NCBI GenBank assembly: GCA_900317055.1
Contig: ONFF01000001.1
Location: forward strand, 263,823-327,822
Length of the DNA stretch: 64,000 nt
Direction of reading: 5' to 3'
Source of the DNA: an uncultured Bacteroidales bacterium
GTDB taxonomy: Bacteria > Bacteroidota > Bacteroidia > Bacteroidales > F082
In this document: positions 1 through 64,000 of the stretch, piece by piece
Layout of the letters: every line of letters begins with the position of its first letter
How positions within the stretch are numbered: the stretch's first letter is position 1
Translations under genes and position numbers: made by a program
Notes under the pieces: generated by a model
Databases searched by the model: none
Seen by the model: only the letters and a program-made list of their open reading frames with translations
Told to the model about the DNA's origin: nothing

Positions 1-2
1 TC

Positions 3-68
3 TGTGGGGAGCAAGGTGTACTGAAACTTCTCGAAGGATTAGGCTATGTTGTCGAAGGCGTTAAATAA
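3..68 (+). CDS. C-terminal end of an unidentified protein (partial)
   Basis: Only the last 21 codons of a reading frame that enters from the left edge are visible, ending GYVVEGVK and a TAA stop. It is followed after 36 nt by a clear promoter for the next gene, so it belongs to a separate upstream unit. Too little remains to name the protein; the other two forward frames look less protein-like. Confidence 0.4.
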   Translation, partial: CGEQGVLKLLEGLGYVVEGVK

Positions 69-104
69 AGGGAAAGAAAAAAATCGAAAAAACTCTCTTT
101 TTTC

Positions 105-134
105 TTGACAGTATCGAAAAAAGCCGTACTTTTG
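105..134 (+). promoter_or_regulatory. Bacteroidota-type promoter of the outer membrane barrel gene
   Basis: TTG at 105-107 and TACTTTTG at 127-134 are separated by 19 nt, an exact match to the Bacteroidota sigma-A consensus (TTG-N19-TAnnTTTG). Transcription would start near 141, leaving an untranslated leader of about 135 nt before the ATG at 276. Confidence 0.8.
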
Positions 135-275
135 CAGTGTCTTAATAAACTAATACACTAAAACAAAATCGATACACAAAACAATCAATTATTTCATTCA
201 GAAGGCAATAATACGGTTTCACCTTCGTTAAACATTCAATTAAACAGGAGTTTTTCACTTTCTACATTTACAATT

Positions 276-2723
276 ATGAATAAGCGTGTTTTTATCCTAT
301 TCGCACTCATTGGGTGCTTCATCATGCCAGCTTTGGCACAGAATAAAGTGACTGGCACCATCGTCGAGGAAGCCAACGGCAAGGTCATTCCCTTCGTTAA
401 TGTGGGTCTATTCCGTCAGGCCGACAGCGTCTTCGTGAGCGGTGCGGCCTCCGACGACAAAGGCCGTTTTGAGTTGTTAGCGCCCAACGGCGACTACCGT
501 CTGGCGGTATCGGCCATTGGTTTCCAGACCTACGAGCAGATGCTCACCGTGAAGGGCAACCAAGACCTCGGTAAGTTGAAACTCTCGGAAGGTTCCACTA
601 AACTTGGCGAGGTGGTTGTCGCCGAAAAGCGTCCTTTGTTCGCTGTGGAAGGGGAGAAGACCATGTATAATACTGCGGAAGATCCGAGTATCCAGACGGG
701 TACCTTGTCCGATGCCTTGCAGAACGCCCCCGGTGTGAGTGTTGACGTGGAGGGCAACATCACCTTGCGAGGAACCTCTAGCGTTGAGGTGTGGATCAAC
801 GACAAGCCTTCGCACATGACTGCCGAGAACCTCAAGACCTACATCCAGACCATGCCGGCCAACAGCGTCGACCATGTGGAGGTCATCACCAACCCTTCGG
901 CACGCTATGGCTCCAAGGCTGATGGCATCATCAACATTGTGACCAACGCCAAGATCCAGAAAAACGAGTTCTTCAGCTTCGGCGTGAATGCTTCGACAAG
1001 CCCATATATCGGCCCATGGGCTTCATATGTGTGGTCGAACGACAAACTGACGGTCAACGCCTACATCAATGGTGGCTATTCCAATTGGAAAGGCTACAAC
1101 AATGTTGAACAATCACTTTTCAACAACGACGGTGTCTTGGCCAACCATGAGACCGATTCGGCGTATTACACCAGCAAGGGCTATGATGTGGGCGGTTTCT
1201 TTAGCCTTGATTATGAAATTGATACGGCGAACAGCCTCAACTTTTGGTTAAGTGGTTGGCCGAGTTTTGGTGGCAACACCAATTACACTGCAACAGCTCG
1301 TAAAGAGTACCTGCCCAATCCGCTGAATACCGTTTTTAAAGAGAGCACCGACTCCTATGACCGAGACTTTTTCGGCAATGGTGGCTTGTATTATCAGCAC
1401 AAGTTCGACAACAAGGGACACAATCTGTCTGTTAGCATTAACGGCATGGGCTGGGGCGGCGCTAATGGCGGTGAAGTGAAGAGACAGTTTACTTCTCCTA
1501 TGGATTACACCCTCATGTATCGACAGGAAAACAGCTATAAATCCATGGGTGCGGAGGGTGAAATCGTCTACAACCGACCTTATTCCGAGAATGGCGAGAT
1601 CTCAGTGGGTTACACCGTGGGTTATGATCCAGAGAAGCAGTATCTTAAGACAGACTCGATCGTTGACGGCGAATGGGTGAACGATGTCTACCGTTCCTAC
1701 AAGGCCAACTTCACCAACCTGAACAACGAGGCCTTCATTACCTTGCAGCACAAGTTCGGTGGCTTTACCGTGAAGCCGGGCATCCGTTTCGTCAGCGAGC
1801 TGGTCAGCGGAGAATATCCCTACACCTTCCCTGGCGACACCACCGATTATAATTTCAGGAAGCATTTCCCCAGCCTCAGGCCTTCGCTGCATTTGTCTTA
1901 CAGTACCAAATCGATGCACAACTTCAAGTTGAGCTACACGCGCCGCATTGCAGCTCCACAGGCGGAACAGTTGAGTGCCTTCCCGCTGTACCATGTCGAC
2001 AGCTACAGCACAGGCAACCCCGACCTTGAGCGTATCTATACCAATTCGTTTGAAGCGGGTTGGACCAAGTACTGGAACAACTTCGGCTCGGTGGGCTTGT
2101 CGGCCTACTATCGCGGCAAGACTAACGAGGTCAATCAGATAAAACTATCAGAATACCATTGGCTCTACGACCGTGTGGTACCCTATTCCTATCCTGTCAA
2201 TGTGGGAAAGAGCCATACCACTGGCTTTGAGTACAATATGATGTACCGTCCGAACGGTTTCTTCAACTTGCGTTTCTATGCCAACCTTTACGATTCCTAT
2301 ATCTACACGGAATACAACGAGAAGCCATACGAGTTTGAGAAGTGGTCGTACAGCTTCCGCCTGAACATGTGGGCTAAACTTTTGAACAAACTGGAAGTGA
2401 CGGCATCGGGCTATTACAGCTCGCCGACGCAGTCCCTGTTCAGCGAGCGTAAAGGCTGGTTCGGCGTCAATGCGGGTCTGCGTGCCGACTTCTTCGACCG
2501 CAAGATGTCGGTGTATGTCAACGCGAACGACATCTTTAACACGAACCAATTTGGGCAAACGAATAGCAGCCCGTATGTGCAGTCGAACTCCACCTACAAA
2601 TACAACACCCGCAGTGTCGCGGTCGGTGTGACCTTCCGCTTCGGCAAGATGGAGTTGGAGCAGATGGCTCGCCAAGGTGAGGGAGAGTCCGGCAGCGCTC
2701 CTCAAGGCATGGGTGGAATGTAA
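276..2723 (+). CDS. TonB-dependent-receptor-like outer membrane beta-barrel protein
   Basis: An 815-residue outer membrane protein. Residues 1-21 are a signal peptide ending ALAQ. Residues about 25-105 form a carboxypeptidase-regulatory-like fold (TGTIVEEANGKVIPFVNV), followed by a plug domain at about 110-225 (LSDALQNAPGVSV, then NPSARYGSKADGIINIVTN) and a C-terminal barrel rich in alternating aromatic strands (family OMP_b-brl_3). The C-terminus ends in a G/M-rich tail after the last strand. It has its own promoter and terminator, so it is monocistronic. No SusD-like partner lies next to it, so a glycan-uptake role is not supported; the substrate is unknown. The family call is secure, the function is not. 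Confidence 0.85.
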   Translation: MNKRVFILFALIGCFIMPALAQNKVTGTIVEEANGKVIPFVNVGLFRQADSVFVSGAASDDKGRFELLAPNGDYRLAVSAIGFQTYEQMLTVKGNQDLGKLKLSEGSTKLGEVVVAEKRPLFAVEGEKTMYNTAEDPSIQTGTLSDALQNAPGVSVDVEGNITLRGTSSVEVWINDKPSHMTAENLKTYIQTMPANSVDHVEVITNPSARYGSKADGIINIVTNAKIQKNEFFSFGVNASTSPYIGPWASYVWSNDKLTVNAYINGGYSNWKGYNNVEQSLFNNDGVLANHETDSAYYTSKGYDVGGFFSLDYEIDTANSLNFWLSGWPSFGGNTNYTATARKEYLPNPLNTVFKESTDSYDRDFFGNGGLYYQHKFDNKGHNLSVSINGMGWGGANGGEVKRQFTSPMDYTLMYRQENSYKSMGAEGEIVYNRPYSENGEISVGYTVGYDPEKQYLKTDSIVDGEWVNDVYRSYKANFTNLNNEAFITLQHKFGGFTVKPGIRFVSELVSGEYPYTFPGDTTDYNFRKHFPSLRPSLHLSYSTKSMHNFKLSYTRRIAAPQAEQLSAFPLYHVDSYSTGNPDLERIYTNSFEAGWTKYWNNFGSVGLSAYYRGKTNEVNQIKLSEYHWLYDRVVPYSYPVNVGKSHTTGFEYNMMYRPNGFFNLRFYANLYDSYIYTEYNEKPYEFEKWSYSFRLNMWAKLLNKLEVTASGYYSSPTQSLFSERKGWFGVNAGLRADFFDRKMSVYVNANDIFNTNQFGQTNSSPYVQSNSTYKYNTRSVAVGVTFRFGKMELEQMARQGEGESGSAPQGMGGM

Positions 2724-2745
2724 AATTTAGCCCTTAATTCACCCC

Positions 2746-2774
2746 AGAGACGCGAATTTTTCGCGTCTCTTTTT
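2746..2774 (+). terminator. Intrinsic terminator after the outer membrane barrel gene
   Basis: A perfect 10-bp stem, AGAGACGCGA (2746-2755) with TCGCGTCTCT (2761-2770), has a 5-nt loop and runs into a T tract. It lies 22 nt after the TAA of the barrel gene. Confidence 0.85.
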
Positions 2775-2888
2775 GTTTCATTTTGGCATTTTCGCCACAA
2801 AAAAGCCCAAATTTCGCCACAAATGGCCGATTTTCGCCACTTTTTGCCCGTATTCGGCACATTTTCCACACGGCATGACACGATGCTG

Positions 2889-2896
2889 TACTTTTG
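2889..2896 (+). promoter_or_regulatory. -7 promoter element of the fab operon
   Basis: TACTTTTG fits the TAnnTTTG -7 box and lies about 53 nt before the fabH ATG. There is no clean TTG at the expected -33 position (around 2867), so the promoter looks weaker or needs an activator. Confidence 0.5.
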
Positions 2897-2949
2897 CAGC
2901 GTTTTTAATCGAAACCGAAAACGACTTTTTAATTTTAATCGAAAACGAA

Positions 2950-3903
2950 ATGAAAATTATTGGAACAGGAAGCGCAGTGCCATCGCTCACGGTGACCAAC
3001 GACGACTTGGCCACTTTTTTGGACACTAACGATGCTTGGATCTCGTCTCGTACAGGAATCCAAGCCCGTCACCTTTTATCTACTGAATCTTTATATGACT
3101 TGGCCGTTGACGCCGCCGACAAGGCTATCCAAGCCTCGGGACTTCGTAACGACCAGATAGATTTCCTTTTGGTCTCGAATGTGGCAAACCAACATGTCAC
3201 TCCTGGATTGAGTTGTATCATTCAAAAGCGTATTGGCGTCACTTGTGCGGGTCTCGATATCAATGTGGCTTGCGCCGGCTTTGTCAACGCCTTGATGCTT
3301 GCCGATAGTATGATTAAAGCGGGTCACGCCAAGAATATATTAATAGTGTGTGCCGAGGAGCCCACCAAATACTGCAATTGGAACGAAAGAGACTGCAGCG
3401 TCCTCTTCGGTGATGGTGCAGGCGCAGTAGTGTTGACTGAAGGCACTGCCTTTAAGGATGTGAAACTCACCATGATTTCTGACCGTGATGTGCTGTACTA
3501 CGAACGCGGCATGGAAACCACGCCTTTTGAGAAGCATTATACCAAAGGCCAACCTCTGGTAATGAAAGGTAAGGAATTGTTCAAAACTGCCGTCACTGAA
3601 TCCGCCAAGGATATCCAAAATGTGCTTGACTATAATCACCTGACCCACGAGGACATCACTTGGTTTATGCTGCATCAGGCCAACAAGCGCATCATCGAAG
3701 GCATCCGCCACATTATAGGTGGTCCCGAGGAGAAATATCCCACCATCATTGAGAAATACGGAAACACTTCTTCGGCTAGCATCCCGATCATGCTTGACGA
3801 AATGCTCAGGGCGGGCAAAATCAAAGAAGGTGACAAGATCATCATGAGCGCCTTCGGCGCTGGTTTCGTGTCAGCTGCCTGCCTTTGGGAATGGGAGTTT
3901 TAA
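2950..3903 (+). CDS. fabH: Beta-ketoacyl-ACP synthase III
   Basis: 317 residues, the usual FabH length. It starts fatty acid synthesis by condensing an acyl-CoA primer with malonyl-ACP in the cytoplasm. The catalytic triad is visible: Cys108 in VACAGF, His242 in MLHQANKRI and Asn272 in YGNTSSAS. The ATG at 2950 is chosen because MKIIGTGSAVP is the normal family start; a longer in-frame reading from a TTG at 2773 would cross the promoter. First gene of fabH-fabF-fabZ-acpP-fabG. KASIII enzymes of secondary polyene pathways look similar, so a role outside bulk lipid synthesis cannot be excluded. Confidence 0.9.
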   Translation: MKIIGTGSAVPSLTVTNDDLATFLDTNDAWISSRTGIQARHLLSTESLYDLAVDAADKAIQASGLRNDQIDFLLVSNVANQHVTPGLSCIIQKRIGVTCAGLDINVACAGFVNALMLADSMIKAGHAKNILIVCAEEPTKYCNWNERDCSVLFGDGAGAVVLTEGTAFKDVKLTMISDRDVLYYERGMETTPFEKHYTKGQPLVMKGKELFKTAVTESAKDIQNVLDYNHLTHEDITWFMLHQANKRIIEGIRHIIGGPEEKYPTIIEKYGNTSSASIPIMLDEMLRAGKIKEGDKIIMSAFGAGFVSAACLWEWEF

Positions 3904-3905
3904 TT

Positions 3906-4008
3906 GAATGTGGAATGATGAATGTGGAATGATGAATGATGGTTTTTGCCCCATTCAGCATTAGCTTCGCTGAATCTGCGATTTCAGCATTCCGAATTCA
4001 GCATTAAG
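3906..4008. repeat. Heptad-periodic array A (two opposed halves)
   Basis: Between fabH and fabF. The left half is five heptamers, alternating GAATGTG and GAATGAT (3906-3940). After a 12-nt spacer the right half (3953-4008) is eight degenerate heptamers of the ATTCAGC/AATTCAG/CATTAAG type, roughly complementary to the left half. The period is 7 nt throughout. It has no coding potential and could fold as one long imperfect hairpin in the operon mRNA. Confidence 0.75.
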
Positions 4009-4043
4009 AAGTTGTTTACCAAAGAAGAAAAATTTACAATTAT

Positions 4044-5285
4044 ATGAATACTGATAATAGAAGAGTAGTTATAACAGGTATGGGTGCCGTTTCGCCGATT
4101 GGCAACGACCTGCCGACTATATGGGATAACCTGATGAAAGGCTATTGCGGCATCGACTTCATCAAATCATTTGATGCCACTGACCTTCCTGTGAAGATCG
4201 CCGCCGAGTTGAAGGATTTCAACCCTGAAGCTTGTGGCGTTGATAAGGGTTTTGTCAAGCGCAACGACCGTTTTGCAGTCTATACCCTGGCTGCAGCCTA
4301 TCAAGCCATGAAGGACAACGAGGACATGCAGATGAGTCCCGACCGCTTGGGCGTGTATGTCGGTTCCGGTATTGGTGGCTTCGACACCATTATGAAAGGC
4401 GTCAAGACCTATTATGAAGAAGGTGCGCGTTGGATTTCACCTTTGATGATCCCGACCATGATTGGAAACCAAGCCTCTGGTAGTGTGGCTATCCGCTACA
4501 ACGCCCAAGGACCTTGCGTCCCCATTGTGACGGCTTGCGCCACGGGAACCCACAGCATCGGTGAGGCCTATCGTGCCATTAAGCATGGCTATGCCGATGC
4601 CATCATCGCTGGCGGTTCTGAAGCTGGTATCAACCCCGTCTCCATTGGTGGTTTTGCCAACTGCAAGGCTTTGACGAAGTCGGAAGACCCCAAGTATGCC
4701 TCCCTGCCGTTCAACAAGAACCGCGCTGGTTTCGTCATCGCCGAAGGTTCGGGTATTGTGTTGCTTGAGGAATACGAACATGCCAAGCAGCGTGGCGCGA
4801 AGATTTATGCCGAACTTTGTGGTTATGGCAACTCATGCGATGCCTATCACAGCACGGCTCCGCGTCCTGATGGCACTACGCAAAGTTTGGCCATCAAGCA
4901 AGCCCTTGAAGAAGCTCAATTCAAGGCTGGCGAGAGCATTTACATCAACGCCCACGGTACAGGTACGCCGATGAACGACAGCGGTGAGACCCGCGCCATC
5001 AAAATTGCTATGGGCGAGGAAGAAGCCCACAAGGCCCACATCAGCTCGACCAAGTCGGAGATGGGTCACGCCCTTGGTGCAGCTGGCGCTATCGAGCTCA
5101 TCATCAGTGTAATGGCTTTGAATAACAATACCGTGCCTCCGACCATCGGTCTGGATGAACCCGACCCCGAGTGCGACCTTGACTACACACCCAATAATCC
5201 GCTCAAGGTGGATTTGGACATTGCCATCTCCAACTCTTTGGGCTTCGGTGGACACAATGCCTGCTTGGCTATTCGTAAAATATAA
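4044..5285 (+). CDS. fabF: Beta-ketoacyl-ACP synthase II
   Basis: 413 residues, canonical FabF length. It elongates acyl-ACP by decarboxylative condensation with malonyl-ACP. The Cys-His-His active site is complete: Cys165 in TACATGTHS, His304 in NAHGTGTP and His342 in KSEMGHALGAAG, within two positions of the E. coli enzyme numbering. The C-terminal SNSLGFGGHNA motif is also present. It lies 140 nt after fabH, separated by a heptad array, and 111 nt before fabZ, separated by a hairpin repeat. It is the chain-length factor-independent type, so a normal elongating KAS II rather than an inactive partner. Confidence 0.93.
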   Translation: MNTDNRRVVITGMGAVSPIGNDLPTIWDNLMKGYCGIDFIKSFDATDLPVKIAAELKDFNPEACGVDKGFVKRNDRFAVYTLAAAYQAMKDNEDMQMSPDRLGVYVGSGIGGFDTIMKGVKTYYEEGARWISPLMIPTMIGNQASGSVAIRYNAQGPCVPIVTACATGTHSIGEAYRAIKHGYADAIIAGGSEAGINPVSIGGFANCKALTKSEDPKYASLPFNKNRAGFVIAEGSGIVLLEEYEHAKQRGAKIYAELCGYGNSCDAYHSTAPRPDGTTQSLAIKQALEEAQFKAGESIYINAHGTGTPMNDSGETRAIKIAMGEEEAHKAHISSTKSEMGHALGAAGAIELIISVMALNNNTVPPTIGLDEPDPECDLDYTPNNPLKVDLDIAISNSLGFGGHNACLAIRKI

Positions 5286-5289
5286 TTGC

Positions 5290-5353
5290 TTGTAGGGCTG
5301 TCACATCGTGGCAGCCGAACCACATCGGCTGCCGTGGTACGACAGCCCTACAA
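5290..5353. repeat. Hairpin repeat R1, copy 1
   Basis: Imperfect palindrome with outer arms GTAGGGCTGTC and GACAGCCCTAC (11 bp, perfect), a conserved asymmetric internal loop, inner arms GCAGCCG and CGGCTGC, and the apical loop AACCACAT. It starts 5 nt after the fabF stop. Further copies at 28624-28695 and 44395-44469 share the arms but not the apical loop. Confidence 0.85.
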
Positions 5354-5396
5354 ACCAACAATTAAACGATTCAACAATCAACGATTAAACAACAAT

Positions 5397-5828
5397 ATGA
5401 ACAGAGACGAAATCAAACAGTATCTCCCGCACCGCGAGCCTATGCTTTTGGTCGACGAGATGAACCTCGACGAGAATCATGTGTGTCATTCCAAGTACCA
5501 TGTGACGGGCGAGGAGTTCTTCCTGCAAGGCCATTTCCCTGGCGAACCTGTCGTGCCTGGCGTTATCCTTTGCGAAATCATGGCCCAGTCGTGCGCCCTG
5601 CTGATGAAGGACGACCTCATTGGCAAACTGACCTTCTACACGGGCATCGACAAGGTGCGCTTCAAGAACAGCGTCAAGCCGGGCGACACCGCCGAGGTGG
5701 AAGCCACATTGACCTATCATCGTGCCAACATCTACATCTGCTCCGCAGTGCTCAGCGTGGGCGGAAAGATGTGCGTGAAGGGCGAGCTTTCTTTTGCCCT
5801 ACTTCCCGACACTCGCAACAAACAATGA
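5397..5828 (+). CDS. fabZ: 3-hydroxyacyl-ACP dehydratase, FabZ type
   Basis: 143 residues, hot-dog fold dehydratase removing water from 3-hydroxyacyl-ACP. His46 in the GHFPGEPVVPGVI motif and Glu60 (LCEIMAQ) are the expected catalytic pair. The ATG at 5397 gives MNRDEIKQYLPHREP, the standard FabZ start; earlier in-frame codons run through the hairpin repeat and are not used. It is followed after a 35-nt AT-rich heptad array by acpP. No FabA-like isomerase features are evident. Confidence 0.9.
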   Translation: MNRDEIKQYLPHREPMLLVDEMNLDENHVCHSKYHVTGEEFFLQGHFPGEPVVPGVILCEIMAQSCALLMKDDLIGKLTFYTGIDKVRFKNSVKPGDTAEVEATLTYHRANIYICSAVLSVGGKMCVKGELSFALLPDTRNKQ

Positions 5829-5861
5829 ATCTTGAATTTTGAATTTTAAATCTTAAATTTG
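5827..5861. repeat. Heptad-periodic array B
   Basis: Five heptamers, GAATCTT-GAATTTT-GAATTTT-AAATCTT-AAATTTG, fill the fabZ-acpP spacer. The first overlaps the fabZ TGA and the array ends 2 nt before the acpP ATG, so it also forms the translation initiation region of acpP. Confidence 0.7.
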
Positions 5862-5863
5862 AG

Positions 5864-6109
5864 ATGGCAACGATTCAAGACAAGGCGCGGGCATTTATCG
5901 CTACCAAGCTGAACGTCAGCGAGAGAGAAGTCACGCCAGAGAAGCATCTTTTTAACGACTTGGGCGCTGATTCGTTGGATGTCGTGGAGCTTCTCATGAT
6001 TTTGGAGAGCGAATTCAATGTGAAATTCTCCGAGGACGATACGGCCAATGTCAAGACCGTCGGCGACTTGTATGCAATGATTGAGAAATACATTCAGAAA
6101 ACTAAATAA
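5864..6109 (+). CDS. acpP: Acyl carrier protein
   Basis: 81 residues, acidic, the usual ACP size. It carries growing acyl chains on a 4'-phosphopantetheine arm attached to Ser37 in the LGADSLDVVELLM motif. Placed between the dehydratase and the reductase genes, it is likely the carrier used by this set of enzymes. Nothing in the sequence distinguishes a housekeeping ACP from a dedicated pathway carrier. No phosphopantetheinyl transferase gene is nearby. Confidence 0.93.
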   Translation: MATIQDKARAFIATKLNVSEREVTPEKHLFNDLGADSLDVVELLMILESEFNVKFSEDDTANVKTVGDLYAMIEKYIQKTK

Positions 6110-6118
6110 CAGAAGATC

Positions 6119-6865
6119 ATGGGATTATTAGACAATAAAGTGGCTCTGATTACTGGAGCTGGTCGTGGCATCGGCAAGGCCATTGCTTTGCGTTTTGCCC
6201 AGGAAGGCTGCAACATTGCCTTCACCGATATCGCTTTGAACGATGTCGTCATGGAAACTGAAAAGGAGCTACAAGCTCTTGGCTTCAAGGCTAAGGCTTA
6301 TGCCTCAAATGCGGCCAATTTTGAGGAGACGCATCAGGTCGTTGACGAAATCGTTAAGGACTTCGGTCGCATTGACATCCTCGTCAACAATGCAGGTATC
6401 ACCAAGGACACCGCACTCAAACGCATGACCGAGGAACAATGGGATGCCGTTATCAATGTGAACCTCAAGTCGGTGTTCAACTTCACCAAGGCTGTGCAGC
6501 CTGTGATGTGGAAGCAAAACGGGGGTAGTGTCATCAATATGAGTTCGGTGGTGGGTGTCTCTGGCAATGCCAACCAGTGCAACTACAGTGCCTCGAAGGC
6601 CGGTATCATCGGCTTTACCAAGAGTGCAGCCAAGGAAATGGGTGTGCGCAACATCCGTCATAACGCCATCGCACCTGGTTTCATCATTACAGCCATGACC
6701 AATGCCCTGCCTGAGGATGTCCGCAAACAATGGGAAAGCCTGATTCCGCTACGTCGCGGTGGCACGCCCGAGGATGTAGCCAATGTGGCCCTCTTCCTTG
6801 CCTCCGATCTCAGCTCGTATGTCACAGGTCAGGTCATCCACTGCTGTGGTGGCATGAATTGCTAA
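6119..6865 (+). CDS. fabG: 3-oxoacyl-ACP reductase
   Basis: 248 residues, short-chain dehydrogenase/reductase using NADPH to reduce 3-oxoacyl-ACP. The cofactor motif TGAGRGIG is at 13-20, the NNAG motif near 90, and the catalytic Ser143, Tyr156 and Lys160 lie in NMSSVVG and YSASKAG. It starts 9 nt after acpP and is the last gene of the fab operon, followed by a terminator. The order fabH-fabF-fabZ-acpP-fabG supplies priming, elongation, dehydration and ketoreduction, but neither an enoyl reductase nor fabD is present here. Confidence 0.92.
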   Translation: MGLLDNKVALITGAGRGIGKAIALRFAQEGCNIAFTDIALNDVVMETEKELQALGFKAKAYASNAANFEETHQVVDEIVKDFGRIDILVNNAGITKDTALKRMTEEQWDAVINVNLKSVFNFTKAVQPVMWKQNGGSVINMSSVVGVSGNANQCNYSASKAGIIGFTKSAAKEMGVRNIRHNAIAPGFIITAMTNALPEDVRKQWESLIPLRRGGTPEDVANVALFLASDLSSYVTGQVIHCCGGMNC

Positions 6866-6897
6866 GAAAACGAATTATTGAAAACGATAGCAGAAAG

Positions 6898-6932
6898 GAA
6901 AGCCTCGCTGATTGGCGGGGCTTTCTTGTTTT
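6898..6932 (+). terminator. Intrinsic terminator of the fab operon
   Basis: GAAAGCCTCGC (6898-6908) pairs with GCGGGGCTTTC (6915-6925) with one G-U pair and a 6-nt loop, followed by TTGTTTT. It abuts the stop codon of the convergent LytTR gene and may serve both directions. Confidence 0.8.
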
Positions 6933-7818
6933 ATTTTTTGTTGAAGGCTTCCAAAACCTTAGCCGAGTAGGTCTTCGAAACAGGAATGGAATCCAATCCT
7001 TCGCGTTCAAAGTCGATGACAAAACCGTCGGCTTCGTTGTGCAAGACGCTCACTTTCTTGATGTTGACGATATAAGAGCGATGACAACGCATCAATGAGC
7101 TGGAATCCACGCAGTTGTCCTCGATGGTCTTCATCTTGCAGCGTAGCATGTAACTGGCAATGGCGCCGCTGCGTTGGTAAAATACATTGATATAATTGTC
7201 TTCCGCCTTGATGTAATAGAGGTTGTCGAGCTTGACGGACAGCTTCAGGTTGCCGTTGTTGTCCATCAGGTTGATGATTTCGGTGTGCTCAGGCATCACC
7301 TCATCGTCTGACTCTACCGTGTCGCTCTTCGTGAGCATAAGGCGTTGTTGCGTGTCTTTCAATAAGATAACTAAGTCGGTGACGGTGTAGGGAACACCTA
7401 AGGCCACCATAGAGACAAGGAAGCTCTTCGCCAGGATAAAGGCAAAGCTATGTCCCATGGCTTCAGTGATCTGGATCTGGAAATAGGAGAGTAGGGTGTA
7501 ATACACGGCAATCAGCACGATTTCAAGGAAAAGCCAGAGGATATAGAGCCAAAAAGGGAAATGTCGCATCTTCTTGACGAGCCATGTCATCAATGTTCGG
7601 CTGAGGGCTAAAAACAGGGTGCCAGTACCCACAAATGCCAAGGTGGTGAAGAAATAGTTTCCTTTTCCGACTTGAAACCAAGCAGTGGCGGAAAACGGAA
7701 CATAAGCCGTCAGAAAAACGAGAGCAAACAAAGTCGAGATGATGACGTTGATTGACTGGCTGACAGGTTCTGTCAGGCACTCAGGGGTTTGCGTTATCAG
7801 TCGTCTTGGGTATTTCAT
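6931..7818 (-). CDS. Membrane-anchored LytTR-family transcriptional regulator
   Basis: 295 residues. The N-terminal half has four predicted membrane segments (about 20-45, 55-75, 88-110 and 120-145). The C-terminal half is a LytTR DNA-binding domain (about 195-290) with LYYIKAEDNYINVFY and MRCHRSYIVNI. There is no receiver domain, so it is a one-component membrane regulator rather than a response regulator. The ATG at 7818 is preferred over an upstream TTG at 7851 because the latter lies inside the promoter. It converges on fabG; targets and signal are unknown. Confidence 0.85.
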   Translation of the reverse strand: MKYPRRLITQTPECLTEPVSQSINVIISTLFALVFLTAYVPFSATAWFQVGKGNYFFTTLAFVGTGTLFLALSRTLMTWLVKKMRHFPFWLYILWLFLEIVLIAVYYTLLSYFQIQITEAMGHSFAFILAKSFLVSMVALGVPYTVTDLVILLKDTQQRLMLTKSDTVESDDEVMPEHTEIINLMDNNGNLKLSVKLDNLYYIKAEDNYINVFYQRSGAIASYMLRCKMKTIEDNCVDSSSLMRCHRSYIVNIKKVSVLHNEADGFVIDFEREGLDSIPVSKTYSAKVLEAFNKK

Positions 7819-7840
7819 CGTTTGCTCAAAAAAAGTGCGG

Positions 7841-7870
7841 CAAAGATACAAAAACTTGTCAAATTGTCAA
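7841..7870 (-). promoter_or_regulatory. Promoter of the membrane LytTR regulator
   Basis: On the minus strand TTG (7870-7868) and TATCTTTG (7848-7841) are separated by exactly 19 nt. The start of transcription would fall about 16 nt before the ATG at 7818. The -33 box lies inside the last codons of recX. Confidence 0.75.
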
Positions 7871-8338
7871 ATCCTTCAGGACTTCCCAAATCAGATTGCC
7901 CTCGAAGCCTTTTTGCATAGCGTATGCGGCCAATTTGCGTTTTTTCTCGAAGTCAGATTCTGCTTTTATGGTCTTGGATTTGGCCTTTAGGATGTCAATG
8001 AGCCGTTGGCGGTAGACTTCATTGTCGGTTTGTCCTATAGCTTCATCGATGATATCTTTATCGATGCCTTTCTGTATGAGGTGGAAACGGATTTTGTTGA
8101 CACCCCAGCCGCTTTGGTTGATTTTGCCTCTGACAAAACTCTTGGCAAACCTTTCGTCGTTGACAAAACGGTTATCCAGCAGATAATCAAGGATTTTTGT
8201 CTTTTCCTCTTCGAGGATGTCGAAGGTCTTCAGCTTGTCTCTCACATCTTTTACACAGCGTTCCTGATAAGCGCAGTACTTGGCCATCTTGTCAAGAACT
8301 TGGTCGGGCGTGAGGGGCTTGGCAGGTTGTTTCGGCAT
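7859..8338 (-). CDS. recX: RecX family regulatory protein
   Basis: 159 residues, a normal RecX size. RecX binds and restrains RecA filaments. The three-helix RecX repeats are visible (CAYQERCVKDVRDKL; ILDYLLDNRFVNDERFAKSF; VNKIRFHLIQKGI). Start at the ATG at 8338, whose A is shared with the TGA of the upstream PTS-IIC-like gene (TGATG overlap), implying translational coupling; a longer reading frame extends into that gene but lacks family similarity. The partnership with a permease is unexpected, as no recA is nearby. Confidence 0.87.
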   Translation of the reverse strand: MPKQPAKPLTPDQVLDKMAKYCAYQERCVKDVRDKLKTFDILEEEKTKILDYLLDNRFVNDERFAKSFVRGKINQSGWGVNKIRFHLIQKGIDKDIIDEAIGQTDNEVYRQRLIDILKAKSKTIKAESDFEKKRKLAAYAMQKGFEGNLIWEVLKDLTI

Positions 8339-9357
8339 CAGCAGTCGATTTTGAGGTCGCCTTCCTTGATCCAGCCTATCTTTCTCAGAATCAGTCCGAA
8401 GAGCCAAGAAAGCACAGCAGGGAGCACGAAGCAGACGAGTGCCATGCCCAGCCACATGTTCATGCCACCTTCAGGCATGGCGGTGTAGATGCCAATGGGT
8501 CCGACAAGGCCGCAAGTACCCATGCCGGATCCGATGGGGATGTTCTCCAGATGGAAGACACAGGTGGAGATAGGTCCCGTGATAGCGGAGGTGAGTAGGA
8601 CGGGAATCCAGATTTTGGGATTCTTCACGATGTTGCCCATCTGCAACATGGAGGTACCGAGACCTTGTGCCACGAGTCCGCCCCAACGGTTTTCCTTGAA
8701 ACTCAACACGGCAAAACCAATCATTTGGGCGCAGCAACCGGCCGTGGCAGCGCCTCCTGCGATGCCACCTAAGCCAATGGCTAGGCAGATAGCCGCTGAA
8801 CTAATGGGCAGGGTGAGCACCGACCCAATGACTACTGAGACGATGACTCCCATGAGGAAGGGCTGCATTTGCGTGGCGTTCTCGATGAAGGTGCCGAGGG
8901 CGGTCATAACCTTTTGGATGGGAGCACCTACAGCATAAGCCATTAACACACCGCTGATGATGACCACGGCAGGCGTGACGAGGATGTCGACTTGGGTCTC
9001 CTTGTAGACGATTTTGCCTAGTTCTACGGCTACGATCACGGCAACATAGGCGCCCATGGGTCCACCAAGTTCATTGCCTGCAATACCCACGGCGATGGCA
9101 CTGAACAGCACCAAGCCTTCGCATTTGAGCTTGTAAGCTATGGCAACGGCGATGGCGGCTCCTGTGGCGGCCTTGGCATATTTGGCGATGGTCTCAAAAG
9201 CTTCAATTCCGGTCTTGTCTCCTAAAGTTTGGAAGATGGTACCGATAAGCAACGAGGCGAACAAGCCCAGCGCCATAGCACCAAGAGCGTCGACAAAATA
9301 GGCCTTCCAGGTCATGTCGACGCCCTTGCGCTGTAGGAATGATTTGAATTTGCTCAT
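8338..9357 (-). CDS. PTS IIC-like membrane permease (PTS_EIIC_2 family)
   Basis: 339 residues, about ten hydrophobic segments rich in Gly and Ala. GNELGGPMGAYVAV, the PISSAAICLAIGLGGIAGGA stretch and the GMGTCGLVGPIG motif fit the PTS_EIIC_2 family of transporter subunits that occur without fused IIA or IIB domains. No phosphotransferase components are encoded nearby, so sugar phosphorylation cannot be inferred; it may act as an independent transporter. The stop codon overlaps the recX start by one base. The upstream 170 nt contain a cruciform-like repeat. Confidence 0.75.
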   Translation of the reverse strand: MSKFKSFLQRKGVDMTWKAYFVDALGAMALGLFASLLIGTIFQTLGDKTGIEAFETIAKYAKAATGAAIAVAIAYKLKCEGLVLFSAIAVGIAGNELGGPMGAYVAVIVAVELGKIVYKETQVDILVTPAVVIISGVLMAYAVGAPIQKVMTALGTFIENATQMQPFLMGVIVSVVIGSVLTLPISSAAICLAIGLGGIAGGAATAGCCAQMIGFAVLSFKENRWGGLVAQGLGTSMLQMGNIVKNPKIWIPVLLTSAITGPISTCVFHLENIPIGSGMGTCGLVGPIGIYTAMPEGGMNMWLGMALVCFVLPAVLSWLFGLILRKIGWIKEGDLKIDC

Positions 9358-9393
9358 GTTTTTGCTGTAAAGCTGCTGATAATACTCTGTTCC

Positions 9394-9491
9394 TTAACCG
9401 TCATTGCGGGCTTGACCCGCAATCTCCTATGCGGTTAGGTGTCTTCTTCGCGCTTTGGAGATGGCGGATGTTCCTCCGCCATGACGGTTAA
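9394..9491. repeat. Two-hairpin repeat R2, copy 1
   Basis: Outer perfect arms TTAACCGTCAT (9394-9404) and ATGACGGTTAA (9481-9491) enclose a hairpin GCGGG-CTTGA-CCCGC, a middle stem ATCTCC/GGAGAT and a second hairpin GGCGGA-TGTTCC-TCCGCC, a cruciform-like layout. A second copy lies at 46866-46955. Confidence 0.85.
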
Positions 9492-9529
9492 AGCAGAATG
9501 GTCGTGAATCCCAGTTTTATTTCAGCCCA

Positions 9530-10264
9530 TCAGAATTCAATGCCTTGAATACCGTTTTCCTTCATCAGGTCGGCGAGCTTGGTGTCGCTTTCGTCAACGG
9601 AGGCAAGGCAGTTGGTGACGATGCGGATCTGCTTGGCTGGATAGAATTCCATCAAGTCCTTGGTGGTTTCATAAACGCAATAGTCGGTGGCGATACCGCA
9701 AATGTCAATGCCTTCAAAATGTTCAAATTCTTCGATGGTACGGCGCAATTTTTCTCCGCTGTGCTCATTTTGGAAGATACTGAATTCCTCCTTTTCAGCG
9801 AGGTCGCCCTTTTGCATGTAGTGGATGTTTAGATTGTAGTTATTCTGCATTAGATTGTCCAATACTTCTTGCAAAACAGGATATACGTTCATGCCATCGG
9901 TACCTTGTACGCAGTGGGGTGGAAACACGCCACCTTGCTCAACGAAAGAGCAGTGGTTTTTAGGATGGGCATCTTGGGTGACGATGATCCAGCTGTAGTT
10001 CTTCCATGTGCCTTGGTCTAAAGCTTTGGCGAGGTAATCCATAGCAGCAGGGCCATTTTTTGTGGCCAAGCTACCTGTGGTGAAATCAACTTGAGGGTCA
10101 ACGATGAGGAGCAGACGGTTGGGAAGAGTGGCTTGCTCTACCTTAGTTTCGGTGGTGGTTCCATTTTGAACTTCTTCTTCGTCTTCTTTTTGGTTGTTGT
10201 TGCCGCAGCCAGCAAAAGCAAGGGCTGCTACGAGCACGATGGCTCCAAGGATGTGTCTTTTCAT
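9530..10264 (-). CDS. Nicotinamidase-like cysteine hydrolase with lipoprotein signal
   Basis: 244 residues. The isochorismatase-fold core carries the nicotinamidase catalytic set: Asp56 (VDPQVDF), Lys152 (YMQKG) and Cys196 (ATDYCV). Candidate metal ligands are Asp98, His100 and His104 (QDAHPKNHCSF) plus His117 (PPHCV). Family enzymes deamidate nicotinamide to nicotinate for NAD salvage in the cytoplasm. Here the N-terminus is a lipoprotein signal with lipobox AFAGC (Cys20) and an acidic linker EDEEE, so the mature enzyme should be lipid-anchored outside the cytoplasm. The ATG at 10264 is the only plausible start. Substrate identity is inferred from motifs. Confidence 0.85.
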   Translation of the reverse strand: MKRHILGAIVLVAALAFAGCGNNNQKEDEEEVQNGTTTETKVEQATLPNRLLLIVDPQVDFTTGSLATKNGPAAMDYLAKALDQGTWKNYSWIIVTQDAHPKNHCSFVEQGGVFPPHCVQGTDGMNVYPVLQEVLDNLMQNNYNLNIHYMQKGDLAEKEEFSIFQNEHSGEKLRRTIEEFEHFEGIDICGIATDYCVYETTKDLMEFYPAKQIRIVTNCLASVDESDTKLADLMKENGIQGIEF

Positions 10265-10294
10265 TGCTTTACTTTATGATTTAGAAATTTGCGG

Positions 10295-10302
10295 CAAAAT
10301 TA
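10295..10302 (-). promoter_or_regulatory. -7 element for the lipoprotein nicotinamidase
   Basis: TAATTTTG on the minus strand matches TAnnTTTG and lies 31 nt before the start codon. No clear -33 TTG. Confidence 0.45.
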
Positions 10303-10309
10303 GTGAATT

Positions 10310-12133
10310 TTATGATTTGTAGAGCTTTTTAATCCAATCTGCGTGTCCGATTCTGCGCAAGGCATTCTTAACCCACTCGCGGTTCTCGGGTTTGTACCAG
10401 AAGAAAAAGCGTTGTTGGGCGAGTTTCTCTTCTTTTGTCTTGGCAACGAACACGGGCTCCAAAGTGTAAGGGTCATAACCCGAATAATAGATTTCGGTAG
10501 CTAAGGTCATCGGTGTGGGTGTGAAGTCTTGTACTTGCTCCAGATGATAACCTAACTCTTTGGTTCTCACTGCCAAATCTGCCATGTCCTCAAGGTAACA
10601 ATCAGGGTGCGAGGAAATGAAATAGGGGATGAGTTGTTGGTTCAGATGCTCTTTTTCGTTGATAGCATCGAACTTCTTCTTTAGCTTGATGAACATGTCG
10701 AACTTGGGCTTGCGCATGAGCTTGAGGACGGCATCGCTGGTATGTTCGGGAGCCACTTTCAGTCGTCCGCTGACATGTCGCGTAACTAACTGGCGGAAAT
10801 ATTCGTCATAGCCCATGGCTTTGTTTTCCTCAGGCGTGCTGTCGTGCAGGAACAGGTCGTAGCGAATGCCTGAGCCGATGGTGGCTTTTTTCACTTTTGG
10901 GTTTGCGTCTACCTCTTTGTATATCTCGATAAGCGGATGATGGTCGGTGTTGAGGTTTTTGCATACGGAGGGCTGTAGGCAGGTGGGCCGGGCGCATTTC
11001 TCGCAGAGGGTTTCATCCTTGCCTTTCATGCGGTACATGTTGGCCGATGGACCACCGAGGTCGCTGATGTAACCTTTAAAGTCTTTCATTTCAGTGACTT
11101 TTTCCACCTCACGCATGATGGACTCCTTGCTGCGTGAAGCCACGAACTTGCCTTGGTGTGCCGAGATGGTACAAAACGCACATCCGCCGAAGCATCCCCG
11201 ATGTAGGTTTACGGAGTGACGAATCATCTCGTAGGCGGGAATCACGCCGCGTTTGGCATATTTCGGATGCGGTAGGCGTGTGTAAGGCAAGTCGAAGCTG
11301 GCGTCAATCTGTTCTGTTGTAAATGTTGGCAAGGGAGGATTGATTATAAGCCTTTGGTTGCCAACTTCTTGTATCAGCCTCGCGGCGTGTTTCTTATTGG
11401 ATTCTTCTTCGATGTGACGGAAGTTGGAAGCGTATTTCTTTTTGTCTTTTAAACAGACTTCATGTGCCACGAGTTCGATGGTCTCGCCATCGAAATTGGG
11501 AAGTGGCTGTTTCTTGTCTTGCAAAAAGAAGGTCTGTTTGATGTCGGTCAGTTCGCTGACTTTCTTGCCACTTTGTATGGCTTTGGCGATTTCCACCATG
11601 GTGAGTTCGCCCATGCCGTAAACGCCAAGGTCGGCTTTCGATTCGACCAAGATGCTGGGTTTCAAGCAGTCATCCCAATAGTCGTAGTGTGTCACGCGCC
11701 GCAGTGAGGCCTCGATGCCGCCGATGATGACGGGCACATCGGGATAGAGTTGCTTGAGGATGTTGGTGTAGACGATGGTGGCTCTGTCGGGACGGAAGCC
11801 CGCCTCGCCACCTGGCGTGTAGGCATCGTTGCTGCGTAAGCGCTTGTTGGCAGTGTAATGGTTCACCATAGAGTCCATGCAGCCCGCTGAAACGCCAAAA
11901 TAAAGTCTCGGTTTGCCGAATTTCTTGAAATCGCGCAAGTCATCCCTCCAATTGGGTTGCGGGATAAGAGCCACTCGGAAACCGTTGTGCTCCAGCACCC
12001 TTCCAATGACTGCCGCCCCAAACGCAGGATGGTCGACATAGGCATCGCCAGTGACGAACACGATGTCCACCTCATCCCAACCGCGCAGGTCGGTCTCTTT
12101 CTTCGTTATGGGAAGCCAGTCTAGCAGGGTCAT
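10310..12133 (-). CDS. YgiQ family radical SAM protein (UPF0313)
   Basis: 607 residues, typical family length. It begins MTLLDWLPITKKE, the hallmark YgiQ start, so the ATG at 12133 is chosen over a TTG six codons upstream. An N-terminal cobalamin-binding-like region is followed by the radical SAM cluster motif HRGCFGGCAFC (CxxxCxxC) around residue 310 and a C-terminal tail with FFWYKPENREWVKNALRRIG. It has its own promoter; neighbours are unrelated. The reaction catalysed by this family is not established. Confidence 0.9.
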   Translation of the reverse strand: MTLLDWLPITKKETDLRGWDEVDIVFVTGDAYVDHPAFGAAVIGRVLEHNGFRVALIPQPNWRDDLRDFKKFGKPRLYFGVSAGCMDSMVNHYTANKRLRSNDAYTPGGEAGFRPDRATIVYTNILKQLYPDVPVIIGGIEASLRRVTHYDYWDDCLKPSILVESKADLGVYGMGELTMVEIAKAIQSGKKVSELTDIKQTFFLQDKKQPLPNFDGETIELVAHEVCLKDKKKYASNFRHIEEESNKKHAARLIQEVGNQRLIINPPLPTFTTEQIDASFDLPYTRLPHPKYAKRGVIPAYEMIRHSVNLHRGCFGGCAFCTISAHQGKFVASRSKESIMREVEKVTEMKDFKGYISDLGGPSANMYRMKGKDETLCEKCARPTCLQPSVCKNLNTDHHPLIEIYKEVDANPKVKKATIGSGIRYDLFLHDSTPEENKAMGYDEYFRQLVTRHVSGRLKVAPEHTSDAVLKLMRKPKFDMFIKLKKKFDAINEKEHLNQQLIPYFISSHPDCYLEDMADLAVRTKELGYHLEQVQDFTPTPMTLATEIYYSGYDPYTLEPVFVAKTKEEKLAQQRFFFWYKPENREWVKNALRRIGHADWIKKLYKS

Positions 12134-12148
12134 TCCGTGAATTTTTTG

Positions 12149-12156
12149 CAAAGATA
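12149..12156 (-). promoter_or_regulatory. -7 element for the YgiQ gene
   Basis: TATCTTTG on the minus strand lies 15 nt before the ATG at 12133, implying a very short leader. Confidence 0.5.
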
Positions 12157-12260
12157 ATTATTTATTGAAAACCCTTCTTTATTCCAAAAAGAATTCCGAC
12201 CTTTGCAGCCGCAAAAATCGAAGCGAGTTTATTATTTAAAGAATTATAAATCAAACTTTT

Positions 12261-13253
12261 ATGAAAAAATTTAACGACATAATGAAGGAAATTGGCCAGG
12301 CTTTGGTCAGCAAAAAGTTTTGGGTTGAGCTGCTGATTATGACTTTCGGCATGTTCATGACCGGTGTTTGCGTCTATTATTTCCTCGTTCCCAGCAAGCT
12401 GATTGTGGGTTCCATCTCGGGTCTTTCCATCGTGCTGACCAACATTTTCAATGGCATGGGCATCAGCATTGGCCTTCCTACGATGATTACCGTCATCAAC
12501 GCTATCTTGTTGATTCTTGCCTATATCCTCGTTGGCAAAGAATTTGGACTTAAAACGGTTTATTGCGCCTTGATTCTTGGCCCTATGACCAAGTTCTGCG
12601 AATGGCTCTATCCTTGGCAGAATTTTGCCACCCCAAACGATTACCTTGTTAATATGGGTGTCGCCCCCGACCAAGCCTTCTCTGTGATGGGCAACCCGTG
12701 GTTCGACCTGCTCTGCTGCGTAATTATCCTTAGTGCGGCACAAACACTGATGTTCTCCATCAACGCTTCTACTGGCGGCCTTGACATTTTGGCCAAGATC
12801 GTCAACAAATACCTACATTTCGACATGGGTAAGTCGGTGAGCGTTGCAGGTGCTATCATCTGCCTCACGGCTTTCGCCATCAACCCCTTCCAAATGGTTG
12901 TCATTGGCCTCATCGCCACTTGGATCAACGGTATGGTAGTGAATATGTTCACGGCTAATTTGAACCAACGCAAGCGCGTTTGCATTGTTTCTAAGGACTA
13001 CGACCGTATTCGCCATTACATCATCGACGAACTTCATCGTGGCTGCACCCTTTATGAAGTCATCGGAGGCTACACCAACGAAAAGTCGATTGAATTGGAG
13101 TCCTTGCTCACCAACGATGAGTTCTCGAAGTTGATGGAATATCTTGGCAAGAACGAAATCAATGCCTTCACTACTGCCGGTAATGTCAGTGAGGTTTACG
13201 GTTTGTGGGCAAAAGACAGACATCGTACAAGAAAGCACGCAGAAAAGCGTTAA
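12261..13253 (+). CDS. YitT family membrane protein (first of two)
   Basis: 330 residues. The N-terminal 210 residues hold about five membrane segments with the YitT signature (YYFLVPSKLIVGSISGLSIV, and INASTGGLDILAKIVN), followed by a cytoplasmic C-terminal DUF2179 domain (VSKDYDRIRHYIIDELHRG to about 320). Substrate unknown. A second YitT gene lies at 59387. A -7-like GACCTTTG at 12198-12205 may be its promoter (one mismatch). A strong terminator follows. Confidence 0.88.
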   Translation: MKKFNDIMKEIGQALVSKKFWVELLIMTFGMFMTGVCVYYFLVPSKLIVGSISGLSIVLTNIFNGMGISIGLPTMITVINAILLILAYILVGKEFGLKTVYCALILGPMTKFCEWLYPWQNFATPNDYLVNMGVAPDQAFSVMGNPWFDLLCCVIILSAAQTLMFSINASTGGLDILAKIVNKYLHFDMGKSVSVAGAIICLTAFAINPFQMVVIGLIATWINGMVVNMFTANLNQRKRVCIVSKDYDRIRHYIIDELHRGCTLYEVIGGYTNEKSIELESLLTNDEFSKLMEYLGKNEINAFTTAGNVSEVYGLWAKDRHRTRKHAEKR

Positions 13254-13282
13254 TATAATAGTAAGATTGTTTTTTCATGGTC

Positions 13283-13317
13283 CCGCGGTTTGGAGTTTCT
13301 CCTGCCGCGGTTTTTTT
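13283..13317 (+). terminator. Intrinsic terminator after the first YitT gene
   Basis: CCGCGG (13283-13288) and CCGCGG (13305-13310) form a stem with a 16-nt loop followed directly by seven T residues. Confidence 0.7.
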
Positions 13318-13333
13318 GTATGAAAAAAATGAC

Positions 13334-13341
13334 TATTTTTG
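13334..13341 (+). promoter_or_regulatory. -7 element for pepT
   Basis: TATTTTTG matches TAnnTTTG and lies 22 nt before the pepT ATG at 13364, just after the preceding terminator. Confidence 0.5.
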
Positions 13342-13363
13342 TGCCAAATTAAAACCTGACAAA

Positions 13364-14587
13364 ATGGAAAAGCTTTTAGACAAATTCTTGAGATATGTCT
13401 CTGTGGAGACCACCTCCGATGAAAACTCCGAATCACAACCCAGCACAGCCAAACAGCTGAATCTGTTGAAGATGCTTCGCGATGAGCTTCAGGCCATGGG
13501 CATAAAGGCCGAACTTGACGAATATGGCTATGTGATGGCCACCATCCCATCCAATGTCGACCGCGAGATTCCTGCCATTGGATTCATTGCCCATGTGGAT
13601 ACCTCACCTGACGCTTCGGGTGCTAACATCAAGCCGCAAATCATCCCGAACTACGACGGCAACGACATTGTGCTGAACAAAGAAAAGAACATCGTTCTTC
13701 GTGTTTCGGAATTTCCTGAGATGGCGCAGTATAAAGGTCAAACAATGATTACTACTGACGGCACAACCTTGCTTGGCGCTGATGACAAGGCAGGTGTGGC
13801 CGAAATCATGTATGCCGCCCAATATATGATGGAACATCCCGACTTCAAGCATGGTGAAATCAAAATCGGCTTTACTCCTGATGAGGAAATCGGTCGCGGT
13901 GTGGTGAAGTTTGATGTGAAGAAGTTCGGCGCAAAATACGCCTATACCATGGATGGCGGTGAAATCGGTGAGTTGGAGTATGAGAACTTCAACGCTGCTG
14001 GAGCCAAGATTCACATTCAAGGCAGCAATATCCATCCTGGTTATGGCAAGGACAAGATGGTAAACTCCATGCTTATCGCCATGGAACTCAACGGGATGCT
14101 ACCTGTGGAACAGCGTCCGCGCTTTACACAGGGCTATGAGGGTTTCTTCCACCTGACCGAAATCAACGGCACGGTGGAGGAGACCACGATGTCGTACATC
14201 ATCCGCGACCACGACCGTGAGAAGTTTGAGGAAAAGAAGGCCTTGATCACTTCTGTTGTGGAGTTCTTGAATAAGAAGTATGGCGATGTGGTAAAGCTGG
14301 AATTGAAGCACCAGTATTACAACATGCGTCAGGAAGTGGAACCGCATTTCTTTATTGTCGAAAGAGCGATTAAGGCCATGGAAATGGCCAACATCAAGCC
14401 GAAAGTGCAGCCCATCCGTGGTGGTACTGACGGTGCCAATCTCTCGTTTATGGGTTTGCCTTGTCCCAACATCTTCGCTGGTGGTCACAATTTTCATGGC
14501 AAGTTGGAATATGTGCCGCTTGAGAGTATGATGAAAGCTTCTGAGGTGATTCTGAACATCATCACCTTGTTCCAAGCTGAGGGCTGA
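13364..14587 (+). CDS. pepT: Peptidase T (tripeptide aminopeptidase)
   Basis: 407 residues, one shorter than E. coli PepT. A cytoplasmic M20 metallopeptidase that removes N-terminal residues from tripeptides. The zinc-binding residues appear in FIAHVDTSPDASG, TLLGADDKAGVAEIMYA, TPDEEIGRG (catalytic Glu), YTMDGGEIGELEYENFNAA and the C-terminal GGHNFHG. The ATG at 13364 gives MEKLLDKFLRYVSVETTSD, the expected start. It is followed after 5 nt by a membrane gene on the same strand, so the two are likely co-transcribed. Confidence 0.94.
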   Translation: MEKLLDKFLRYVSVETTSDENSESQPSTAKQLNLLKMLRDELQAMGIKAELDEYGYVMATIPSNVDREIPAIGFIAHVDTSPDASGANIKPQIIPNYDGNDIVLNKEKNIVLRVSEFPEMAQYKGQTMITTDGTTLLGADDKAGVAEIMYAAQYMMEHPDFKHGEIKIGFTPDEEIGRGVVKFDVKKFGAKYAYTMDGGEIGELEYENFNAAGAKIHIQGSNIHPGYGKDKMVNSMLIAMELNGMLPVEQRPRFTQGYEGFFHLTEINGTVEETTMSYIIRDHDREKFEEKKALITSVVEFLNKKYGDVVKLELKHQYYNMRQEVEPHFFIVERAIKAMEMANIKPKVQPIRGGTDGANLSFMGLPCPNIFAGGHNFHGKLEYVPLESMMKASEVILNIITLFQAEG

Positions 14588-14592
14588 GGAAT

Positions 14593-16050
14593 ATGAAGGA
14601 ACTGACCAAGAGTAAACGACAGCAAAACATCACTCTGGCATCGGTTTTCACCTTTGCCGGCGTGTTGTATGCCCTTATCTCTTTGGTCAACCATTACCTC
14701 TTCAAGACCTACGCGCTCGACTTGGGGCTTTACACCCATGCGATGTATGACTATGCCCATTTCCGCGTTGACGATTGCAGCATGTTCAAGGCTGTTCCGC
14801 AAAGCATCCTTAGCGACCATTTCGACTTGTATTTGGTCATTTTGTCGCCACTGATATATGTGTTTGGAAGCTACACATTGCTCGTTGTTCAGATTGCTGC
14901 CGTGCTGTTTGGCGGTTGGGGTGTTTACAAGCTGATAGGCCTTTATACTGAGGATGGTTTGATGCCGGTTTTGGCTGCCACTGTCTTTTTCTTTTCATTC
15001 GGAATCATTCATGCAATAGCCTACGACTATCATTCCAATGTGTTGACCGCCATGTTGTTGCCGTGGCTGCTCTTCTTCCTTAAGAAACGGAGGTTTGCTT
15101 TGACATCCTTGTTCGTCGTGCTGTTTGTCATCGGAAAGGAGAACATGTCGTTATGGCTGTTTTTCATTGCCATCGCTTTGATGTGGGATTATAGGAAGGA
15201 CAAGAAAGCTCTATGGTATTTGGCCGGCTATGCTGTGTTTGCCTTAGCTTATTTCTTCATTATCAATATGATAGTGATGCCGAGAATAGGTGGTAGTGGA
15301 GGCGGTTTCGCCCGTTATGCCCATTTAGGCGATAATTATGTGGACATTGCCTCAAGGTTGATTAAGCATCCGTTTGAGACCATTCAAATGTTGTTCACCA
15401 ACACTAATGGCATCTCGAACTTTGATGGTATAAAAGAGGAGTTTTATGTATGCGCTTTGGCTTCAGGAATGTTACTTACTTTGTTGAAGCCCAACTATTT
15501 GATAATGATAGTCCCTCTGCTGGCGCAGAAAATGTTTGCTGTTGACCCTAACTTCTGGGGCATCTCTTTCCAGTATTCGGTTGAATTTGTGCCAGTATTG
15601 GTGGTATCGTCGTTCTTGGTGCTTGTCAAGTTGAAGAACGGTAAGTGGCGAATGGCATTGAGCTTAGCCTTGTTGCTCTCTACTGTGCTGACCACCTTTT
15701 ATACTATAGGAGTACCAAAGTCAGCCATTCTGGTTGACCAGTTATGTGTGTATCAGGGCCGTCATTACGAGCAGGAAGAATTTGATGTGCATTATGCCCG
15801 AGAGTTGCTAAAGATGATTCCTGACGATGCTTCAGTGAGTGCTACATCTAATTTCGTACCTCATTTGGCTTTGCGTGAAAACATCCAAAACTTTGCGCAT
15901 GCAACCAAAATCGATGCTGATTATGTGCTGATTACGGAACATTATGTCAACTTTGAGCGTAATGGCCAATTGGTGTTTACCAACCGTTCGGAGTATGAGA
16001 CCATAGCTTCCGATGGTCGTTTGCATCTGCTTCGTCGGAAGTTGCAATGA
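14593..16050 (+). CDS. DUF2079 membrane protein (GT-C-like)
   Basis: 485 residues with about ten membrane segments. The start resembles DUF2079 proteins: ALISLVNHYLFKTYALDLGLYTHAMYDY contains the family's acidic luminal loop motif (DLG.Y.HAMYDYAHF). DUF2079 proteins resemble GT-C glycosyltransferases, but no activity is established. The C-terminal 100 residues form a soluble domain (DDASVSATSNFVPHLALREN). Co-directional with pepT; convergent with a GT39-like gene 3 nt away. It begins a run of envelope-glycan genes. Confidence 0.75.
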   Translation: MKELTKSKRQQNITLASVFTFAGVLYALISLVNHYLFKTYALDLGLYTHAMYDYAHFRVDDCSMFKAVPQSILSDHFDLYLVILSPLIYVFGSYTLLVVQIAAVLFGGWGVYKLIGLYTEDGLMPVLAATVFFFSFGIIHAIAYDYHSNVLTAMLLPWLLFFLKKRRFALTSLFVVLFVIGKENMSLWLFFIAIALMWDYRKDKKALWYLAGYAVFALAYFFIINMIVMPRIGGSGGGFARYAHLGDNYVDIASRLIKHPFETIQMLFTNTNGISNFDGIKEEFYVCALASGMLLTLLKPNYLIMIVPLLAQKMFAVDPNFWGISFQYSVEFVPVLVVSSFLVLVKLKNGKWRMALSLALLLSTVLTTFYTIGVPKSAILVDQLCVYQGRHYEQEEFDVHYARELLKMIPDDASVSATSNFVPHLALRENIQNFAHATKIDADYVLITEHYVNFERNGQLVFTNRSEYETIASDGRLHLLRRKLQ

Positions 16051-16053
16051 AAA

Positions 16054-17526
16054 TTACTTTGAGAAGTAGTTGACAGAATAGGGATGTTCGTCTTGTTCCC
16101 TTTCCAATCGGAAGCCGTGGTTTCCCAAGTATTCTCTTAATCCGTTGATGGGCATGTCTTTGTGATATGGAAATACCACTTTGTCGTAGGCACTGAAATC
16201 CGCTTTTTGATAGTTGATGTCGTAATAATAGCCCTGTTTCAGCAGATAATCTTGAAACACATAATAATTAGAGGGTTGGCTTTGTGTGCGGAAAGCCTCA
16301 TGGTTTTCGTCCAAATAATAAGTGAATTGCTTGTCGAAATATTCGGGCAGTATGACGAGCGCTTTTTCGTTTTCCTTTGCTTCAACTAGTTGATGTACAA
16401 TGGGCTTAACATTGTAATGCCATCCACTAAAGTGATTGATGAAACTGTCGGGAGAGCAGGAAATGGCCATTGCTATGGCAAAAACTCCCATGAGTGAGAG
16501 TCCAAAAGCTGTTCTTTTTGGGAACAGATAGAGGCAATAAGAGGCGATGGAAAGATAGAAAAAGGGGAAAATGAAGTAGAAATAACGGTCGAGGAAGAAG
16601 CCAGTGAAATAGGAAAGTACAAACGAAACCAGTAGCGGAACAACCCATAGCAAAGTAAGGATGCCAATATTCCCAAACTGATATTTCTTTTTGAAAATAT
16701 TGATAATCAATATAATAAATACTGATATAAGGATTGCAATAGCCAGCACTGTTGTGACAGGAACATTGCACATGCGCCATAGGAAATCGTATAGCGCTTC
16801 GGGACTGGTGGTCTTAGCAATCCAAGTGCCGTGTATTCCTGAGTCGAAAAAGCGGGTGAACAACACAGGAAACATCGGCACAAAAAGTAGGATAAGCGAT
16901 GCTGCGTGAATCAGATATGGCTTCCAAATATTCTTTCTTATAGGCTTGATTGCCAATGCGATAAGAAATTCCATTACGATAATCCAAACGGAGAGGTAAT
17001 GCCCGTACATAAGCATCAAATTGACTAAGGTCAACAGGATGAATTTGAAGGTTTTAGGATTATTAATGATGCTGATGAACAAGAAAGCAGAGCTTGCTGA
17101 GAGGAATCCGATGAGGCTATAAACGCGGCATTCGTGTGCCAAATAGATGGAAAAAGTTGAGAAACAATAGAATAGGGAGGAGGCGAGACCAATAAACCTA
17201 TGAAAGTACTTTTCGCCGAGCAAATAAATCGGGATAATGGTCAATGTGCTGAAAATGAGTGATAAGGAACGAATGGCGACTTCAGAGATGCCGAAAGGCT
17301 TGATCCAGAAATGCAATAGAACTTCCCAAAGTGGAGGGTTGTCGCCTTTGCAAAGCATTCGTATGGCGTCAGGTAGGCTTTGCAGTGCCATATAAAGCGA
17401 GAAGCTTTCATCATACCCAAGATCGGTTTTGCCTACATACCAAATGCGAAGCACGGCAGCGATGACTACCAATATCAGGCACTCGATAATGGTTCGGCGA
17501 CGGTTTGTCATCTGCAGCTGTTTCAT
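16054..17526 (-). CDS. GT39-like integral membrane glycosyltransferase (1)
   Basis: 490 residues, about eleven membrane segments. The first external loop contains LGYDESFSLYMALQSL, the acidic D-E motif of GT-C enzymes that use lipid-linked sugars (PMT/ArnT superfamily). The C-terminal soluble part (about 390-490) is YYLDENHEAF...VFPYHKDMP. Seven nucleotides separate it from the upstream GT39-like gene on the same strand, so they form an operon with the PHP gene. Sugar and acceptor cannot be told from sequence. Confidence 0.75.
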   Translation of the reverse strand: MKQLQMTNRRRTIIECLILVVIAAVLRIWYVGKTDLGYDESFSLYMALQSLPDAIRMLCKGDNPPLWEVLLHFWIKPFGISEVAIRSLSLIFSTLTIIPIYLLGEKYFHRFIGLASSLFYCFSTFSIYLAHECRVYSLIGFLSASSAFLFISIINNPKTFKFILLTLVNLMLMYGHYLSVWIIVMEFLIALAIKPIRKNIWKPYLIHAASLILLFVPMFPVLFTRFFDSGIHGTWIAKTTSPEALYDFLWRMCNVPVTTVLAIAILISVFIILIINIFKKKYQFGNIGILTLLWVVPLLVSFVLSYFTGFFLDRYFYFIFPFFYLSIASYCLYLFPKRTAFGLSLMGVFAIAMAISCSPDSFINHFSGWHYNVKPIVHQLVEAKENEKALVILPEYFDKQFTYYLDENHEAFRTQSQPSNYYVFQDYLLKQGYYYDINYQKADFSAYDKVVFPYHKDMPINGLREYLGNHGFRLEREQDEHPYSVNYFSK

Positions 17527-17533
17527 GGTTTCC

Positions 17534-19138
17534 TTATTTGGTTTTGTTATTTTCGATGGTTTCAGAAACTGTAGGTTGCATGTAAATCAAGCCTTTGCAA
17601 GCATAAACGAAGAAGTTTTTGGCTGGTTTTCCTCCTCGTTCGATGGTGATGGTGTCAATCGGTATGATAGACTCAAAACCTCCTGGATAGAGTCCTTCTG
17701 GGTTTTTGAGATATCGGCTATCTGTCAGGAACCAAAAGTCTTCTCCTTTTGTAAACCCTCCCCGTTGCTCGTTGATCCATAGATATTTGTGTAGTTTCTC
17801 GATATGGCCTACGCCCATTACTTTCATGCCTAAAGGACGGGCCACATAGTAATCAAGGTTGGCCAAAGGAAACCATTCATCGGCCACTATGCCGTCATCC
17901 TTTTTCATCACGCCTTCGGTGATTTTTTGTTCGCGTAAGTCGGCGAATTTTGTCTCTAGTTGTCGCCAGCCATACATGTCTAGTGTGAAGTCATTGCGTC
18001 CAAGCATTTCGGGTTCGGTATGGCGGTCGAGAGGAATGAAGCCCGTGTTGATTTCCGCAATGCCAATGCCTACTGTTAAAATCAGGATGCTAAGAGCTGC
18101 AATGATGCTTTTGGGAAACAGGAAGCTGCCATTCGATTGTGTATTCTTTTCGCATAACCAGCAGGCACTCAGTAAGATGAGAATAGAATAGGCGGGAGCG
18201 TTCCAATGAGGTAGTGTTTGACGGGTCAAAGAGAAGAAAATGAAAGTCAAAATCAAGGGAAGTGCAATGCAGAGTACCAGTCGCAGTGCGGTTTTCTCCA
18301 TTGTGAGTCTCCCTTTGAAAGCAGCGATGACCGCAATGATGGCCAAAACGAAGTTCACGGGGTTGTTGTAGAGCAATTCACCAGCCAGTTCGGCGCCGAA
18401 ATAGCCTAAGTTGGGTTTACCAAACAAGCTGACGCGGTCACCATGGAAGTTGAAACTGATGAAACCGTTATCAATGTTCCATTTCAAGATGGGCAAAACC
18501 AAATTAAGGGAAATAAGCAAGGCACAATATAATGCCCAGGTTTTCAGCGGTTTTCTGTCGAAAAAGAGTATGTAGAGCATCATTCCTACCCAAAGGAATA
18601 CACCTGAATACTTTGAGAGCATGGCTAATCCTGTGAACATGCCGAACAACACTATATAGCTGTCGGAATGTTTTTCTGTCGGAAGTCGTTTGAAGTATAT
18701 GATTGCCATCCAAACTGCCAAAAGCCAGAACAACATCAATGGTGTGTCGGGCATAATGAAAATGCCAGTGATGACGAAGGCGTAGATGGAGGCTGTGTAA
18801 AGCAAGGCGGCATATAATCCCGTTTGCGCGTTCTTGATGTCTTTTCCAATGCGAAATATAATATAGGTGTTGGCTGTCATGAAGACTACTGAGGCCAATC
18901 GAATGAAAAACTCACTGTCAAACAATAGGTTAAGGCTAAAGAGCTGTATCACCCAGCCTACCATGGGGGGATGGTCGAAATGACTCCAATCGGGGTAGAG
19001 GGCGTAAGTCCAATAATACACCTCGTCGTTGCCAAATTCAATCGAAGTTGCCGCGATACCTCGAACAACAGCACTGATAACCAAAAGCCAAAAGAGTATT
19101 TGGTTGATTTTCTTATCGTTGTCCTGGATTCGAATCAT
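17534..19138 (-). CDS. GT39-like integral membrane glycosyltransferase (2)
   Basis: 534 residues, with about eleven membrane segments and a periplasmic C-terminal domain. FGNDEVYYWTYALYPDW followed by HFDHPPMVGWVI is the typical ArnT/PMT_2 first-loop motif binding the polyprenyl-phosphate sugar donor. Its start overlaps the end of the upstream PHP gene by 26 nt, indicating tight co-transcription. Likely modifies an envelope glycan or lipid on the periplasmic face; acceptor unknown. Confidence 0.8.
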   Translation of the reverse strand: MIRIQDNDKKINQILFWLLVISAVVRGIAATSIEFGNDEVYYWTYALYPDWSHFDHPPMVGWVIQLFSLNLLFDSEFFIRLASVVFMTANTYIIFRIGKDIKNAQTGLYAALLYTASIYAFVITGIFIMPDTPLMLFWLLAVWMAIIYFKRLPTEKHSDSYIVLFGMFTGLAMLSKYSGVFLWVGMMLYILFFDRKPLKTWALYCALLISLNLVLPILKWNIDNGFISFNFHGDRVSLFGKPNLGYFGAELAGELLYNNPVNFVLAIIAVIAAFKGRLTMEKTALRLVLCIALPLILTFIFFSLTRQTLPHWNAPAYSILILLSACWLCEKNTQSNGSFLFPKSIIAALSILILTVGIGIAEINTGFIPLDRHTEPEMLGRNDFTLDMYGWRQLETKFADLREQKITEGVMKKDDGIVADEWFPLANLDYYVARPLGMKVMGVGHIEKLHKYLWINEQRGGFTKGEDFWFLTDSRYLKNPEGLYPGGFESIIPIDTITIERGGKPAKNFFVYACKGLIYMQPTVSETIENNKTK

Positions 19139-20360
19139 TCTTTTTCTCTTTAGCTTTTTTGATTAGATACCAGACGAAAGCTGCCATTGCTACGGCATAG
19201 ACGAACCAATAGAGTCCAGTCTGTGCGTAATTGATGCTGTCCAAGCGTCGGTCATCTATTTCTGGCGATGGATGTCGTGTGACAGGATTCAGATAAAGGA
19301 AATGTCTGCCGTTCAAGTCAATACGGGTTCTGACATAAGGGTCTTCTGGTTGGATGACATAATGTGCTGTGCCAATATTCTCCTCTGTTTTCAGTACTTT
19401 GCCGTCTTGTCCGATGAATTGAACTTCTTTCATGGTCTCTGCCGAGGTGGATATAAATAAAGTGTCGCCAACCAATTGGGCCTGAGTTAGATAATCTAAA
19501 GCGCGTGCATCTTTTATCTTATACTCGAGGGTAAGTGGATAATAATACCAATTGTCGAACTCCACAGCATAGCACAAGCCTTTGTCCAAAGCTTCATAGA
19601 CATGTTCTGGATTGAGATCTGGCGTGTTGACCATGGTCAGGTTGCGGCATATTTCATGTTCATTGTTGATGTTGTGGGTGTCGTCGTTACCAAGGGCATA
19701 CACGCGGTGACCGTTGGAGAGGGCTTTGTCCCAATGCTCGAAGGCATTCCCGTATGGATTGACCACTTCAAGTAGGCGGTAGTTACTCAACAGCATCATT
19801 TCGTTTACCTTGTAGCCTTTGGTGAACGAGGCATGGGCAGGCATGACAAAGCGGCAGCGTTCGCCCAACTTGTTGATCATGTGTTGCTTCATGTTGAGGT
19901 TCTGCATGAAAGGGTAGTCGACTTGGTATACCGACTCGGCTCCAATGCAGATTTGGTGGGTCTTGCGGAAGAGCCCATAACCATGTTCGTAGGCGGGGAT
20001 ATAGTCTTCTCTTTCCGCACCATGCTTGTTGATGCCCATATAGTCGGATATGCCGTAATGGTCATAGCCCAAAGCCTGATATACGCTGTCGATGGTTTTT
20101 TCAGCACTTTTTCTACCGTTGGTCAGGCCAAAATACTTACGCGAATGGCAATGAAAGTGGTATTTCTTCCATTGGTCAGGGTTCATGTCTTGGTAGGGGT
20201 TGTATAGGTATTCACCGCTAAAAGGCTTCGGCTCTTTGAAGCTGTAGGTGGGGACGGAGAGATAGATATACAATACTAGCAACAGCAAAGCGATGCCAAT
20301 GCCTGCCATCACTCTGCCGAAATAATACCAAAAACCGTGTTTTTGTTTCCCTTTGCTCAT
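19113..20360 (-). CDS. Membrane-tethered PHP-domain-like metal-dependent hydrolase
   Basis: 415 residues. One membrane segment at about 15-33 and a second near the C-terminus (about 378-400) bracket a soluble domain. HFHCHSRKYFGLTNG, YDHYGISDYMG, MPAHASF and ALGNDDTHN resemble the His/Asp metal motifs of PHP phosphoesterases, so hydrolysis of a phosphoester or related bond is plausible. The topology places the domain outside the cytoplasm if the first segment is an N-in anchor. First gene of the three-gene unit with two GT39-like enzymes, suggesting a role in glycan precursor or modification chemistry. Confidence 0.65.
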   Translation of the reverse strand: MSKGKQKHGFWYYFGRVMAGIGIALLLLVLYIYLSVPTYSFKEPKPFSGEYLYNPYQDMNPDQWKKYHFHCHSRKYFGLTNGRKSAEKTIDSVYQALGYDHYGISDYMGINKHGAEREDYIPAYEHGYGLFRKTHQICIGAESVYQVDYPFMQNLNMKQHMINKLGERCRFVMPAHASFTKGYKVNEMMLLSNYRLLEVVNPYGNAFEHWDKALSNGHRVYALGNDDTHNINNEHEICRNLTMVNTPDLNPEHVYEALDKGLCYAVEFDNWYYYPLTLEYKIKDARALDYLTQAQLVGDTLFISTSAETMKEVQFIGQDGKVLKTEENIGTAHYVIQPEDPYVRTRIDLNGRHFLYLNPVTRHPSPEIDDRRLDSINYAQTGLYWFVYAVAMAAFVWYLIKKAKEKKNDSNPGQR

Positions 20361-20377
20361 TTCAGGTTATTTTGGTG

Positions 20378-20385
20378 CAAAACTA
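20378..20385 (-). promoter_or_regulatory. -7 element for the PHP/GT39 operon
   Basis: TAGTTTTG on the minus strand lies 17 nt before the PHP gene start. Confidence 0.45.
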
Positions 20386-20402
20386 ATGAAAAAAACATAG
20401 AT

Positions 20403-21572
20403 TTAAGGTATGACAATCAATTTCTTTTTGGCAATCAAACGATTGTAGCGTTCAAGCACCTCGCCGACTATGTCTTCCCAAGAGCGTACGATGGAGTGCG
20501 AGGCTTGCACACCCACGCGGTGCACCCGTTCTGGGTCATGAATCAGCTCACGCAGTCGGCTGACGAAGGCATCCAAGTCGTTGGGAATCAGGAAACCATT
20601 CTCATTATCGGTGATGATGGAGGCCGCAGTGGCAGTTTCCACCATAACGGAGGGTGTTTGTAGTGCCGCAGCCTCCTTGACGACCAAACCGTCAGTGTCG
20701 TAAAGCGAGGGGAATAGGAATAGGTCAGCCGCTGCATAATACTGCTTGATAACTTCGCGCTCAGTGACGGTACCCACAAAGGTGACTTGGCTTTCGAGAC
20801 CTTTTTCTGTCACCATTTCCTTCATCGCATCAGCTGCATATCCGTTGCCGACAAAATACATCTTGAAAGGTGTATCTTTCACTTTTTCAAGGGCGTCGAT
20901 GATAAGACGAACATTTTTCTGCCAAATATGCTGTCCAACAAAAAGGCAAACGAAGTCGTTGGGCGCAATGCCTAACTTCTTTCGTGCATCAGCGAAATAG
21001 GTCTTAGGATAGTCGGCCACAAGGTCGCTACCATTGGGTACCACCTCCACATTGCCCTTGAATCCGTAATCCCTAATTACTTCTTTTACAGAGGCTTGTG
21101 GTACCCAAACTTCATCGGCGTGTTCATAGAAACTGACGATGCGCTTGATGATTTGTTCCACGACGGCTTTGGAGGGGATGGTTTGGCTGAAGTCGTCGCG
21201 GTATTTGGAGTGGAATGTGGCCACCATAGGGATATTGAGCCTTTTGGCAACGTTGGCAGCCGCCATGCCTGCTGCAAAAGGCGAATGGGCATGGACAATC
21301 TTGAAGCGACGTTTGATGATTTTCGCAATGAAAGCAGGGTCAACTTCTGCAATTCCAGTGACATACGGCTGACGGAAAGGTACAGGAACCGAGAAATAGT
21401 CGAGCACCTCGTAGTCATACTGATTGTAGTCGGCACCTGGAACATTCGGTGTGATGACGGAAACGCCGCCCACTTTTTTCTGCATCCAATAGGCATAGTT
21501 TTGCACGCAGATGGCAACGCCATCCATCACGGGCGGGAACGATTCATTGAAAAGTCCGATGTTTAAATCCAT
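20403..21572 (-). CDS. GT4 family glycosyltransferase
   Basis: 389 residues, a soluble GT-B enzyme. The N-terminal half begins MDLNIGLFNESFPPVMDGV, typical of the mannosyl/glucosyl-diacylglycerol synthase group. The C-terminal nucleotide-sugar-binding half contains FVGQHIWQKN and the E-x7-E region FPSLYDTDGLVVKEAAALQTPSV. The ATG at 21572 is preferred because seven extra upstream residues would overlap the promoter. It may glycosylate a membrane lipid, consistent with the neighbouring GT-C and PHP genes, but donor and acceptor are not readable. Confidence 0.83.
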   Translation of the reverse strand: MDLNIGLFNESFPPVMDGVAICVQNYAYWMQKKVGGVSVITPNVPGADYNQYDYEVLDYFSVPVPFRQPYVTGIAEVDPAFIAKIIKRRFKIVHAHSPFAAGMAAANVAKRLNIPMVATFHSKYRDDFSQTIPSKAVVEQIIKRIVSFYEHADEVWVPQASVKEVIRDYGFKGNVEVVPNGSDLVADYPKTYFADARKKLGIAPNDFVCLFVGQHIWQKNVRLIIDALEKVKDTPFKMYFVGNGYAADAMKEMVTEKGLESQVTFVGTVTEREVIKQYYAAADLFLFPSLYDTDGLVVKEAAALQTPSVMVETATAASIITDNENGFLIPNDLDAFVSRLRELIHDPERVHRVGVQASHSIVRSWEDIVGEVLERYNRLIAKKKLIVIP

Positions 21573-21590
21573 CTCTGTTGAAATTTGGCG

Positions 21591-21598
21591 CAAAATTA
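21591..21598 (-). promoter_or_regulatory. -7 element for the GT4 gene
   Basis: TAATTTTG on the minus strand, 19 nt before the start codon at 21572. Confidence 0.5.
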
Positions 21599-21632
21599 TA
21601 AAAAAGAAGCTTCTTAAACCAGAATAAAATAG

Positions 21633-21640
21633 TATCTTTG
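21633..21640 (+). promoter_or_regulatory. -7 element for the suf operon
   Basis: TATCTTTG lies 82 nt before the sufB ATG. A TTC at 21611-21613 with a 19-nt spacer may be a degenerate -33 box. No obvious IscR/SufR-type operator was recognised. Confidence 0.55.
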
Positions 21641-21722
21641 CGGCCTAATTTGAAATCATTCTTAATAAGGAAGAAGTTGGGCCCCTGAGCACGTCGAAGG
21701 GCCCGCTCCAAAATAGAAAACT

Positions 21723-23174
21723 ATGGATCAGAATCCGAACGAAAATATCATCAGTGAAGTCACGAATAAGGAGTATGAATACGGCTTTGTGACCGACATT
21801 GAGACCGATTTTGTGCCGAAAGGCTTGAACGAGGACATCATTCGCCTCATCTCCAAGAAAAAAGAGGAACCGGAATGGCTGCTGGAGTTCCGATTGAAGG
21901 CCTTCCGTCACTGGAAGACGCTGAAACAGCCAAACTGGGCGCATCTTGATATCCCCGAAATCAACTACCAGGACATCATCTATTATGCTGCGCCGCGCAA
22001 ACGCCAGCAGAAGCAGAGCCTCGACGAGGTGGACCCCGAGCTGTTGGCCACTTTCGACAAACTCGGCATCTCACTCGATGAGCAGAAGAAGCTTTCGGGC
22101 GTGGCTGTCGACGCGGTGATGGACTCCACCTCGGTGAAAACGACCTTCCAAGAGACCCTTTCCAAACATGGCGTTATCTTTATGTCGTTCAGCGAGGCCG
22201 TGAAGCAGCACCCTGACTTAGTGAAGAAATACTTAGGCAAGGTGGTGCCTTATACCGACAACTTCTTTGCTGCACTCAACTCGGCAGTCTTCAGCGATGG
22301 CTCGTTCTGCTACATCCCGAAAGGTGTTCGTTGCCCCTTGGAGCTTTCCACCTATTTCCGCATCAATGCGGCCAACACAGGCCAGTTTGAGCGCACGCTC
22401 ATCGTGGCCGATGAAGGCGCGTATGTGAGTTACATGGAAGGCTGCACGGCTCCGCAGCGCGATGAGAACCAGCTTCATGCAGCCATCGTGGAAATCATTG
22501 CCGAGACGGATGCAGAAGTGAAGTATTCCACAGTGCAGAACTGGTATCCTGGCGACAAGGACGGCAAGGGTGGTGTGTATAACCTCGTCACCAAGCGCGG
22601 CCTTTGTCGCGGCGACCGCTCCAAGATCTCTTGGACACAGGTCGAGACGGGATCGGCTATCACCTGGAAATACCCGGGTTGTGTGTTGTTGGGCGATAAC
22701 TCGGTGGGCGAGTTCTACTCCGTCGCCGTGACCAACAACTACCAACAAGCCGACACGGGCACCAAGATGATTCACTTGGGCAAGAACACCCGTAGTACGA
22801 TCATATCTAAAGGTATCTCTGCAGGCCACAGTCAGAATGGCTATCGTGGCTTGGTGAGAGTGGCTGCCAAAGCCGAGAACTCGCGTAACTATTCGCAGTG
22901 CGACTCTTTGCTGTTGGGCGACAAATGCGGTGCTCATACCTGGCCTTATGTCGAATGTGGCAACGAATCGAGCATCCTTGAACACGAAGCCACGACCTCG
23001 AAGATTTCCGAAGACCAACTGTTCTATTGCCAGCAGCGTGGCATCCCGACGGAGAAGGCCATTGGCCTCATCGTTAACGGCTATGCCAAGGATGTGCTGA
23101 ACAAACTGCCTATGGAATTTGCGGTCGAGGCACAGAAACTATTGTCGATCACCTTGGAAGGCAGCGTTGGATAG
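21723..23174 (+). CDS. sufB: Fe-S cluster assembly scaffold SufB
   Basis: 483 residues, the usual SufB length. With SufC and SufD it forms the cytoplasmic scaffold on which Fe-S clusters are built. Family motifs are clear: [59 protein letters not shown] and the C-terminal [23 protein letters not shown]. The Cys of [13 protein letters not shown] is in the conserved catalytic region. First gene of the suf operon; a glycosyltransferase gene begins just 2 nt after its stop, splitting it from sufC. Confidence 0.95.
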
Positions 23175-23176
23175 TT

Positions 23177-24553
23177 ATGGCAATCACCCGTTTAAATAAC
23201 ACGCCTTTTTGGTTGCTCCTCATCGGATTGTTCCTCATTCTGGTGAGCAAGAACCTTTTGACCGAGGGCATGTTTCTTGATGGTGTGACATATGCCTGCA
23301 TTTCCCGCAATATGGCTTGCGGTCTAGGCTCGTTTTGGAACCCAAGTTATACCCAAACGATAGGTCATGTATTCCATTCTCATCCCCCTTTGGCTTTCGG
23401 ATTAGAAGCATTGTTTTTCAAGGTTTTGGGCGACCATTGGTGGGTTGAGAAGTTATATTCCGTACTAACTTTCCTCTTTACCGGCTTGTTGATAGCCTTG
23501 ATTTGGAAACGAACCACTAACAATCTCCGTTGGGCTTGGCTACCGCTGTTGTTTTGGCTGGTCATGCCTTTGGCCACTTGGTGTGCCACCAACAATATGC
23601 TTGAAAACACCATGTCGGTCTTTGTGTTGCTCTCCGTCTATCTGATGATTGTCGGTTACCAGCGCAACCATAAGATTTGGTTGTTTTTGTCGGCTTTCAC
23701 TCTGTTATTGGCCTTCCTTTCCAAAGGATTCACGGGATTGTTCCCTTTGGTGTTTCCAATTCTTTATTGCGCTTTCGACCAAAAGCGCAAATGGATTCAA
23801 GGCCCGATTGATAGTTTGCTCCTGTTGGTTTCTATGGTGGTGTTTGCTGGGATTATGTTCTTGGTTTGCCCTGGCTCGTTTGCCTATCTTAAGGACTACA
23901 TCCTACTTCAAGTCATAGGTGGCGGGCTGTACGAAGCGACAGCATCTTCAAGGTTCTATATCGTTTTCGCTTTATTGCAACAACTGGTCATCCCGAGTGC
24001 TCTTGCACTCGTTTTGGTGATTTGCAAGACTAAAAGTAAGATCAATTCGAAGATCTTTGAGTTTCCACCCGACAAGGGTTGGTTCTATGTCTTTCTGATC
24101 ATGGGACTCGTGGGTGTGCTGCCCATCATGGGGAGCGTGAAGCAACGCGATTTCTACATGCTTGCTGCGTTGCCTTTCTTTGCCTTGGCTTGCGGACATA
24201 TCACCCTCTCGATGCTGACTTTATGGTTGCCTAAGATAACGCCAAAAGTCCGTGGATGGATGATCCTTGGTGCAGGTTGTGTCGTATTGTTAGGGCTTGT
24301 TTTGAACATCATCCATATCGGGAAATACGGTCGCGATGAGGCGTTGATAGAAGAGGTGAAACAAAGTATTGCGGAGTATGAAGGCAATACTGTCATTGAA
24401 ATAACACCAGAAGAATATACACAGTGGGCCAAGCATGCCTATTATATGCGTTACGGCAAAATCAGCCTAAGCCCAACCCATCAAATTTCGCCCATAGATT
24501 CCAGCCAGCCCACCAGCCCGCGTTGGAAATCGAAGATTCGACAAAGTCAATGA
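23177..24553 (+). CDS. GT39-like membrane glycosyltransferase embedded in the suf operon
   Basis: 458 residues, about ten membrane segments, GT-C type. The first loop reads EGMFLDGVTYACISRNMACGLGSFWNPSY and then HSHPPLAFGLEALFF, the ArnT/PMT_2 acceptor-side pattern. It lies 2 nt after sufB and 63 nt before sufC on the same strand, so it is transcribed with the Fe-S genes. No link between the two processes is obvious; the gene may have been inserted, as the 3' flank carries a repeat array. Its soluble C-terminal tail is short and Ser/Pro rich. Confidence 0.8.
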   Translation: MAITRLNNTPFWLLLIGLFLILVSKNLLTEGMFLDGVTYACISRNMACGLGSFWNPSYTQTIGHVFHSHPPLAFGLEALFFKVLGDHWWVEKLYSVLTFLFTGLLIALIWKRTTNNLRWAWLPLLFWLVMPLATWCATNNMLENTMSVFVLLSVYLMIVGYQRNHKIWLFLSAFTLLLAFLSKGFTGLFPLVFPILYCAFDQKRKWIQGPIDSLLLLVSMVVFAGIMFLVCPGSFAYLKDYILLQVIGGGLYEATASSRFYIVFALLQQLVIPSALALVLVICKTKSKINSKIFEFPPDKGWFYVFLIMGLVGVLPIMGSVKQRDFYMLAALPFFALACGHITLSMLTLWLPKITPKVRGWMILGAGCVVLLGLVLNIIHIGKYGRDEALIEEVKQSIAEYEGNTVIEITPEEYTQWAKHAYYMRYGKISLSPTHQISPIDSSQPTSPRWKSKIRQSQ

Positions 24554-24555
24554 TA

Positions 24556-24612
24556 TGGGCGAATCCAACTGAATACTGAACAACTGAATAATTGAACAAC
24601 TGAACAACTATA
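24556..24612. repeat. Short-period array C (7-8 nt)
   Basis: AACTGAAT/ACTGAAC/AACTGAAT/AATTGAAC/AACTGAAC units repeat every 7-8 nt between the embedded glycosyltransferase gene and sufC, ending 5 nt before the sufC ATG. Confidence 0.65.
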
Positions 24613-24616
24613 TATC

Positions 24617-25363
24617 ATGTTACTGAATATCAAAAACCTACATGTCTCCATTGGAGGCAAGGAAATCCTGAAAGGATTAAATCTGGGCGTCAACGAAGGC
24701 GAAATCCACGCCATCATGGGTCCTAACGGAACGGGAAAGAGTACGCTGGCTGCGGCCATCACAGGTCGCGAGGGCTATGAAATCACCGAAGGCGAGATCT
24801 GGTACAAGGGCAAGAACATCGTTGGGATGTCGCCCGAGGACCGCGCCAACGAAGGTATCTTCCTGAGTTTCCAATATCCCGTTGAGATTCCAGGTGTGAG
24901 CATACAGAATTTCATGCGCACCGCTGTCAACTCGAAGCGTGAGTATCAAGGACTGCCGCCAATGAGCACGGTCGACTTCATGAAGATGATGAAGGAGAAG
25001 CAGGCCATGGTGGAAATCACCGAGAAACTGCAGAACCGTTTCGTCAATGTGGGTTACAGCGGTGGCGAGAAGAAGAAAAACGAGATCTTCCAGATGGCCA
25101 TGTTGGAGCCGAGTCTTGCCATCCTCGATGAAACCGACTCGGGCCTCGACATCGACGCGTTGCGCATCGTGGCCCATGGTGTCAACCAGTTGCATAAAGC
25201 CGAGAACGCCTTCGTGGTCATCACGCACTATCAGCGACTGCTCGACTATATTGTCCCCGACTTCGTGCATGTGATGTACGACGGACGCATCGTTAAGACG
25301 GGCGGCAAGAACCTTGCCCTCGAACTCGAAGAAAAAGGCTACGAATGGATTAAGGAACTTTGA
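24617..25363 (+). CDS. sufC: Fe-S cluster assembly ATPase SufC
   Basis: 248 residues, ABC-type ATPase driving conformational change in the SufBCD scaffold. Walker A GPNGTGKST at about 36-44, signature YSGGEKKKNEIFQ near 150, and Walker B LAILDETDSGLDIDALR. The SufC-specific ENAFVVITHYQRLLDYI follows. The stop is separated from the sufD ATG by 2 nt, so translation is probably coupled. Confidence 0.95.
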   Translation: MLLNIKNLHVSIGGKEILKGLNLGVNEGEIHAIMGPNGTGKSTLAAAITGREGYEITEGEIWYKGKNIVGMSPEDRANEGIFLSFQYPVEIPGVSIQNFMRTAVNSKREYQGLPPMSTVDFMKMMKEKQAMVEITEKLQNRFVNVGYSGGEKKKNEIFQMAMLEPSLAILDETDSGLDIDALRIVAHGVNQLHKAENAFVVITHYQRLLDYIVPDFVHVMYDGRIVKTGGKNLALELEEKGYEWIKEL

Positions 25364-25365
25364 TT

Positions 25366-26193
25366 ATGAACAACCAACTTATCTTAGCCGCCAACCAAAG
25401 CCGCGAAATCATTGAGTATGACGATGACGCTCACCTGTCATCCGAGCCGAAGGTCTCCGAAATCATCCTCAATGAGAATTCAAGCCTTGAGTTGTATGTG
25501 CTGCAGAATGTAAGCAACGAGGCCACCATTCAAAGAGAGTTCAAAGTCAAGCAGCTGGCCGACAGCCGACTGAAGATTGTGGTCATCACCTTCAACGGTG
25601 GCGATGTGCGCAACACCTATCATGTCGACTTGGATGGCGAAGGCGCCGACACGCAGGTGCATGGTTTGTATCTCATCGACAAGACCCAGCATGTGGAGAA
25701 CTTCCTGAAAGTGAACCACAATGTGCCGCATTGCACCAGCAATGAGAAGTTCAAGGGCGTCATTGATGACTCTGCCTCGGCGGTGTTCAACGGCCATGTG
25801 TATGTGGCCAAAGATGCCCAAAAGACCGATGCCCACCAAAACAATAGCAACATCCTTTTGACCTCGACGGCCAAAGTCAATAGCCAGCCTTTCCTTGAGA
25901 TCTATGCCGACGATGTGAAATGCTCGCATGGTACTTCTACGGGCCAACTCGACCAAGAGGCCATGTTCTACATGCGCCAGCGTGGCATCAGCAAGGCCAA
26001 TGCTAGAATCCTGTTGATGTATGCCTTTGCCGCTGAGGTGAGTAACCATATCGGAAACGAGATGCTGCACGAGCACATCGACGACATGATCAAGCGCCGC
26101 CTGCGTGGTGAACTCTCGAGCTGCGAGAACTGCGTGTTGCGTTGCAGCCATCCGAAGGAATATAATTTTGACATTGATTATTCTAAAATCTAA
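25366..26193 (+). CDS. sufD: Short SufD-type Fe-S scaffold subunit
   Basis: 275 residues, clearly shorter than the common 420-450-residue SufD. The C-terminal beta-helix core is intact: FKGVIDDSASAVFNGHVYVA, DAHQNNSNILLTSTAKVNS, EIYADDVKCSHGTSTGQLD and FYMRQRGISKANARILLMYAFA, including the His of KCSHG that marks SufD. What is missing is the N-terminal helical domain. The reading frame is open with no sign of frameshift, so this is a short form and not a fragment. The ATG at 25366 follows sufC by 2 nt. Confidence 0.88.
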   Translation: MNNQLILAANQSREIIEYDDDAHLSSEPKVSEIILNENSSLELYVLQNVSNEATIQREFKVKQLADSRLKIVVITFNGGDVRNTYHVDLDGEGADTQVHGLYLIDKTQHVENFLKVNHNVPHCTSNEKFKGVIDDSASAVFNGHVYVAKDAQKTDAHQNNSNILLTSTAKVNSQPFLEIYADDVKCSHGTSTGQLDQEAMFYMRQRGISKANARILLMYAFAAEVSNHIGNEMLHEHIDDMIKRRLRGELSSCENCVLRCSHPKEYNFDIDYSKI

Positions 26194-26210
26194 CACCTTT
26201 ACGCTTGGCT

Positions 26211-26287
26211 GGCTATTAGCTTTTATCCGTTAGCTATTAGCTTGATAGCCAATAAGCTAATAGCTAAAAGCTAATTGCTAACAGCCA
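26211..26287. repeat. Heptad-periodic array D (inverted)
   Basis: Eleven consecutive 7-nt units between sufD and sufS, first of the type TTAGCTA/AGCTATT, then the complementary TAATAGC/TAAAAGC/TAACAGC. The array therefore folds back on itself and is an imperfect palindrome with 7-nt period. Confidence 0.78.
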
Positions 26288-26316
26288 ATGCCAAAAAAGG
26301 TAGAATCTTAAACAAA

Positions 26317-27578
<1,262 letters not shown>

Positions 27579-27582
<4 letters not shown>

Positions 27583-28103
27583 GCCTCTGTCGTTGGGGTT
27601 TTTGTAGGGATTGTCTCCGCTGTGGGTTCTTCTGCTTTTACTTCTTGGTTTTCAACGGATTCTAGTTTTATTTTTCCGTTCTTTAGCTTGATTTTCTTTT
27701 TTACTCGGAGGGGAGCAATAATGAGCACTAACAGTGCTTCGAGGGCATATTTCATCCAAGGATCACCTCCAGTTGTCACGAATTGGAAAATCATAAGCAA
27801 AATGGAGGCAACCACAAAGATGACTTTGCCGTGATTCTTTTTTCTGAAGATCTGTATTAGGCTGAATACGAGTGTTATAAGTAGTGCAAGCTGTAGAATT
27901 GGGGTTAGCAGTTCTGATTTGTCTTGCTTTACATTGGCTTCCTCGTAATAGTAGGAGTCGATGTAGTATTGGCTGAAAATGACCGTGATGATGGCGAAGA
28001 CGAGCAAAAACCCGTAATAGGTGATGGCAAAACTCGCCGCCAATCTCATGGGCTGGGTCAATTCTGGCCTCAAGTTGAATATCTTGCCTTCACGCTGTTC
28101 CAT
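27579..28103 (-). CDS. Small membrane protein of unknown function (1)
   Basis: 174 residues. Four hydrophobic segments (about 22-45, 68-85, 92-110 and 118-132) and a charged Lys/Glu- and Thr-rich C-terminal tail (KKIKLKNGKIKLES, then TPTTEA). Not recognised. Its stop overlaps the end of convergent sufS by 4 nt. The start lies 2 nt after another small membrane gene, so the two are co-transcribed. Confidence 0.65.
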
Positions 28104-28105
28104 GG

Positions 28106-28609
28106 TTAATCAGGGTTTTGTGTGGTTTTAGCCATTTCCATTCGCTTGAAATAGAGGTAATACAGCAAGATAAACATGGCTGTGAACATCAAGTCGGATA
28201 AAAATGGAGAGGGTTTTTGTAGCGGATAGACAAACACGGAATTGTCGATCAGCATGCAAATTTGGGCGACGGAATAGATATGGAAACCGCGCTTGTCGCC
28301 TTTGAACATCTTGATGACGCCAATCAACGATGCGATGAACAACACCAGTAGAATGATGTAGAATTTGGAGTCGATTTGGGAGAAAATCTGCATCCCTTCG
28401 TTCATGGCCTTGGCAAAATCTCCACCAAAGGCTGAGAAAGGTTGCATCATCTCCTCAAGTTGCCCGTTCTTGTACATCGCAGTCATACTTGGCTTCACGA
28501 TCAATGACACCGATGCACTGATGATGTTCCAACAGGCGTTGATGAGCGACATCACCAAGAGGATGGTCATCCCTATGGGGCGTTTGGTTTGTTGTGTGTT
28601 GGTTTCCAT
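28106..28609 (-). CDS. Small membrane protein of unknown function (2)
   Basis: 167 residues with four hydrophobic segments (about 13-35, 83-103, 113-128 and 138-155) and no recognisable motif. The central loop MYKNGQLEEMMQPFSAFGGDF is soluble. It precedes the other small membrane gene by 2 nt on the same strand; both may form a membrane complex. It begins 15 nt from a hairpin repeat copy. Confidence 0.65.
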   Translation of the reverse strand: METNTQQTKRPIGMTILLVMSLINACWNIISASVSLIVKPSMTAMYKNGQLEEMMQPFSAFGGDFAKAMNEGMQIFSQIDSKFYIILLVLFIASLIGVIKMFKGDKRGFHIYSVAQICMLIDNSVFVYPLQKPSPFLSDLMFTAMFILLYYLYFKRMEMAKTTQNPD

Positions 28610-28623
28610 ATCCTATATTTTGT

Positions 28624-28695
28624 TTGTAAGGCTGTCACACCATGGCAGCCGCTTTCGTTTTTACGAGCGGCTGCCGTGGTACGACAGCCCTACAA
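28624..28695. repeat. Hairpin repeat R1, copy 2
   Basis: Same arms as the copy at 5290, with one change (GTAAGGCTGTC), inner arms GGCAGCCG and CGGCTGCC and a different apical region CTTTCG...CGAG that itself can pair. It lies between hutH and the downstream small membrane gene. Confidence 0.85.
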
Positions 28696-28700
28696 ACCAA

Positions 28701-30212
28701 TCATTTGTTTTGCAAATCATCAAATGCCAACGGGTAGTCTTTCACGAACTGCACGCTCTTGGCAATCTCAGTGTACATCACCTTATCGATGCGTACGAAT
28801 TCCACTTCCTTGCGGTAGGCGGCGACGAACTTCTCGATGATAGGCGACGACTTCAGCGGACGGCGGAACTCAAGGGCTTGGGTGGCGTTGAACAATTCAA
28901 TGGCTAAAACACGCTCAAGGTTTTCGGCCACGCGCAAAGCCTTCGTTGCGGCATTGGCGCCCATGCTGACATGGTCTTCCTGTCCTTGTGATGACTCGAT
29001 GCTGTCGACTGAAGCGGGTGTGCAAAGTTGCTTGCTTTGGCTGACGATGCTGGCTGCAGCATATTGCGGAATCATAAAGCCAGAGTTGAGGCCGGGCTCG
29101 GCGACCAAGAACGAAGGCAGACCACGCTTGCCACCAATCAACTGATAGATACGGCGTTCGCTGATATTGCCCAACTCAGCCATGGCGATGGCCAAGAAGT
29201 CCAAAGTGATGGCGAGAGGTTGGCCGTGGAAGTTGCCGGCGCTGATGACGAGGTCTTCATCGGGGAAGATGGTCGGGTTGTCGGTGACGGCGTTGATTTC
29301 CTCGCTAAATACAGAGGCCACATAGTCGATGGCATCCTTGGAGGCACCATGCACCTGAGGCATGCAACGGAAAGAGTAGGGGTCTTGGACATGTTTCTTC
29401 TCCCTGACAATCAACTCACTACCTTTGGTGAACTCACGCACGCGCTTGGCGGTGACAATTTGTCCATTGTGGTGACGGATTTGATGCACTTGGTCAAAGA
29501 AAGGCTCGATGCGACCGTCGAAGGCTTCCAAAGAAACGGTGCCGATGAGGTCGGCCAGATAGCTGAGGCGGAAGGCCTTCAGCAGGACATAGGTGCCGTA
29601 GCTGCTCATGAACTGGGTGCCGTTGAGCAGGGCCAGACCTTCTTTTGATTGTAAGGTGATGGGCTTCCAGCCGAACTTCTTCAGAACTTTCTCGGCGGGG
29701 ACAATCTTGCCTTCGAAATGCACTTCGCCTAGGCCGAGCAGAGGCAGCATAAGGTTGGCCAAAGGAGCCAAGTCGCCGGAGGCACCGAGTGAACCTTGGT
29801 TGTAGACCACGGGTAGCACATCGTTGTTGAAGAAGTCGATGAGGCGTTGCACGGTTACCACTTGCACGCCGCTATTGCCGTAGCTAAGGCTTTGCACCTT
29901 TAAGAGTAGCATGAGGCGGATGATCTCTTCGGGCACCATCTCGCCCGTGCCGCAGGCGTGCGACATGACGAGGTTCTTTTGCAATGTGCTTAGGTCTTCC
30001 TTTGAGATGCTATGGTCGCAGAGCGAGCCAAAGCCGGTGGTCACACCGTAGATGGGCTTCTCAGGGTTCTCCATCTTCTTGTCGAGGTAGTCGCGGCATT
30101 TTTGGATGCGTTTGACGGCGTCGGCGCTGAGTTCCAGCTTGTAGCCCTTGGTGAGTATTTCGTTTACCTGTTTGAAGGTCAGCTCTTTGGCTGAGATTTT
30201 GTGGATTTTCAT
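28701..30212 (-). CDS. hutH: Histidine ammonia-lyase
   Basis: 503 residues, aromatic amino acid lyase family, forming urocanate and ammonia from histidine. The MIO cofactor triad is Ala144-Ser145-Gly146 in GSLGASGDLAPLANL. Tyr55 (PIYGVTTGFG) and Ser84-His85 (VMSHACGTGE) match the histidine-type substrate pocket rather than tyrosine or phenylalanine lyases, as does QEDHVSMGANAA. No other hut genes (hutU, hutI, hutG/ftcD) lie nearby, so either the rest of the pathway is elsewhere or urocanate is the end product. Confidence 0.9.
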   Translation of the reverse strand: MKIHKISAKELTFKQVNEILTKGYKLELSADAVKRIQKCRDYLDKKMENPEKPIYGVTTGFGSLCDHSISKEDLSTLQKNLVMSHACGTGEMVPEEIIRLMLLLKVQSLSYGNSGVQVVTVQRLIDFFNNDVLPVVYNQGSLGASGDLAPLANLMLPLLGLGEVHFEGKIVPAEKVLKKFGWKPITLQSKEGLALLNGTQFMSSYGTYVLLKAFRLSYLADLIGTVSLEAFDGRIEPFFDQVHQIRHHNGQIVTAKRVREFTKGSELIVREKKHVQDPYSFRCMPQVHGASKDAIDYVASVFSEEINAVTDNPTIFPDEDLVISAGNFHGQPLAITLDFLAIAMAELGNISERRIYQLIGGKRGLPSFLVAEPGLNSGFMIPQYAAASIVSQSKQLCTPASVDSIESSQGQEDHVSMGANAATKALRVAENLERVLAIELFNATQALEFRRPLKSSPIIEKFVAAYRKEVEFVRIDKVMYTEIAKSVQFVKDYPLAFDDLQNK

Positions 30213-30242
30213 ATTTTTGATTGTTTATTGTGTTTCTTCTCT

Positions 30243-30292
30243 TGACGCAGGGACTTGCGCCGCCTGCTTAATGTCCTGCGCCCCTACGGGGC
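30243..30292. repeat. Inverted-repeat spacer between hisS and hutH
   Basis: CGCAGGGAC pairs with GTCCTGCG (one bulge) and a second small hairpin GCCCC-TAC-GGGGC (30280-30292) follows. It may reduce read-through from hisS to hutH; no T tract is present on the minus strand. Confidence 0.4.
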
Positions 30293-30298
30293 TTTGCT

Positions 30299-31654
30299 TT
30301 ATAATATCGTTTCCACCAATTTGTTGGCGTCAACGGTTTCTTGTTTGCCTTCTTTCATCCATTTCACGGTGAATTTCTGTTCGGCCACTTCGTTTTCGCC
30401 AGCGATGACGACAATTGGGATGTGGCGTTGGTCGGCGTATTTCATCTGTTTCTGGATCTTGGCGGCATCGGGATAGATTTCCGCGTTGATGTCGTGTTTG
30501 CGTACTTGGTTGAGGTATCTCAGACAGTATTTCTCTTCGTTCTTGCCAAAGTTGAGGAAGATGACCTTGGTGCTTTCCGACATGGTCTCAGGGAAGAGGT
30601 TGAGGCCTTCCAACACATCGTAAATGCGGTCGGCACCGAAGCTGATGCCTACACCCGAGACATTGGGCAGACCGAAAATGCCCGTGAGGTTATCGTAGCG
30701 ACCGCCACCCGAAATGCTTCCGATGGCGAAGTCCTTGGCTTTCACCTCGAAGATGGCGCCAGTGTAGTAATTCAGACCGCGGGCGAGGGTGAGGTCGAGT
30801 TCGGTGTCGATGCCGAGTTCCATGTTTTCAATATAGTCGAATAGAGTCTCAAGTTCTTCGATGCCTTTTTGGCCGACTTCATTATCTAATAAAGGCTTCA
30901 GCTGAGCCAGCTTCTCGCGCGTGTTGCCCTTCATGAAGAGGATGGGTTGCAGCTTGTCGATGGCGGCTTGCTCCAAGCCCTTTTCGGCGAGTTCTGCGTT
31001 GACGGCATCGATACCAATCTTGTCCAGCTTATCAATAGCCACAGTGATGTCGACCAAGGCATCCGATTTGCCGATGTATTCGGCGATGCCAGCCAATACC
31101 TTGCGGTTGTTAATCTTCAGAGTAACTCTGATTTTCAAGGCATTGAAGACCTCGTCGACGATTTGCACCAGCTCGGCTTCGTTGAGCAAGGAGTCGCTGC
31201 CGATGATGTCGACATCGCATTGATAGAACTCACGGTAACGGCCTTTCTGCGGACGGTCGGCACGCCAAACGGGTTGGATTTGGTAACGCTTGAATGGGAA
31301 GGCGATTTGGTCGCGATACATGGTGACAAAACGGGCGAAGGGCACGGTCAAGTCATAGCGCAGACCTTTCTCCGTGATTTTCGAAGCTAGTTTCAGGGAT
31401 TCAAGAGGTTCTCCGTTTTGCTCCACGCCACTCATGAAATCGCCCGAGTTGAGCACACGGAAGAGGAGTTTGTCGCCTTCTTCGCCATATTTGCCCAAGA
31501 GGGTGCTTAGATTTTCCATCGAAGGGGTCTCAATCGGTTGGAAACCAAAGCGTTTGAACACTGTCTTAATGGTGTCAAAAATATAATTGCGGCGTACCAT
31601 GACTTCGGGCAGGAAGTCGCGTGTGCCTTTGGGAATGCTGGGTTTTTGTGCCAT
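30299..31654 (-). CDS. hisS: Histidyl-tRNA synthetase
   Basis: 451 residues, class II synthetase charging tRNA-His. Motif 2 ([12 protein letters not shown]) and the histidine-specific [14 protein letters not shown] are present, as are [13 protein letters not shown] (motif 3 region) and a C-terminal anticodon-binding domain from about 345. The ATG at 31654 gives [17 protein letters not shown], the usual start; six additional upstream residues would run into the promoter. Own promoter at 31670. Confidence 0.94.
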
Positions 31655-31669
31655 TTTTGAAAATTTTTG

Positions 31670-31677
31670 CAAAAGTA
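31670..31677 (-). promoter_or_regulatory. -7 element for hisS
   Basis: TACTTTTG on the minus strand lies 15 nt before the hisS ATG. Confidence 0.55.
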
Positions 31678-31681
31678 CGAA

Positions 31682-33094
31682 TTATTTCAATTCAAACTCT
31701 TCTCCTGGCCCGGGTATGACGATGTTGTCCCAACCTTCTTTGCGAAGTTGCCGTTGATAATATTGTTGGGCTTCAAGATCACCGTGCACAATGAAAGTCT
31801 TCTTCACTTTAGTCGGGTCTTGGCAACTCAAGTAATGAATCATTTCCTTGTAGTCGCCGTGGCCACTGAAGGCATCTATTTCATAAATTTCAGCATTGAC
31901 ATTGTGTTCTGTGCCAAAAATGGAAACGCTTGCAGGTGTGGGTTTTTCCAACAGTTTGGCTCCCAATGTAGTAGGAGAGCAGTATCCAATGGCAAGAATG
32001 CTGTTGTTAGGGCTCTCGATGCTGTTGGCTATATGGTGTTTCACACGCCCGGCCTCCATCATGCCTGAAGCGGAGATAATGATACAAGGTTGCTTAGTAG
32101 CATTAAGTTCCTTCGACTGGTTGATGTCGCGCACGAAAGTGAGCCCGTTGAAGCCAAAGGGGTCGGGGTCGTATTCGATGACATCTTTCACATCATCGTT
32201 GAAGAGGTCGACATGCATACGGAAAATCTCAGTGGCGTTGACTGCCAAGGGACTATCCACATATACTGGAATCTTCTCGGGCAGTTTGCCATCGTTGTAA
32301 AAGTTATTCAGTAGGTACACAATCTCTTGTGTGCGGCTGACGGCGAACGACGGGATGATGAGTTTGCCGCGTTTCTCCACGCAGGTGTGATAGATGATTT
32401 CCAATAGTTGCTGTTCAGCATTGGTGCGGTCGCTGTGGAGGCGGTTTCCGTATGTGGCTTCCGTGATGAGGTAATCGCAGTGCGGGAAGGGTTCGGGCGA
32501 GCGCAGTAGGTAGTTGTATTCGCGGCCGATGTCGCCAGTGTATCCAATGCGGGTCATCTTGCCACCCTCGTCGATTTCGATGACGGCACAACCGCTGCCC
32601 AGCAGATGACCTGTGTTGTTGAACTTCACCTTTATATTATTGTCGATGTAAAAATAACGGTTGTAGGCCACGCTGACGAACAATTCCATGCTGGCGCGGG
32701 CATCTTTTTCGGTATAGATGGGCTGCAAGGCGGGAAGCCCTTGCTTGCGGCGTTTCTTGTTGAACCATTCCATATCGTTTTCTTGGATGAAACCGCTGTC
32801 GGGGAGCATGATGCTGCACAAGTCTTCCGTGGCTTTAGTGCAGACAACTTGACCACGGAACCCCAATTTGTAGAAATAGGGGATGAGACCGCAGTGGTCG
32901 ATATGGGCGTGGGTGAGGATGATGGCGTCGATTTCCTTAGGGTCGACCATGATGTTGCGGTTGGCGGCATCGGTCTCGAGGCCTTTACCTTGGAACATAC
33001 CGCAGTCCAAGAGGATTTTCTTGCCATGGTCGGTGGTGATGAGGTGCTTGCTACCCGTCACTTCTTGGGCAGCACCGATGAATTTGATTTTCAT
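31682..33094 (-). CDS. Metallo-beta-lactamase/beta-CASP family ribonuclease-like protein
   Basis: 470 residues. The metal site HAHIDHCG (HxHxDH) near residue 55 and downstream H/D motifs (TGDIGREY, EATYGNR) define the MBL fold. The beta-CASP insert and C-terminal IISASGMMEAGRVKHH, SGHGDY and IVHGDLEAQQ identify the YSH1/CPSF-like branch (COG1236), which includes RNA endonucleases. Length is normal. A cytoplasmic RNA-processing role is inferred from the family; direct substrates are unknown. Confidence 0.85.
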   Translation of the reverse strand: MKIKFIGAAQEVTGSKHLITTDHGKKILLDCGMFQGKGLETDAANRNIMVDPKEIDAIILTHAHIDHCGLIPYFYKLGFRGQVVCTKATEDLCSIMLPDSGFIQENDMEWFNKKRRKQGLPALQPIYTEKDARASMELFVSVAYNRYFYIDNNIKVKFNNTGHLLGSGCAVIEIDEGGKMTRIGYTGDIGREYNYLLRSPEPFPHCDYLITEATYGNRLHSDRTNAEQQLLEIIYHTCVEKRGKLIIPSFAVSRTQEIVYLLNNFYNDGKLPEKIPVYVDSPLAVNATEIFRMHVDLFNDDVKDVIEYDPDPFGFNGLTFVRDINQSKELNATKQPCIIISASGMMEAGRVKHHIANSIESPNNSILAIGYCSPTTLGAKLLEKPTPASVSIFGTEHNVNAEIYEIDAFSGHGDYKEMIHYLSCQDPTKVKKTFIVHGDLEAQQYYQRQLRKEGWDNIVIPGPGEEFELK

Positions 33095-33113
33095 AACAAT
33101 CCAAATTTGACCC

Positions 33114-33121
33114 CAAAAATA
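33114..33121 (-). promoter_or_regulatory. -7 element for the beta-CASP gene
   Basis: TATTTTTG on the minus strand, 19 nt before the ATG at 33094 and just past the terminator of the preceding protease gene. Confidence 0.5.
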
Positions 33122-33128
33122 GCAAAAA

Positions 33129-33160
33129 AAAGTGAGGTGGCAATAAATGTCACCTCACTT
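33129..33160 (-). terminator. Intrinsic terminator after the first gingipain-like gene
   Basis: Read on the minus strand, AAGTGAGGTG pairs with CACCTCACTT around a short loop and is followed by a run of T residues. It lies 28 nt after the protease stop. Confidence 0.85.
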
Positions 33161-33187
33161 TGGGATTTTTGTTTGTAACAATGTGGC

Positions 33188-36100
33188 TTATTCCACCACA
33201 ATCTTTCTCACCGTCTGTCCACTTTCAGCCTCGATGTGCATCATATAGATGCCTTTGGCTACATTGGAGAGATCGATGCGGACTTGCTCGCCTTCGACTT
33301 TGGCATTGTATACGGTCTGTCCGTAGGCGTTCACTATGCGGACATGGTTCAAGCCTTCGCCCTCAAGGGTGATTTCGCCTTGGGTCGGGTTAGGATAGAC
33401 ATTGGCTGCAATGCTGTTCTCGCCGATGCCCTCAGTGAAGATGAAGTTGGCTATGAGGACGCGGTCTTCGGTGGCGATGAAGGTGTAGTTCATCTCTACT
33501 GAAACTACTTCGCCGTTTTCGGTCCAATTCTGGAAGGACCAGTCTTCGTTGCGGACAATAGTCAGTGTGACCTCATCACCATAGTGGTATGTGCCAGCTC
33601 CTATCACGCTACCGGCTTCTTCTGGATTCACTTCGGTTGTGATTTCAACCATAGGAATCTCAAAGTTGGCCACCAAGGTGCGGTTGGCCGTAACGGTGAA
33701 TGTATAGCTTTGGTCAGTAGAGACTACAGTGCCGTTCTCCGTCCAATTGGCGAAGAGGTATCTTTGAAATGGTGTGGCGGTCACTGTGCATGAAGTGCCG
33801 TAATCATAGGTGCCAGCACCCGAAACCGTACCGGCATTGTCAGGATTGGCCGACAGGCTGATGGTGAAAGTCTGGATTTGGAAGTTGGCCACCAGGTCGA
33901 GGCTGCAGGTAACAGTGAAGGTGTAGAATTGCTCGGTGGAGACTATGCTGCCGTTTGATGTCCAGTTGATGAAGGTGTAGCCGTCGCTGGGTCCCGCCCC
34001 GACGGTGCAGCTCTCGCCATATTGGAAGGTGCCGCCGCCTGTAATTGTGCCGCCATTGGCCGGGTTAGCCGATGTGCCGATGGTGTAGTACTGAGGCTGG
34101 AACTGAGCCACCAAGGTGCGGTTGCCAGTCACCGTGAAGGTGTAGTTGGCATTCGTGGAGACCACATTGCCGTTTTCTGTCCAGTTGATGAAGGTGTAAC
34201 CATTGTTTGGCGTAGCAGTTACAGTGCACGATTGTCCTTCTTGATAGGTGCCTCCGCCCATGACGGTGCCACCATCTCTCGGAGCAGCTGACACACTGAT
34301 GGTGTAGTTCTGTGTTTGTGCCGTGAAGTTGGCGACCAAATTGCGGTTGCCATTCACCACGAATGTGTAGCTGGCTTGGGTGGAGACAACATTGCCGTTT
34401 TCGGTCCAGTTGGTGAAGGTGTAGCTAGCATTAGGTGTGGCAGTCACTGTGCACGACTGACCTTGGTTGTAGGTGCCACCTCCAGTGACGGTGCCTCCAA
34501 TGTTCGGGTTGGCCGAGACATTGACGGTATATTGCTGTGTGCCACCTTGCGTGATTTGAATGGTAGCGATGTAAGTAATCTTGTTGTAGCCGAACACGGT
34601 CAGCGTGGCAGTGCCAGAGGTGCCAGGTGCGGTAAAGGTGATGTTGCAAGTGCCATTCACGATGGTGGCCGAGCCCATGATTTCGTTGTTGCGGGTCAGG
34701 GTGGCCAAAGCACCGTTACCATTGGTGGCATTCACAGTGAAGTTCGTTGCCGTTGAACTCATAGAAGGAGCATGGGTTACATTCATATCCGCAGGAACAT
34801 CGTTGCGAACCGTTAAGGTGGGGTCGCCGAAGAGGATCCATGAGAGATAGGTGCCTTTACCAGGGTTGTTGTTGGGGCCGTATTGGTCCAAAATCTTCAT
34901 GTTGCCGTCAAACGAGATACCACCCAAAGTGCGCTTGATGTTGGTGCTGTGTTGCTCGGTCAACACATCCACCATCTCGTCTTGGCCGTATTGTGGCGGT
35001 TCCCAAGGTTGGGAAATGTAAGAAAACATGCCGCCAACGGCACCAGTAGGTTGTTCGGGATTGTTATTGTTATTGGCACGTAGCCAAGCCTCGCCAAAAC
35101 AAGGCTGACTGTGGTCGTATTTTCCGTTGAGGCATGCCACCGACCAAATGATGGGTAACTTGTTGACATTGGTCAGGGCGTTGACATTGGAGTTGCTGTA
35201 GTTATTGAGCGCCCAGCTGGTCTCTGAGCCGTGGTTGCAGTAATTGATGATGCTCACACCTTGGTTGATGTGTTGACTCAAGATGGAGGCGGAGGAAGAA
35301 TAGCCAGAAACTCCGGGGTAGTCTTGGTAGACGGTGGTGTAGTTGTAGTTCAACAGGTCGGTACGAATGTTATCGACATGTTGCCAGTCGAGTTCGCCGA
35401 AATGTCCGGGACCGTCGTTGTTGCCGAGGCCGTCACCAAAAGTCAGCCAAGTGTCAGAAGCGTTGATGTCTCTTTCGTAATAGATGACTTTGTTGACTTG
35501 AGTAGTCACATGAGTTTCGTTCTCTGCGGAAAAACGACCGATTATAAGGTCGTTATAGAAGTCATTTCCAACCACTTGGCCATACATATTGTCGCTTTTG
35601 CCGCTGTAGCTGCTCCATCCGCTACCTGCGGTAAAAGAGATGCCAGGAATTTGACCGACATCACCGACCAGAAGGACATGTGAAAGGTTGGGGTTGGCAT
35701 TGTATTGGCCTTGAATGTAGGCTTGGATGGCTGTAGGGGTAGTGCCAGCCGTGCTTGTGCCGACCATGGTAGTGGGACGGCCGATCTGCTTCTTCCAATT
35801 GACGAAAGGCTGCATGGCGCTCATAAAGGCATCGTGGCAGATGATGAGCAAATGACCGGTCTCGACAACGGGCGTATATTTGCTCAAGCCTTCGCTGAAG
35901 TTGATGAAGTGGTTGCCGTACATGGCCTCAATTTCTGGATCCATCTTCACCTCGTTTGAGCGGCGGTCTATAATGTTTTCGTTTGACAGGCCATCGCTGT
36001 ACATTTCAACAGTCATGTTGTAATACACGCGAAGGGTCTTGCTAACGGGGTTGTAGGCGAAAGGATAGACAACCATGTTCTGTCCACGGAAGTCACGGAG

Positions 36101-36574
36101 GATGTAAGGTTCATAAAGGCCTACATTCTGCGTGGGGAAGAAAGCATCGGTCGAATAAGCTTCACCGTAAGTGTATGGCACATCTGCAGGGTTGATGGTA
36201 CGCGGGAAATCGCCTTTGGAAGGAGCCACTTCCATTGGAATATCGGTGTATTGGGCATCAACGACGCGGATGTTGTAATGTTGACGGTCGCCAACGATAG
36301 CCGGAACAGCAATCATAGGCAGGTTGGGTTCGCCAGCGGAAGCAGTGCTTACCGTCTTGGGAACCGAGATGATGTTGGCTTCGCCACGCGGTGTGGTCAC
36401 CGTTTGGGTGAAGAAGCCTGGGACTTGCAGGTTGACGGTGATTTGGCTCTCGGAAGAGGAAACCAAATTCGTCTGAATAGTGCTCGGGGTGTTGCTCTTG
36501 AGTGCTACCCACTGCTGACCAAAAGTCACAACTGTCAGCATGACGAGCAGTAGCGTAAATAAGCTTTTTTTCAT
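33188..36574 (-). CDS. Gingipain-like C25 cysteine protease with T9SS signal (1)
   Basis: 1128 residues, secreted. Signal peptide ends about residue 19 (TVVTFG). A C25-type propeptide (about 25-210) precedes the catalytic domain (about 235-600) with His448 in NYCNHGSETSW and Cys481 in SVACLNGKYD. Five divergent InlB-like repeats of about 72 residues follow (each with GGTVxGGGTY and FTNWTENGNVVST motifs), then a C-terminal T9SS sorting domain of about 75 residues ending TVRKIVVE. It should be exported through the outer membrane and anchored or released at the surface. The gene is a tandem paralogue of the one at 36719 and carries one more repeat. Confidence 0.92.
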   Translation of the reverse strand: MKKSLFTLLLVMLTVVTFGQQWVALKSNTPSTIQTNLVSSSESQITVNLQVPGFFTQTVTTPRGEANIISVPKTVSTASAGEPNLPMIAVPAIVGDRQHYNIRVVDAQYTDIPMEVAPSKGDFPRTINPADVPYTYGEAYSTDAFFPTQNVGLYEPYILRDFRGQNMVVYPFAYNPVSKTLRVYYNMTVEMYSDGLSNENIIDRRSNEVKMDPEIEAMYGNHFINFSEGLSKYTPVVETGHLLIICHDAFMSAMQPFVNWKKQIGRPTTMVGTSTAGTTPTAIQAYIQGQYNANPNLSHVLLVGDVGQIPGISFTAGSGWSSYSGKSDNMYGQVVGNDFYNDLIIGRFSAENETHVTTQVNKVIYYERDINASDTWLTFGDGLGNNDGPGHFGELDWQHVDNIRTDLLNYNYTTVYQDYPGVSGYSSSASILSQHINQGVSIINYCNHGSETSWALNNYSNSNVNALTNVNKLPIIWSVACLNGKYDHSQPCFGEAWLRANNNNNPEQPTGAVGGMFSYISQPWEPPQYGQDEMVDVLTEQHSTNIKRTLGGISFDGNMKILDQYGPNNNPGKGTYLSWILFGDPTLTVRNDVPADMNVTHAPSMSSTATNFTVNATNGNGALATLTRNNEIMGSATIVNGTCNITFTAPGTSGTATLTVFGYNKITYIATIQITQGGTQQYTVNVSANPNIGGTVTGGGTYNQGQSCTVTATPNASYTFTNWTENGNVVSTQASYTFVVNGNRNLVANFTAQTQNYTISVSAAPRDGGTVMGGGTYQEGQSCTVTATPNNGYTFINWTENGNVVSTNANYTFTVTGNRTLVAQFQPQYYTIGTSANPANGGTITGGGTFQYGESCTVGAGPSDGYTFINWTSNGSIVSTEQFYTFTVTCSLDLVANFQIQTFTISLSANPDNAGTVSGAGTYDYGTSCTVTATPFQRYLFANWTENGTVVSTDQSYTFTVTANRTLVANFEIPMVEITTEVNPEEAGSVIGAGTYHYGDEVTLTIVRNEDWSFQNWTENGEVVSVEMNYTFIATEDRVLIANFIFTEGIGENSIAANVYPNPTQGEITLEGEGLNHVRIVNAYGQTVYNAKVEGEQVRIDLSNVAKGIYMMHIEAESGQTVRKIVVE

Positions 36575-36602
36575 AGATTGAAAATGGATTAGTTTTAAAG
36601 GG

Positions 36603-36610
36603 CAAAAATA
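36603..36610 (-). promoter_or_regulatory. -7 element for the first gingipain-like gene
   Basis: TATTTTTG on the minus strand, 29 nt before the start codon. The same element is present at 39910 before the paralogue, as part of the duplicated segment. Confidence 0.55.
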
Positions 36611-36631
36611 GTGCTTTTTGCCGAATATGGG

Positions 36632-36712
36632 TCAAATTTTGTTGTTTTTCTTCGTAAAAGCGACAGAATCGCCCCAAGCGTTATATAAGACCTTATGCCC
36701 GATGGCGGCCAG
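36632..36712 (-). pseudogene. Duplicated 3' fragment of hydE
   Basis: Read on the minus strand, codons from 36712 give L-AAIGHKVLYNAWGDSVAFT-KKNNKI-stop, nearly identical to the last residues of HydE (AAIGHKVLYNAWGDSVAFT, then RKNTPK). Similarity continues past the stop into the promoter of the downstream protease. The fragment begins only 7 nt after the stop of the second protease, marking the breakpoint of a tandem duplication that copied the hydE end together with a protease gene. Confidence 0.9.
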
Positions 36713-36718
36713 ATGAGT

Positions 36719-39700
36719 TTATTCCACCACAATCTTCCTCACAGCCTGCCCGCCCTCAGCTTCGATGTGCATCATGTAGATGCCTTTGACCATTTGCGAC
36801 AGGTCAATGCAGACTAGATTGCCTTCTACCTTGGCATTGTAGACAGTCTGTCCGTAGGCGTTCACGATGCGGACATGGCTCAAGTCTTCGCTTTCAACCA
36901 TGACTTTGCCCTGCGTCGGGTTGGGGTAGATGTTGGCGGAAATACTGTTCTCGCCAATGCTTTCAGTATATTGGAAGTGAGCAACAAGGTTGCGGTCTCC
37001 TGTGGCAATGAAGGTGTAGGTCATTTCTTCCGAAACCACCTCATCGTTTTCAGTCCAGTTCAGGAACCCCCAGTCTTCGTTGCGGTTGATGGTCACGGAG
37101 ATTGTGTCGCCGTAGTACCAAAGGCCTCCGCCAAAAGCCGTTCCGGCCTCTTCTGGGGTCACTTCAGCAGTGATGTAACATTGCTGCACAGCAAAAGAGG
37201 CAATGTAGGTGTGGTTTTCGGTAACAACGATGCTGCGAGGGTTGTCAAGGTTTCCATCATCCCAGGTCAAAAATACATGGCCGATGTTTGGAGTGGCCGC
37301 AATTTCTATGGTTTCGCCATAGTTGAAAGTGCCGCTGCCGCTGACGTAACCCCAATCGGGATTGGCGCTTTCGACGGTGATGGTATAGCTCTGTACTTGG
37401 AAGTTAGCCACCAAAGTGTGGTCGCCAGTCACCGTGAAGGTGTAACTAGCATTGGTGGAGACCACATTGCCGTTTTCGGTCCAGTTCGTGAAGGTGTAGC
37501 CAGTGTTCGGCGTGGCGTTCACGGTGCATGATTGTCCTTGCTGATACGTGCCGCCACCAGAAACGGTGCCACCGTTGTTCGGGTTGGCCGAAACGTTGAT
37601 GGTGTAGGTTTGTGGCTGTGCTTGGAAATTGGCCACCAAGTTACGGTTGTTGTTCACGGTAAAGGTGTAGCAGGTTTGCGAAGAGACCACATTGCCGTTC
37701 TCCGTCCAGTTGGTGAAGGTATAACCGCTGTTGGCAGTAGCATTAACTGTGCACAACCGACCTTGGCTGTAAGTGCCTCCGCCCGTGACGGTACCACCAT
37801 TGGTCGGGTTGGCCGACACATTTACGTTGTATTGTGTGGCACCACCTGAAGTGATATTGATGGTTCCCTCATAAGTGATTTTGTTGTAGCCGAACACGGT
37901 CAACGTAGCAGTGCCAGTCGTGCCAGGTGCTGTAAAGGTGATGTTGGCCATACCATTGTTAATAGTAGCCGAGCCTAAGATTTCGTTGTTGAGCGTCAGG
38001 GTGGCCAAGGCACCGTTGCCGTTGGTGGCGTTCACGACGAAGTTGGTGGCATTGCTGCCCATTGAGGGGGCGTGGGTCACACCCGTGTGGGTGGGGATGG
38101 CGTTACGTAAGGTCAAAGTCGGATCGCCGTATAGAATCCAAGCCATATAGGTACCAAGACCTTGTCCTCCGCCTTGTCCGTATTGGTCCAAAACCTTCAT
38201 GTTGCCATCGAAAGAGCAACCGCCCAAAGTGCGCTTGATGTTGTCGCTATGGCTTTCAGTCAAGACATCCACCATCTCGTCTTGACCGTACATTGGGGGA
38301 ACCCAAGGCTGGGAGATGTAGGAGAACATGCCGCCAATGGCACCGGTGGGTGCTCCTGTGCTGTTGTTGGTGGCCCGTAGCCATGTTTCGGCAAAGCAGG
38401 GTTGGCTGTAATCGTATTGACCATTGAGACAGGCTACCGACCAAATGATGGGCAACATATTATCGTTGGTTAGAGCGTTTACATAACTATTTGAATACCA
38501 TGGACTATGGGATTGCCAGGCTGTTTGATTGCCGTGGTTGCAGTAATTGACGATACTCACGCCACTATTAATCCTGTCGCTGATTTGCTGGGTGGTGGAG
38601 GAATACCCTATAGTATTGAAGTATTCCTGATAAACAGTAGTGTAGTGATAGTTCATCAAGTCAGTACGGATATTGTTCATGTGTTCCCAATCGTCTTCAC
38701 CAAAATGTCCACCACCACCCGCCGTGGCCGCTACACCACAACCATTGACGAGCCATGTGTCAGAAGCGTTGATGTCTCTCTCGTAATGAATCACTTTGTT
38801 GACTTGTGTGGTGACATGGGTTTCGTTTTCGGCGGAGAAACGGCCAATGATGATGTCATTATAATAGTCGTTTCCAGCTACTTGGCCATACCAGTTGTCG
38901 GATTTTCCATTATAGCTACCGCAGCCTGAATAGGAATGGCCTGGGATTTGGGCTGCATCGCCGACTAGCAATACATGGCTGAGGTTGGGGCTGGCGTCGA
39001 ATTGGCTTTGGATATAGGCTTTAATGGCACTGTCGGTGGCACCGGCGGTACTCGTTCCAACCATCGTGGTTGGTCTGCCAATCTGTTTCTTCCAGTTGAC
39101 AAAAGGCTGCATGGCGTTCATGAAAGCGTCGTGGCAGATGATGAGCAGCTCGCCAGTCTCGTCAACGGGCGTGTATCGGTTCAAACTCTCATGGTAGTTG
39201 ATGAAGTGGTTGTCGTAGAGGGCACCAAATTCAGCGTCCATCTTCACCGTGTTCGAGCGGCGGCTGAGGGTGTTTTCGCCTTGCTGACCGTCGGCATACA
39301 TTTCAACTGTCATGTTGTAATACACACGCAATGTGTGTGTTACGGGGTTGTAGGCGAAGGGATAGAACACCATGTTCTGCCCACGGAAGTCGCGGAGAAT
39401 GTAAGGATCGTAAAGCCCCACATTCTGAGCAGGGAAGAAAGCATCCGCCGAATAGGCTTCGCCGTAGGTATAAGGCACATCCTCAGGGTTGATGGTGCGC
39501 GGGAAATCACCCTTTGAAGGTGCTACCTCCATTGGGAACTCGGCGTATTGCGCATCAACGACGCGGATGTTGTAGTGTTGACGGTCGCCAACGATAGCTG
39601 GAACAGCAATCATGGGCAGGTTGGGCTCGCCAGCATTGGCCGTGCTGACCGTTCTGGGAACCGAGATGATATTGGCTTCACCTCGTGGTGTGGTCACCTC

Positions 39701-39871
39701 AAAGGTATAGAAGCCAGGAACTTGCAGGTTGACGGTGATTTGGCTCTCGGAAGAGGAAACCAAAGTCGTCTGGATGGTGCTCGGGGCATCGCTCTTGATG
39801 GCGACCCACTGCTGACCGAAAGTCACTATGGTAAGCATGACGAGCAGGGCGGTTAGGATATGTTTTCTCAT
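36719..39871 (-). CDS. Gingipain-like C25 cysteine protease with T9SS signal (2)
   Basis: 1050 residues, paralogue of the neighbouring protease and near-identical to it in the propeptide. Signal peptide ends near residue 19; catalytic His446 in NYCNHGNQTAW and Cys481 in SVACLNGQYD. It has four InlB-like repeats instead of five, the third being diverged, and a T9SS domain ending AVRKIVVE. The ATG at 39871 gives MRKHILTALLVMLTIVTFG; the longer frame upstream overlaps hydE and lacks a signal peptide. No terminator lies after it, so read-through into the other protease gene is possible. Confidence 0.92.
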   Translation of the reverse strand: MRKHILTALLVMLTIVTFGQQWVAIKSDAPSTIQTTLVSSSESQITVNLQVPGFYTFEVTTPRGEANIISVPRTVSTANAGEPNLPMIAVPAIVGDRQHYNIRVVDAQYAEFPMEVAPSKGDFPRTINPEDVPYTYGEAYSADAFFPAQNVGLYDPYILRDFRGQNMVFYPFAYNPVTHTLRVYYNMTVEMYADGQQGENTLSRRSNTVKMDAEFGALYDNHFINYHESLNRYTPVDETGELLIICHDAFMNAMQPFVNWKKQIGRPTTMVGTSTAGATDSAIKAYIQSQFDASPNLSHVLLVGDAAQIPGHSYSGCGSYNGKSDNWYGQVAGNDYYNDIIIGRFSAENETHVTTQVNKVIHYERDINASDTWLVNGCGVAATAGGGGHFGEDDWEHMNNIRTDLMNYHYTTVYQEYFNTIGYSSTTQQISDRINSGVSIVNYCNHGNQTAWQSHSPWYSNSYVNALTNDNMLPIIWSVACLNGQYDYSQPCFAETWLRATNNSTGAPTGAIGGMFSYISQPWVPPMYGQDEMVDVLTESHSDNIKRTLGGCSFDGNMKVLDQYGQGGGQGLGTYMAWILYGDPTLTLRNAIPTHTGVTHAPSMGSNATNFVVNATNGNGALATLTLNNEILGSATINNGMANITFTAPGTTGTATLTVFGYNKITYEGTINITSGGATQYNVNVSANPTNGGTVTGGGTYSQGRLCTVNATANSGYTFTNWTENGNVVSSQTCYTFTVNNNRNLVANFQAQPQTYTINVSANPNNGGTVSGGGTYQQGQSCTVNATPNTGYTFTNWTENGNVVSTNASYTFTVTGDHTLVANFQVQSYTITVESANPDWGYVSGSGTFNYGETIEIAATPNIGHVFLTWDDGNLDNPRSIVVTENHTYIASFAVQQCYITAEVTPEEAGTAFGGGLWYYGDTISVTINRNEDWGFLNWTENDEVVSEEMTYTFIATGDRNLVAHFQYTESIGENSISANIYPNPTQGKVMVESEDLSHVRIVNAYGQTVYNAKVEGNLVCIDLSQMVKGIYMMHIEAEGGQAVRKIVVE

Positions 39872-39909
39872 AGTAAAATGAATGTTGATTTGATGAGGAT
39901 TTAAAAAGA

Positions 39910-39917
39910 CAAAAATA
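39910..39917 (-). promoter_or_regulatory. -7 element for the second gingipain-like gene
   Basis: TATTTTTG on the minus strand, 39 nt before the start codon and 22 nt before the hydE stop boundary. Confidence 0.55.
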
Positions 39918-39938
39918 GTGGTTTTTCCGGAATGGCCA

Positions 39939-41024
39939 TCATTTTGGAGTATTTTTCCGCGTAAAAGCGACTGAATCGCCCCAAGCGTTGTACAAAACCT
40001 TGTGTCCAATGGCAGCAAGGCGTACGTCGAGGCAGCTGTGGCACTCGTCAGGTTTGTCCTTGACGCAGGCCTTGTCGGGGTAGATGAGGTAATTCTCACG
40101 GAACTCATTGGGTGTGAGGTTGGGCATAATGACGTTGGCTCCTGCGAGGATGGCCTTTTCGCGACCTTGCGGGTCGACGGTCTGGTTGGCAGTGGCCGCC
40201 ACCATGTTGATTTCGGGCATCATCAAGCGAAGTATAGCAATCATTTTGAGGGTCAACTCCATACGCTCCTCGGCAGACGGGATTTGGTCTCTAAATTGCC
40301 AAAGTGGCGTGTCGGGGTGGGGGATAAAAGGCCCCATGCCCACCATGGCCACATCTTTTTGCTTAAAGAAGAGCAGGTCGTCGGCGAGGTCATCCAAAGT
40401 CTGGAAAGGCAGGCCGACCATCACACCTGTGCCTGTTTGGTAACCAACCCTTAAGAGCGTGTCGATGCAATTCATTCGCGTTTGGAAGTCGTGTTTCGCA
40501 TCGTGCGGGTGAATCTTATAATAAAGGTCTTCGTTCGAGGCCTCGATACGGAGCAGGTAGCGGTGTGCACCAGCCTCAAACCAACGGCGGTAGGTCTCTT
40601 CGGTCTGTTCGCCCAAAGACAAGGTGATGCCCAAACTTCCATTGTCTATCTTCTTGATTTCCTTTACCAAATAGGTAATCTTGTCCACAAAAGCTTTGTC
40701 GCTCCTCTCGCCACTTTGCAGTGCCACTGAGCCATAACCCAAATCATGAGCTAGTTTGGCACATTCAATCACTTCCTCATCGCTGAGTTGGTAGCGTTCC
40801 ACCTTTAGGTTTTTGCAACGCACACCACAGTAAAGGCAATACTTCGTGCAGATATTGCTGTATTCAATCAGCCCGCGCAGGTGGACATAGTTGTCCAAGT
40901 GCGCCAGCTTGGTCTGCAAGGCCTTGTCGAACAACAGTTTCTTGTCTTCGCCTTCGGCAGCCAACAACACTTTGATGTCGTCTTTTTCAAAGCATGGTTT
41001 ATTTAGGATTTCGGTGACGGTCAT
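39939..41024 (-). CDS. hydE: Radical SAM maturase HydE
   Basis: 361 residues, near the typical 350. HydE takes part in building the organometallic H-cluster of [FeFe]-hydrogenase. The radical SAM motif CTKYCLYC has Cys59, Cys63 and Cys66; the second optional cluster site CX7CX2C is present near the C-terminus (ACVKDKPDECHSC), matching the Thermotoga enzyme. YCGVRCKN and GLPFQTLDDLADDL also fit. The ATG at 41024 is chosen because upstream codons would be hydrophobic and cross the promoter. No hydF, hydG or hydrogenase genes are present in the window. The related PylB would lack the second cluster site. Confidence 0.87.
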   Translation of the reverse strand: MTVTEILNKPCFEKDDIKVLLAAEGEDKKLLFDKALQTKLAHLDNYVHLRGLIEYSNICTKYCLYCGVRCKNLKVERYQLSDEEVIECAKLAHDLGYGSVALQSGERSDKAFVDKITYLVKEIKKIDNGSLGITLSLGEQTEETYRRWFEAGAHRYLLRIEASNEDLYYKIHPHDAKHDFQTRMNCIDTLLRVGYQTGTGVMVGLPFQTLDDLADDLLFFKQKDVAMVGMGPFIPHPDTPLWQFRDQIPSAEERMELTLKMIAILRLMMPEINMVAATANQTVDPQGREKAILAGANVIMPNLTPNEFRENYLIYPDKACVKDKPDECHSCLDVRLAAIGHKVLYNAWGDSVAFTRKNTPK

Positions 41025-41040
41025 TGTTTGAAATTTGGCG

Positions 41041-41048
41041 CAAAGGTA
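41041..41048 (-). promoter_or_regulatory. -7 element for hydE
   Basis: TACCTTTG on the minus strand, 17 nt before the hydE start. It lies 20 nt from the divergent -7 element of the esterase gene, so the two promoters interleave. Confidence 0.55.
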
Positions 41049-41067
41049 GGAATTTCTGAAAAATGTG

Positions 41068-41075
41068 TACATTTG
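41068..41075 (+). promoter_or_regulatory. -7 element for the secreted esterase
   Basis: TACATTTG matches TAnnTTTG, 35 nt before the esterase ATG at 41110. Confidence 0.5.
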
Positions 41076-41109
41076 CACACGATAGTTCAAAAAAGAAAAA
41101 TTATTGGTG

Positions 41110-42375
41110 ATGAAAATGATGAGTAGAATGATGACATTCAATAAATTGAGAATGGTTGTGACGGCCGTATTGTTTTGTGGCCTTTTCACAAAAGCGATGG
41201 CTCAGGCGGGTCGGCGCTATGCCGAACCGGTTTTTGAGGAAGTGAATGTTGAATCGGACATTCCTTTCAGCAGTGTCATCGAGGAGGGTGAAACATCGCC
41301 GATCACCCTGTATCTTGATTTCTACGAGCCGCAAGGCGACACCCTCTCGGCGCGCCCGTTGGTGATTACCGTTTTTGGTGGAGCCTTTGTCGCAGGAGGT
41401 CGCGATTATGTCGACATGGTAGAGTATTGCACACGCTTGGCTCAGCATGGCTATGCGGCGGCTTCCATCGACTATCGGCTGCTTTCGATTTGGAATCTCA
41501 ATGCTACCTCATTAGTGCGCGATGCCTATATGGCGGCTCAAGATGTCAGCTCCGCGATTCGGTTTTTCAAATGCCATTGCGAAGAATACAGGATCGACCC
41601 AGAACAGGTGTTCCTGCTTGGCAACTCCGCTGGCTCCATTGCCATTTTGTGCGAGATGTTCATGGACGAGAGCGAGCGCCCTGCCGAGACCTACGAAAGC
41701 CCCGATTTAGGCTCGATGCATAGTTCAGGTTATGAGGAATATGCTGGTTTTTCGCCAGCAGTGGCTGGTGCCGTACCGCATTGGGGCGGTGTGTTGGGCC
41801 TCGATGTCATCAGCACAGAGGAATATGTGCCGCTGTGCATGATTCACGGCACCGATGACACCACAGTGCCTTACGATTCGGGCTATTGCTACAATGGGCT
41901 ACTCCCAGGTGTGATGCCCTTTATGTACGGTTCGCACGCCATGGTTAGTCGCCTCGATGAATTGGGTGTTACCGATTACGAGTTTCATCCTTTCGAGGGT
42001 GATGGACACGCTTTCTACCTTGTTCCGGTGCTCTATACACTGATTGAGGAAAAATTCGATGCTTGTTTCAGTATCACCCGCGATTTCCTATACAATCATC
42101 TGAAATCCATGGCCTTGTTGCCCGAAATGGAGGAAACGATAATTCAGGTTTATCCCAATCCCTCCAATACTCTTATGACAATTCGTTTTGGTGAAGTTTC
42201 GAACGACAGAGTTTTTAGCACCGTTGTGACGGATATGATGGGACGCAGCATGTTTTCCAAGAACCAAACAAGTTTGCCATTTACTATGGATGTTTCACAT
42301 TGGCCTTCGGGTGTGTATGTCATCCGGTTGGAGCAGGGAGGCCGTAGTTTTGTGAGGAAATTCTTGAATCGATAA
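41110..42375 (+). CDS. Secreted alpha/beta-hydrolase (esterase-like) with T9SS signal
   Basis: 421 residues. Signal peptide with cleavage after AMA (about residue 30). The alpha/beta-hydrolase core has the oxyanion motif TVFGGAFVAGGRD, the nucleophile elbow LLGNSAGSIAI (GxSxG type), a probable acid in HGTDDTTVP and a catalytic His in FEGDGHAFY, as in carboxylesterases and feruloyl-esterase-like enzymes. The last 75 residues are a T9SS sorting domain starting VYPNPSNTLM and ending SFVRKFLNR. The ATG at 41110 is preferred over TTG and GTG codons immediately upstream. Substrate unknown. Confidence 0.83.
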   Translation: MKMMSRMMTFNKLRMVVTAVLFCGLFTKAMAQAGRRYAEPVFEEVNVESDIPFSSVIEEGETSPITLYLDFYEPQGDTLSARPLVITVFGGAFVAGGRDYVDMVEYCTRLAQHGYAAASIDYRLLSIWNLNATSLVRDAYMAAQDVSSAIRFFKCHCEEYRIDPEQVFLLGNSAGSIAILCEMFMDESERPAETYESPDLGSMHSSGYEEYAGFSPAVAGAVPHWGGVLGLDVISTEEYVPLCMIHGTDDTTVPYDSGYCYNGLLPGVMPFMYGSHAMVSRLDELGVTDYEFHPFEGDGHAFYLVPVLYTLIEEKFDACFSITRDFLYNHLKSMALLPEMEETIIQVYPNPSNTLMTIRFGEVSNDRVFSTVVTDMMGRSMFSKNQTSLPFTMDVSHWPSGVYVIRLEQGGRSFVRKFLNR

Positions 42376-42380
42376 GGCTA

Positions 42381-42408
42381 TTGGATTTAGAGAAATTGTT
42401 TATATTTG
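42381..42408 (+). promoter_or_regulatory. Promoter of the MNT nucleotidyltransferase gene
   Basis: TTG at 42381-42383 and TATATTTG at 42401-42408 (17-nt spacer, slightly short) precede the ATG at 42429 by 20 nt. It starts within 10 nt of the esterase stop. Confidence 0.55.
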
Positions 42409-42428
42409 CAAACTGAAAAAGAAAGATA

Positions 42429-42752
42429 ATGTCAACACGACAACTTGAAATAGAAAGTTTGATAAAGCATCTTGGAGAGGAAATACTACCCCAAGGTGCT
42501 CGTTTGCTGCTTTTTGGTTCCCAAGCGCGTGATGAGGCAAGACCCGATTCCGATTGGGATTTACTGATTTTATTGGAAGGTGACAAGGTGAGCAATGAAG
42601 ATTTCGACCGTTGGGTGTTTCCTTTCATTTCATTGGGATGGTCGCTTGGTGTTGACATCAATCCCGTGGCTTACACTTACGATGAATGGATGAGGAGGCA
42701 AATCACTCCATTTTATAAAAATGTAATGAAAGAAGGAGTGGAGTTGAATTAA
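42429..42752 (+). CDS. Minimal nucleotidyltransferase (MNT-like), without HEPN partner
   Basis: 107 residues. The nucleotidyltransferase motif LLLFGSQARDEARPDSDWDLLILL (key residues Gly-Ser, then the DWD pair of acidic metal ligands) is intact. Family members usually work as the antitoxin-like partner of a HEPN ribonuclease, adding nucleotides to it. No HEPN reading frame follows or precedes; the next 330 nt are non-coding. It may therefore be solitary, or its partner was lost. Well expressed from its own promoter if the promoter call is right. Confidence 0.8.
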   Translation: MSTRQLEIESLIKHLGEEILPQGARLLLFGSQARDEARPDSDWDLLILLEGDKVSNEDFDRWVFPFISLGWSLGVDINPVAYTYDEWMRRQITPFYKNVMKEGVELN

Positions 42753-42850
42753 GATTGAAGAATACATAAACAAGATAAAAACATGGTTGAACCAAAATAA
42801 TCGAACAAAGAAAAAGTTAAACACAAAAGACATATAATAATCAGATAGCA

Positions 42851-43021
42851 CTTGTTGCTGTCCTTGAACACTAAAGTTCCATTCAGCCCCCGTTTTGGCG
42901 GTGCAACCTATCAAGGACAAGTTACAGATGCCGTAGTTGCTACGGCGTGGAATACTTGTTAGATAGGTAGGGCGTGGAACCCCTGGTGTTCAAGCAAGGA
43001 ATTGATTCCACGCTGTTTTTT
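42851..43021 (+). ncRNA. Candidate structured RNA with competing stems and terminator
   Basis: In the 328-nt gap between the MNT gene and a T9SS gene. Visible pairings: TGTCCTTGA (42859-42867) with TCAAGGACA (42911-42919); GCCGTAG-TTG-CTACGGC hairpin (42930-42946); GCGTGGAA (42972-42979) with TTCCACGC (43006-43013), followed by six T residues (43016-43021). CTTGAACAC (42863-42871) can instead pair with GTGTTCAAG (42986-42994), and GCGTGGAAT (42945-42953) with ATTCCACGC (43005-43013). The stems are mutually exclusive, as in a leader switch or a 6S-like RNA. No reading frame is present. Family unknown. Confidence 0.5.
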
Positions 43022-43080
43022 ATGCCTGAAATTACAAGGAAACTCAATTACAAAATAACTAAAAGGAAAGGAATAAAACT

Positions 43081-44358
43081 ATGAAAAAATTACTTTTGAT
43101 TGTCGCTGCTTTCATTTGCAGCATCAACGTTTGTAACGCTCAAAACTATGAGGTTCTTTATGTAGAGCAACTCGTTTCAGACAGTGTTTACCGTTATTGC
43201 CAGCCACAAGTTTCCGGAGTAATAATCTACGGACAGGAAGGCTGTGAATTCAATCAGTTCTATGTGGACGGTCAACTGTTTGAAAACGATTCCATTATCC
43301 TTGATGGAGGATATTATCGTATTTCATTCGATGGATGTGACTACCTTTCCGTATCATTTTGGCTTGAGCTCACAAGTTCAGACTTCTTCAATCCATTCCC
43401 GAGTCCGATAGTATGGAAACGGGTTGGTGAAAGTGTTACGATAGGCAATCAGTGGACTGACTGGACTTGGCAATGGTCCAATGGAGAAACATCTCCAATG
43501 ATTGAGGTCACAGAAGCAGGCATTTACACCGTTACTGTCTCAGACTTGTGTGGCTCCGAGACCTACTCCATCGAAGTCCGAGACAACGTCGAGATTTACC
43601 GCTCTGGCGTAGACCCTGCCACCAACAAGAACAGAGTGTTGTGGCAGACCACTCCCACACAAGCCGAGTACATCAGCAATGTGAAAGTCGAACGCGACGG
43701 TATGGTCGTAGGAACAGTGCCCTACATGGACGGCCAGTTCCTTGACAATATCGGTAGCGAGAACGCAGCGCGTATCTACCGCATCACAGGCATTGCGAGC
43801 GACGGCACGGAATGTCCGCTACCGAGTTATCAGTTTGGAACGTTCAACACCATCATTTCACCCGACATTGCCAATCCGAGCCTCATGAACTTCACGTGGG
43901 AAGACCCCTTCATCGAAGAAGGTTCGCCCTATTCGATTGTAGCCTACCGCATCGGAAGATTCAACGAAGCCACTGGCGAATTCATCGCCATTGACCAGGT
44001 GAGCGCCCAGGTCCATATTGCCAAGTACAACATGGACTTGTTCGACGGTGACTATGGCCTCGTGGCCGCCGTGTTCAACGACGTGAAGAATCGCGACTAC
44101 GAGGAGTTGGCCTTCTCCAACCGCTCCGATAGCGGAATCGTGGGCATAAACGAACAAAACGGTGAGACCTTCGAAATCTACCCTAATCCTGCCAAAGACC
44201 GTTTCACCGTCGAAGGATCGGGTACAATGACCGTCATGAATACCTTGGGACAGACCATTTTGACACAAGAAATCGACAGCAAAACGACCATTGAACTGCC
44301 GCAAGGCCTGTATTTCGTGAAATTGGGTGGTGCCATGCGGAAAATCGTGATGGAATAA
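43081..44358 (+). CDS. Secreted T9SS cargo protein of unknown function
   Basis: 425 residues. Signal peptide (MKKLLLIVAAFICSINVCNA) then an extracellular protein with a PKD/Ig-like segment around 110-165 (WQWSNGETSPMIEVTEAGIY), a fibronectin-III-like region around 165-340 and a T9SS sorting domain (IYPNPAKDRFTVEG to AMRKIVME). Cysteines are few. It follows the structured RNA candidate by 60 nt, so its expression may depend on it. No catalytic motif is recognisable; adhesion or binding is possible. Confidence 0.75.
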   Translation: MKKLLLIVAAFICSINVCNAQNYEVLYVEQLVSDSVYRYCQPQVSGVIIYGQEGCEFNQFYVDGQLFENDSIILDGGYYRISFDGCDYLSVSFWLELTSSDFFNPFPSPIVWKRVGESVTIGNQWTDWTWQWSNGETSPMIEVTEAGIYTVTVSDLCGSETYSIEVRDNVEIYRSGVDPATNKNRVLWQTTPTQAEYISNVKVERDGMVVGTVPYMDGQFLDNIGSENAARIYRITGIASDGTECPLPSYQFGTFNTIISPDIANPSLMNFTWEDPFIEEGSPYSIVAYRIGRFNEATGEFIAIDQVSAQVHIAKYNMDLFDGDYGLVAAVFNDVKNRDYEELAFSNRSDSGIVGINEQNGETFEIYPNPAKDRFTVEGSGTMTVMNTLGQTILTQEIDSKTTIELPQGLYFVKLGGAMRKIVME

Positions 44359-44369
44359 CCGCATCGGTC

Positions 44370-44469
44370 TGTAGGGCTGTCATATCGTGGTGGTTTGTAG
44401 GGCTGTCACATCGTGGCAGCCGCAGCAATACAACAATGCTGCGGCTGCCGTGGTACGACAGCCCTACAA
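44370..44469. repeat. Hairpin repeat R1, copy 3 with partial extra arm
   Basis: A full copy at 44395-44469 (arms GTAGGGCTGTC/GACAGCCCTAC, apical region CAGCAATACAACAATGCTG) is preceded by an additional left arm at 44370-44394 (CTGTAGGGCTGTCATATCG), as if a second element was truncated by the first. It begins 12 nt after the T9SS protein stop. Confidence 0.85.
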
Positions 44470-44500
44470 TCCTCGGCCTTCGGGTCGGGGATTTTTTTTT
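44468..44500 (+). terminator. Intrinsic terminator next to hairpin repeat copy 3
   Basis: AATCCTCGGCC (44468-44478), TTCG tetraloop, GGTCGGGGATT (44483-44493), then seven T residues. Two G-U pairs, otherwise perfect. It ends the T9SS gene transcript and separates it from the AAA gene. Confidence 0.88.
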
Positions 44501-44525
44501 GTTTCATGATTTCTGATTTTTTTTC

Positions 44526-44558
44526 GTGCAGATTTACGATTGAATCGAAAATTTGTAC
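44526..44558. promoter_or_regulatory. Palindrome P, upstream copy (operator candidate)
   Basis: A 16-bp-arm imperfect palindrome centred on G44542 (GTGCAGATTTACGATT / AATCGAAAATTTGTAC, 13 of 16 pairs). It covers the interval just upstream of the -7 box TATTTTTG (44559-44566) of the AAA/DUF4143 gene, so a bound protein would block transcription. A near-perfect copy lies just past the gene. Confidence 0.75.
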
Positions 44559-44566
44559 TATTTTTG
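44559..44566 (+). promoter_or_regulatory. -7 element for the AAA/DUF4143 gene
   Basis: TATTTTTG, 20 nt before the ATG at 44587, directly next to the palindrome. A possible -33 TTG at 44540-44542 sits in the palindrome centre. Confidence 0.55.
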
Positions 44567-44586
44567 CGGAATCAATTGAATTAGTG

Positions 44587-45735
44587 ATGATAGAAAGAAC
44601 GATTACCGCAAAATTGCGTCGGATGACGACATTTTATCCGATTGTGTTGCTGACGGGTCCACGACAGTCGGGGAAATCCACTTTGCTTCGCGAGAAATTT
44701 CCTGAATATAAGTATGTCTCGTTGGAGGATTTGGATAACCGCAGTTTTGCCTGGGACGACCCTCGGGGTTTTTTGGATACCTACCCCGACAAAACCATCA
44801 TCGACGAGGCGCAATATGCTCCCAATCTGTTTTCCTATTTGCAAACCCATGTGGATAGTGCCAATAAGGAGGGAATGTACATCCTTTCCGGCTCACAGAA
44901 TTTCCAACTTATGGAAAAGATTTCGCAGTCTTTGGCAGGCCGTGTGGCCATTTTGGAACTGTTGCCGTTTTCTCGTGAGGAACTAAAATCTGCCGATATA
45001 CTTCCTCAAACGATTGAGGATGAAATGTTTATGGGTGCCTATCCGCGTTTATTCGACAAAGGCATCCCGCCCACTGAGTATTATCCTTATTATATCAAGA
45101 CCTACGTGGAGCGTGATGTCAGGCAGTTGAAGAATGTGAGCGATTTGGGCCTGTTCGTGAAGTTCATCAAGTTGTGCGCAGGTCGCATAGGGCAGTTGCT
45201 GAATTATTCTTCGCTGGCCAACGATTGCGGCATTGCGGTTTCCACGGCACAGGCATGGCTTTCAATGCTTGAAACAAGTTATATTGTGCATTTGTTGCGG
45301 CCTGATTTCAATAACTTTTCAAAGCGACTGATTAAATCACCAAAGTTGTATTTCTACGATACAGGCTTGGCTTGTTCGCTTTTGGAGATAAAAGATGCGA
45401 AACAGGTTGGTTCCCATTATCTTAAAGGAGGTCTCTTTGAGAATTATATTATAAATTTGTTCTTGAAAAAGGCATTCAATAAAGGTGAAACGCCTCAATT
45501 GTCGTTTTGGCGCGACAACAAGGGCAACGAGGTCGATTTGTTGGAAACCATTGAAGGAAAGCAGTTTGCCTACGAAATCAAGTCTGGAAAGACCTATTCG
45601 AAAGATTATGCCAATTCATTGAAATATTGGGCAGGTTTGTCGTCAGCTGATGCTGAACACTGCAATATTGTGTATGGTGGCGAACAAAAACTAAAAATGT
45701 CAGAATTTAATGTGCTGACTATAAATGATATATAA
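44587..45735 (+). CDS. AAA ATPase with C-terminal DUF4143 domain
   Basis: 382 residues. Walker A GPRQSGKST at 24-32, Walker B TIIDEAQYAP with Asp73-Glu74, and an arginine-finger candidate SGSQNFQLMEKISQSLAGR around 104-122. DUF4143 follows from about 190, with KTYVERDVRQL and LYFYDTGLACSLL. The C-terminus contains FWRDNKGNEVDLLE then YEIKSGKT, a D-x(n)-ExK pattern like PD-(D/E)xK nucleases. The ATG at 44587 is chosen because upstream codons read through the repeat and palindrome. Both flanks carry palindrome P. Function of this family is not established; the flanking sites suggest self-binding or mobility. Confidence 0.88.
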   Translation: MIERTITAKLRRMTTFYPIVLLTGPRQSGKSTLLREKFPEYKYVSLEDLDNRSFAWDDPRGFLDTYPDKTIIDEAQYAPNLFSYLQTHVDSANKEGMYILSGSQNFQLMEKISQSLAGRVAILELLPFSREELKSADILPQTIEDEMFMGAYPRLFDKGIPPTEYYPYYIKTYVERDVRQLKNVSDLGLFVKFIKLCAGRIGQLLNYSSLANDCGIAVSTAQAWLSMLETSYIVHLLRPDFNNFSKRLIKSPKLYFYDTGLACSLLEIKDAKQVGSHYLKGGLFENYIINLFLKKAFNKGETPQLSFWRDNKGNEVDLLETIEGKQFAYEIKSGKTYSKDYANSLKYWAGLSSADAEHCNIVYGGEQKLKMSEFNVLTINDI

Positions 45736-45738
45736 TAT

Positions 45739-45779
45739 ATTAGTACAGATTTACGATTCAATCGTAAATCTGTACTAAT
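45739..45779. repeat. Palindrome P, downstream copy (perfect)
   Basis: A perfect 20-bp inverted repeat around one spacer base C45759: ATTAGTACAGATTTACGATT and its complement. It begins 4 nt after the AAA/DUF4143 stop codon. The upstream copy at 44526 shares the AGATTTACGATT core. Confidence 0.88.
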
Positions 45780-45792
45780 AATATCGCAAATA

Positions 45793-45841
45793 CTTAGGAT
45801 TGGTGTAGATTTTTGAGAAATGAATGCTTAGGATTGGTGTA
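45793..45841. repeat. Direct repeat CTTAGGATTGGTGTA
   Basis: The 15-nt sequence CTTAGGATTGGTGTA occurs at 45793-45807 and again at 45827-45841, 34 nt apart, between palindrome P and the etfB promoter. Could be a regulator site pair for etfB or a trace of insertion. Confidence 0.6.
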
Positions 45842-45886
45842 CGGTTATGTGTTTCTGCCGCTTTATATGACTCCTTTTTTGTGAGA

Positions 45887-45919
45887 TTGAGCCTCATACG
45901 GAATTTTTCCGTACCTTTG
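45887..45919 (+). promoter_or_regulatory. Promoter of the etf/acyl-CoA dehydrogenase operon
   Basis: TTG at 45887-45889 and TACCTTTG at 45912-45919 (spacer 22 nt, slightly long) precede the etfB ATG by 31 nt. Confidence 0.6.
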
Positions 45920-45950
45920 CAGCCGATTTGAAAACGAGAAATTTTATTTT

Positions 45951-46826
45951 ATGACCAAACCATTAAAAATCGTGGTGCTTGCCAAGCAGGTGCCCGATAC
46001 GAGAAATGTGGGCAAAGACGCCATGACGCCGGAAGGCACCGTCAACCGTGCCGCCTTGCCCGCCATCTTCAACCCCGAAGACCTGAATGCCCTTGAACAG
46101 GCCCTGCGCCTCAAGGAGCAGAATCCAGGCAGCACCGTCGGCGTGCTCACCATGGGCCCACCGCGCGCAGGTGAGATCATCCGCCAAGGCCTCTTCCGTG
46201 GAGCCGACACGGGCTGGCTGCTCACCGACCGCCTCTTCGCAGGCGCCGACACCCTCGCCACTTCGTATGCCCTCGCCACCGCCATCAAGAAGATCGGCGA
46301 TGTCGACATCGTCATCGGAGGCCGTCAGGCCATCGACGGCGACACCGCCCAGGTGGGCCCCCAAGTGGCGCAGAAACTGGGTCTCAACCAAGTGACTTAT
46401 GCCGAGGAAATCCTCAAGATCGAAAACAACATCGCCACTATCCGCCGTCATATCGACGGTGGCGTGGAGACCGTGGAAGTGCCGCTGCCTTGCGTGATTA
46501 CCGTCAACGGTAGCGCAGCACCCTGCCGTCCCTGCAACGCCAAGTTGGTGATGAAATACAAGTATGCCTCATGTCCGCTGGAGCGTCAGCCCGAAGATCC
46601 TCGCGCCGACCTCTATGCCAGCCGCGACTACCTCAACCTCAACCAGTGGAGTGTGGCCGATGTGGATGGTGACCCCAACCAGTGCGGCCTCTCGGGTAGT
46701 CCCACCAAGGTTAAAACTGTGCAAAACATCGTCTTCCAGGCCAAGGAGAGCAAGACACTCACTGCCAGCGATGCCGATGTGGAAGGATTGATTAAAGAAT
46801 TGTTAGAGGAGAAGATTATTGGATGA
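45951..46826 (+). CDS. etfB: Electron transfer flavoprotein subunit beta
   Basis: 291 residues, AMP/FAD-binding ETF beta subunit. LKIVVLAKQVPDTRN at the start, then LTMGPPRAGEIIRQGLFRGAD and VIGGRQAIDGDTAQVGPQVAQ are hallmark motifs. With EtfA it passes electrons from acyl-CoA dehydrogenase to the respiratory chain or, in anaerobes, to other acceptors by bifurcation. First gene of etfB-etfA-acyl-CoA dehydrogenase. The 193-nt gap to etfA contains repeat R2. The extension at the C-terminus (ASRDYLNLNQWSVADVDGD and onward) is typical of Bacteroidota EtfB. Confidence 0.93.
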   Translation: MTKPLKIVVLAKQVPDTRNVGKDAMTPEGTVNRAALPAIFNPEDLNALEQALRLKEQNPGSTVGVLTMGPPRAGEIIRQGLFRGADTGWLLTDRLFAGADTLATSYALATAIKKIGDVDIVIGGRQAIDGDTAQVGPQVAQKLGLNQVTYAEEILKIENNIATIRRHIDGGVETVEVPLPCVITVNGSAAPCRPCNAKLVMKYKYASCPLERQPEDPRADLYASRDYLNLNQWSVADVDGDPNQCGLSGSPTKVKTVQNIVFQAKESKTLTASDADVEGLIKELLEEKIIG

Positions 46827-46865
46827 TGAGAGACTTTGGAACACAATCTGGCTCTTACGCTTTAG

Positions 46866-46955
46866 CCGTCATTGCGGGCTTGACCCGCAATCTCCCAAAC
46901 GATAAGGATTCGTCTTCGCGGTTGGGAGATGGCGGATGCTTCTCCGCCATGACGG
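46866..46955. repeat. Two-hairpin repeat R2, copy 2
   Basis: CCGTCAT (46866-46872) and ATGACGG (46949-46955) enclose hairpin GCGGG-CTTGA-CCCGC, the stem ATCTCCCAAAC/GTTGGGAGAT with one mismatch, and hairpin GGCGGA...TCCGCC. Same architecture as at 9394. It lies inside the etfB-etfA spacer. Confidence 0.85.
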
Positions 46956-47019
46956 GAAAAGGCATCATAGTAGGATAACCCGGTCTAGTGTCTCAAAACC
47001 CATATAAAAAGTAGAAATT

Positions 47020-48042
47020 ATGAATAATGTATTCGTATATATCGAGACCGAAGGCACCCAAGTGGCCGAAGTGTCTCAGGAGTTGCTCACCAAAGGGCGT
47101 AAACTGGCCGACCAGCTGGGCGTGGAACTGCATGCCGTCGTGGCTGGCACGGGCATTAAGGGCAAGGTGGAAGACCAAATCCTGCCTTACGGCGTGGATA
47201 AGCTGTTCGCTTTCGACGGCGAGGGCTTGTTCCCCTACACCTCTGCACCCCACACCGATATCCTCGTCAACCTCTTCAAGGAGGAACAGCCGCAGATCTG
47301 TCTGATGGGCGCCACCGTCATCGGTCGTGACCTCGGCCCGTGCGTCAGCTCCTCGCTGACCAGCGGCCTTACCGCCGACTGCACCCAACTCGAGATCGGT
47401 GACTTCGACGACATCAAGACGAAGAAGCACTACGACAACCTGCTCTATCAGATTCGCCCCGCTTTCGGTGGTAACATTGTGGCGACCATCGTCAATCCCG
47501 ACCACCGTCCGCAGATGGCTACTGTCCGCTCAGGCGTGATGCAAAAGGCCATCTACGAAGGCAAGGCCAAGAACGAAGTCGTTTATCCCGAGGTGAGCAA
47601 GTATGTTTCACCTGAGGCTTACGTCGTGAAGGTTCTCGACCACCATGTGGAGGCTGCCAAACACAACCTGAAAGGCTCACCCATCGTGGTTGCCGGCGGT
47701 TATGGCATGGGCTCGAAGGAAGGCTTCGATATGCTGTTTGAACTCGCCAAGGTGCTTCATGGCGAAGTCGGTGCCTCGCGTGCCGCCGTCGATGCGGGCT
47801 TCTGCGACACCGACCGCCAAATCGGTCAGACAGGTGTCACCGTGCACCCGAAGGTGTATATCGCCTGCGGTATCAGCGGCCAAATCCAGCACATCGCTGG
47901 TATGCAGGACTCCAAGATCATTATCTCGGTGAACAGCGACCCCGATGCACCTATCAACCGTATTGCTGACTATGTCATTGTTGGTACCGTTGAGGAAGTC
48001 GTCCCGAAGTTGATTAAGTATTACAAACAAAACTCGAAGTAA
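47020..48042 (+). CDS. etfA: Electron transfer flavoprotein subunit alpha
   Basis: 340 residues. FAD-binding C-terminal domain is clear: VVAGGYGMGSKEGFDM, then GQTGVTVHPKVYIACGISGQ and HIAGMQDSKIIISVNSDPDAPI. N-terminal domain with IETEGTQVAEVSQELLTKG. It pairs with etfB. Two bases separate its stop from the acyl-CoA dehydrogenase ATG, so the dehydrogenase is translated together with it. Confidence 0.94.
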   Translation: MNNVFVYIETEGTQVAEVSQELLTKGRKLADQLGVELHAVVAGTGIKGKVEDQILPYGVDKLFAFDGEGLFPYTSAPHTDILVNLFKEEQPQICLMGATVIGRDLGPCVSSSLTSGLTADCTQLEIGDFDDIKTKKHYDNLLYQIRPAFGGNIVATIVNPDHRPQMATVRSGVMQKAIYEGKAKNEVVYPEVSKYVSPEAYVVKVLDHHVEAAKHNLKGSPIVVAGGYGMGSKEGFDMLFELAKVLHGEVGASRAAVDAGFCDTDRQIGQTGVTVHPKVYIACGISGQIQHIAGMQDSKIIISVNSDPDAPINRIADYVIVGTVEEVVPKLIKYYKQNSK

Positions 48043-48044
48043 CC

Positions 48045-49772
48045 ATGGCAAACTATTATAACGACAACCCGAATCTGCAATTCTACCTCGACCACCCGCT
48101 GATGAAGCGCATCGTCGAGCTGAAGGAACGCAATTTCGCTGATAAGGACACCTACCAAGACGCTCCCGTCGACTATGAAGACGCGATGGAGAACTATCGC
48201 CGCGTTTTAGACATCACGGGCGACATCACCGCCAACATCATCGAACCCAACTCCGAGAGCGTCGACCTCGAAGGTCCGCATTTGGAGAATGGCCGCATGA
48301 TCTATGCCTCCAAGACCGTGGAGAACCTCGATGCCTGCACAAAGGGCGGCCTCTGGGGCGTTTCCATGCCGCGCCGTTACGGCGGCTTGAACCTGCCCAT
48401 CACCGTCTTCTCCATGCTGAGCGAAATGGTGGCCAGCGCCGATGCTGGATTCCAGAACATCTGGTCGCTGCAGTCATGTATCGACACCTTGTATGAATTC
48501 GGCAACGAGGAGCAGCGCAAGAAATACATCCCGCGCGTTTGCGCTGGCGAGACCATGTCAATGGACCTCACCGAGCCCGATGCCGGTTCCGACCTGCAAA
48601 GCGTCATGCTGAAGGCTACCTATAGTGAAAAGGACGGCTGCTACCTGCTCAATGGCGTGAAGCGTTTCATCACTAATGGTGACTCCAACATCCACCTTGT
48701 GCTGGCCCGTTCCGAGGAAGGCACCAAGGACGGTCGTGGCCTGTCGATGTTCATCTACGACAAGCGCCAGGGCGGCGTCAATGTGCGTCACATCGAGCAC
48801 AAGCTTGGTATTCACGGCTCTCCGACCTGCGAACTGACCTACAAGAACGCCAAGGCTGAACTCTGCGGTGAGACCCGTTTGGGCCTTATCAAGTATGTCA
48901 TGGCCCTGATGAACAGCGCCCGTCTCGGTATCGCCGCACAGTCGGTGGGTCTTGGACAAGAGGCTTACAACGAGGCTTTGAAGTATGCCAGCGAGCGTCA
49001 GCAGTTCCATAAGAGAATCATCGAATTTCCGGCTGTCTACGATATGCTTTCGCGCATGAAGGCCAAGATCGACGCAGGTCGTTCGCTGCTCTACATGACT
49101 GCCCGTTATGTCGACATCTACAAGTGCCTTGAGGACATCCAGCGTGAGCGTCCTCTGACGCCTGAAGAGCGCGCCGAGTGCAAGAAGTATTCGCGTCTCG
49201 CCGATGCCTTCACGCCTTTGGCCAAGGGCATGAACTCCGAGTACGCCAACCAGAACGCCTATGATGCCATCAGCATCCATGGTGGCTCGGGCTTCATCAT
49301 GGAGTACAAGTGCCAGCGCCTCTACCGCGATGCCCGTATCTTCTCGATTTATGAAGGCACGACGCAGCTGCAGGTGGTGGCCGCCATCCGTTATATCACC
49401 AACGGCACCTACCTCACCATCATGAAGGAAATGCTCGAAAACGAAGTCTCCGAGGACCTGAAGCCCTTGCAGAACACGGTGCGCACCCTCGTGGAACTCT
49501 ACGAGCAGAGCATCAACTACGTGAAGGGTGCCAACAACCAGGAGGTTCAGGACTTCTTGGCCCGTCGTCTCTACGACATGACTGGCGACATCATGATGTC
49601 GCTCCTCATCCTCGACGACGCCACCCATGCTCCGCACCTCTTCACTCAGTCGGCCAACGTCTACGTCCACGCCGCCGAGGAAGACGTCATCGGCAAGAGC
49701 GTCTATGTGAAGAACTTCATCGAGGAAGACTTGGTGAATTTTAGGGCGAAGGCGAAGGAAGTGGCTGAGTAA
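48045..49772 (+). CDS. Acyl-CoA dehydrogenase (long form)
   Basis: 575 residues, longer than the 380-residue standard enzyme, with an extra C-terminal helical domain of about 130 residues as in other Bacteroidota long forms. FAD-dependent oxidation of acyl-CoA to enoyl-CoA. MSMDLTEPDAGSDLQSV is the FAD/substrate loop; YRDARIFSIYEGTTQLQ carries the catalytic Glu of the EGTTQ motif. Chain length cannot be inferred. Together with etfB and etfA it forms a complete electron-output unit; a butyryl-CoA-type bifurcating complex is possible but no other butyrate genes are present. Confidence 0.9.
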   Translation: MANYYNDNPNLQFYLDHPLMKRIVELKERNFADKDTYQDAPVDYEDAMENYRRVLDITGDITANIIEPNSESVDLEGPHLENGRMIYASKTVENLDACTKGGLWGVSMPRRYGGLNLPITVFSMLSEMVASADAGFQNIWSLQSCIDTLYEFGNEEQRKKYIPRVCAGETMSMDLTEPDAGSDLQSVMLKATYSEKDGCYLLNGVKRFITNGDSNIHLVLARSEEGTKDGRGLSMFIYDKRQGGVNVRHIEHKLGIHGSPTCELTYKNAKAELCGETRLGLIKYVMALMNSARLGIAAQSVGLGQEAYNEALKYASERQQFHKRIIEFPAVYDMLSRMKAKIDAGRSLLYMTARYVDIYKCLEDIQRERPLTPEERAECKKYSRLADAFTPLAKGMNSEYANQNAYDAISIHGGSGFIMEYKCQRLYRDARIFSIYEGTTQLQVVAAIRYITNGTYLTIMKEMLENEVSEDLKPLQNTVRTLVELYEQSINYVKGANNQEVQDFLARRLYDMTGDIMMSLLILDDATHAPHLFTQSANVYVHAAEEDVIGKSVYVKNFIEEDLVNFRAKAKEVAE

Positions 49773-49798
49773 GCTTCGCAATGTTTTATTGAAATGAA

Positions 49799-49836
49799 AA
49801 CGGTGTGCTTCAAGTTTGAGGCACACCGTTTTGTTT
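49799..49836 (+). terminator. Terminator of the etf operon
   Basis: AACGGTGTGC (49799-49808) pairs perfectly with GCACACCGTT (49821-49830), then TTGTTT. It also stands 8 nt beyond the convergent subtilase stop and could end that transcript too. Confidence 0.8.
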
Positions 49837-49843
49837 AATAATT

Positions 49844-51559
49844 CTACATTTTCATAATTTTCCTTACACAGGTCTCTTTGTCGGTCTCAATTCTTACCAA
49901 ATAAACCCCGCTTTCCAGCCCTTCAATCATACATTCCGAACCTTTGACCGATTGGTTCTGCACCAATCTTCCGTCAACAGAATAAACCGAAACCCTTTTC
50001 ACGCCCTCGCAAACGATGGTGAAACTTCCGCTTGAAGGATTCGGGAAGATTTCAGCCTCAATGCTTTGCTCTGTGATGCCATCGTAGGCTTCCACGGCAT
50101 TTACAGCTGCCAAAGCATCCACGCGGCCCACGCCAGTGGTGTTGCTCTTGGTGGGTGTCAGTTTGACGGAGGTCTCTTCCAAAATGCGGCAAATCTCTGC
50201 TGGCGTCAGCTCTGGGTCCTTTTGCAGCATTAAGGCGACGATGCCCGCCACGCATGGTGTGGCCTGTGAGGTCCCGTCCATGTTGGTGTAGCCGCTGGTG
50301 TTTTCGTAATCCAACGACTTGATGTTTACTCCCGGGGCGCATATGTCAGGGCGGATGAGACCGATGCCGGGATTGTAGGCATAGTCGCCAAACTCGGTGT
50401 CCTGCCATGTGACTGGGCCACGCGAGGTAAAGTCAGCGGCTGCATCGTTGTAGTTCACCGCACCGACGGCAACCACACAACTCAACGCGCCTGGGTTGGC
50501 CATTTGGTCGGGGTCGAGGTAGGGTGGGGGACAACTGGCAGGAACGCGCACATTGTTGGGCACTGGATAGGTCATCTGGAGAAAGGCATTGCCTTCGTTG
50601 CCAGCGCAGACCATGGCAACGATTCCTGTATCCAAGATGGCTTCGCAGGTGCGGCGCAAAATCTCTTTATCGGTAGTTCCAGCGTCAACCATGCCTAAAG
50701 ACATGCTGATTAGGTCGCAGCCATGCTCGACGGCCCATTCCATGCCGCCTGCGATGTTCACCGCACCGCCAAAGCCATCCCCTCGGATGCTCTTGACGCA
50801 CATTAAAGTGGCATCGGGAGCAATACCCGTCAAAGAGCCTGCTGTGCCGTCGCCACAGACCGTTCCGGCACAATGCGTTCCGTGGCCTTTATCGTCCATC
50901 GGGTCGTCGTCATCATTCACAATATCATAGCCGTGGTGTGGAAACTCCTCACCGCCGTCCCAAAGGTGGTCGGCGAGGTCGAGGTGGTTGTAGTTCACTC
51001 CTGAATCGACGACGGCCACCACGACACTTGTACCCGTGTAGCCCAATTCCCACACTTGATCGGCGTTCACCATCGTGATGTTCGGCGTAATTTCACGCGT
51101 TGAGGATGCCAGATTTTGCGTTTCGCCGTTGGGAATCCATTGGTGCTGAATGTTGAGGCTAATGGTTTCAATGTCAGTGCGTTCTGAAAGATCGAGCAAA
51201 GCAGTTTTTGTGGCCTCAAAATACAGCGCGTTGGCCGACCAAAGGCTACGCACAGAAGAAACCATGCCATGATTTTCCATCTCTGCAAGGATATTTTTCA
51301 AGTCATACTGAGAGGCCTCCGTGAAAGTTTTCAATTCATTGACTACAAAAGCTCTGCGCTCTGCGCGTGAAGGATAATAATCGGCGCGTCGGCACAACTG
51401 CAAGCGGTCGTATTGCGCTTTCATCAGCACAATGACCGCGATTCGCTCGTCATCGCTTCGGCGGTTCATTTCCTGACTCAACAGCGGGTCGAGGCAACCT
51501 TGGGCAAAACCTGTCATGCAGGCCAACAACAGAATGGAAATCAGGGCAATTCTTTTCAT
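49844..51559 (-). CDS. Subtilisin-like serine protease with T9SS signal (1)
   Basis: 571 residues. Signal peptide (MKRIALISILLLACMTGFAQ), an N-terminal inhibitor-like propeptide region (about 22-160) and S8 peptidase domain with Asp185 (VAVVDSGVNY), His226 (GHGTHCAG), oxyanion Asn321 (CAGNEGN) and Ser431 (DGTSQATP). The last 70 residues form a T9SS sorting domain (IFPNPSSGSFT to CVRKIMKM). Secreted peptidase. It follows the second subtilase by 4 nt and is probably the second gene of a two-gene operon. Disulfides are suggested by paired Cys in the catalytic domain. Confidence 0.92.
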   Translation of the reverse strand: MKRIALISILLLACMTGFAQGCLDPLLSQEMNRRSDDERIAVIVLMKAQYDRLQLCRRADYYPSRAERRAFVVNELKTFTEASQYDLKNILAEMENHGMVSSVRSLWSANALYFEATKTALLDLSERTDIETISLNIQHQWIPNGETQNLASSTREITPNITMVNADQVWELGYTGTSVVVAVVDSGVNYNHLDLADHLWDGGEEFPHHGYDIVNDDDDPMDDKGHGTHCAGTVCGDGTAGSLTGIAPDATLMCVKSIRGDGFGGAVNIAGGMEWAVEHGCDLISMSLGMVDAGTTDKEILRRTCEAILDTGIVAMVCAGNEGNAFLQMTYPVPNNVRVPASCPPPYLDPDQMANPGALSCVVAVGAVNYNDAAADFTSRGPVTWQDTEFGDYAYNPGIGLIRPDICAPGVNIKSLDYENTSGYTNMDGTSQATPCVAGIVALMLQKDPELTPAEICRILEETSVKLTPTKSNTTGVGRVDALAAVNAVEAYDGITEQSIEAEIFPNPSSGSFTIVCEGVKRVSVYSVDGRLVQNQSVKGSECMIEGLESGVYLVRIETDKETCVRKIMKM

Positions 51560-51563
51560 GGTA

Positions 51564-53291
51564 TTACAATTTCACGATTTTGTTCACGATGACACCGTTC
51601 TCCGTGTCTATTTTCAATAAATAAACGCCGTTCGTCAAGTCTTCGATGCGGCATTCATTTCCGTTCATTTCAATGGCTTTCAGTAACTTGCCTTCAACAG
51701 AAAACACGGAAACCCTATGGATTCCCTCTCCGGCAACGGTGAAATCCCCCGTGCTCGGATTGGGATAAACTTGCTCTTCATTTCGTATCTCTTCGACGCC
51801 GTCATAGTTCACGGCATTCACGGCAGCCAAGGCATCCAAAAGGCCTGAGCCGAAGTCGTTGCTCTTGTGATCAGTGAGTTTTACAGCGGTGCGCTCAAGA
51901 ATCTCATCGATTTGCGCGGGCGTGAGCTCGTGGTTTTTGGAGAGCATCAAGGCGATGGTGCCAGTAACCAAGGGAGTGGCCATCGAAGTACCGTCCATCA
52001 AAGTGTAGCCGTCGGTGGTGTTGAAATCCAATGACTTGATTTGTACACCCGGAGCGCAAATGTCGGGGCGAGTGAGGCCAATTTCGGTCGCGCTGCCCTC
52101 CGTATAAGGATAGTCGTTGTATGCTGCCACATCAGTCCATTGCGAAGGGCCTTCGGACGAGAACGAGGCGATGGTGTTGTCGTAATTCACCGCGCCCACG
52201 CATATCACGCAACTTGTTCCGCCTGCATTAACCAACTGGTCTTCGTGCAGATGCGGCGGCGGACAGTCGCCTGGAGTATAGATATTGTTCGGCACGGGCA
52301 CCATGAACTGCATTTGTCGGATGTTGCCTGCGCAGGCTGCCACCACCACGCCAGCCGCCAAAGTGTTGTCGCAGGCCTGGCGCGTCATCAGTTTCTGTGC
52401 AGCGTTGGGTTGGGGTCGGCCCAACGACATGTTCATCAAGTCGGCACCATGCTCCAAAGCGAACTGCATGGCGGCCACCCAATGGGTTTCCTCGCCAACA
52501 CCATCGCTGTTGAAGGTTTTCAAAGCCATGATGGTAGCCTCTGGAGCGATGCCTGTCTGTGAACCGGAAGCTCCTGTGCCACAAATGGTTCCGGCTACAT
52601 GCGTGCCGTGTCCCCAATCATCGGAAGGATCGTTGTCATGGTAGTAAAAGTCGTAGCCGTGATGGGGATATTCCGCGCCGCCGTCCCAAAGTCGACCGGA
52701 CAAGTCGGCATGGTCAAGGCGGATACCCGTGTCAATGACAGCAATCAAAACACCTGCGCCCATGTAGCCTTGTTCCCACGCCTGCGGTGCATTGACTTGC
52801 AGCAGGTTTTCCGTGATTTCGCGTCCATTACCTCTCGGGGCAGGTGTGGCCTCGTTTTCAAAAATCCATTGGGTTTCTTGGCAGTGGTAAATCGTCATGA
52901 TGTCGTGATGTTGCGCCAAGTCGTTGATGGCCAATTTGTTGGCCTTGCAACTGACGCAATTCACAAGCCAAAACGATTGGATGTCCTCCACCATGCCGTT
53001 ACGCTCCATCTCGTTCAAAAGTCCAATCAATTCATATTGAGTGGTTTCGGCCTGCCGTTTCAAGGTCTCAATAACAAATTGTCGTTGTTCCTGTTTGGAG
53101 GTGAAAAACTCAGCCTCACGAAGCAAAGCCATTGCATCAGATTGCTCCGAAAGGAGGATGACAACCTTTGTTTTCTCCTCATCGCCAATGCGTTGCATCT
53201 CCGCTTCAAGCTCAGGGTCGATGACGGGCTGTGCGACAAGACCGGCAAGTCTGAGAAAAAGCACGGTGATAATAAAGATAAGTCTTTTCAT
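51564..53291 (-). CDS. Subtilisin-like serine protease with T9SS signal (2)
   Basis: 575 residues, paralogue of the neighbour with the same layout: signal peptide to about residue 20, propeptide, S8 domain with Asp187 (IAVIDTGIRL), His228 (GHGTHVAG), Asn323 (CAGNIRQ) and Ser436 (DGTSMATP), then a T9SS domain (VYPNPSTGDFT to VNKIVKL). The oxyanion region has GNIRQMQF where its paralogue has GNEGNAFL, so substrate preference has probably diverged. First gene of the pair. Confidence 0.92.
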   Translation of the reverse strand: MKRLIFIITVLFLRLAGLVAQPVIDPELEAEMQRIGDEEKTKVVILLSEQSDAMALLREAEFFTSKQEQRQFVIETLKRQAETTQYELIGLLNEMERNGMVEDIQSFWLVNCVSCKANKLAINDLAQHHDIMTIYHCQETQWIFENEATPAPRGNGREITENLLQVNAPQAWEQGYMGAGVLIAVIDTGIRLDHADLSGRLWDGGAEYPHHGYDFYYHDNDPSDDWGHGTHVAGTICGTGASGSQTGIAPEATIMALKTFNSDGVGEETHWVAAMQFALEHGADLMNMSLGRPQPNAAQKLMTRQACDNTLAAGVVVAACAGNIRQMQFMVPVPNNIYTPGDCPPPHLHEDQLVNAGGTSCVICVGAVNYDNTIASFSSEGPSQWTDVAAYNDYPYTEGSATEIGLTRPDICAPGVQIKSLDFNTTDGYTLMDGTSMATPLVTGTIALMLSKNHELTPAQIDEILERTAVKLTDHKSNDFGSGLLDALAAVNAVNYDGVEEIRNEEQVYPNPSTGDFTVAGEGIHRVSVFSVEGKLLKAIEMNGNECRIEDLTNGVYLLKIDTENGVIVNKIVKL

Positions 53292-53369
53292 TATCCAGGT
53301 TTAAGTTATTCAAGTTTAATTATTAGGCGCAAAAAAAGCTAAATCGTAACACTTGAGCCAAATTTTGAC

Positions 53370-53400
53370 AAAATAACGGTGCACCTGAGAGGCACACCGT
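53370..53400 (-). terminator. Probable terminator of the SH3-like protein gene
   Basis: On the minus strand ACGGTG pairs with CACCGT around a loop with a CC/GG inner pair, followed by TTATTTTG. It shares GAGGCACACCGT with the terminator on the far side of the subtilase pair. Confidence 0.55.
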
Positions 53401-53426
53401 CATTATAATGCTCTGCGCGACCGAAA

Positions 53427-54422
53427 TCACTCCAAATGCGTAAACTTCTTCGACACCCAAAGTGCATGGCCGTGGAAGTCGATCAGGTAGAAGTCGCCAT
53501 CTTCGCCGAGGTATAAGAACCTTTCGCCCACTTTCGGGTGTCGGTTGCTGCCATCCCCCCATTTGAAGGTGTCGGAGCTCGTTGAAGGTCCCAATCTCAA
53601 ACGGAGTTCAGAGCCATCGATGACAACATAGACTTCTTCTTCAAATCCTCCTTCCTCGAACCATTCATCATCAGGTATCAAATACCTTTCTGCCGAATAT
53701 TCATATTCAGGGTAGTATGCCTTGAAAATGGTGCTAAGTCCTTGGTAGAAAGGATCAATGGTACCATCAGCCCAACGGCGCGCCCAAAAATGGAGGAAAC
53801 GATAACTGATGTTGGAAAAGACATAGCTGTCATCATCGAGCCTCAAGCGATTCAAATAAAAACCGGCATCATAATCATCAAATTCCCAGCCTTTTGTTTC
53901 GACCGATGTGTTGAAAATCCTTTCGCGTTCTTTTTGGCTATAGGTACCATCATAAAGTGCATCGTGGATCACCATCATAATATGCATCTGACGGTATAGG
54001 TAGTTATCGATGAGAGGCTTGCTCATCTTTACGAACTTTTTGTCGGATACCACTCTTTGTGCGAGACCGGCAAGGTATTCAATGGCCTCTGGGTTGTAGT
54101 GTCCAAAAGTTGCTTCGTTATTGAGGTCCCATTGACCGTCATGATGCGGTCCCGAAACATAAAGCGGGCAGGGAAGCATCTGTTGAAGTTCATTCAAGGA
54201 AATAAGCGAGGCCAAATGGCTTCCCGTGACGCGGATGCCACATTCAGGCCAATAGTCATACTCGTTAATTAAGGTGTGACGGGTCTTATCGAGGTTCATG
54301 GCAGCGTCCTTGAAACGCTGTGCATTATTGTCTCCGCCACTCATGAAGGCGCTGAATACTAAAGTTGATGCAAAGACCACAATGGCCTTTCCCATTTTTG
54401 AAAAGATAGAAAGTTTTTTCAT
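53427..54422 (-). CDS. Secreted protein with C-terminal SH3-like domain, unknown function
   Basis: 331 residues. Signal peptide (AIVVFASTLVFSAFMSGG). The body (about 35-260) is helical with many aromatic and charged residues (YRQMHIMMVIHDALYDGTY) and not recognised. The C-terminal 65 residues (YVVIDGSELRLRLGPST through HALWVSKKFTHLE) resemble bacterial SH3 domains that bind cell wall or protein ligands. Not a T9SS cargo. It has its own promoter and terminator. Confidence 0.65.
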   Translation of the reverse strand: MKKLSIFSKMGKAIVVFASTLVFSAFMSGGDNNAQRFKDAAMNLDKTRHTLINEYDYWPECGIRVTGSHLASLISLNELQQMLPCPLYVSGPHHDGQWDLNNEATFGHYNPEAIEYLAGLAQRVVSDKKFVKMSKPLIDNYLYRQMHIMMVIHDALYDGTYSQKERERIFNTSVETKGWEFDDYDAGFYLNRLRLDDDSYVFSNISYRFLHFWARRWADGTIDPFYQGLSTIFKAYYPEYEYSAERYLIPDDEWFEEGGFEEEVYVVIDGSELRLRLGPSTSSDTFKWGDGSNRHPKVGERFLYLGEDGDFYLIDFHGHALWVSKKFTHLE

Positions 54423-54444
54423 GATAATGAGGTTTTGAACGCCT

Positions 54445-54452
54445 CAAAAATA
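54445..54452 (-). promoter_or_regulatory. -7 element for the SH3-like protein gene
   Basis: TATTTTTG on the minus strand, 23 nt before the start codon at 54422. Confidence 0.5.
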
Positions 54453-54464
54453 CAACTTTTTTTG

Positions 54465-55484
54465 TCAGCTATGCGGTTGGGCAAGAAATCTTTTTCCTTG
54501 CCAAGTGTTCCGTTCTTCCATCCTTTTTTCTATGCGCGATAGCACCTCATCATAGCGCAGCTTCATCCAAGGTTCAGAAATGAGATAGCGTGGTGGCACC
54601 TCTCCGGCAAAACGCTCAATGACAATGTCAGGGTTGAGCCGTTCGGCAAAGTCGATGACAAAATCAATGTATTCCTCAAGGTCGAAGAGATGGAAATGCT
54701 CGGGGTGCTCAAGATATTCCTCAGCCATCGTGGTACCTTTGAAGATTTGCAGTTGGTGGAACTTGACGGTGGTCAAAGGCAGTTGTGAGATGATGTCGGC
54801 GGCATCGAGCATCATGGCTTTGGTTTCTCCAGGCAGACCGAAAATGAAATGGGCCCCACAAGGAATGCCGTATTCGGAAGTCATGCGGATGGCGCGTTCT
54901 GCCGTGGCGAAGTCGTGTCCTCGGTTGACGCGCTTCAAAGTCTCATCATAGACACTTTCCACGCCGTATTCCAACATGACATAATGGGTTTTATGTATCT
55001 CGTTGAGGTGCTGTAATAAAGCTTCATCAACCAAATCCGGTCTTGTCCCAATAACAATACCGACAATTTTTGGTGTTTCCAAGGCTTTTGAGGTCATGTC
55101 ATTCCTAGGCGGGAATTGCGGGAAGTGGGAATCTATGGCTTCAAAAGCCTGTTCGTAGATGCTTTTCAACTCCTCCAACGGCTTATAAGTGTTCGAAAAC
55201 GGCTGAAAATAAGCCAAATATTGGCTCGCCCGACGGTAACGCTTTCTATGAAACTCAATACCTTCCTCAATCTGTTGCTTTATACTCTTCTCGGGCCGAC
55301 AATATGAAGGGTTGAAAGCTTCATTACTGCAAAAAGTGCAACCACCAGTGCTGATTTTTCCATCGCGATTGGGGCAACTAAAGCCCGCGTCGATGCTGAT
55401 TTTCTGCACACGCCCACCAAACTGCTTCGTGAAGTAGTTGCTGTAGCTGTTGAAACGCCGTTTGTCGCCCCAAGTAAATAGCAT
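54465..55484 (-). CDS. YhcC-type radical SAM protein (TIGR01212)
   Basis: 339 residues. Begins MLFTWGDKRRFNSYSNYFTKQFGGRVQKI, the standard family start, so the ATG at 55484 is used; a GTG six codons upstream would add a charged stretch. The cluster motif CPNRDGKISTGGCTFC is spaced as in this family (Cys-x11-Cys-x2-Cys type). GLPGETKAMMLDAAD follows. The reaction is unknown; members are widespread. Confidence 0.87.
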   Translation of the reverse strand: MLFTWGDKRRFNSYSNYFTKQFGGRVQKISIDAGFSCPNRDGKISTGGCTFCSNEAFNPSYCRPEKSIKQQIEEGIEFHRKRYRRASQYLAYFQPFSNTYKPLEELKSIYEQAFEAIDSHFPQFPPRNDMTSKALETPKIVGIVIGTRPDLVDEALLQHLNEIHKTHYVMLEYGVESVYDETLKRVNRGHDFATAERAIRMTSEYGIPCGAHFIFGLPGETKAMMLDAADIISQLPLTTVKFHQLQIFKGTTMAEEYLEHPEHFHLFDLEEYIDFVIDFAERLNPDIVIERFAGEVPPRYLISEPWMKLRYDEVLSRIEKRMEERNTWQGKRFLAQPHS

Positions 55485-55501
55485 GGTCTCTTTTTTTGTC
55501 A

Positions 55502-55624
55502 CAAAACCTACAAAATTGTCAAAACTTATCGGGTGAGGCGGCTTCGCAACCGCGTCGCCGCCGGAAAGCCGCCGGTTGGCGTGCTTTTCTTTGCCTAAAC
55601 AAGAATTGTGTTTTGTAGGTTTTG
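55502..55624. repeat. Long inverted repeat between yhcC-like and cytochrome peroxidase genes
   Basis: CAAAACCTACAAAA (55502-55515) and TTTTGTAGGTTTTG (55611-55624) form perfect 14-bp arms around a GC-rich centre with further pairings (GGCGGCTT, GCCGCCGG, GCCGCCGG). It has the size and layout of a mobile-type small repeat but was seen only once here. Confidence 0.7.
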
Positions 55625-55639
55625 CATGTTTTGTGATAA

Positions 55640-56701
55640 TTATTTGTTTGGGTTATCGTAGTTTGGGTTATTCAAAAAAGTGTCATCCGTCAAGGTGCTC
55701 AAAAACGCCTTGAGTTGTGCTTTCTCCAAATCTGTGAGCTGCACGCCACCATCCATTACATGGTGCATCAGTGGGTTGATGTTCTCAGAGTCTTTCACGC
55801 CCTCGCTGTAGAAGTTGATGACCTCATCCAAGGTGGTGAAACGCCCGTCATGCATATAAGGTGCCGAAACGGCGATGTTGCGCAGGGTAGGGGCTTTGTA
55901 GGCACCTCTGTCCCAATGGCTTCCCGTGACGGTTGAGCGGTCTTCAGGGTCGTTGAACTCGTCATCCAAGCCATTGTTGTAGAACAAGTTGGTGGTCATC
56001 AGTGCCAGACCACCGCCACCATGGCAGTGGAAACAGTCGGCACCTTCCTCGGTGCAGAACAGTTCATAACCATCCAATTCATCTTCGGTAAGTTCTTCTT
56101 CGCCGCGCAGGTAACGGTCAAATTTACTGTCGGCAGAGACCAAACTCCGCACAAATTGTGCTATGGCTTTTTCGACATGGACAAAGGTGATCTCACGGCT
56201 TCCGAAGGCTTTCTCGAATAACTCGGGATAGTCATCGGTCTTTTGCAGGTATTTTACTACCTGGTTGGTGTCCGCATTGATTTCCACGGGACTGATAACT
56301 GCCGCCAAAACCATGTCTTCCAAGGTGGGCACGCCACCATTCCAGCCCAAGCCCGTGCGGTTCCAAGCCAAGTTAATCAAGGGCAGCATGGCATGATGGG
56401 TGTTGGTCGGAGCGCCGTATTCAAAGTTGTGTTCTTGATGGTGGCAGGAGGAACAGTTGCGGATGCCATCCGTTCCGTCGCGACCCGAAAGACGCGGGTC
56501 ATAAAACAGCTTTCTGCCCAACGCCACGCCTTCCTCGGTCATAGGATTGTCGGCAGGGATGTTGTTTTTTGAAGGGAAATATGAAGGTTGGTCAAGCTCG
56601 TATGGCGTTGGGGCATAATGGTTTTGCTCGGGTTTACAGGCCGACATAATCAATAGAAGCCCCATTGCCAATTTGCATATTTTTTTCATCCTTCTCGCCA
56701 T
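55640..56701 (-). CDS. Di-heme cytochrome c peroxidase/MauG-like lipoprotein
   Basis: 353 residues. Lipoprotein signal with lipobox MSAC (Cys22 region). Two c-type heme motifs, CSSCHH (about residue 83) and CFHCHG (about 222), and the family motif HDGRFTTLDEVINFYSEG near the C-terminus define the CcpA/MauG family. It lies 14 nt after an MbnP-like gene on the same strand. In methanotrophs the MauG-like MbnH converts a tryptophan in MbnP to kynurenine for copper binding; by analogy this enzyme may modify the adjacent lipoprotein, but ordinary peroxidase activity is equally possible. Confidence 0.85.
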   Translation of the reverse strand: MARRMKKICKLAMGLLLIMSACKPEQNHYAPTPYELDQPSYFPSKNNIPADNPMTEEGVALGRKLFYDPRLSGRDGTDGIRNCSSCHHQEHNFEYGAPTNTHHAMLPLINLAWNRTGLGWNGGVPTLEDMVLAAVISPVEINADTNQVVKYLQKTDDYPELFEKAFGSREITFVHVEKAIAQFVRSLVSADSKFDRYLRGEEELTEDELDGYELFCTEEGADCFHCHGGGGLALMTTNLFYNNGLDDEFNDPEDRSTVTGSHWDRGAYKAPTLRNIAVSAPYMHDGRFTTLDEVINFYSEGVKDSENINPLMHHVMDGGVQLTDLEKAQLKAFLSTLTDDTFLNNPNYDNPNK

Positions 56702-56710
56702 CTTTATCCC

Positions 56711-56759
56711 GAATCTTAAATCTTAAATCTTGAATCTTTGAATTTCGAATCCACAATTC
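56711..56759. repeat. Heptad-periodic array F
   Basis: Seven consecutive 7-nt units (GAATCTT, AAATCTT, AAATCTT, GAATCTT, TGAATTT, CGAATCC, ACAATTC) span the last codons of the MbnP-like gene and the gap to the peroxidase gene. The last residues SKFKDSRFKI of the MbnP-like protein are encoded by the array. Confidence 0.75.
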
Positions 56760-57651
56760 TTTCTTTCACTTTTTCCCAATTCCAAAATTGTGGTTTGGGC
56801 GTTGCCATTTGCATCACATTTTTGATTTTTTCTGCAAGTTTATTATCTTTTTTCATGTCTATATTGTTTTCATTTTCAGTAGGTTTCCCGATTCTAAACA
56901 CATCCTTTCCGTTTCCGTTGAGCAATCGTTGCGCGGTTTGGTTCTGCATGATGTGGCTCCCGAATTCGTTGAAGTCGATGGTATGTGGATTGCGGAACCA
57001 GTTGTCGATAACCATGGTCAAGTCAAGTTGGTTTTCAGCGTTGGCTTTGACGGTGAAATCTATGGACAACTCCACGATGAAGTAGTTTTGGTAGAATTCA
57101 GTGCAGTCTTCGTTCTGCCCGATGCCGAGGTGGATGGCTAATGGCGCAAGTCGTCCTTCATCGTTCAAATATTTCCCATTTAACTTCATATAATGGTAGC
57201 CTCCGCCTAGCATATCAGGCCAAAACATCTCCGACTCTGGTGGGTCGTTGAAGAGGCCTGTTTGGTTATCGGTTTCATCAAGACCGAAGGTGAAACGGAG
57301 CGCGGTGTAGTGGCCAATAGGCAGGGGCTGGGTATGCAATGTTTGCGATTCCGGGATGTTGGTGTCCATATAAAAAACACGGTTGATGCCTGCTGTGTCA
57401 AGGAGATTGCGTTGAAGGAGCGGAGTCCAGTTGCCTGCTTCGTTTTGTAGTTCCAAGTTGGAGAGGAACCATTGGACCTCAGTAACGAGGAAGGTATTGC
57501 CCGCTTCGTTGTTATAACATAAAGTGTCAGTGACCAACGGCATGTTATTGATTTCATAGCCGATGTTAATGTCGATTTCGGCCTTTTCGTTGCGCTTCGA
57601 GCAGGCTGCAGCTAGCAGGGCAAACAAAAATACCACTATTCTGGTTTTCAT
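56716..57651 (-). CDS. MbnP-like lipoprotein
   Basis: 311 residues. Lipoprotein signal MKTRIVVFLFALLAAAC (Cys17). Core contains FWPDMLGGGYHYMKLNGKY, matching the MbnP family signature with conserved Trp, and FGLDETDNQTG. MbnP proteins bind copper after a tryptophan is oxidised by a MauG-like partner; the partner gene follows 14 nt downstream. ATG at 57651 chosen from the signal peptide; the longer frame upstream is antisense to the Smr gene. The C-terminus has been rewritten by a heptad array. Copper binding is inference. Confidence 0.8.
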   Translation of the reverse strand: MKTRIVVFLFALLAAACSKRNEKAEIDINIGYEINNMPLVTDTLCYNNEAGNTFLVTEVQWFLSNLELQNEAGNWTPLLQRNLLDTAGINRVFYMDTNIPESQTLHTQPLPIGHYTALRFTFGLDETDNQTGLFNDPPESEMFWPDMLGGGYHYMKLNGKYLNDEGRLAPLAIHLGIGQNEDCTEFYQNYFIVELSIDFTVKANAENQLDLTMVIDNWFRNPHTIDFNEFGSHIMQNQTAQRLLNGNGKDVFRIGKPTENENNIDMKKDNKLAEKIKNVMQMATPKPQFWNWEKVKERIVDSKFKDSRFKI

Positions 57652-57731
57652 CTCCAATGTTTTTAACTCACTTCGTGTCGTTGAATCTTCGATTTCGGAT
57701 GCGAAAATACAAAAAATCTGCCAAAATTGTG

Positions 57732-57739
57732 TATTTTTG
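57732..57739 (+). promoter_or_regulatory. -7 element for the Smr protein gene
   Basis: TATTTTTG, 20 nt before the ATG at 57760. Confidence 0.55.
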
Positions 57740-57759
57740 CACCTCAAAACTGAAATACA

Positions 57760-58848
57760 ATGGCAGAATTCAAAATTGGCGATAAAGTGAACTTCCTTAG
57801 CACCGTCGGTGGAGGCAAGGTCACAAAAATCATAGACTCCCGTATGGTGATGGTCGAGGTGGAAGATGGCTTCGAAATTCCTACTTTGATTACGGATTTG
57901 GTACTCGATTATCGTTCCATGCCTGCCCCAAGCAAACAACAACAGACGGTTGAAAAAGTGCAGAAAGAGGTTCAGGGACAGGAACTTCTGAAGCAACAGC
58001 AGGCCGAAGAAGCAAGAAAGGGTGGTCTGCGCCGCTTTGCAAAAGAGGCTGAAAAGGAAGGCGTATATATGGCTTTCGTGCCACATGAGCAGCAATGGCT
58101 TCTCACGGGACCGCTCGATGTAGTACTTGTCAACCACACACCTTACGAGATGCTCTACACCTTCACCATCAAGGAGGAGGACAAGTTCGCCAATGTGGAC
58201 TTCGGCCAGGTGGACAAATACGAGAAAATTGTCATTGAGACCATCTCGCGCGACGATCTCGAGTATTGGCTCAACGGTGTTGTACAAGCCATATTGACTG
58301 CGGAAACATCTGATTGTGTGCTGCTTCCGCTGAATGCGCCATTCTCGCTGCGGCCTGGACGGTTCTACAAGGAAGGCAGCTATCTTCCTTCGGGCATCTT
58401 AGGAGAAAAGTCCGTAATGATTTGCCTCTCCGAGCTCATTGCTCTAAAGCACGGTGACAGCGATTTTACTAAGATTTTGAAGGAAGGTGTTGGCGCTCAA
58501 GCTCCCGCGAAGAATCTGGTGAAGCAAGAAGCACCCATCGACAAACACAAGGTCGCTCCAGGCGAAGCCATCGTTGATTTGCACATTGGTGAGTTGGTCG
58601 ACAACATTTTGGGTATGTCGAGCCACGATATGTTCAAGATACAGACTGACTACTTCAAGAAAATGCTCGACAGCGCGATTGCCGCCGACTACTCCAAGGT
58701 GACCTTTATTCACGGTGTGGGTAATGGCGTGCTGAAAAATGCCATCATCGAGGAATTGAAGAACTACAAAAACACCGAGAACCGCATGGCCAGCATTGCC
58801 AAATTCGGCGTAGGTGCCATCGATGTCATCATATCTGAAAAGAAATGA
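57760..58848 (+). CDS. DUF2027 protein with C-terminal Smr domain
   Basis: 362 residues. An N-terminal KOW-like segment (1-55), a glutamine-rich coiled segment (QQQTVEKVQKEVQGQELLK, about 63-90), a beta-rich DUF2027 middle, and a C-terminal Smr domain (about 265-362) with IVDLHIGELVDNI and FIHGVGNGVLKNAI, the DLH and HGxGxG motifs of Smr nucleases. Bacteroidota-specific architecture; a nucleic-acid endonuclease activity is a family-based inference. The last codon overlaps the next gene start (ATGA), so the two are translationally coupled. Confidence 0.87.
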   Translation: MAEFKIGDKVNFLSTVGGGKVTKIIDSRMVMVEVEDGFEIPTLITDLVLDYRSMPAPSKQQQTVEKVQKEVQGQELLKQQQAEEARKGGLRRFAKEAEKEGVYMAFVPHEQQWLLTGPLDVVLVNHTPYEMLYTFTIKEEDKFANVDFGQVDKYEKIVIETISRDDLEYWLNGVVQAILTAETSDCVLLPLNAPFSLRPGRFYKEGSYLPSGILGEKSVMICLSELIALKHGDSDFTKILKEGVGAQAPAKNLVKQEAPIDKHKVAPGEAIVDLHIGELVDNILGMSSHDMFKIQTDYFKKMLDSAIAADYSKVTFIHGVGNGVLKNAIIEELKNYKNTENRMASIAKFGVGAIDVIISEKK

Positions 58849-59213
58849 GGAAGTCCTTAGTAATAGGATTATTGTCGCTGGTACTTGCTTCCTGCGCGCC
58901 CAAGGATGATCCTTTCTTCGGGCGCTGGACGGTAGACAAGGTGAATGTAGATTTCGATGCTGACTGGGCAACGCCTGAGATGGTGCGACAATTTGGCTCT
59001 ATGGAAAAGGACAATGTCATCATGATCAGCAATGATTCCGTGTTGACATTGGTCATGGACGGCGATACAATGCAGGGCAAGTGCTCGTTGCAGGGTATCC
59101 GTATTATGGTTGACGGTGAGCCTTGGGGGTGGTTTGAGGAGGGTATAATAAAAACAGAGACCTCCACGCCAATGGGCAATGTGAAGACCTCTTATGTAAA
59201 ATCCAATCAGTGA
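58845..59213 (+). CDS. Small lipoprotein of unknown function
   Basis: 122 residues. Lipobox LASC after a hydrophobic signal (MRKSLVIGLLSLVLASC). The mature part (FFGRWTVDKVNV, then DSVLTLVMDGD and GWFEEGIIKTE) looks like the lipocalin-like DUF4923/DUF4488 beta-strand pattern, without a firm match. It overlaps the Smr gene by 4 nt. Its TGA is shared with the 3' end of the convergent tRNA gene. Confidence 0.75.
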   Translation: MRKSLVIGLLSLVLASCAPKDDPFFGRWTVDKVNVDFDADWATPEMVRQFGSMEKDNVIMISNDSVLTLVMDGDTMQGKCSLQGIRIMVDGEPWGWFEEGIIKTETSTPMGNVKTSYVKSNQ

Positions 59214-59282
59214 ACCCGCAGGGAATCGAACCCTGAGCTAAGGAACCGGAATCCTTTATTTTATCCATTAAACTACGGGTCC
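59211..59282 (-). tRNA. tRNA-Arg (anticodon CCG)
   Basis: 72 nt without encoded CCA. Acceptor stem GGACCCG pairs with CGGGTTC; anticodon stem AAGGA/TCCTT with loop TTCCGGT, so anticodon CCG reads CGG (Arg). T-arm has the GGTTCGATTCC signature and the discriminator is A. It lies on the minus strand, overlapping the stop codon of the lipoprotein gene by 3 nt. Confidence 0.93.
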
Positions 59283-59322
59283 TATTTTGGACTGCAAAGG
59301 TAGAAAGATTTTGGAAATTTTG

Positions 59323-59330
59323 TACCTTTG
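59323..59330 (+). promoter_or_regulatory. -7 element for the second YitT gene
   Basis: TACCTTTG, 57 nt before the ATG at 59387, inside the upstream flank of tRNA-Arg. Confidence 0.45.
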
Positions 59331-59386
59331 CCGCTTCAAAAAGCATATTTTTTAATGTAAATAATTGGATATAAATTGTTTAAGAC

Positions 59387-60331
59387 ATGAAAAGTGGAAA
59401 ACTGAAACAAGAAATTCTGGCCTATTTCTATTTGATTTTAGGATCGGCTCTTTTCGCTGTCGGCGATGTGATGTTCGTGAATCCCTATCACTTGGCTCCT
59501 GGAGGCGTTTACGGTCTTGCCAACGTGTTCAACGCCTTATGGGGGTGGAAGATTTCCGTGTCTGGCATTTGCATGGACATACCTTTGCTGATTATCGGCA
59601 CGATTATCTTGGGACCTAAATTCGGCATTAAGACCATTATCTCGGTGATCTTGATTCCCGTGTTTACTTATGTCCTTGAGACTTTCTGGGGCTATGCGCC
59701 TGTGATTCATGGTGGTGCAGTGGCGGCCGATACCCAGTCAGCACTCTATTACATCGCTAAGGACGGCTCACAGAGTTGGTTCATGCCCGACATGTTCTTG
59801 AATACTGTGGTTTCGGGCCTTATCTATGGCGTGGCTATCGGTGTCATTTTCCGTTCGGGTGCCACTTCGGGCGGTTCTGATATCATTTCCATGATTATTC
59901 ACAAATACACAAAAATCAGCCTTGGAACACTGGTGCTTATTGTCGACAGCATCATCTCGCTGACCACGCTGCTTGCCTTTGAAGATTTCCGTTTGCCCAT
60001 TTATTCCATCATCCTTATCTTCATCGAGAGCAAGATTATCGACTTGGTGGTGGAAGGCGTAAAGAGCTACAAGACAGCTTTTATCGTTACGGATAAGATT
60101 GAAGAGGTGCGCAACTTCATCATCAATAATTTGGATCGCAGCGGTACCGTTTTCGCGGGTAGCGGTCTCTATCAAGGTGCTGAACGAAAGATGATTTATG
60201 TCACCCTCAACCGTTCAGACTTGGTGAAATTGAAAGCCAACCTTCGTTTCCTCGACCCGAATGCTTTTGTTAATGTGATTGAAAGCAGCGAAATCATGGG
60301 CAATGGCTTCAAGGCACTGCCTACTGAATAG
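59387..60331 (+). CDS. YitT family membrane protein (second of two)
   Basis: 314 residues with about five membrane segments (VMFVNPYHLAPGGVYGLANV; RSGATSGGSDIISMIIHKY) and a C-terminal DUF2179 domain (TDKIEEVRNFIINNLDRSG through 310). Related in architecture to the gene at 12261 but quite different in sequence. Substrate unknown. Its last 11 nt overlap the convergent purN gene. Confidence 0.88.
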   Translation: MKSGKLKQEILAYFYLILGSALFAVGDVMFVNPYHLAPGGVYGLANVFNALWGWKISVSGICMDIPLLIIGTIILGPKFGIKTIISVILIPVFTYVLETFWGYAPVIHGGAVAADTQSALYYIAKDGSQSWFMPDMFLNTVVSGLIYGVAIGVIFRSGATSGGSDIISMIIHKYTKISLGTLVLIVDSIISLTTLLAFEDFRLPIYSIILIFIESKIIDLVVEGVKSYKTAFIVTDKIEEVRNFIINNLDRSGTVFAGSGLYQGAERKMIYVTLNRSDLVKLKANLRFLDPNAFVNVIESSEIMGNGFKALPTE

Positions 60332-60890
60332 CCTTTAGTACCTGCTCAATCGCCACAGGGAAATACGCCTGCTCCAGATGGTGGATTTTAGCCGCCAGGG
60401 AGTCAGGCGTTTCTTTCTCATCCAAGCTGACGCGGGCTTGCAGGATAATCTCACCGCTGTCGTAAATCTCGTTGACATAGTGGACAGTGATGCCAGATTG
60501 GGCTTCCTTGGCCGCCACTACGGCTTCATGCACATGCTCGCCATAGAAGCCTTTGCCGCCATATTTGGGCAAAAGGGCAGGGTGGATGTTGACAATCTTC
60601 TTCGGGAAAGCCTTGACCAAGTTCTCCGGAATCTTCCAAAGGAAACCTGCCAGCACGATGAGGTCGACATGAAGGTCTTGCAGTTCGTTGATGAAGGCCT
60701 CGCTTTTGAAGTCGTCCTTGGTGATCATGCGTAATGGAATCCTCAAATTCTTTGCGCGTTCAATGGAATAGGCCTTGGGATTGTTGCAAACCACATTGAC
60801 GATTTCAACATCTTTGTTGTCGGCAAAGTACTCGGCAATGCGCTGCAGGTTGGTGCCGTTGCCGCTGACGAATATGGATAGTCTTTTCAT
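60321..60890 (-). CDS. purN: Phosphoribosylglycinamide formyltransferase
   Basis: 189 residues, typical length. Transfers a formyl group from 10-formyl-THF in purine synthesis. VSGNGTNLQ binds the phosphate of the substrate; VNIHPALLPKYGGKGFYG carries the catalytic Asn-His; NEIYDSGEII supplies the Asp. Its ATG overlaps the upstream secreted-protein TGA (ATGA), so translation is coupled to an unrelated exported protein. Confidence 0.93.
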   Translation of the reverse strand: MKRLSIFVSGNGTNLQRIAEYFADNKDVEIVNVVCNNPKAYSIERAKNLRIPLRMITKDDFKSEAFINELQDLHVDLIVLAGFLWKIPENLVKAFPKKIVNIHPALLPKYGGKGFYGEHVHEAVVAAKEAQSGITVHYVNEIYDSGEIILQARVSLDEKETPDSLAAKIHHLEQAYFPVAIEQVLKAIQ

Positions 60891-63211
60891 TCTCTGTATC
60901 TTATGGTTACGGTTTCGTTCTTGCCCAAATCAAACCACACCAAATAGCCTTCATCTACCTTGCGGAAATCAATGATTTTGCCTTCCACCACGATGGGCTT
61001 GGTGCAAAGTAGGGTCAGGCCTTTTATGGCTTCGTTGGAGTTGGTCAATTGTATGGTCTTGTTGTCGATAATCAGGTACTCGATGCTGTTGAGTTTCTCG
61101 TAATAGCTGATGTATTGTTCGATGGTAGTGGGTAGGATTTTCTTCTCGTCGCGGAAGTGGGCGAGTTGGCTCAGTGCGAAGTTGAAGCCAGGCATGGCAA
61201 CGGCAGTACCGTTTTCGTTGTACTGCCAGAAGGCGCGATAAGGATTACTCCAGGCTGGATAGACATGTGTGATAAACACATTGTGTTGGTCCACAAGACG
61301 CTGTAGGCGGATGCTGTCGAAGTAGTAATACCATTCGCGGTCTTCGTTCACCTCCAATGTTGAGGGCGTCGACCACAGCAGGAAGTCTTTGTCGCCATTG
61401 GGCAATGTGGTGATTTGGCGGTTGGGCAGGGCATCGCCGAAGCCGTCGAAAGGCTGTACAAAATGACCGTCAAAGTTATGGCTTTCCATGCGGTTCTCCT
61501 CGTAGTAGGCGTTCCATAGATAGCGCACGCCGTTCTTTTTCCAAAGCTCGGCGGCATATTGTGGCGAATCGGGTAGCAGGCCGTCGCAAACCAAGTCCTC
61601 GCGGTTCTTGTCGGGGCCGTTGTTGTAGCCGTGGTCAATCCAACTCTTGGTGTCGAATTGCCTTCTCATGAAGCGCATGGCCTTGGGGAACTCGCTAGGG
61701 ATGGTGGTGTAGACTTCGGGCGAATGCAAACAGATTTCAAAACCTTCTTTCTTAATGGTTTTCAGCAGTTTATAAAACTCTTTATCCGTCTTGATGGAAG
61801 CTACTAGTCCTTTGAAAAGTCCGTTGCTGGTCTTTTCGTTGGTCACATTGTCGGGATTCCAATAGAACACGCTTTTCGTGACAGGGATATTGAAGTAGCA
61901 GAAACCACCGATGGCATCTTCCGGTTTGGTAATGTTTTCATTTCCAAAGAGTACGGCGCGATGGGTTCTTAAATCCGTCCAGTCGGCATGTTCGGTGAAG
62001 ATGAAGGCCGATTGGTAGCCGTCCCAGACGGGCATGAGGCGAGGAAGGTCGTCGGGAGCCTTTGAAAAGATATTGAATTCGCCTGTCAGCACCTCACCGG
62101 CTTTGACGTTACGGTAGGAAATGTCCTCGAAATAGTCGCTTGTGTCGCTACGCATTGGGTAATGCAACAAAGGATGGTCGCGCCAGTAGTCGATGTTGAA
62201 ACAAGCAGTACGGTTCTCTACATCCAATTGCAGTGACGAGATATCAGTGTTGTGATATGTGCTGAATCCGATGTTGCCGTATTTTATTGAAAATCCTTCA
62301 CGATCAAGATAATAGGTAGGCTGTAGGTTAAGACTGTCGATATGCTGGTTACGGCGGTAAGCAGTAATATCACCTTTCTCAGGCAGAGAAAGAACAAAAG
62401 CCAATCGTAGCAATTTGACATCTTCCTTGAATCGTGTTTTTGTCGTGATTTTTCGGCCGAAACGGGGTTGGTAATCCCATCGGTCTTTCAGTTTATAGGA
62501 TTTATCCCAAATAATGTCCCGTTGGATGTCGATTTCCGCAATGGATGGGTCATTGATGGTGTCGCCATCAGCATTGATATATTCAACGACAGGCTTTAAA
62601 TCATACCAGTAATCGTATTGCAATTCAAAATATAGTGTATCATTTTTGGTTAATGAAGCAGGCTCTCGTTCTATTTCAGGCTGATAGCTTGGTAAAGCAT
62701 CGGCTTTGACTTTCAATTGTGCGTCATCAAAATACAGCCTTTCTTTCGCTTTATTCCAAACATAGACCTTAATCTCACTGCCTTGCGTATAACTGGCGGG
62801 GAAATTGAGGTCAAGCTGCACTTGCGACCATTCAGCCGTGTCGTTTAAATAATCTGAAAGTGGATAGGCGGCCCAATAGCGGTTGCGGATGGTGTCGTCG
62901 ATGCTCACCACGATGTCGGCTTGGGTGTTGGCGTCGGCCTTAAACATGAAGTCGTATTTGCAGTTGACATTCTGGTTGGGGAAATCCTTGCCAGCGTTAA
63001 TGCCGAAGCCCAAACCATATTCGTGCAAAGAGTCGCAGATAGAGACGTAATTCTCTTCCGTTGTGCTGCTGTCGGCCACGATATGAAGGTTGAACCAAGG
63101 CACATTCCACTCCTGACGGTTCTCGAAGTCATTGGTATATACCTGTGCCTTGGCCAAAAAGGCGGCAAATATGGCCGCACAAAACAGTATGATTCTGGGG
63201 TAAAACCTCAT
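60887..63211 (-). CDS. Large secreted protein with a deacetylase-like C-terminal half
   Basis: 774 residues. Signal peptide (IILFCAAIFAAFLAKAQ). The N-terminal 180 residues look like a beta-sandwich (FKADANTQADIVVSIDDT). From about 420, AFIFTEHADW, EICLHSPEVY and SWIDHGYNNGPD resemble the metal and catalytic motifs of polysaccharide deacetylase-like folds, but the canonical HxxxH is not seen, so catalysis is uncertain. No T9SS domain. ATG at 63211 is selected for the signal peptide; the first TTG-initiated reading lacks one. Confidence 0.68.
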   Translation of the reverse strand: MRFYPRIILFCAAIFAAFLAKAQVYTNDFENRQEWNVPWFNLHIVADSSTTEENYVSICDSLHEYGLGFGINAGKDFPNQNVNCKYDFMFKADANTQADIVVSIDDTIRNRYWAAYPLSDYLNDTAEWSQVQLDLNFPASYTQGSEIKVYVWNKAKERLYFDDAQLKVKADALPSYQPEIEREPASLTKNDTLYFELQYDYWYDLKPVVEYINADGDTINDPSIAEIDIQRDIIWDKSYKLKDRWDYQPRFGRKITTKTRFKEDVKLLRLAFVLSLPEKGDITAYRRNQHIDSLNLQPTYYLDREGFSIKYGNIGFSTYHNTDISSLQLDVENRTACFNIDYWRDHPLLHYPMRSDTSDYFEDISYRNVKAGEVLTGEFNIFSKAPDDLPRLMPVWDGYQSAFIFTEHADWTDLRTHRAVLFGNENITKPEDAIGGFCYFNIPVTKSVFYWNPDNVTNEKTSNGLFKGLVASIKTDKEFYKLLKTIKKEGFEICLHSPEVYTTIPSEFPKAMRFMRRQFDTKSWIDHGYNNGPDKNREDLVCDGLLPDSPQYAAELWKKNGVRYLWNAYYEENRMESHNFDGHFVQPFDGFGDALPNRQITTLPNGDKDFLLWSTPSTLEVNEDREWYYYFDSIRLQRLVDQHNVFITHVYPAWSNPYRAFWQYNENGTAVAMPGFNFALSQLAHFRDEKKILPTTIEQYISYYEKLNSIEYLIIDNKTIQLTNSNEAIKGLTLLCTKPIVVEGKIIDFRKVDEGYLVWFDLGKNETVTIRYRE

Positions 63212-63228
63212 CAATGTCTTATTTTCGG

Positions 63229-63236
63229 CAAAAATA
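63229..63236 (-). promoter_or_regulatory. -7 element for the large secreted protein gene
   Basis: TATTTTTG on the minus strand, 18 nt before the ATG at 63211. Confidence 0.5.
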
Positions 63237-63535
63237 GTGTTTTTTTGTGCTGAATCAAGCTCGCTTTCGGCAAAAAACTCTTGGTTCCATAATATATAAA
63301 TAAGGTGTACCTCAAAAACAGTCTTGAAAACAATTTTGGCAGGCAATGTAAAAAGTCACCCTTTTACCTCAAAAACATGTAAATTTTCCAAAGAACCTTG
63401 GCCAAAATATGCATCTTTGGGTTGAAAAAGAAGGTTTCGCGCCCTGAATCTCATGATTTTTTGAAAAATTTGTTGTTTCTAAATATTTGATAATCAGTAT
63501 AATATAAAAAAGTTTCAAAAAAACGAAAAAAAGTG
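63237..63535. other. AT-rich gene-free region upstream of the rRNA promoter
   Basis: Almost 300 nt with no reading frame of note. The motif ACCTCAAAAACA occurs twice (near 63308 and 63366), and the 100 nt before the rRNA promoter are very AT rich, as expected of UP elements. No Rho-independent terminator or tRNA was seen. Confidence 0.5.
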
Positions 63536-63565
63536 TTGCGCGTAATGAAAAAAGCTGTACTTTTG
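63536..63565 (+). promoter_or_regulatory. rRNA operon promoter
   Basis: TTG at 63536-63538 and TACTTTTG at 63558-63565, spacer 19 nt: perfect consensus, preceded by an AT-rich tract. Confidence 0.85.
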
Positions 63566-63571
63566 CACCCG

Positions 63572-63754
63572 CTAAACGAGAGAGGGGAAAGCAAGATTAT
63601 GGAAGATGTTTGGCACAGTTCTTTGAAAGCTTGAGGCCAGCACAAGAAAACGGTCCGCATCCGTCGAGCAGACGGTAGGCGGACACGGGAAAAGGAACAC
63701 AAGAGAACGAAGGCGGAACCCGAGATTCAGAATAGAAACAAGAAGTACAATACT
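63572..63754 (+). other. rRNA operon leader
   Basis: About 180 nt between the rRNA promoter and 16S. Includes an anti-termination-like TTCTTTGAAAG (63610-63630 region) and a compact nested hairpin around CCGTC-GAGCA-GACGG (63661-63675) with outer TCCGC/GCGGA arms. Likely takes part in processing or antitermination. Confidence 0.6.
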
Positions 63755-64000
63755 ACAACGAAGAGTTTGATCCTGGCTCAGGATGAACGCTAGCGGCAGG
63801 CCTAATACATGCAAGTCGAACGGTAAGATCCCTTTCGGGGGATCGAGAGTGGCGGACGGGTGCGTAACGCGTATGCAACCAACCCCCCTCGCCGGGATAG
63901 CCGGTGGAAACGCCGGATAATACCGGATGCGCCGTGGGGGAGACATCTTCCCTTCGGCAAGGCGGAGACGCGGAGGGGGACGGGCATGCGTCCCATTAGA
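63755..64000 (+). rRNA. rrs: 16S ribosomal RNA, 5' part (runs off the window)
   Basis: AAGAGTTTGATCCTGGCTCAG at 63761 and the following GATGAACGCTAGCGGCAGGC identify the 5' end of 16S. The latter is the Bacteroidota version. 246 nt are visible, covering V1 and part of V2 with GC-rich hairpins, and the gene continues past the right edge. 23S and 5S would follow outside. Confidence 0.97.

Follow-up and report, generated by a model that had tools for sequence, protein, structure and literature searches.

A widespread family of DUF4143 ATPase genes bears the signature of single-gene mobile elements

The window, a 64-kb stretch of DNA, belongs to a genome (G000) of 3.5 Mb in 32 contigs, probably of a Bacteroidales bacterium, judging by its named relatives. 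At positions 44526–45780 it contains a single gene enclosed by two copies of one palindrome. The features of the locus are as follows.

44392..44472, no strand assigned: left-flank hairpin repeat (inverted repeat I2), outside the core unit
44526..44558, + strand: upstream imperfect palindrome forming the left end of the unit and a putative operator; 16-bp arms, 3 mismatched pairs
44559..44566, + strand: TAnnTTTG promoter-like box (TATTTTTG), adjoining the upstream palindrome
44587..45735, + strand: AAA_14 + DUF4143 gene of the PDC-S01 family, encoding an AAA+ ATPase with a C-terminal PD-(D/E)XK-type domain
45738..45780, no strand assigned: downstream perfect palindrome forming the right end of the unit; 21-bp arms, 1-nt loop

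The downstream palindrome starts 3 nt past the stop codon, which ends at 45735. An initial annotation had reported a perfect palindrome with 20-bp arms at 45739–45779, 4 nt after the gene; the palindrome is present, but its arms, borders and distance from the gene are those given here. It is the sole perfect inverted repeat in the window with arms of at least 12 bp and a loop of at most 3 nt, and the longest perfect inverted repeat in 20 first-order Markov sequences of window length was 13 bp. The upstream copy, annotated as an imperfect version with 16-bp arms at the promoter, was borne out. It is 87% identical to the downstream palindrome across 38 nt in direct register, and a TAnnTTTG box, the Bacteroidetes −7 consensus, follows it immediately on its 3′ side in 17 of 17 clade members tested, so the upstream copy abuts the promoter. 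Judged from this layout, it is plausible that the left palindrome serves as an operator and that the gene is autoregulated. The 12-mer AGATTTACGATT occurs three times in the 3.5-Mb genome, every time at this locus, and a search with a 27-nt palindrome pattern allowing up to 3 mismatches still returned just two sites. The hairpin repeat at 44392–44472 lies between a Por-secretion-tail gene (43081–44358) and the unit; several relatives have sequences like it upstream of etfB, and others lie beside other loci.

The gene product, P0001, comprises 382 amino acids. At E ≤ 0.001, Pfam yields AAA_14 (1.8e-26) and DUF4143 (1.2e-46) alone, with no HUH domain and no PF04754 (Rpn) reported, and the PADLOC profile PDC-S01 matches at 7.6e-93. 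No NCBIfam or PHROGs family matched the protein, and a sequence search of solved structures returned no usable relative (best E 0.024). An AlphaFold2 model was obtained with a mean pLDDT of 82.7 and a pTM of 0.65, in which the C-terminal part is ordered as a helix (280–298), three strands (305–310, 315–322 and 325–332), a second helix (339–352) and a final strand (359–363). The core of PD-(D/E)XK enzymes runs helix, three strands, helix, strand (alpha-beta-beta-beta-alpha-beta). The modelled domain fits this core, including its D...ExK motif, with D317 on strand 2 and E330-x-K332 on strand 3. Residues G24–K30, D73–E74, D317, E330 and K332 are unchanged in 20 of 20 aligned members; the last three are putative catalytic residues and the others are of Walker type. 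The dN/dS of the gene against six relatives is 0.05–0.07, indicating purifying selection that has kept it functional. Foldseek matched the model to the archaeal Walker-type ATPase 2qen, Cdc6/Orc1, RFC, RuvB, TnsC (7m99) and Avs4, and also to Cdn1 and Can2, which we take to be PD-(D/E)XK nucleases. TM-scores among the 50 matches listed were low (0.20–0.33 overall, 0.20–0.23 for Cdn1 and Can2) and the aligned part is not given, so we rely on the kind of match alone. The middle helical part of P0001 is perhaps a winged helix.

Scanning the genome contigs for the P0001 clade yielded 33 loci. Sixteen of them have at least 66% identity, a complete gene and both flanks (L044 and L059 end at contig edges), and all 16 carry two same-type palindromes, one around −61 to −29 and the other a few nucleotides past the stop codon, with a 1-nt insertion in the downstream palindrome of L039. 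The 16 loci occupy about six contexts and therefore do not represent 16 independent events. When the unit was compared with copies in other contexts, the homologous block ended at 44519/44520 and 45775/45776 (L034, L035, L037 and L041) or corresponded to window positions 44516–45775 (L038). The homology common to different genomic contexts spans palindrome to palindrome. At approximately 60–63% identity, most members have a promoter palindrome of different sequence, which is weak in L046, and no same-type palindrome lies directly past the stop codon in L045–L058 (approximately 46–63% identity) where that flank is present. Related palindromes were found 137 nt past the stop codon in L048 and 620 nt upstream in L047. 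In three members with 48–50% identity (L053, L055 and L056), the promoter palindrome reads GGTACAATTTCGGAAT..ATTCCGAAATTGTACC or nearly so. The sequence of the palindrome varies from clade to clade in step with the protein. One MAG contig (JAGBQJ010000038.1) holds two complete units, L036 and L041, about 9 kb apart, whose proteins are 92% and 95% identical to P0001. Their flanks border different sites in other genomes, and their palindromes may mediate rearrangement.

Sites with and without the gene were compared at neighbours named from profile matches as etfB (ETF domain), kbl (glycine C-acetyltransferase), gyrB and murB. The site upstream of kbl is filled in L034, L035, L037, L038 and L060. 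Thirty further loci of this site, G000 included, comprise four with a solo palindrome (G018, G021, G001 and G025), 24 without a palindrome within the upstream sequence examined (up to 1,500 nt) and two without upstream sequence. In the clearest pair, positions 3551–4976 of L037 align with 3691–5116 of the G018 locus L142 at 92%, and positions 6157–8630 align with 5080–7551 at 90%; the single palindrome at L142 5080–5112 pairs with both palindromes of L037, which are 1,217 bp apart. Likewise, the G021 site has one palindrome for the two of L037. The match is not letter-perfect, as about 20 nt of the filled site, beginning some 5 nt right of the palindrome, are missing from the solo sites. L060, from a branch with 75% protein identity, gives the same filled/solo picture against G001, and G025 matches L060 mainly on the right side. 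The initial annotation had raised the question of whether every palindrome copy abuts a DUF4143 gene. These copies stand without one, but since a single palindrome can be aligned with either copy at the filled site, the solo palindromes look like the empty or excised state rather than an accident. From these alignments we take them for scars left when the two ends recombined, although those at kbl could instead be pre-existing targets. Four genomes have a second solo palindrome, some 1.37 kb farther upstream than the one at the kbl site and beyond an esterase-like gene (L035:3253–3285, L037:3571–3603, L142:3711–3743 and L143:4997–5029).

The site upstream of etfB is the one occupied in the window. 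The best 18 of 30 loci, G000 included, comprise four filled sites, two with a solo palindrome (G007 and G012), ten without a palindrome and two that give no information. The etfB contig of G018 carries a relic made up of roughly 115 bp from the end of a related gene and one palindrome. In G003, where the gene is 97% identical to P0001, a 108-bp extra copy of the etfB start lies left of the unit, the left junction falls inside etfB, and the left flank continues 96% identical to that of the element-free G023. By its sequence, the extra copy fits a long target duplication; alternatively, the block may have entered by homologous import. Beside gyrB, L069 encodes a protein 56% identical to P0001 and has a palindrome at each gene end. 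Five of nine loci of this site (G023, G002, G019, G003 and G000) have both flanks with no palindrome between them, indicating that the palindromes came with the gene in the L069 branch; the other four relatives' loci match on the right side only, and a target duplication is not clearly present at L069. Comparison with loci lacking the gene, a check that the initial annotation had proposed, shows insertion relative to an empty site, as for a classical insertion sequence. The annotation's suggestion of a selfish module bounded by palindromes draws support from the filled and empty pairs and from the homology that ends at the palindromes.

The comparison was extended to the whole family, which has 25 DUF4143 matches in G000, 21 of them above the family cut-off. 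Removal of ORFs shorter than 320 aa or with less than 200 nt of flank reduced 216 DUF4143 ORFs to 186, of which 123 are non-redundant at 90% identity; the same filters took 42 DUF234 ORFs to 28 and then 22. A repeat matching between the 5′ and 3′ flanks (ungapped score of at least 20) is present at 24 of the 123 DUF4143 genes, four of these being from the P0001 clade, against 10 of 324 control ORFs drawn without matching for accessory-gene status (Fisher p 6e-8), and at 5 of 22 DUF234/ATPase_2 genes (Fisher p 0.0013). A smaller control set gave 6 of 150. Mismatched flank pairs reached the threshold in 0 of 300 cases for DUF4143 (maximum 19) and 0 of 300 for DUF234. All ten control positives were kept; they include three tandem paralogues (L036), two ORFs beside element repeats (L194 and L143) and L021, which is itself a short DUF4143 gene. 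The expectation that the palindrome pairing would recur at other DUF4143 genes was not borne out for most of them, and matching repeats at every such gene are rejected: 99 of the 123 have no matching repeat on both sides at this threshold. Long direct repeats around other DUF4143 genes had not been foreseen, and the earlier interpretation as a whole stands in part.

In many cases the flanking repeats are locus-specific direct repeats of 20–113 bp and of variable length, and some contain the 3′ end or a terminator-like hairpin of the neighbouring gene. The repeat-to-repeat period is approximately 1.2–1.6 kb, which leaves room for one gene only. With repeats of 20–113 bp, the short fixed-length target duplication of a classical insertion sequence was not found. 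Palindrome- or hairpin-type repeats occur in the P0001 clade and at L007, L217, L223/L090, L194 and L047. We rejected the possibility that all flanking repeats are hairpins, because those of L198, L199/L076, L190 and L067/L152 fold weakly, and no single rule covers both target duplications and terminal palindromes. L347, L356 and L362, all among the 24, carry short internal or promoter repeats that may not be target duplications. Promoter palindromes (score of at least 8 within 80 nt) are a family trait, being present at 49 of 123 family genes versus 22 of 513 controls (p 7e-23).

Several repeat-flanked loci have counterparts in other genomes. L009, located behind murB in G000, is flanked by a 49-bp repeat (44 of 49 positions matching) that is single in G023, where both flanks match, and in G019, where the left flank and the repeat match and the right flank is different. 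A 48-nt repeat at L009:405–452 (G000:C9) lies inside the murB reading frame and leaves it unbroken; it has many copies in this genome and its relatives and is missing at that position in G019 and G023. The hairpin that flanks L007 occurs just once in G018, G021, G012 and G023, beside a gene identified by profile match as an FKBP-type isomerase, presumably slyD. The left neighbour of L007, a DUF234-type ATPase gene, matches in G018 and G021 as well, but only in pieces of 77–85 bp at 73–74%. The murB and slyD-like sites suggest hot spots common to DUF4143 and DUF234 genes. DUF234-type ATPase genes were also seen beside murB or slyD-like spots in other species (G021:C80, G018:C58, G018:C1 and G012:C4).

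At L348, the repeat is an extra copy of the last 30 codons and stop codon of a Card1-like neighbour. Six genomes have just one copy, which in G018 matches over no more than 52 nt, and the right flank is not common to them. The family gene is absent from the stretch compared in G021, G018 and G000 only; the G002 locus ends soon past the corresponding 3′ end, and G012 and G016 have other DUF4143 genes there, 20–24% identical. The presence of unrelated family genes suggests that this 3′ end is a hot spot and makes it weaker as a clean empty site. Different DUF4143 genes with this low identity stand by the same Card1-like 3′ end in G032, G016 (L419) and G012 (L417). The repeat of L198 (51 of 51 nt) includes the last codons of a weakly TonB-receptor-like gene, and no second genome with a copy was found among 40 genomes searched. 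At L204, a 113-bp repeat includes the end of the right-hand gene, and no empty site was found among the loci collected here. The L199 repeat is dispersed over several genomes. Direct repeats resembling it accompany a gene that looks ATPase_2-like by sequence at L287/L294 (G006:C14:81–1758).

In these observations, a widespread gene family shows the hallmarks of mobile elements that consist of one gene. For the locus itself, we lean towards the interpretation that 44526–45780 is an autoregulated single-gene mobile element with the two palindrome copies as its ends. The protein would be its own mobiliser, binding the palindrome and acting by cut-and-copy chemistry; who does the moving is the least certain step. 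The left palindrome is probably the operator that lets the protein keep its own expression in check. This protein would recognise the palindrome and cut DNA at the end, at the target or at an extruded cruciform, and the unit would be copied or pasted in, in many cases next to a neighbouring gene's 3′ end. Elsewhere in the family, a like event would leave long direct target copies (20–113 bp) on both sides. Later recombination between the end copies would remove the gene and one palindrome, leaving a solo palindrome. Two routes are conceivable, and we make no choice between them. A cruciform cut at both feet would give two hairpin ends that, once opened and filled in, would place a palindrome on both sides, which would explain the duplicated hairpins. 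Alternatively, the long variable duplications of plain sequence would be explained by template switching after a cut, the model put forward for the PD-(D/E)XK nuclease RpnA in the available text of PMC5350276. No recent multi-copy burst of the unit was found in G000.

A broader proposal, which we regard as tentative, is that the DUF4143 (and DUF234) ATPase-nucleases constitute a new class of transposase-like enzyme. As AAA+/PD-(D/E)XK single-protein mobilisers, they would use palindromes or hairpins, insert one gene by host 3′ ends, generating long target duplications, and use the end palindrome for self-repression, perhaps acting on cruciforms so that the hairpin is copied to both sides.

An alternative that we consider unlikely, yet not negligible, is that the gene is a resident single-gene antiviral defence gene of the PDC-S01 type, that its palindromes are merely operator and terminator, and that its gain and loss reflect the normal turnover of defence genes through horizontal transfer and RecA recombination between short repeats. 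The strong match to the PADLOC PDC-S01 profile and the presence of Avs4 among the AAA+ Foldseek matches agree with this, as does the upstream palindrome adjoining the promoter; RecA-type deletion between repeats would explain the solo palindromes, and the different DUF4143 genes at one Card1-like spot are what a defence hot spot would also produce. PDC-S01 is treated as a defence candidate in the accessible parts of PMC13356809 and PMC12988326. However, resident defence leaves unexplained both the family enrichment of flanking repeats (24 of 123 versus 10 of 324) and the long, locus-specific repeats of which relatives have one copy, and a plain operator and terminator were rejected as sufficient on the basis of the filled/empty pairs. 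The unit might instead be mobile but moved in trans, with the protein as cargo, either by another enzyme or by host repair through template switching or homology-facilitated insertion of imported DNA; we judge this, too, to be improbable, although several observations speak for it. Repeats of such great and variable length are not what most dedicated transposases produce, the DUF234 family has the same enrichment, and the G003 unit, with its 108-bp extra etfB-start copy and left junction inside etfB, would suit such insertion. What argues against a cargo is that the space between the repeats admits one gene only (period of approximately 1.2–1.6 kb), that such repeats are rare at control ORFs, and that no known-transposon ends were noticed on plain inspection of the sequence.

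The arrangement also resembles RAYT/REP systems, in which a single gene lies between two palindrome copies and solo palindromes occur elsewhere. That likeness, already drawn in the initial annotation, holds for the layout and breaks down at the enzyme and the copy number: the protein here combines AAA+ and PD-(D/E)XK-type parts, and there are two or three palindrome copies per genome. RAYTs are IS200/IS605-related and REPs usually exceed 100 copies per genome, according to the available sections of PMC2817692. An enzyme that multiplies a palindrome family, with the gene-bearing copy as autonomous master, would account for the flanking pair and the solo copies, but the palindrome has two sites in G000, no genome among the 60 has more than three, and Pfam reports no HUH domain, so we think this very improbable; REP-like amplification was rejected on palindrome copy number.

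Other known systems share parts of the design. In Tn7-type elements, TnsA is a PD-(D/E)XK enzyme and TnsC an AAA+ protein. The same pair of enzyme activities thus serves one process there, and TnsC (7m99) is among the Foldseek matches; unlike in Tn7, the activities reside here in one fused protein and the unit contains no DDE transposase gene. ATPase_2/DUF234 proteins likewise join an ATPase to another C-terminal domain and show matching repeats in 5 of 22 cases, but form a separate Pfam family. Rpn/YhgA-like proteins (PF04754) are described in the portion of PMC5350276 available as PD-(D/E)XK nucleases that promote RecA-independent recombination, with a template-switch model. P0001 shares their nuclease type, but it has an ATPase part as well and PF04754 was not reported by Pfam. 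An archaeal AAA+-HTH-RecB nuclease group, arCOG03166, which may be kin to the DUF4143 family, is annotated as 'Likely involved in defense (or some plasmid gene)' in the accessible part of PMC4158269. By HMM, P0001 is a member of the PDC-S01/DUF4143-AAA_14 ATPases. The available text of PMC12988326 describes S01 as ATPase domains fused to the PD-(D/E)XK superfamily, and there and in the corresponding parts of PMC13356809 PDC-S01 is a phage-defence candidate, without mention of palindromes, target duplications or gene mobility. In the literature searched, with preprints and most subscription journals outside its scope, we found no report of mobility of DUF4143 genes and none of DUF4143 together with palindromes.

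A very common gene, guessed to act in virus defence, may therefore be a jumping gene rather than, or besides, a defence gene. Should these genes be mobile units of one gene each, either selfish DNA inflates the tallies of 'defence systems' or mobility and defence are linked; if the new-class proposal is true, one of the commonest prokaryotic 'defence candidates' is a vast unrecognised selfish family. The solo palindromes and flanking repeats provide a direct handle, because candidate substrates can be read in genomes. In the accessible parts of two reports, PDC-S01 ranks fourth in frequency among defences across all prokaryotes (PMC12988326) and is the individual defence locus met most often in rumen genomes, with 10,358 occurrences (PMC13356809). 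Many of the named relatives in our contig scan were, by their titles, ruminant-gut MAGs.
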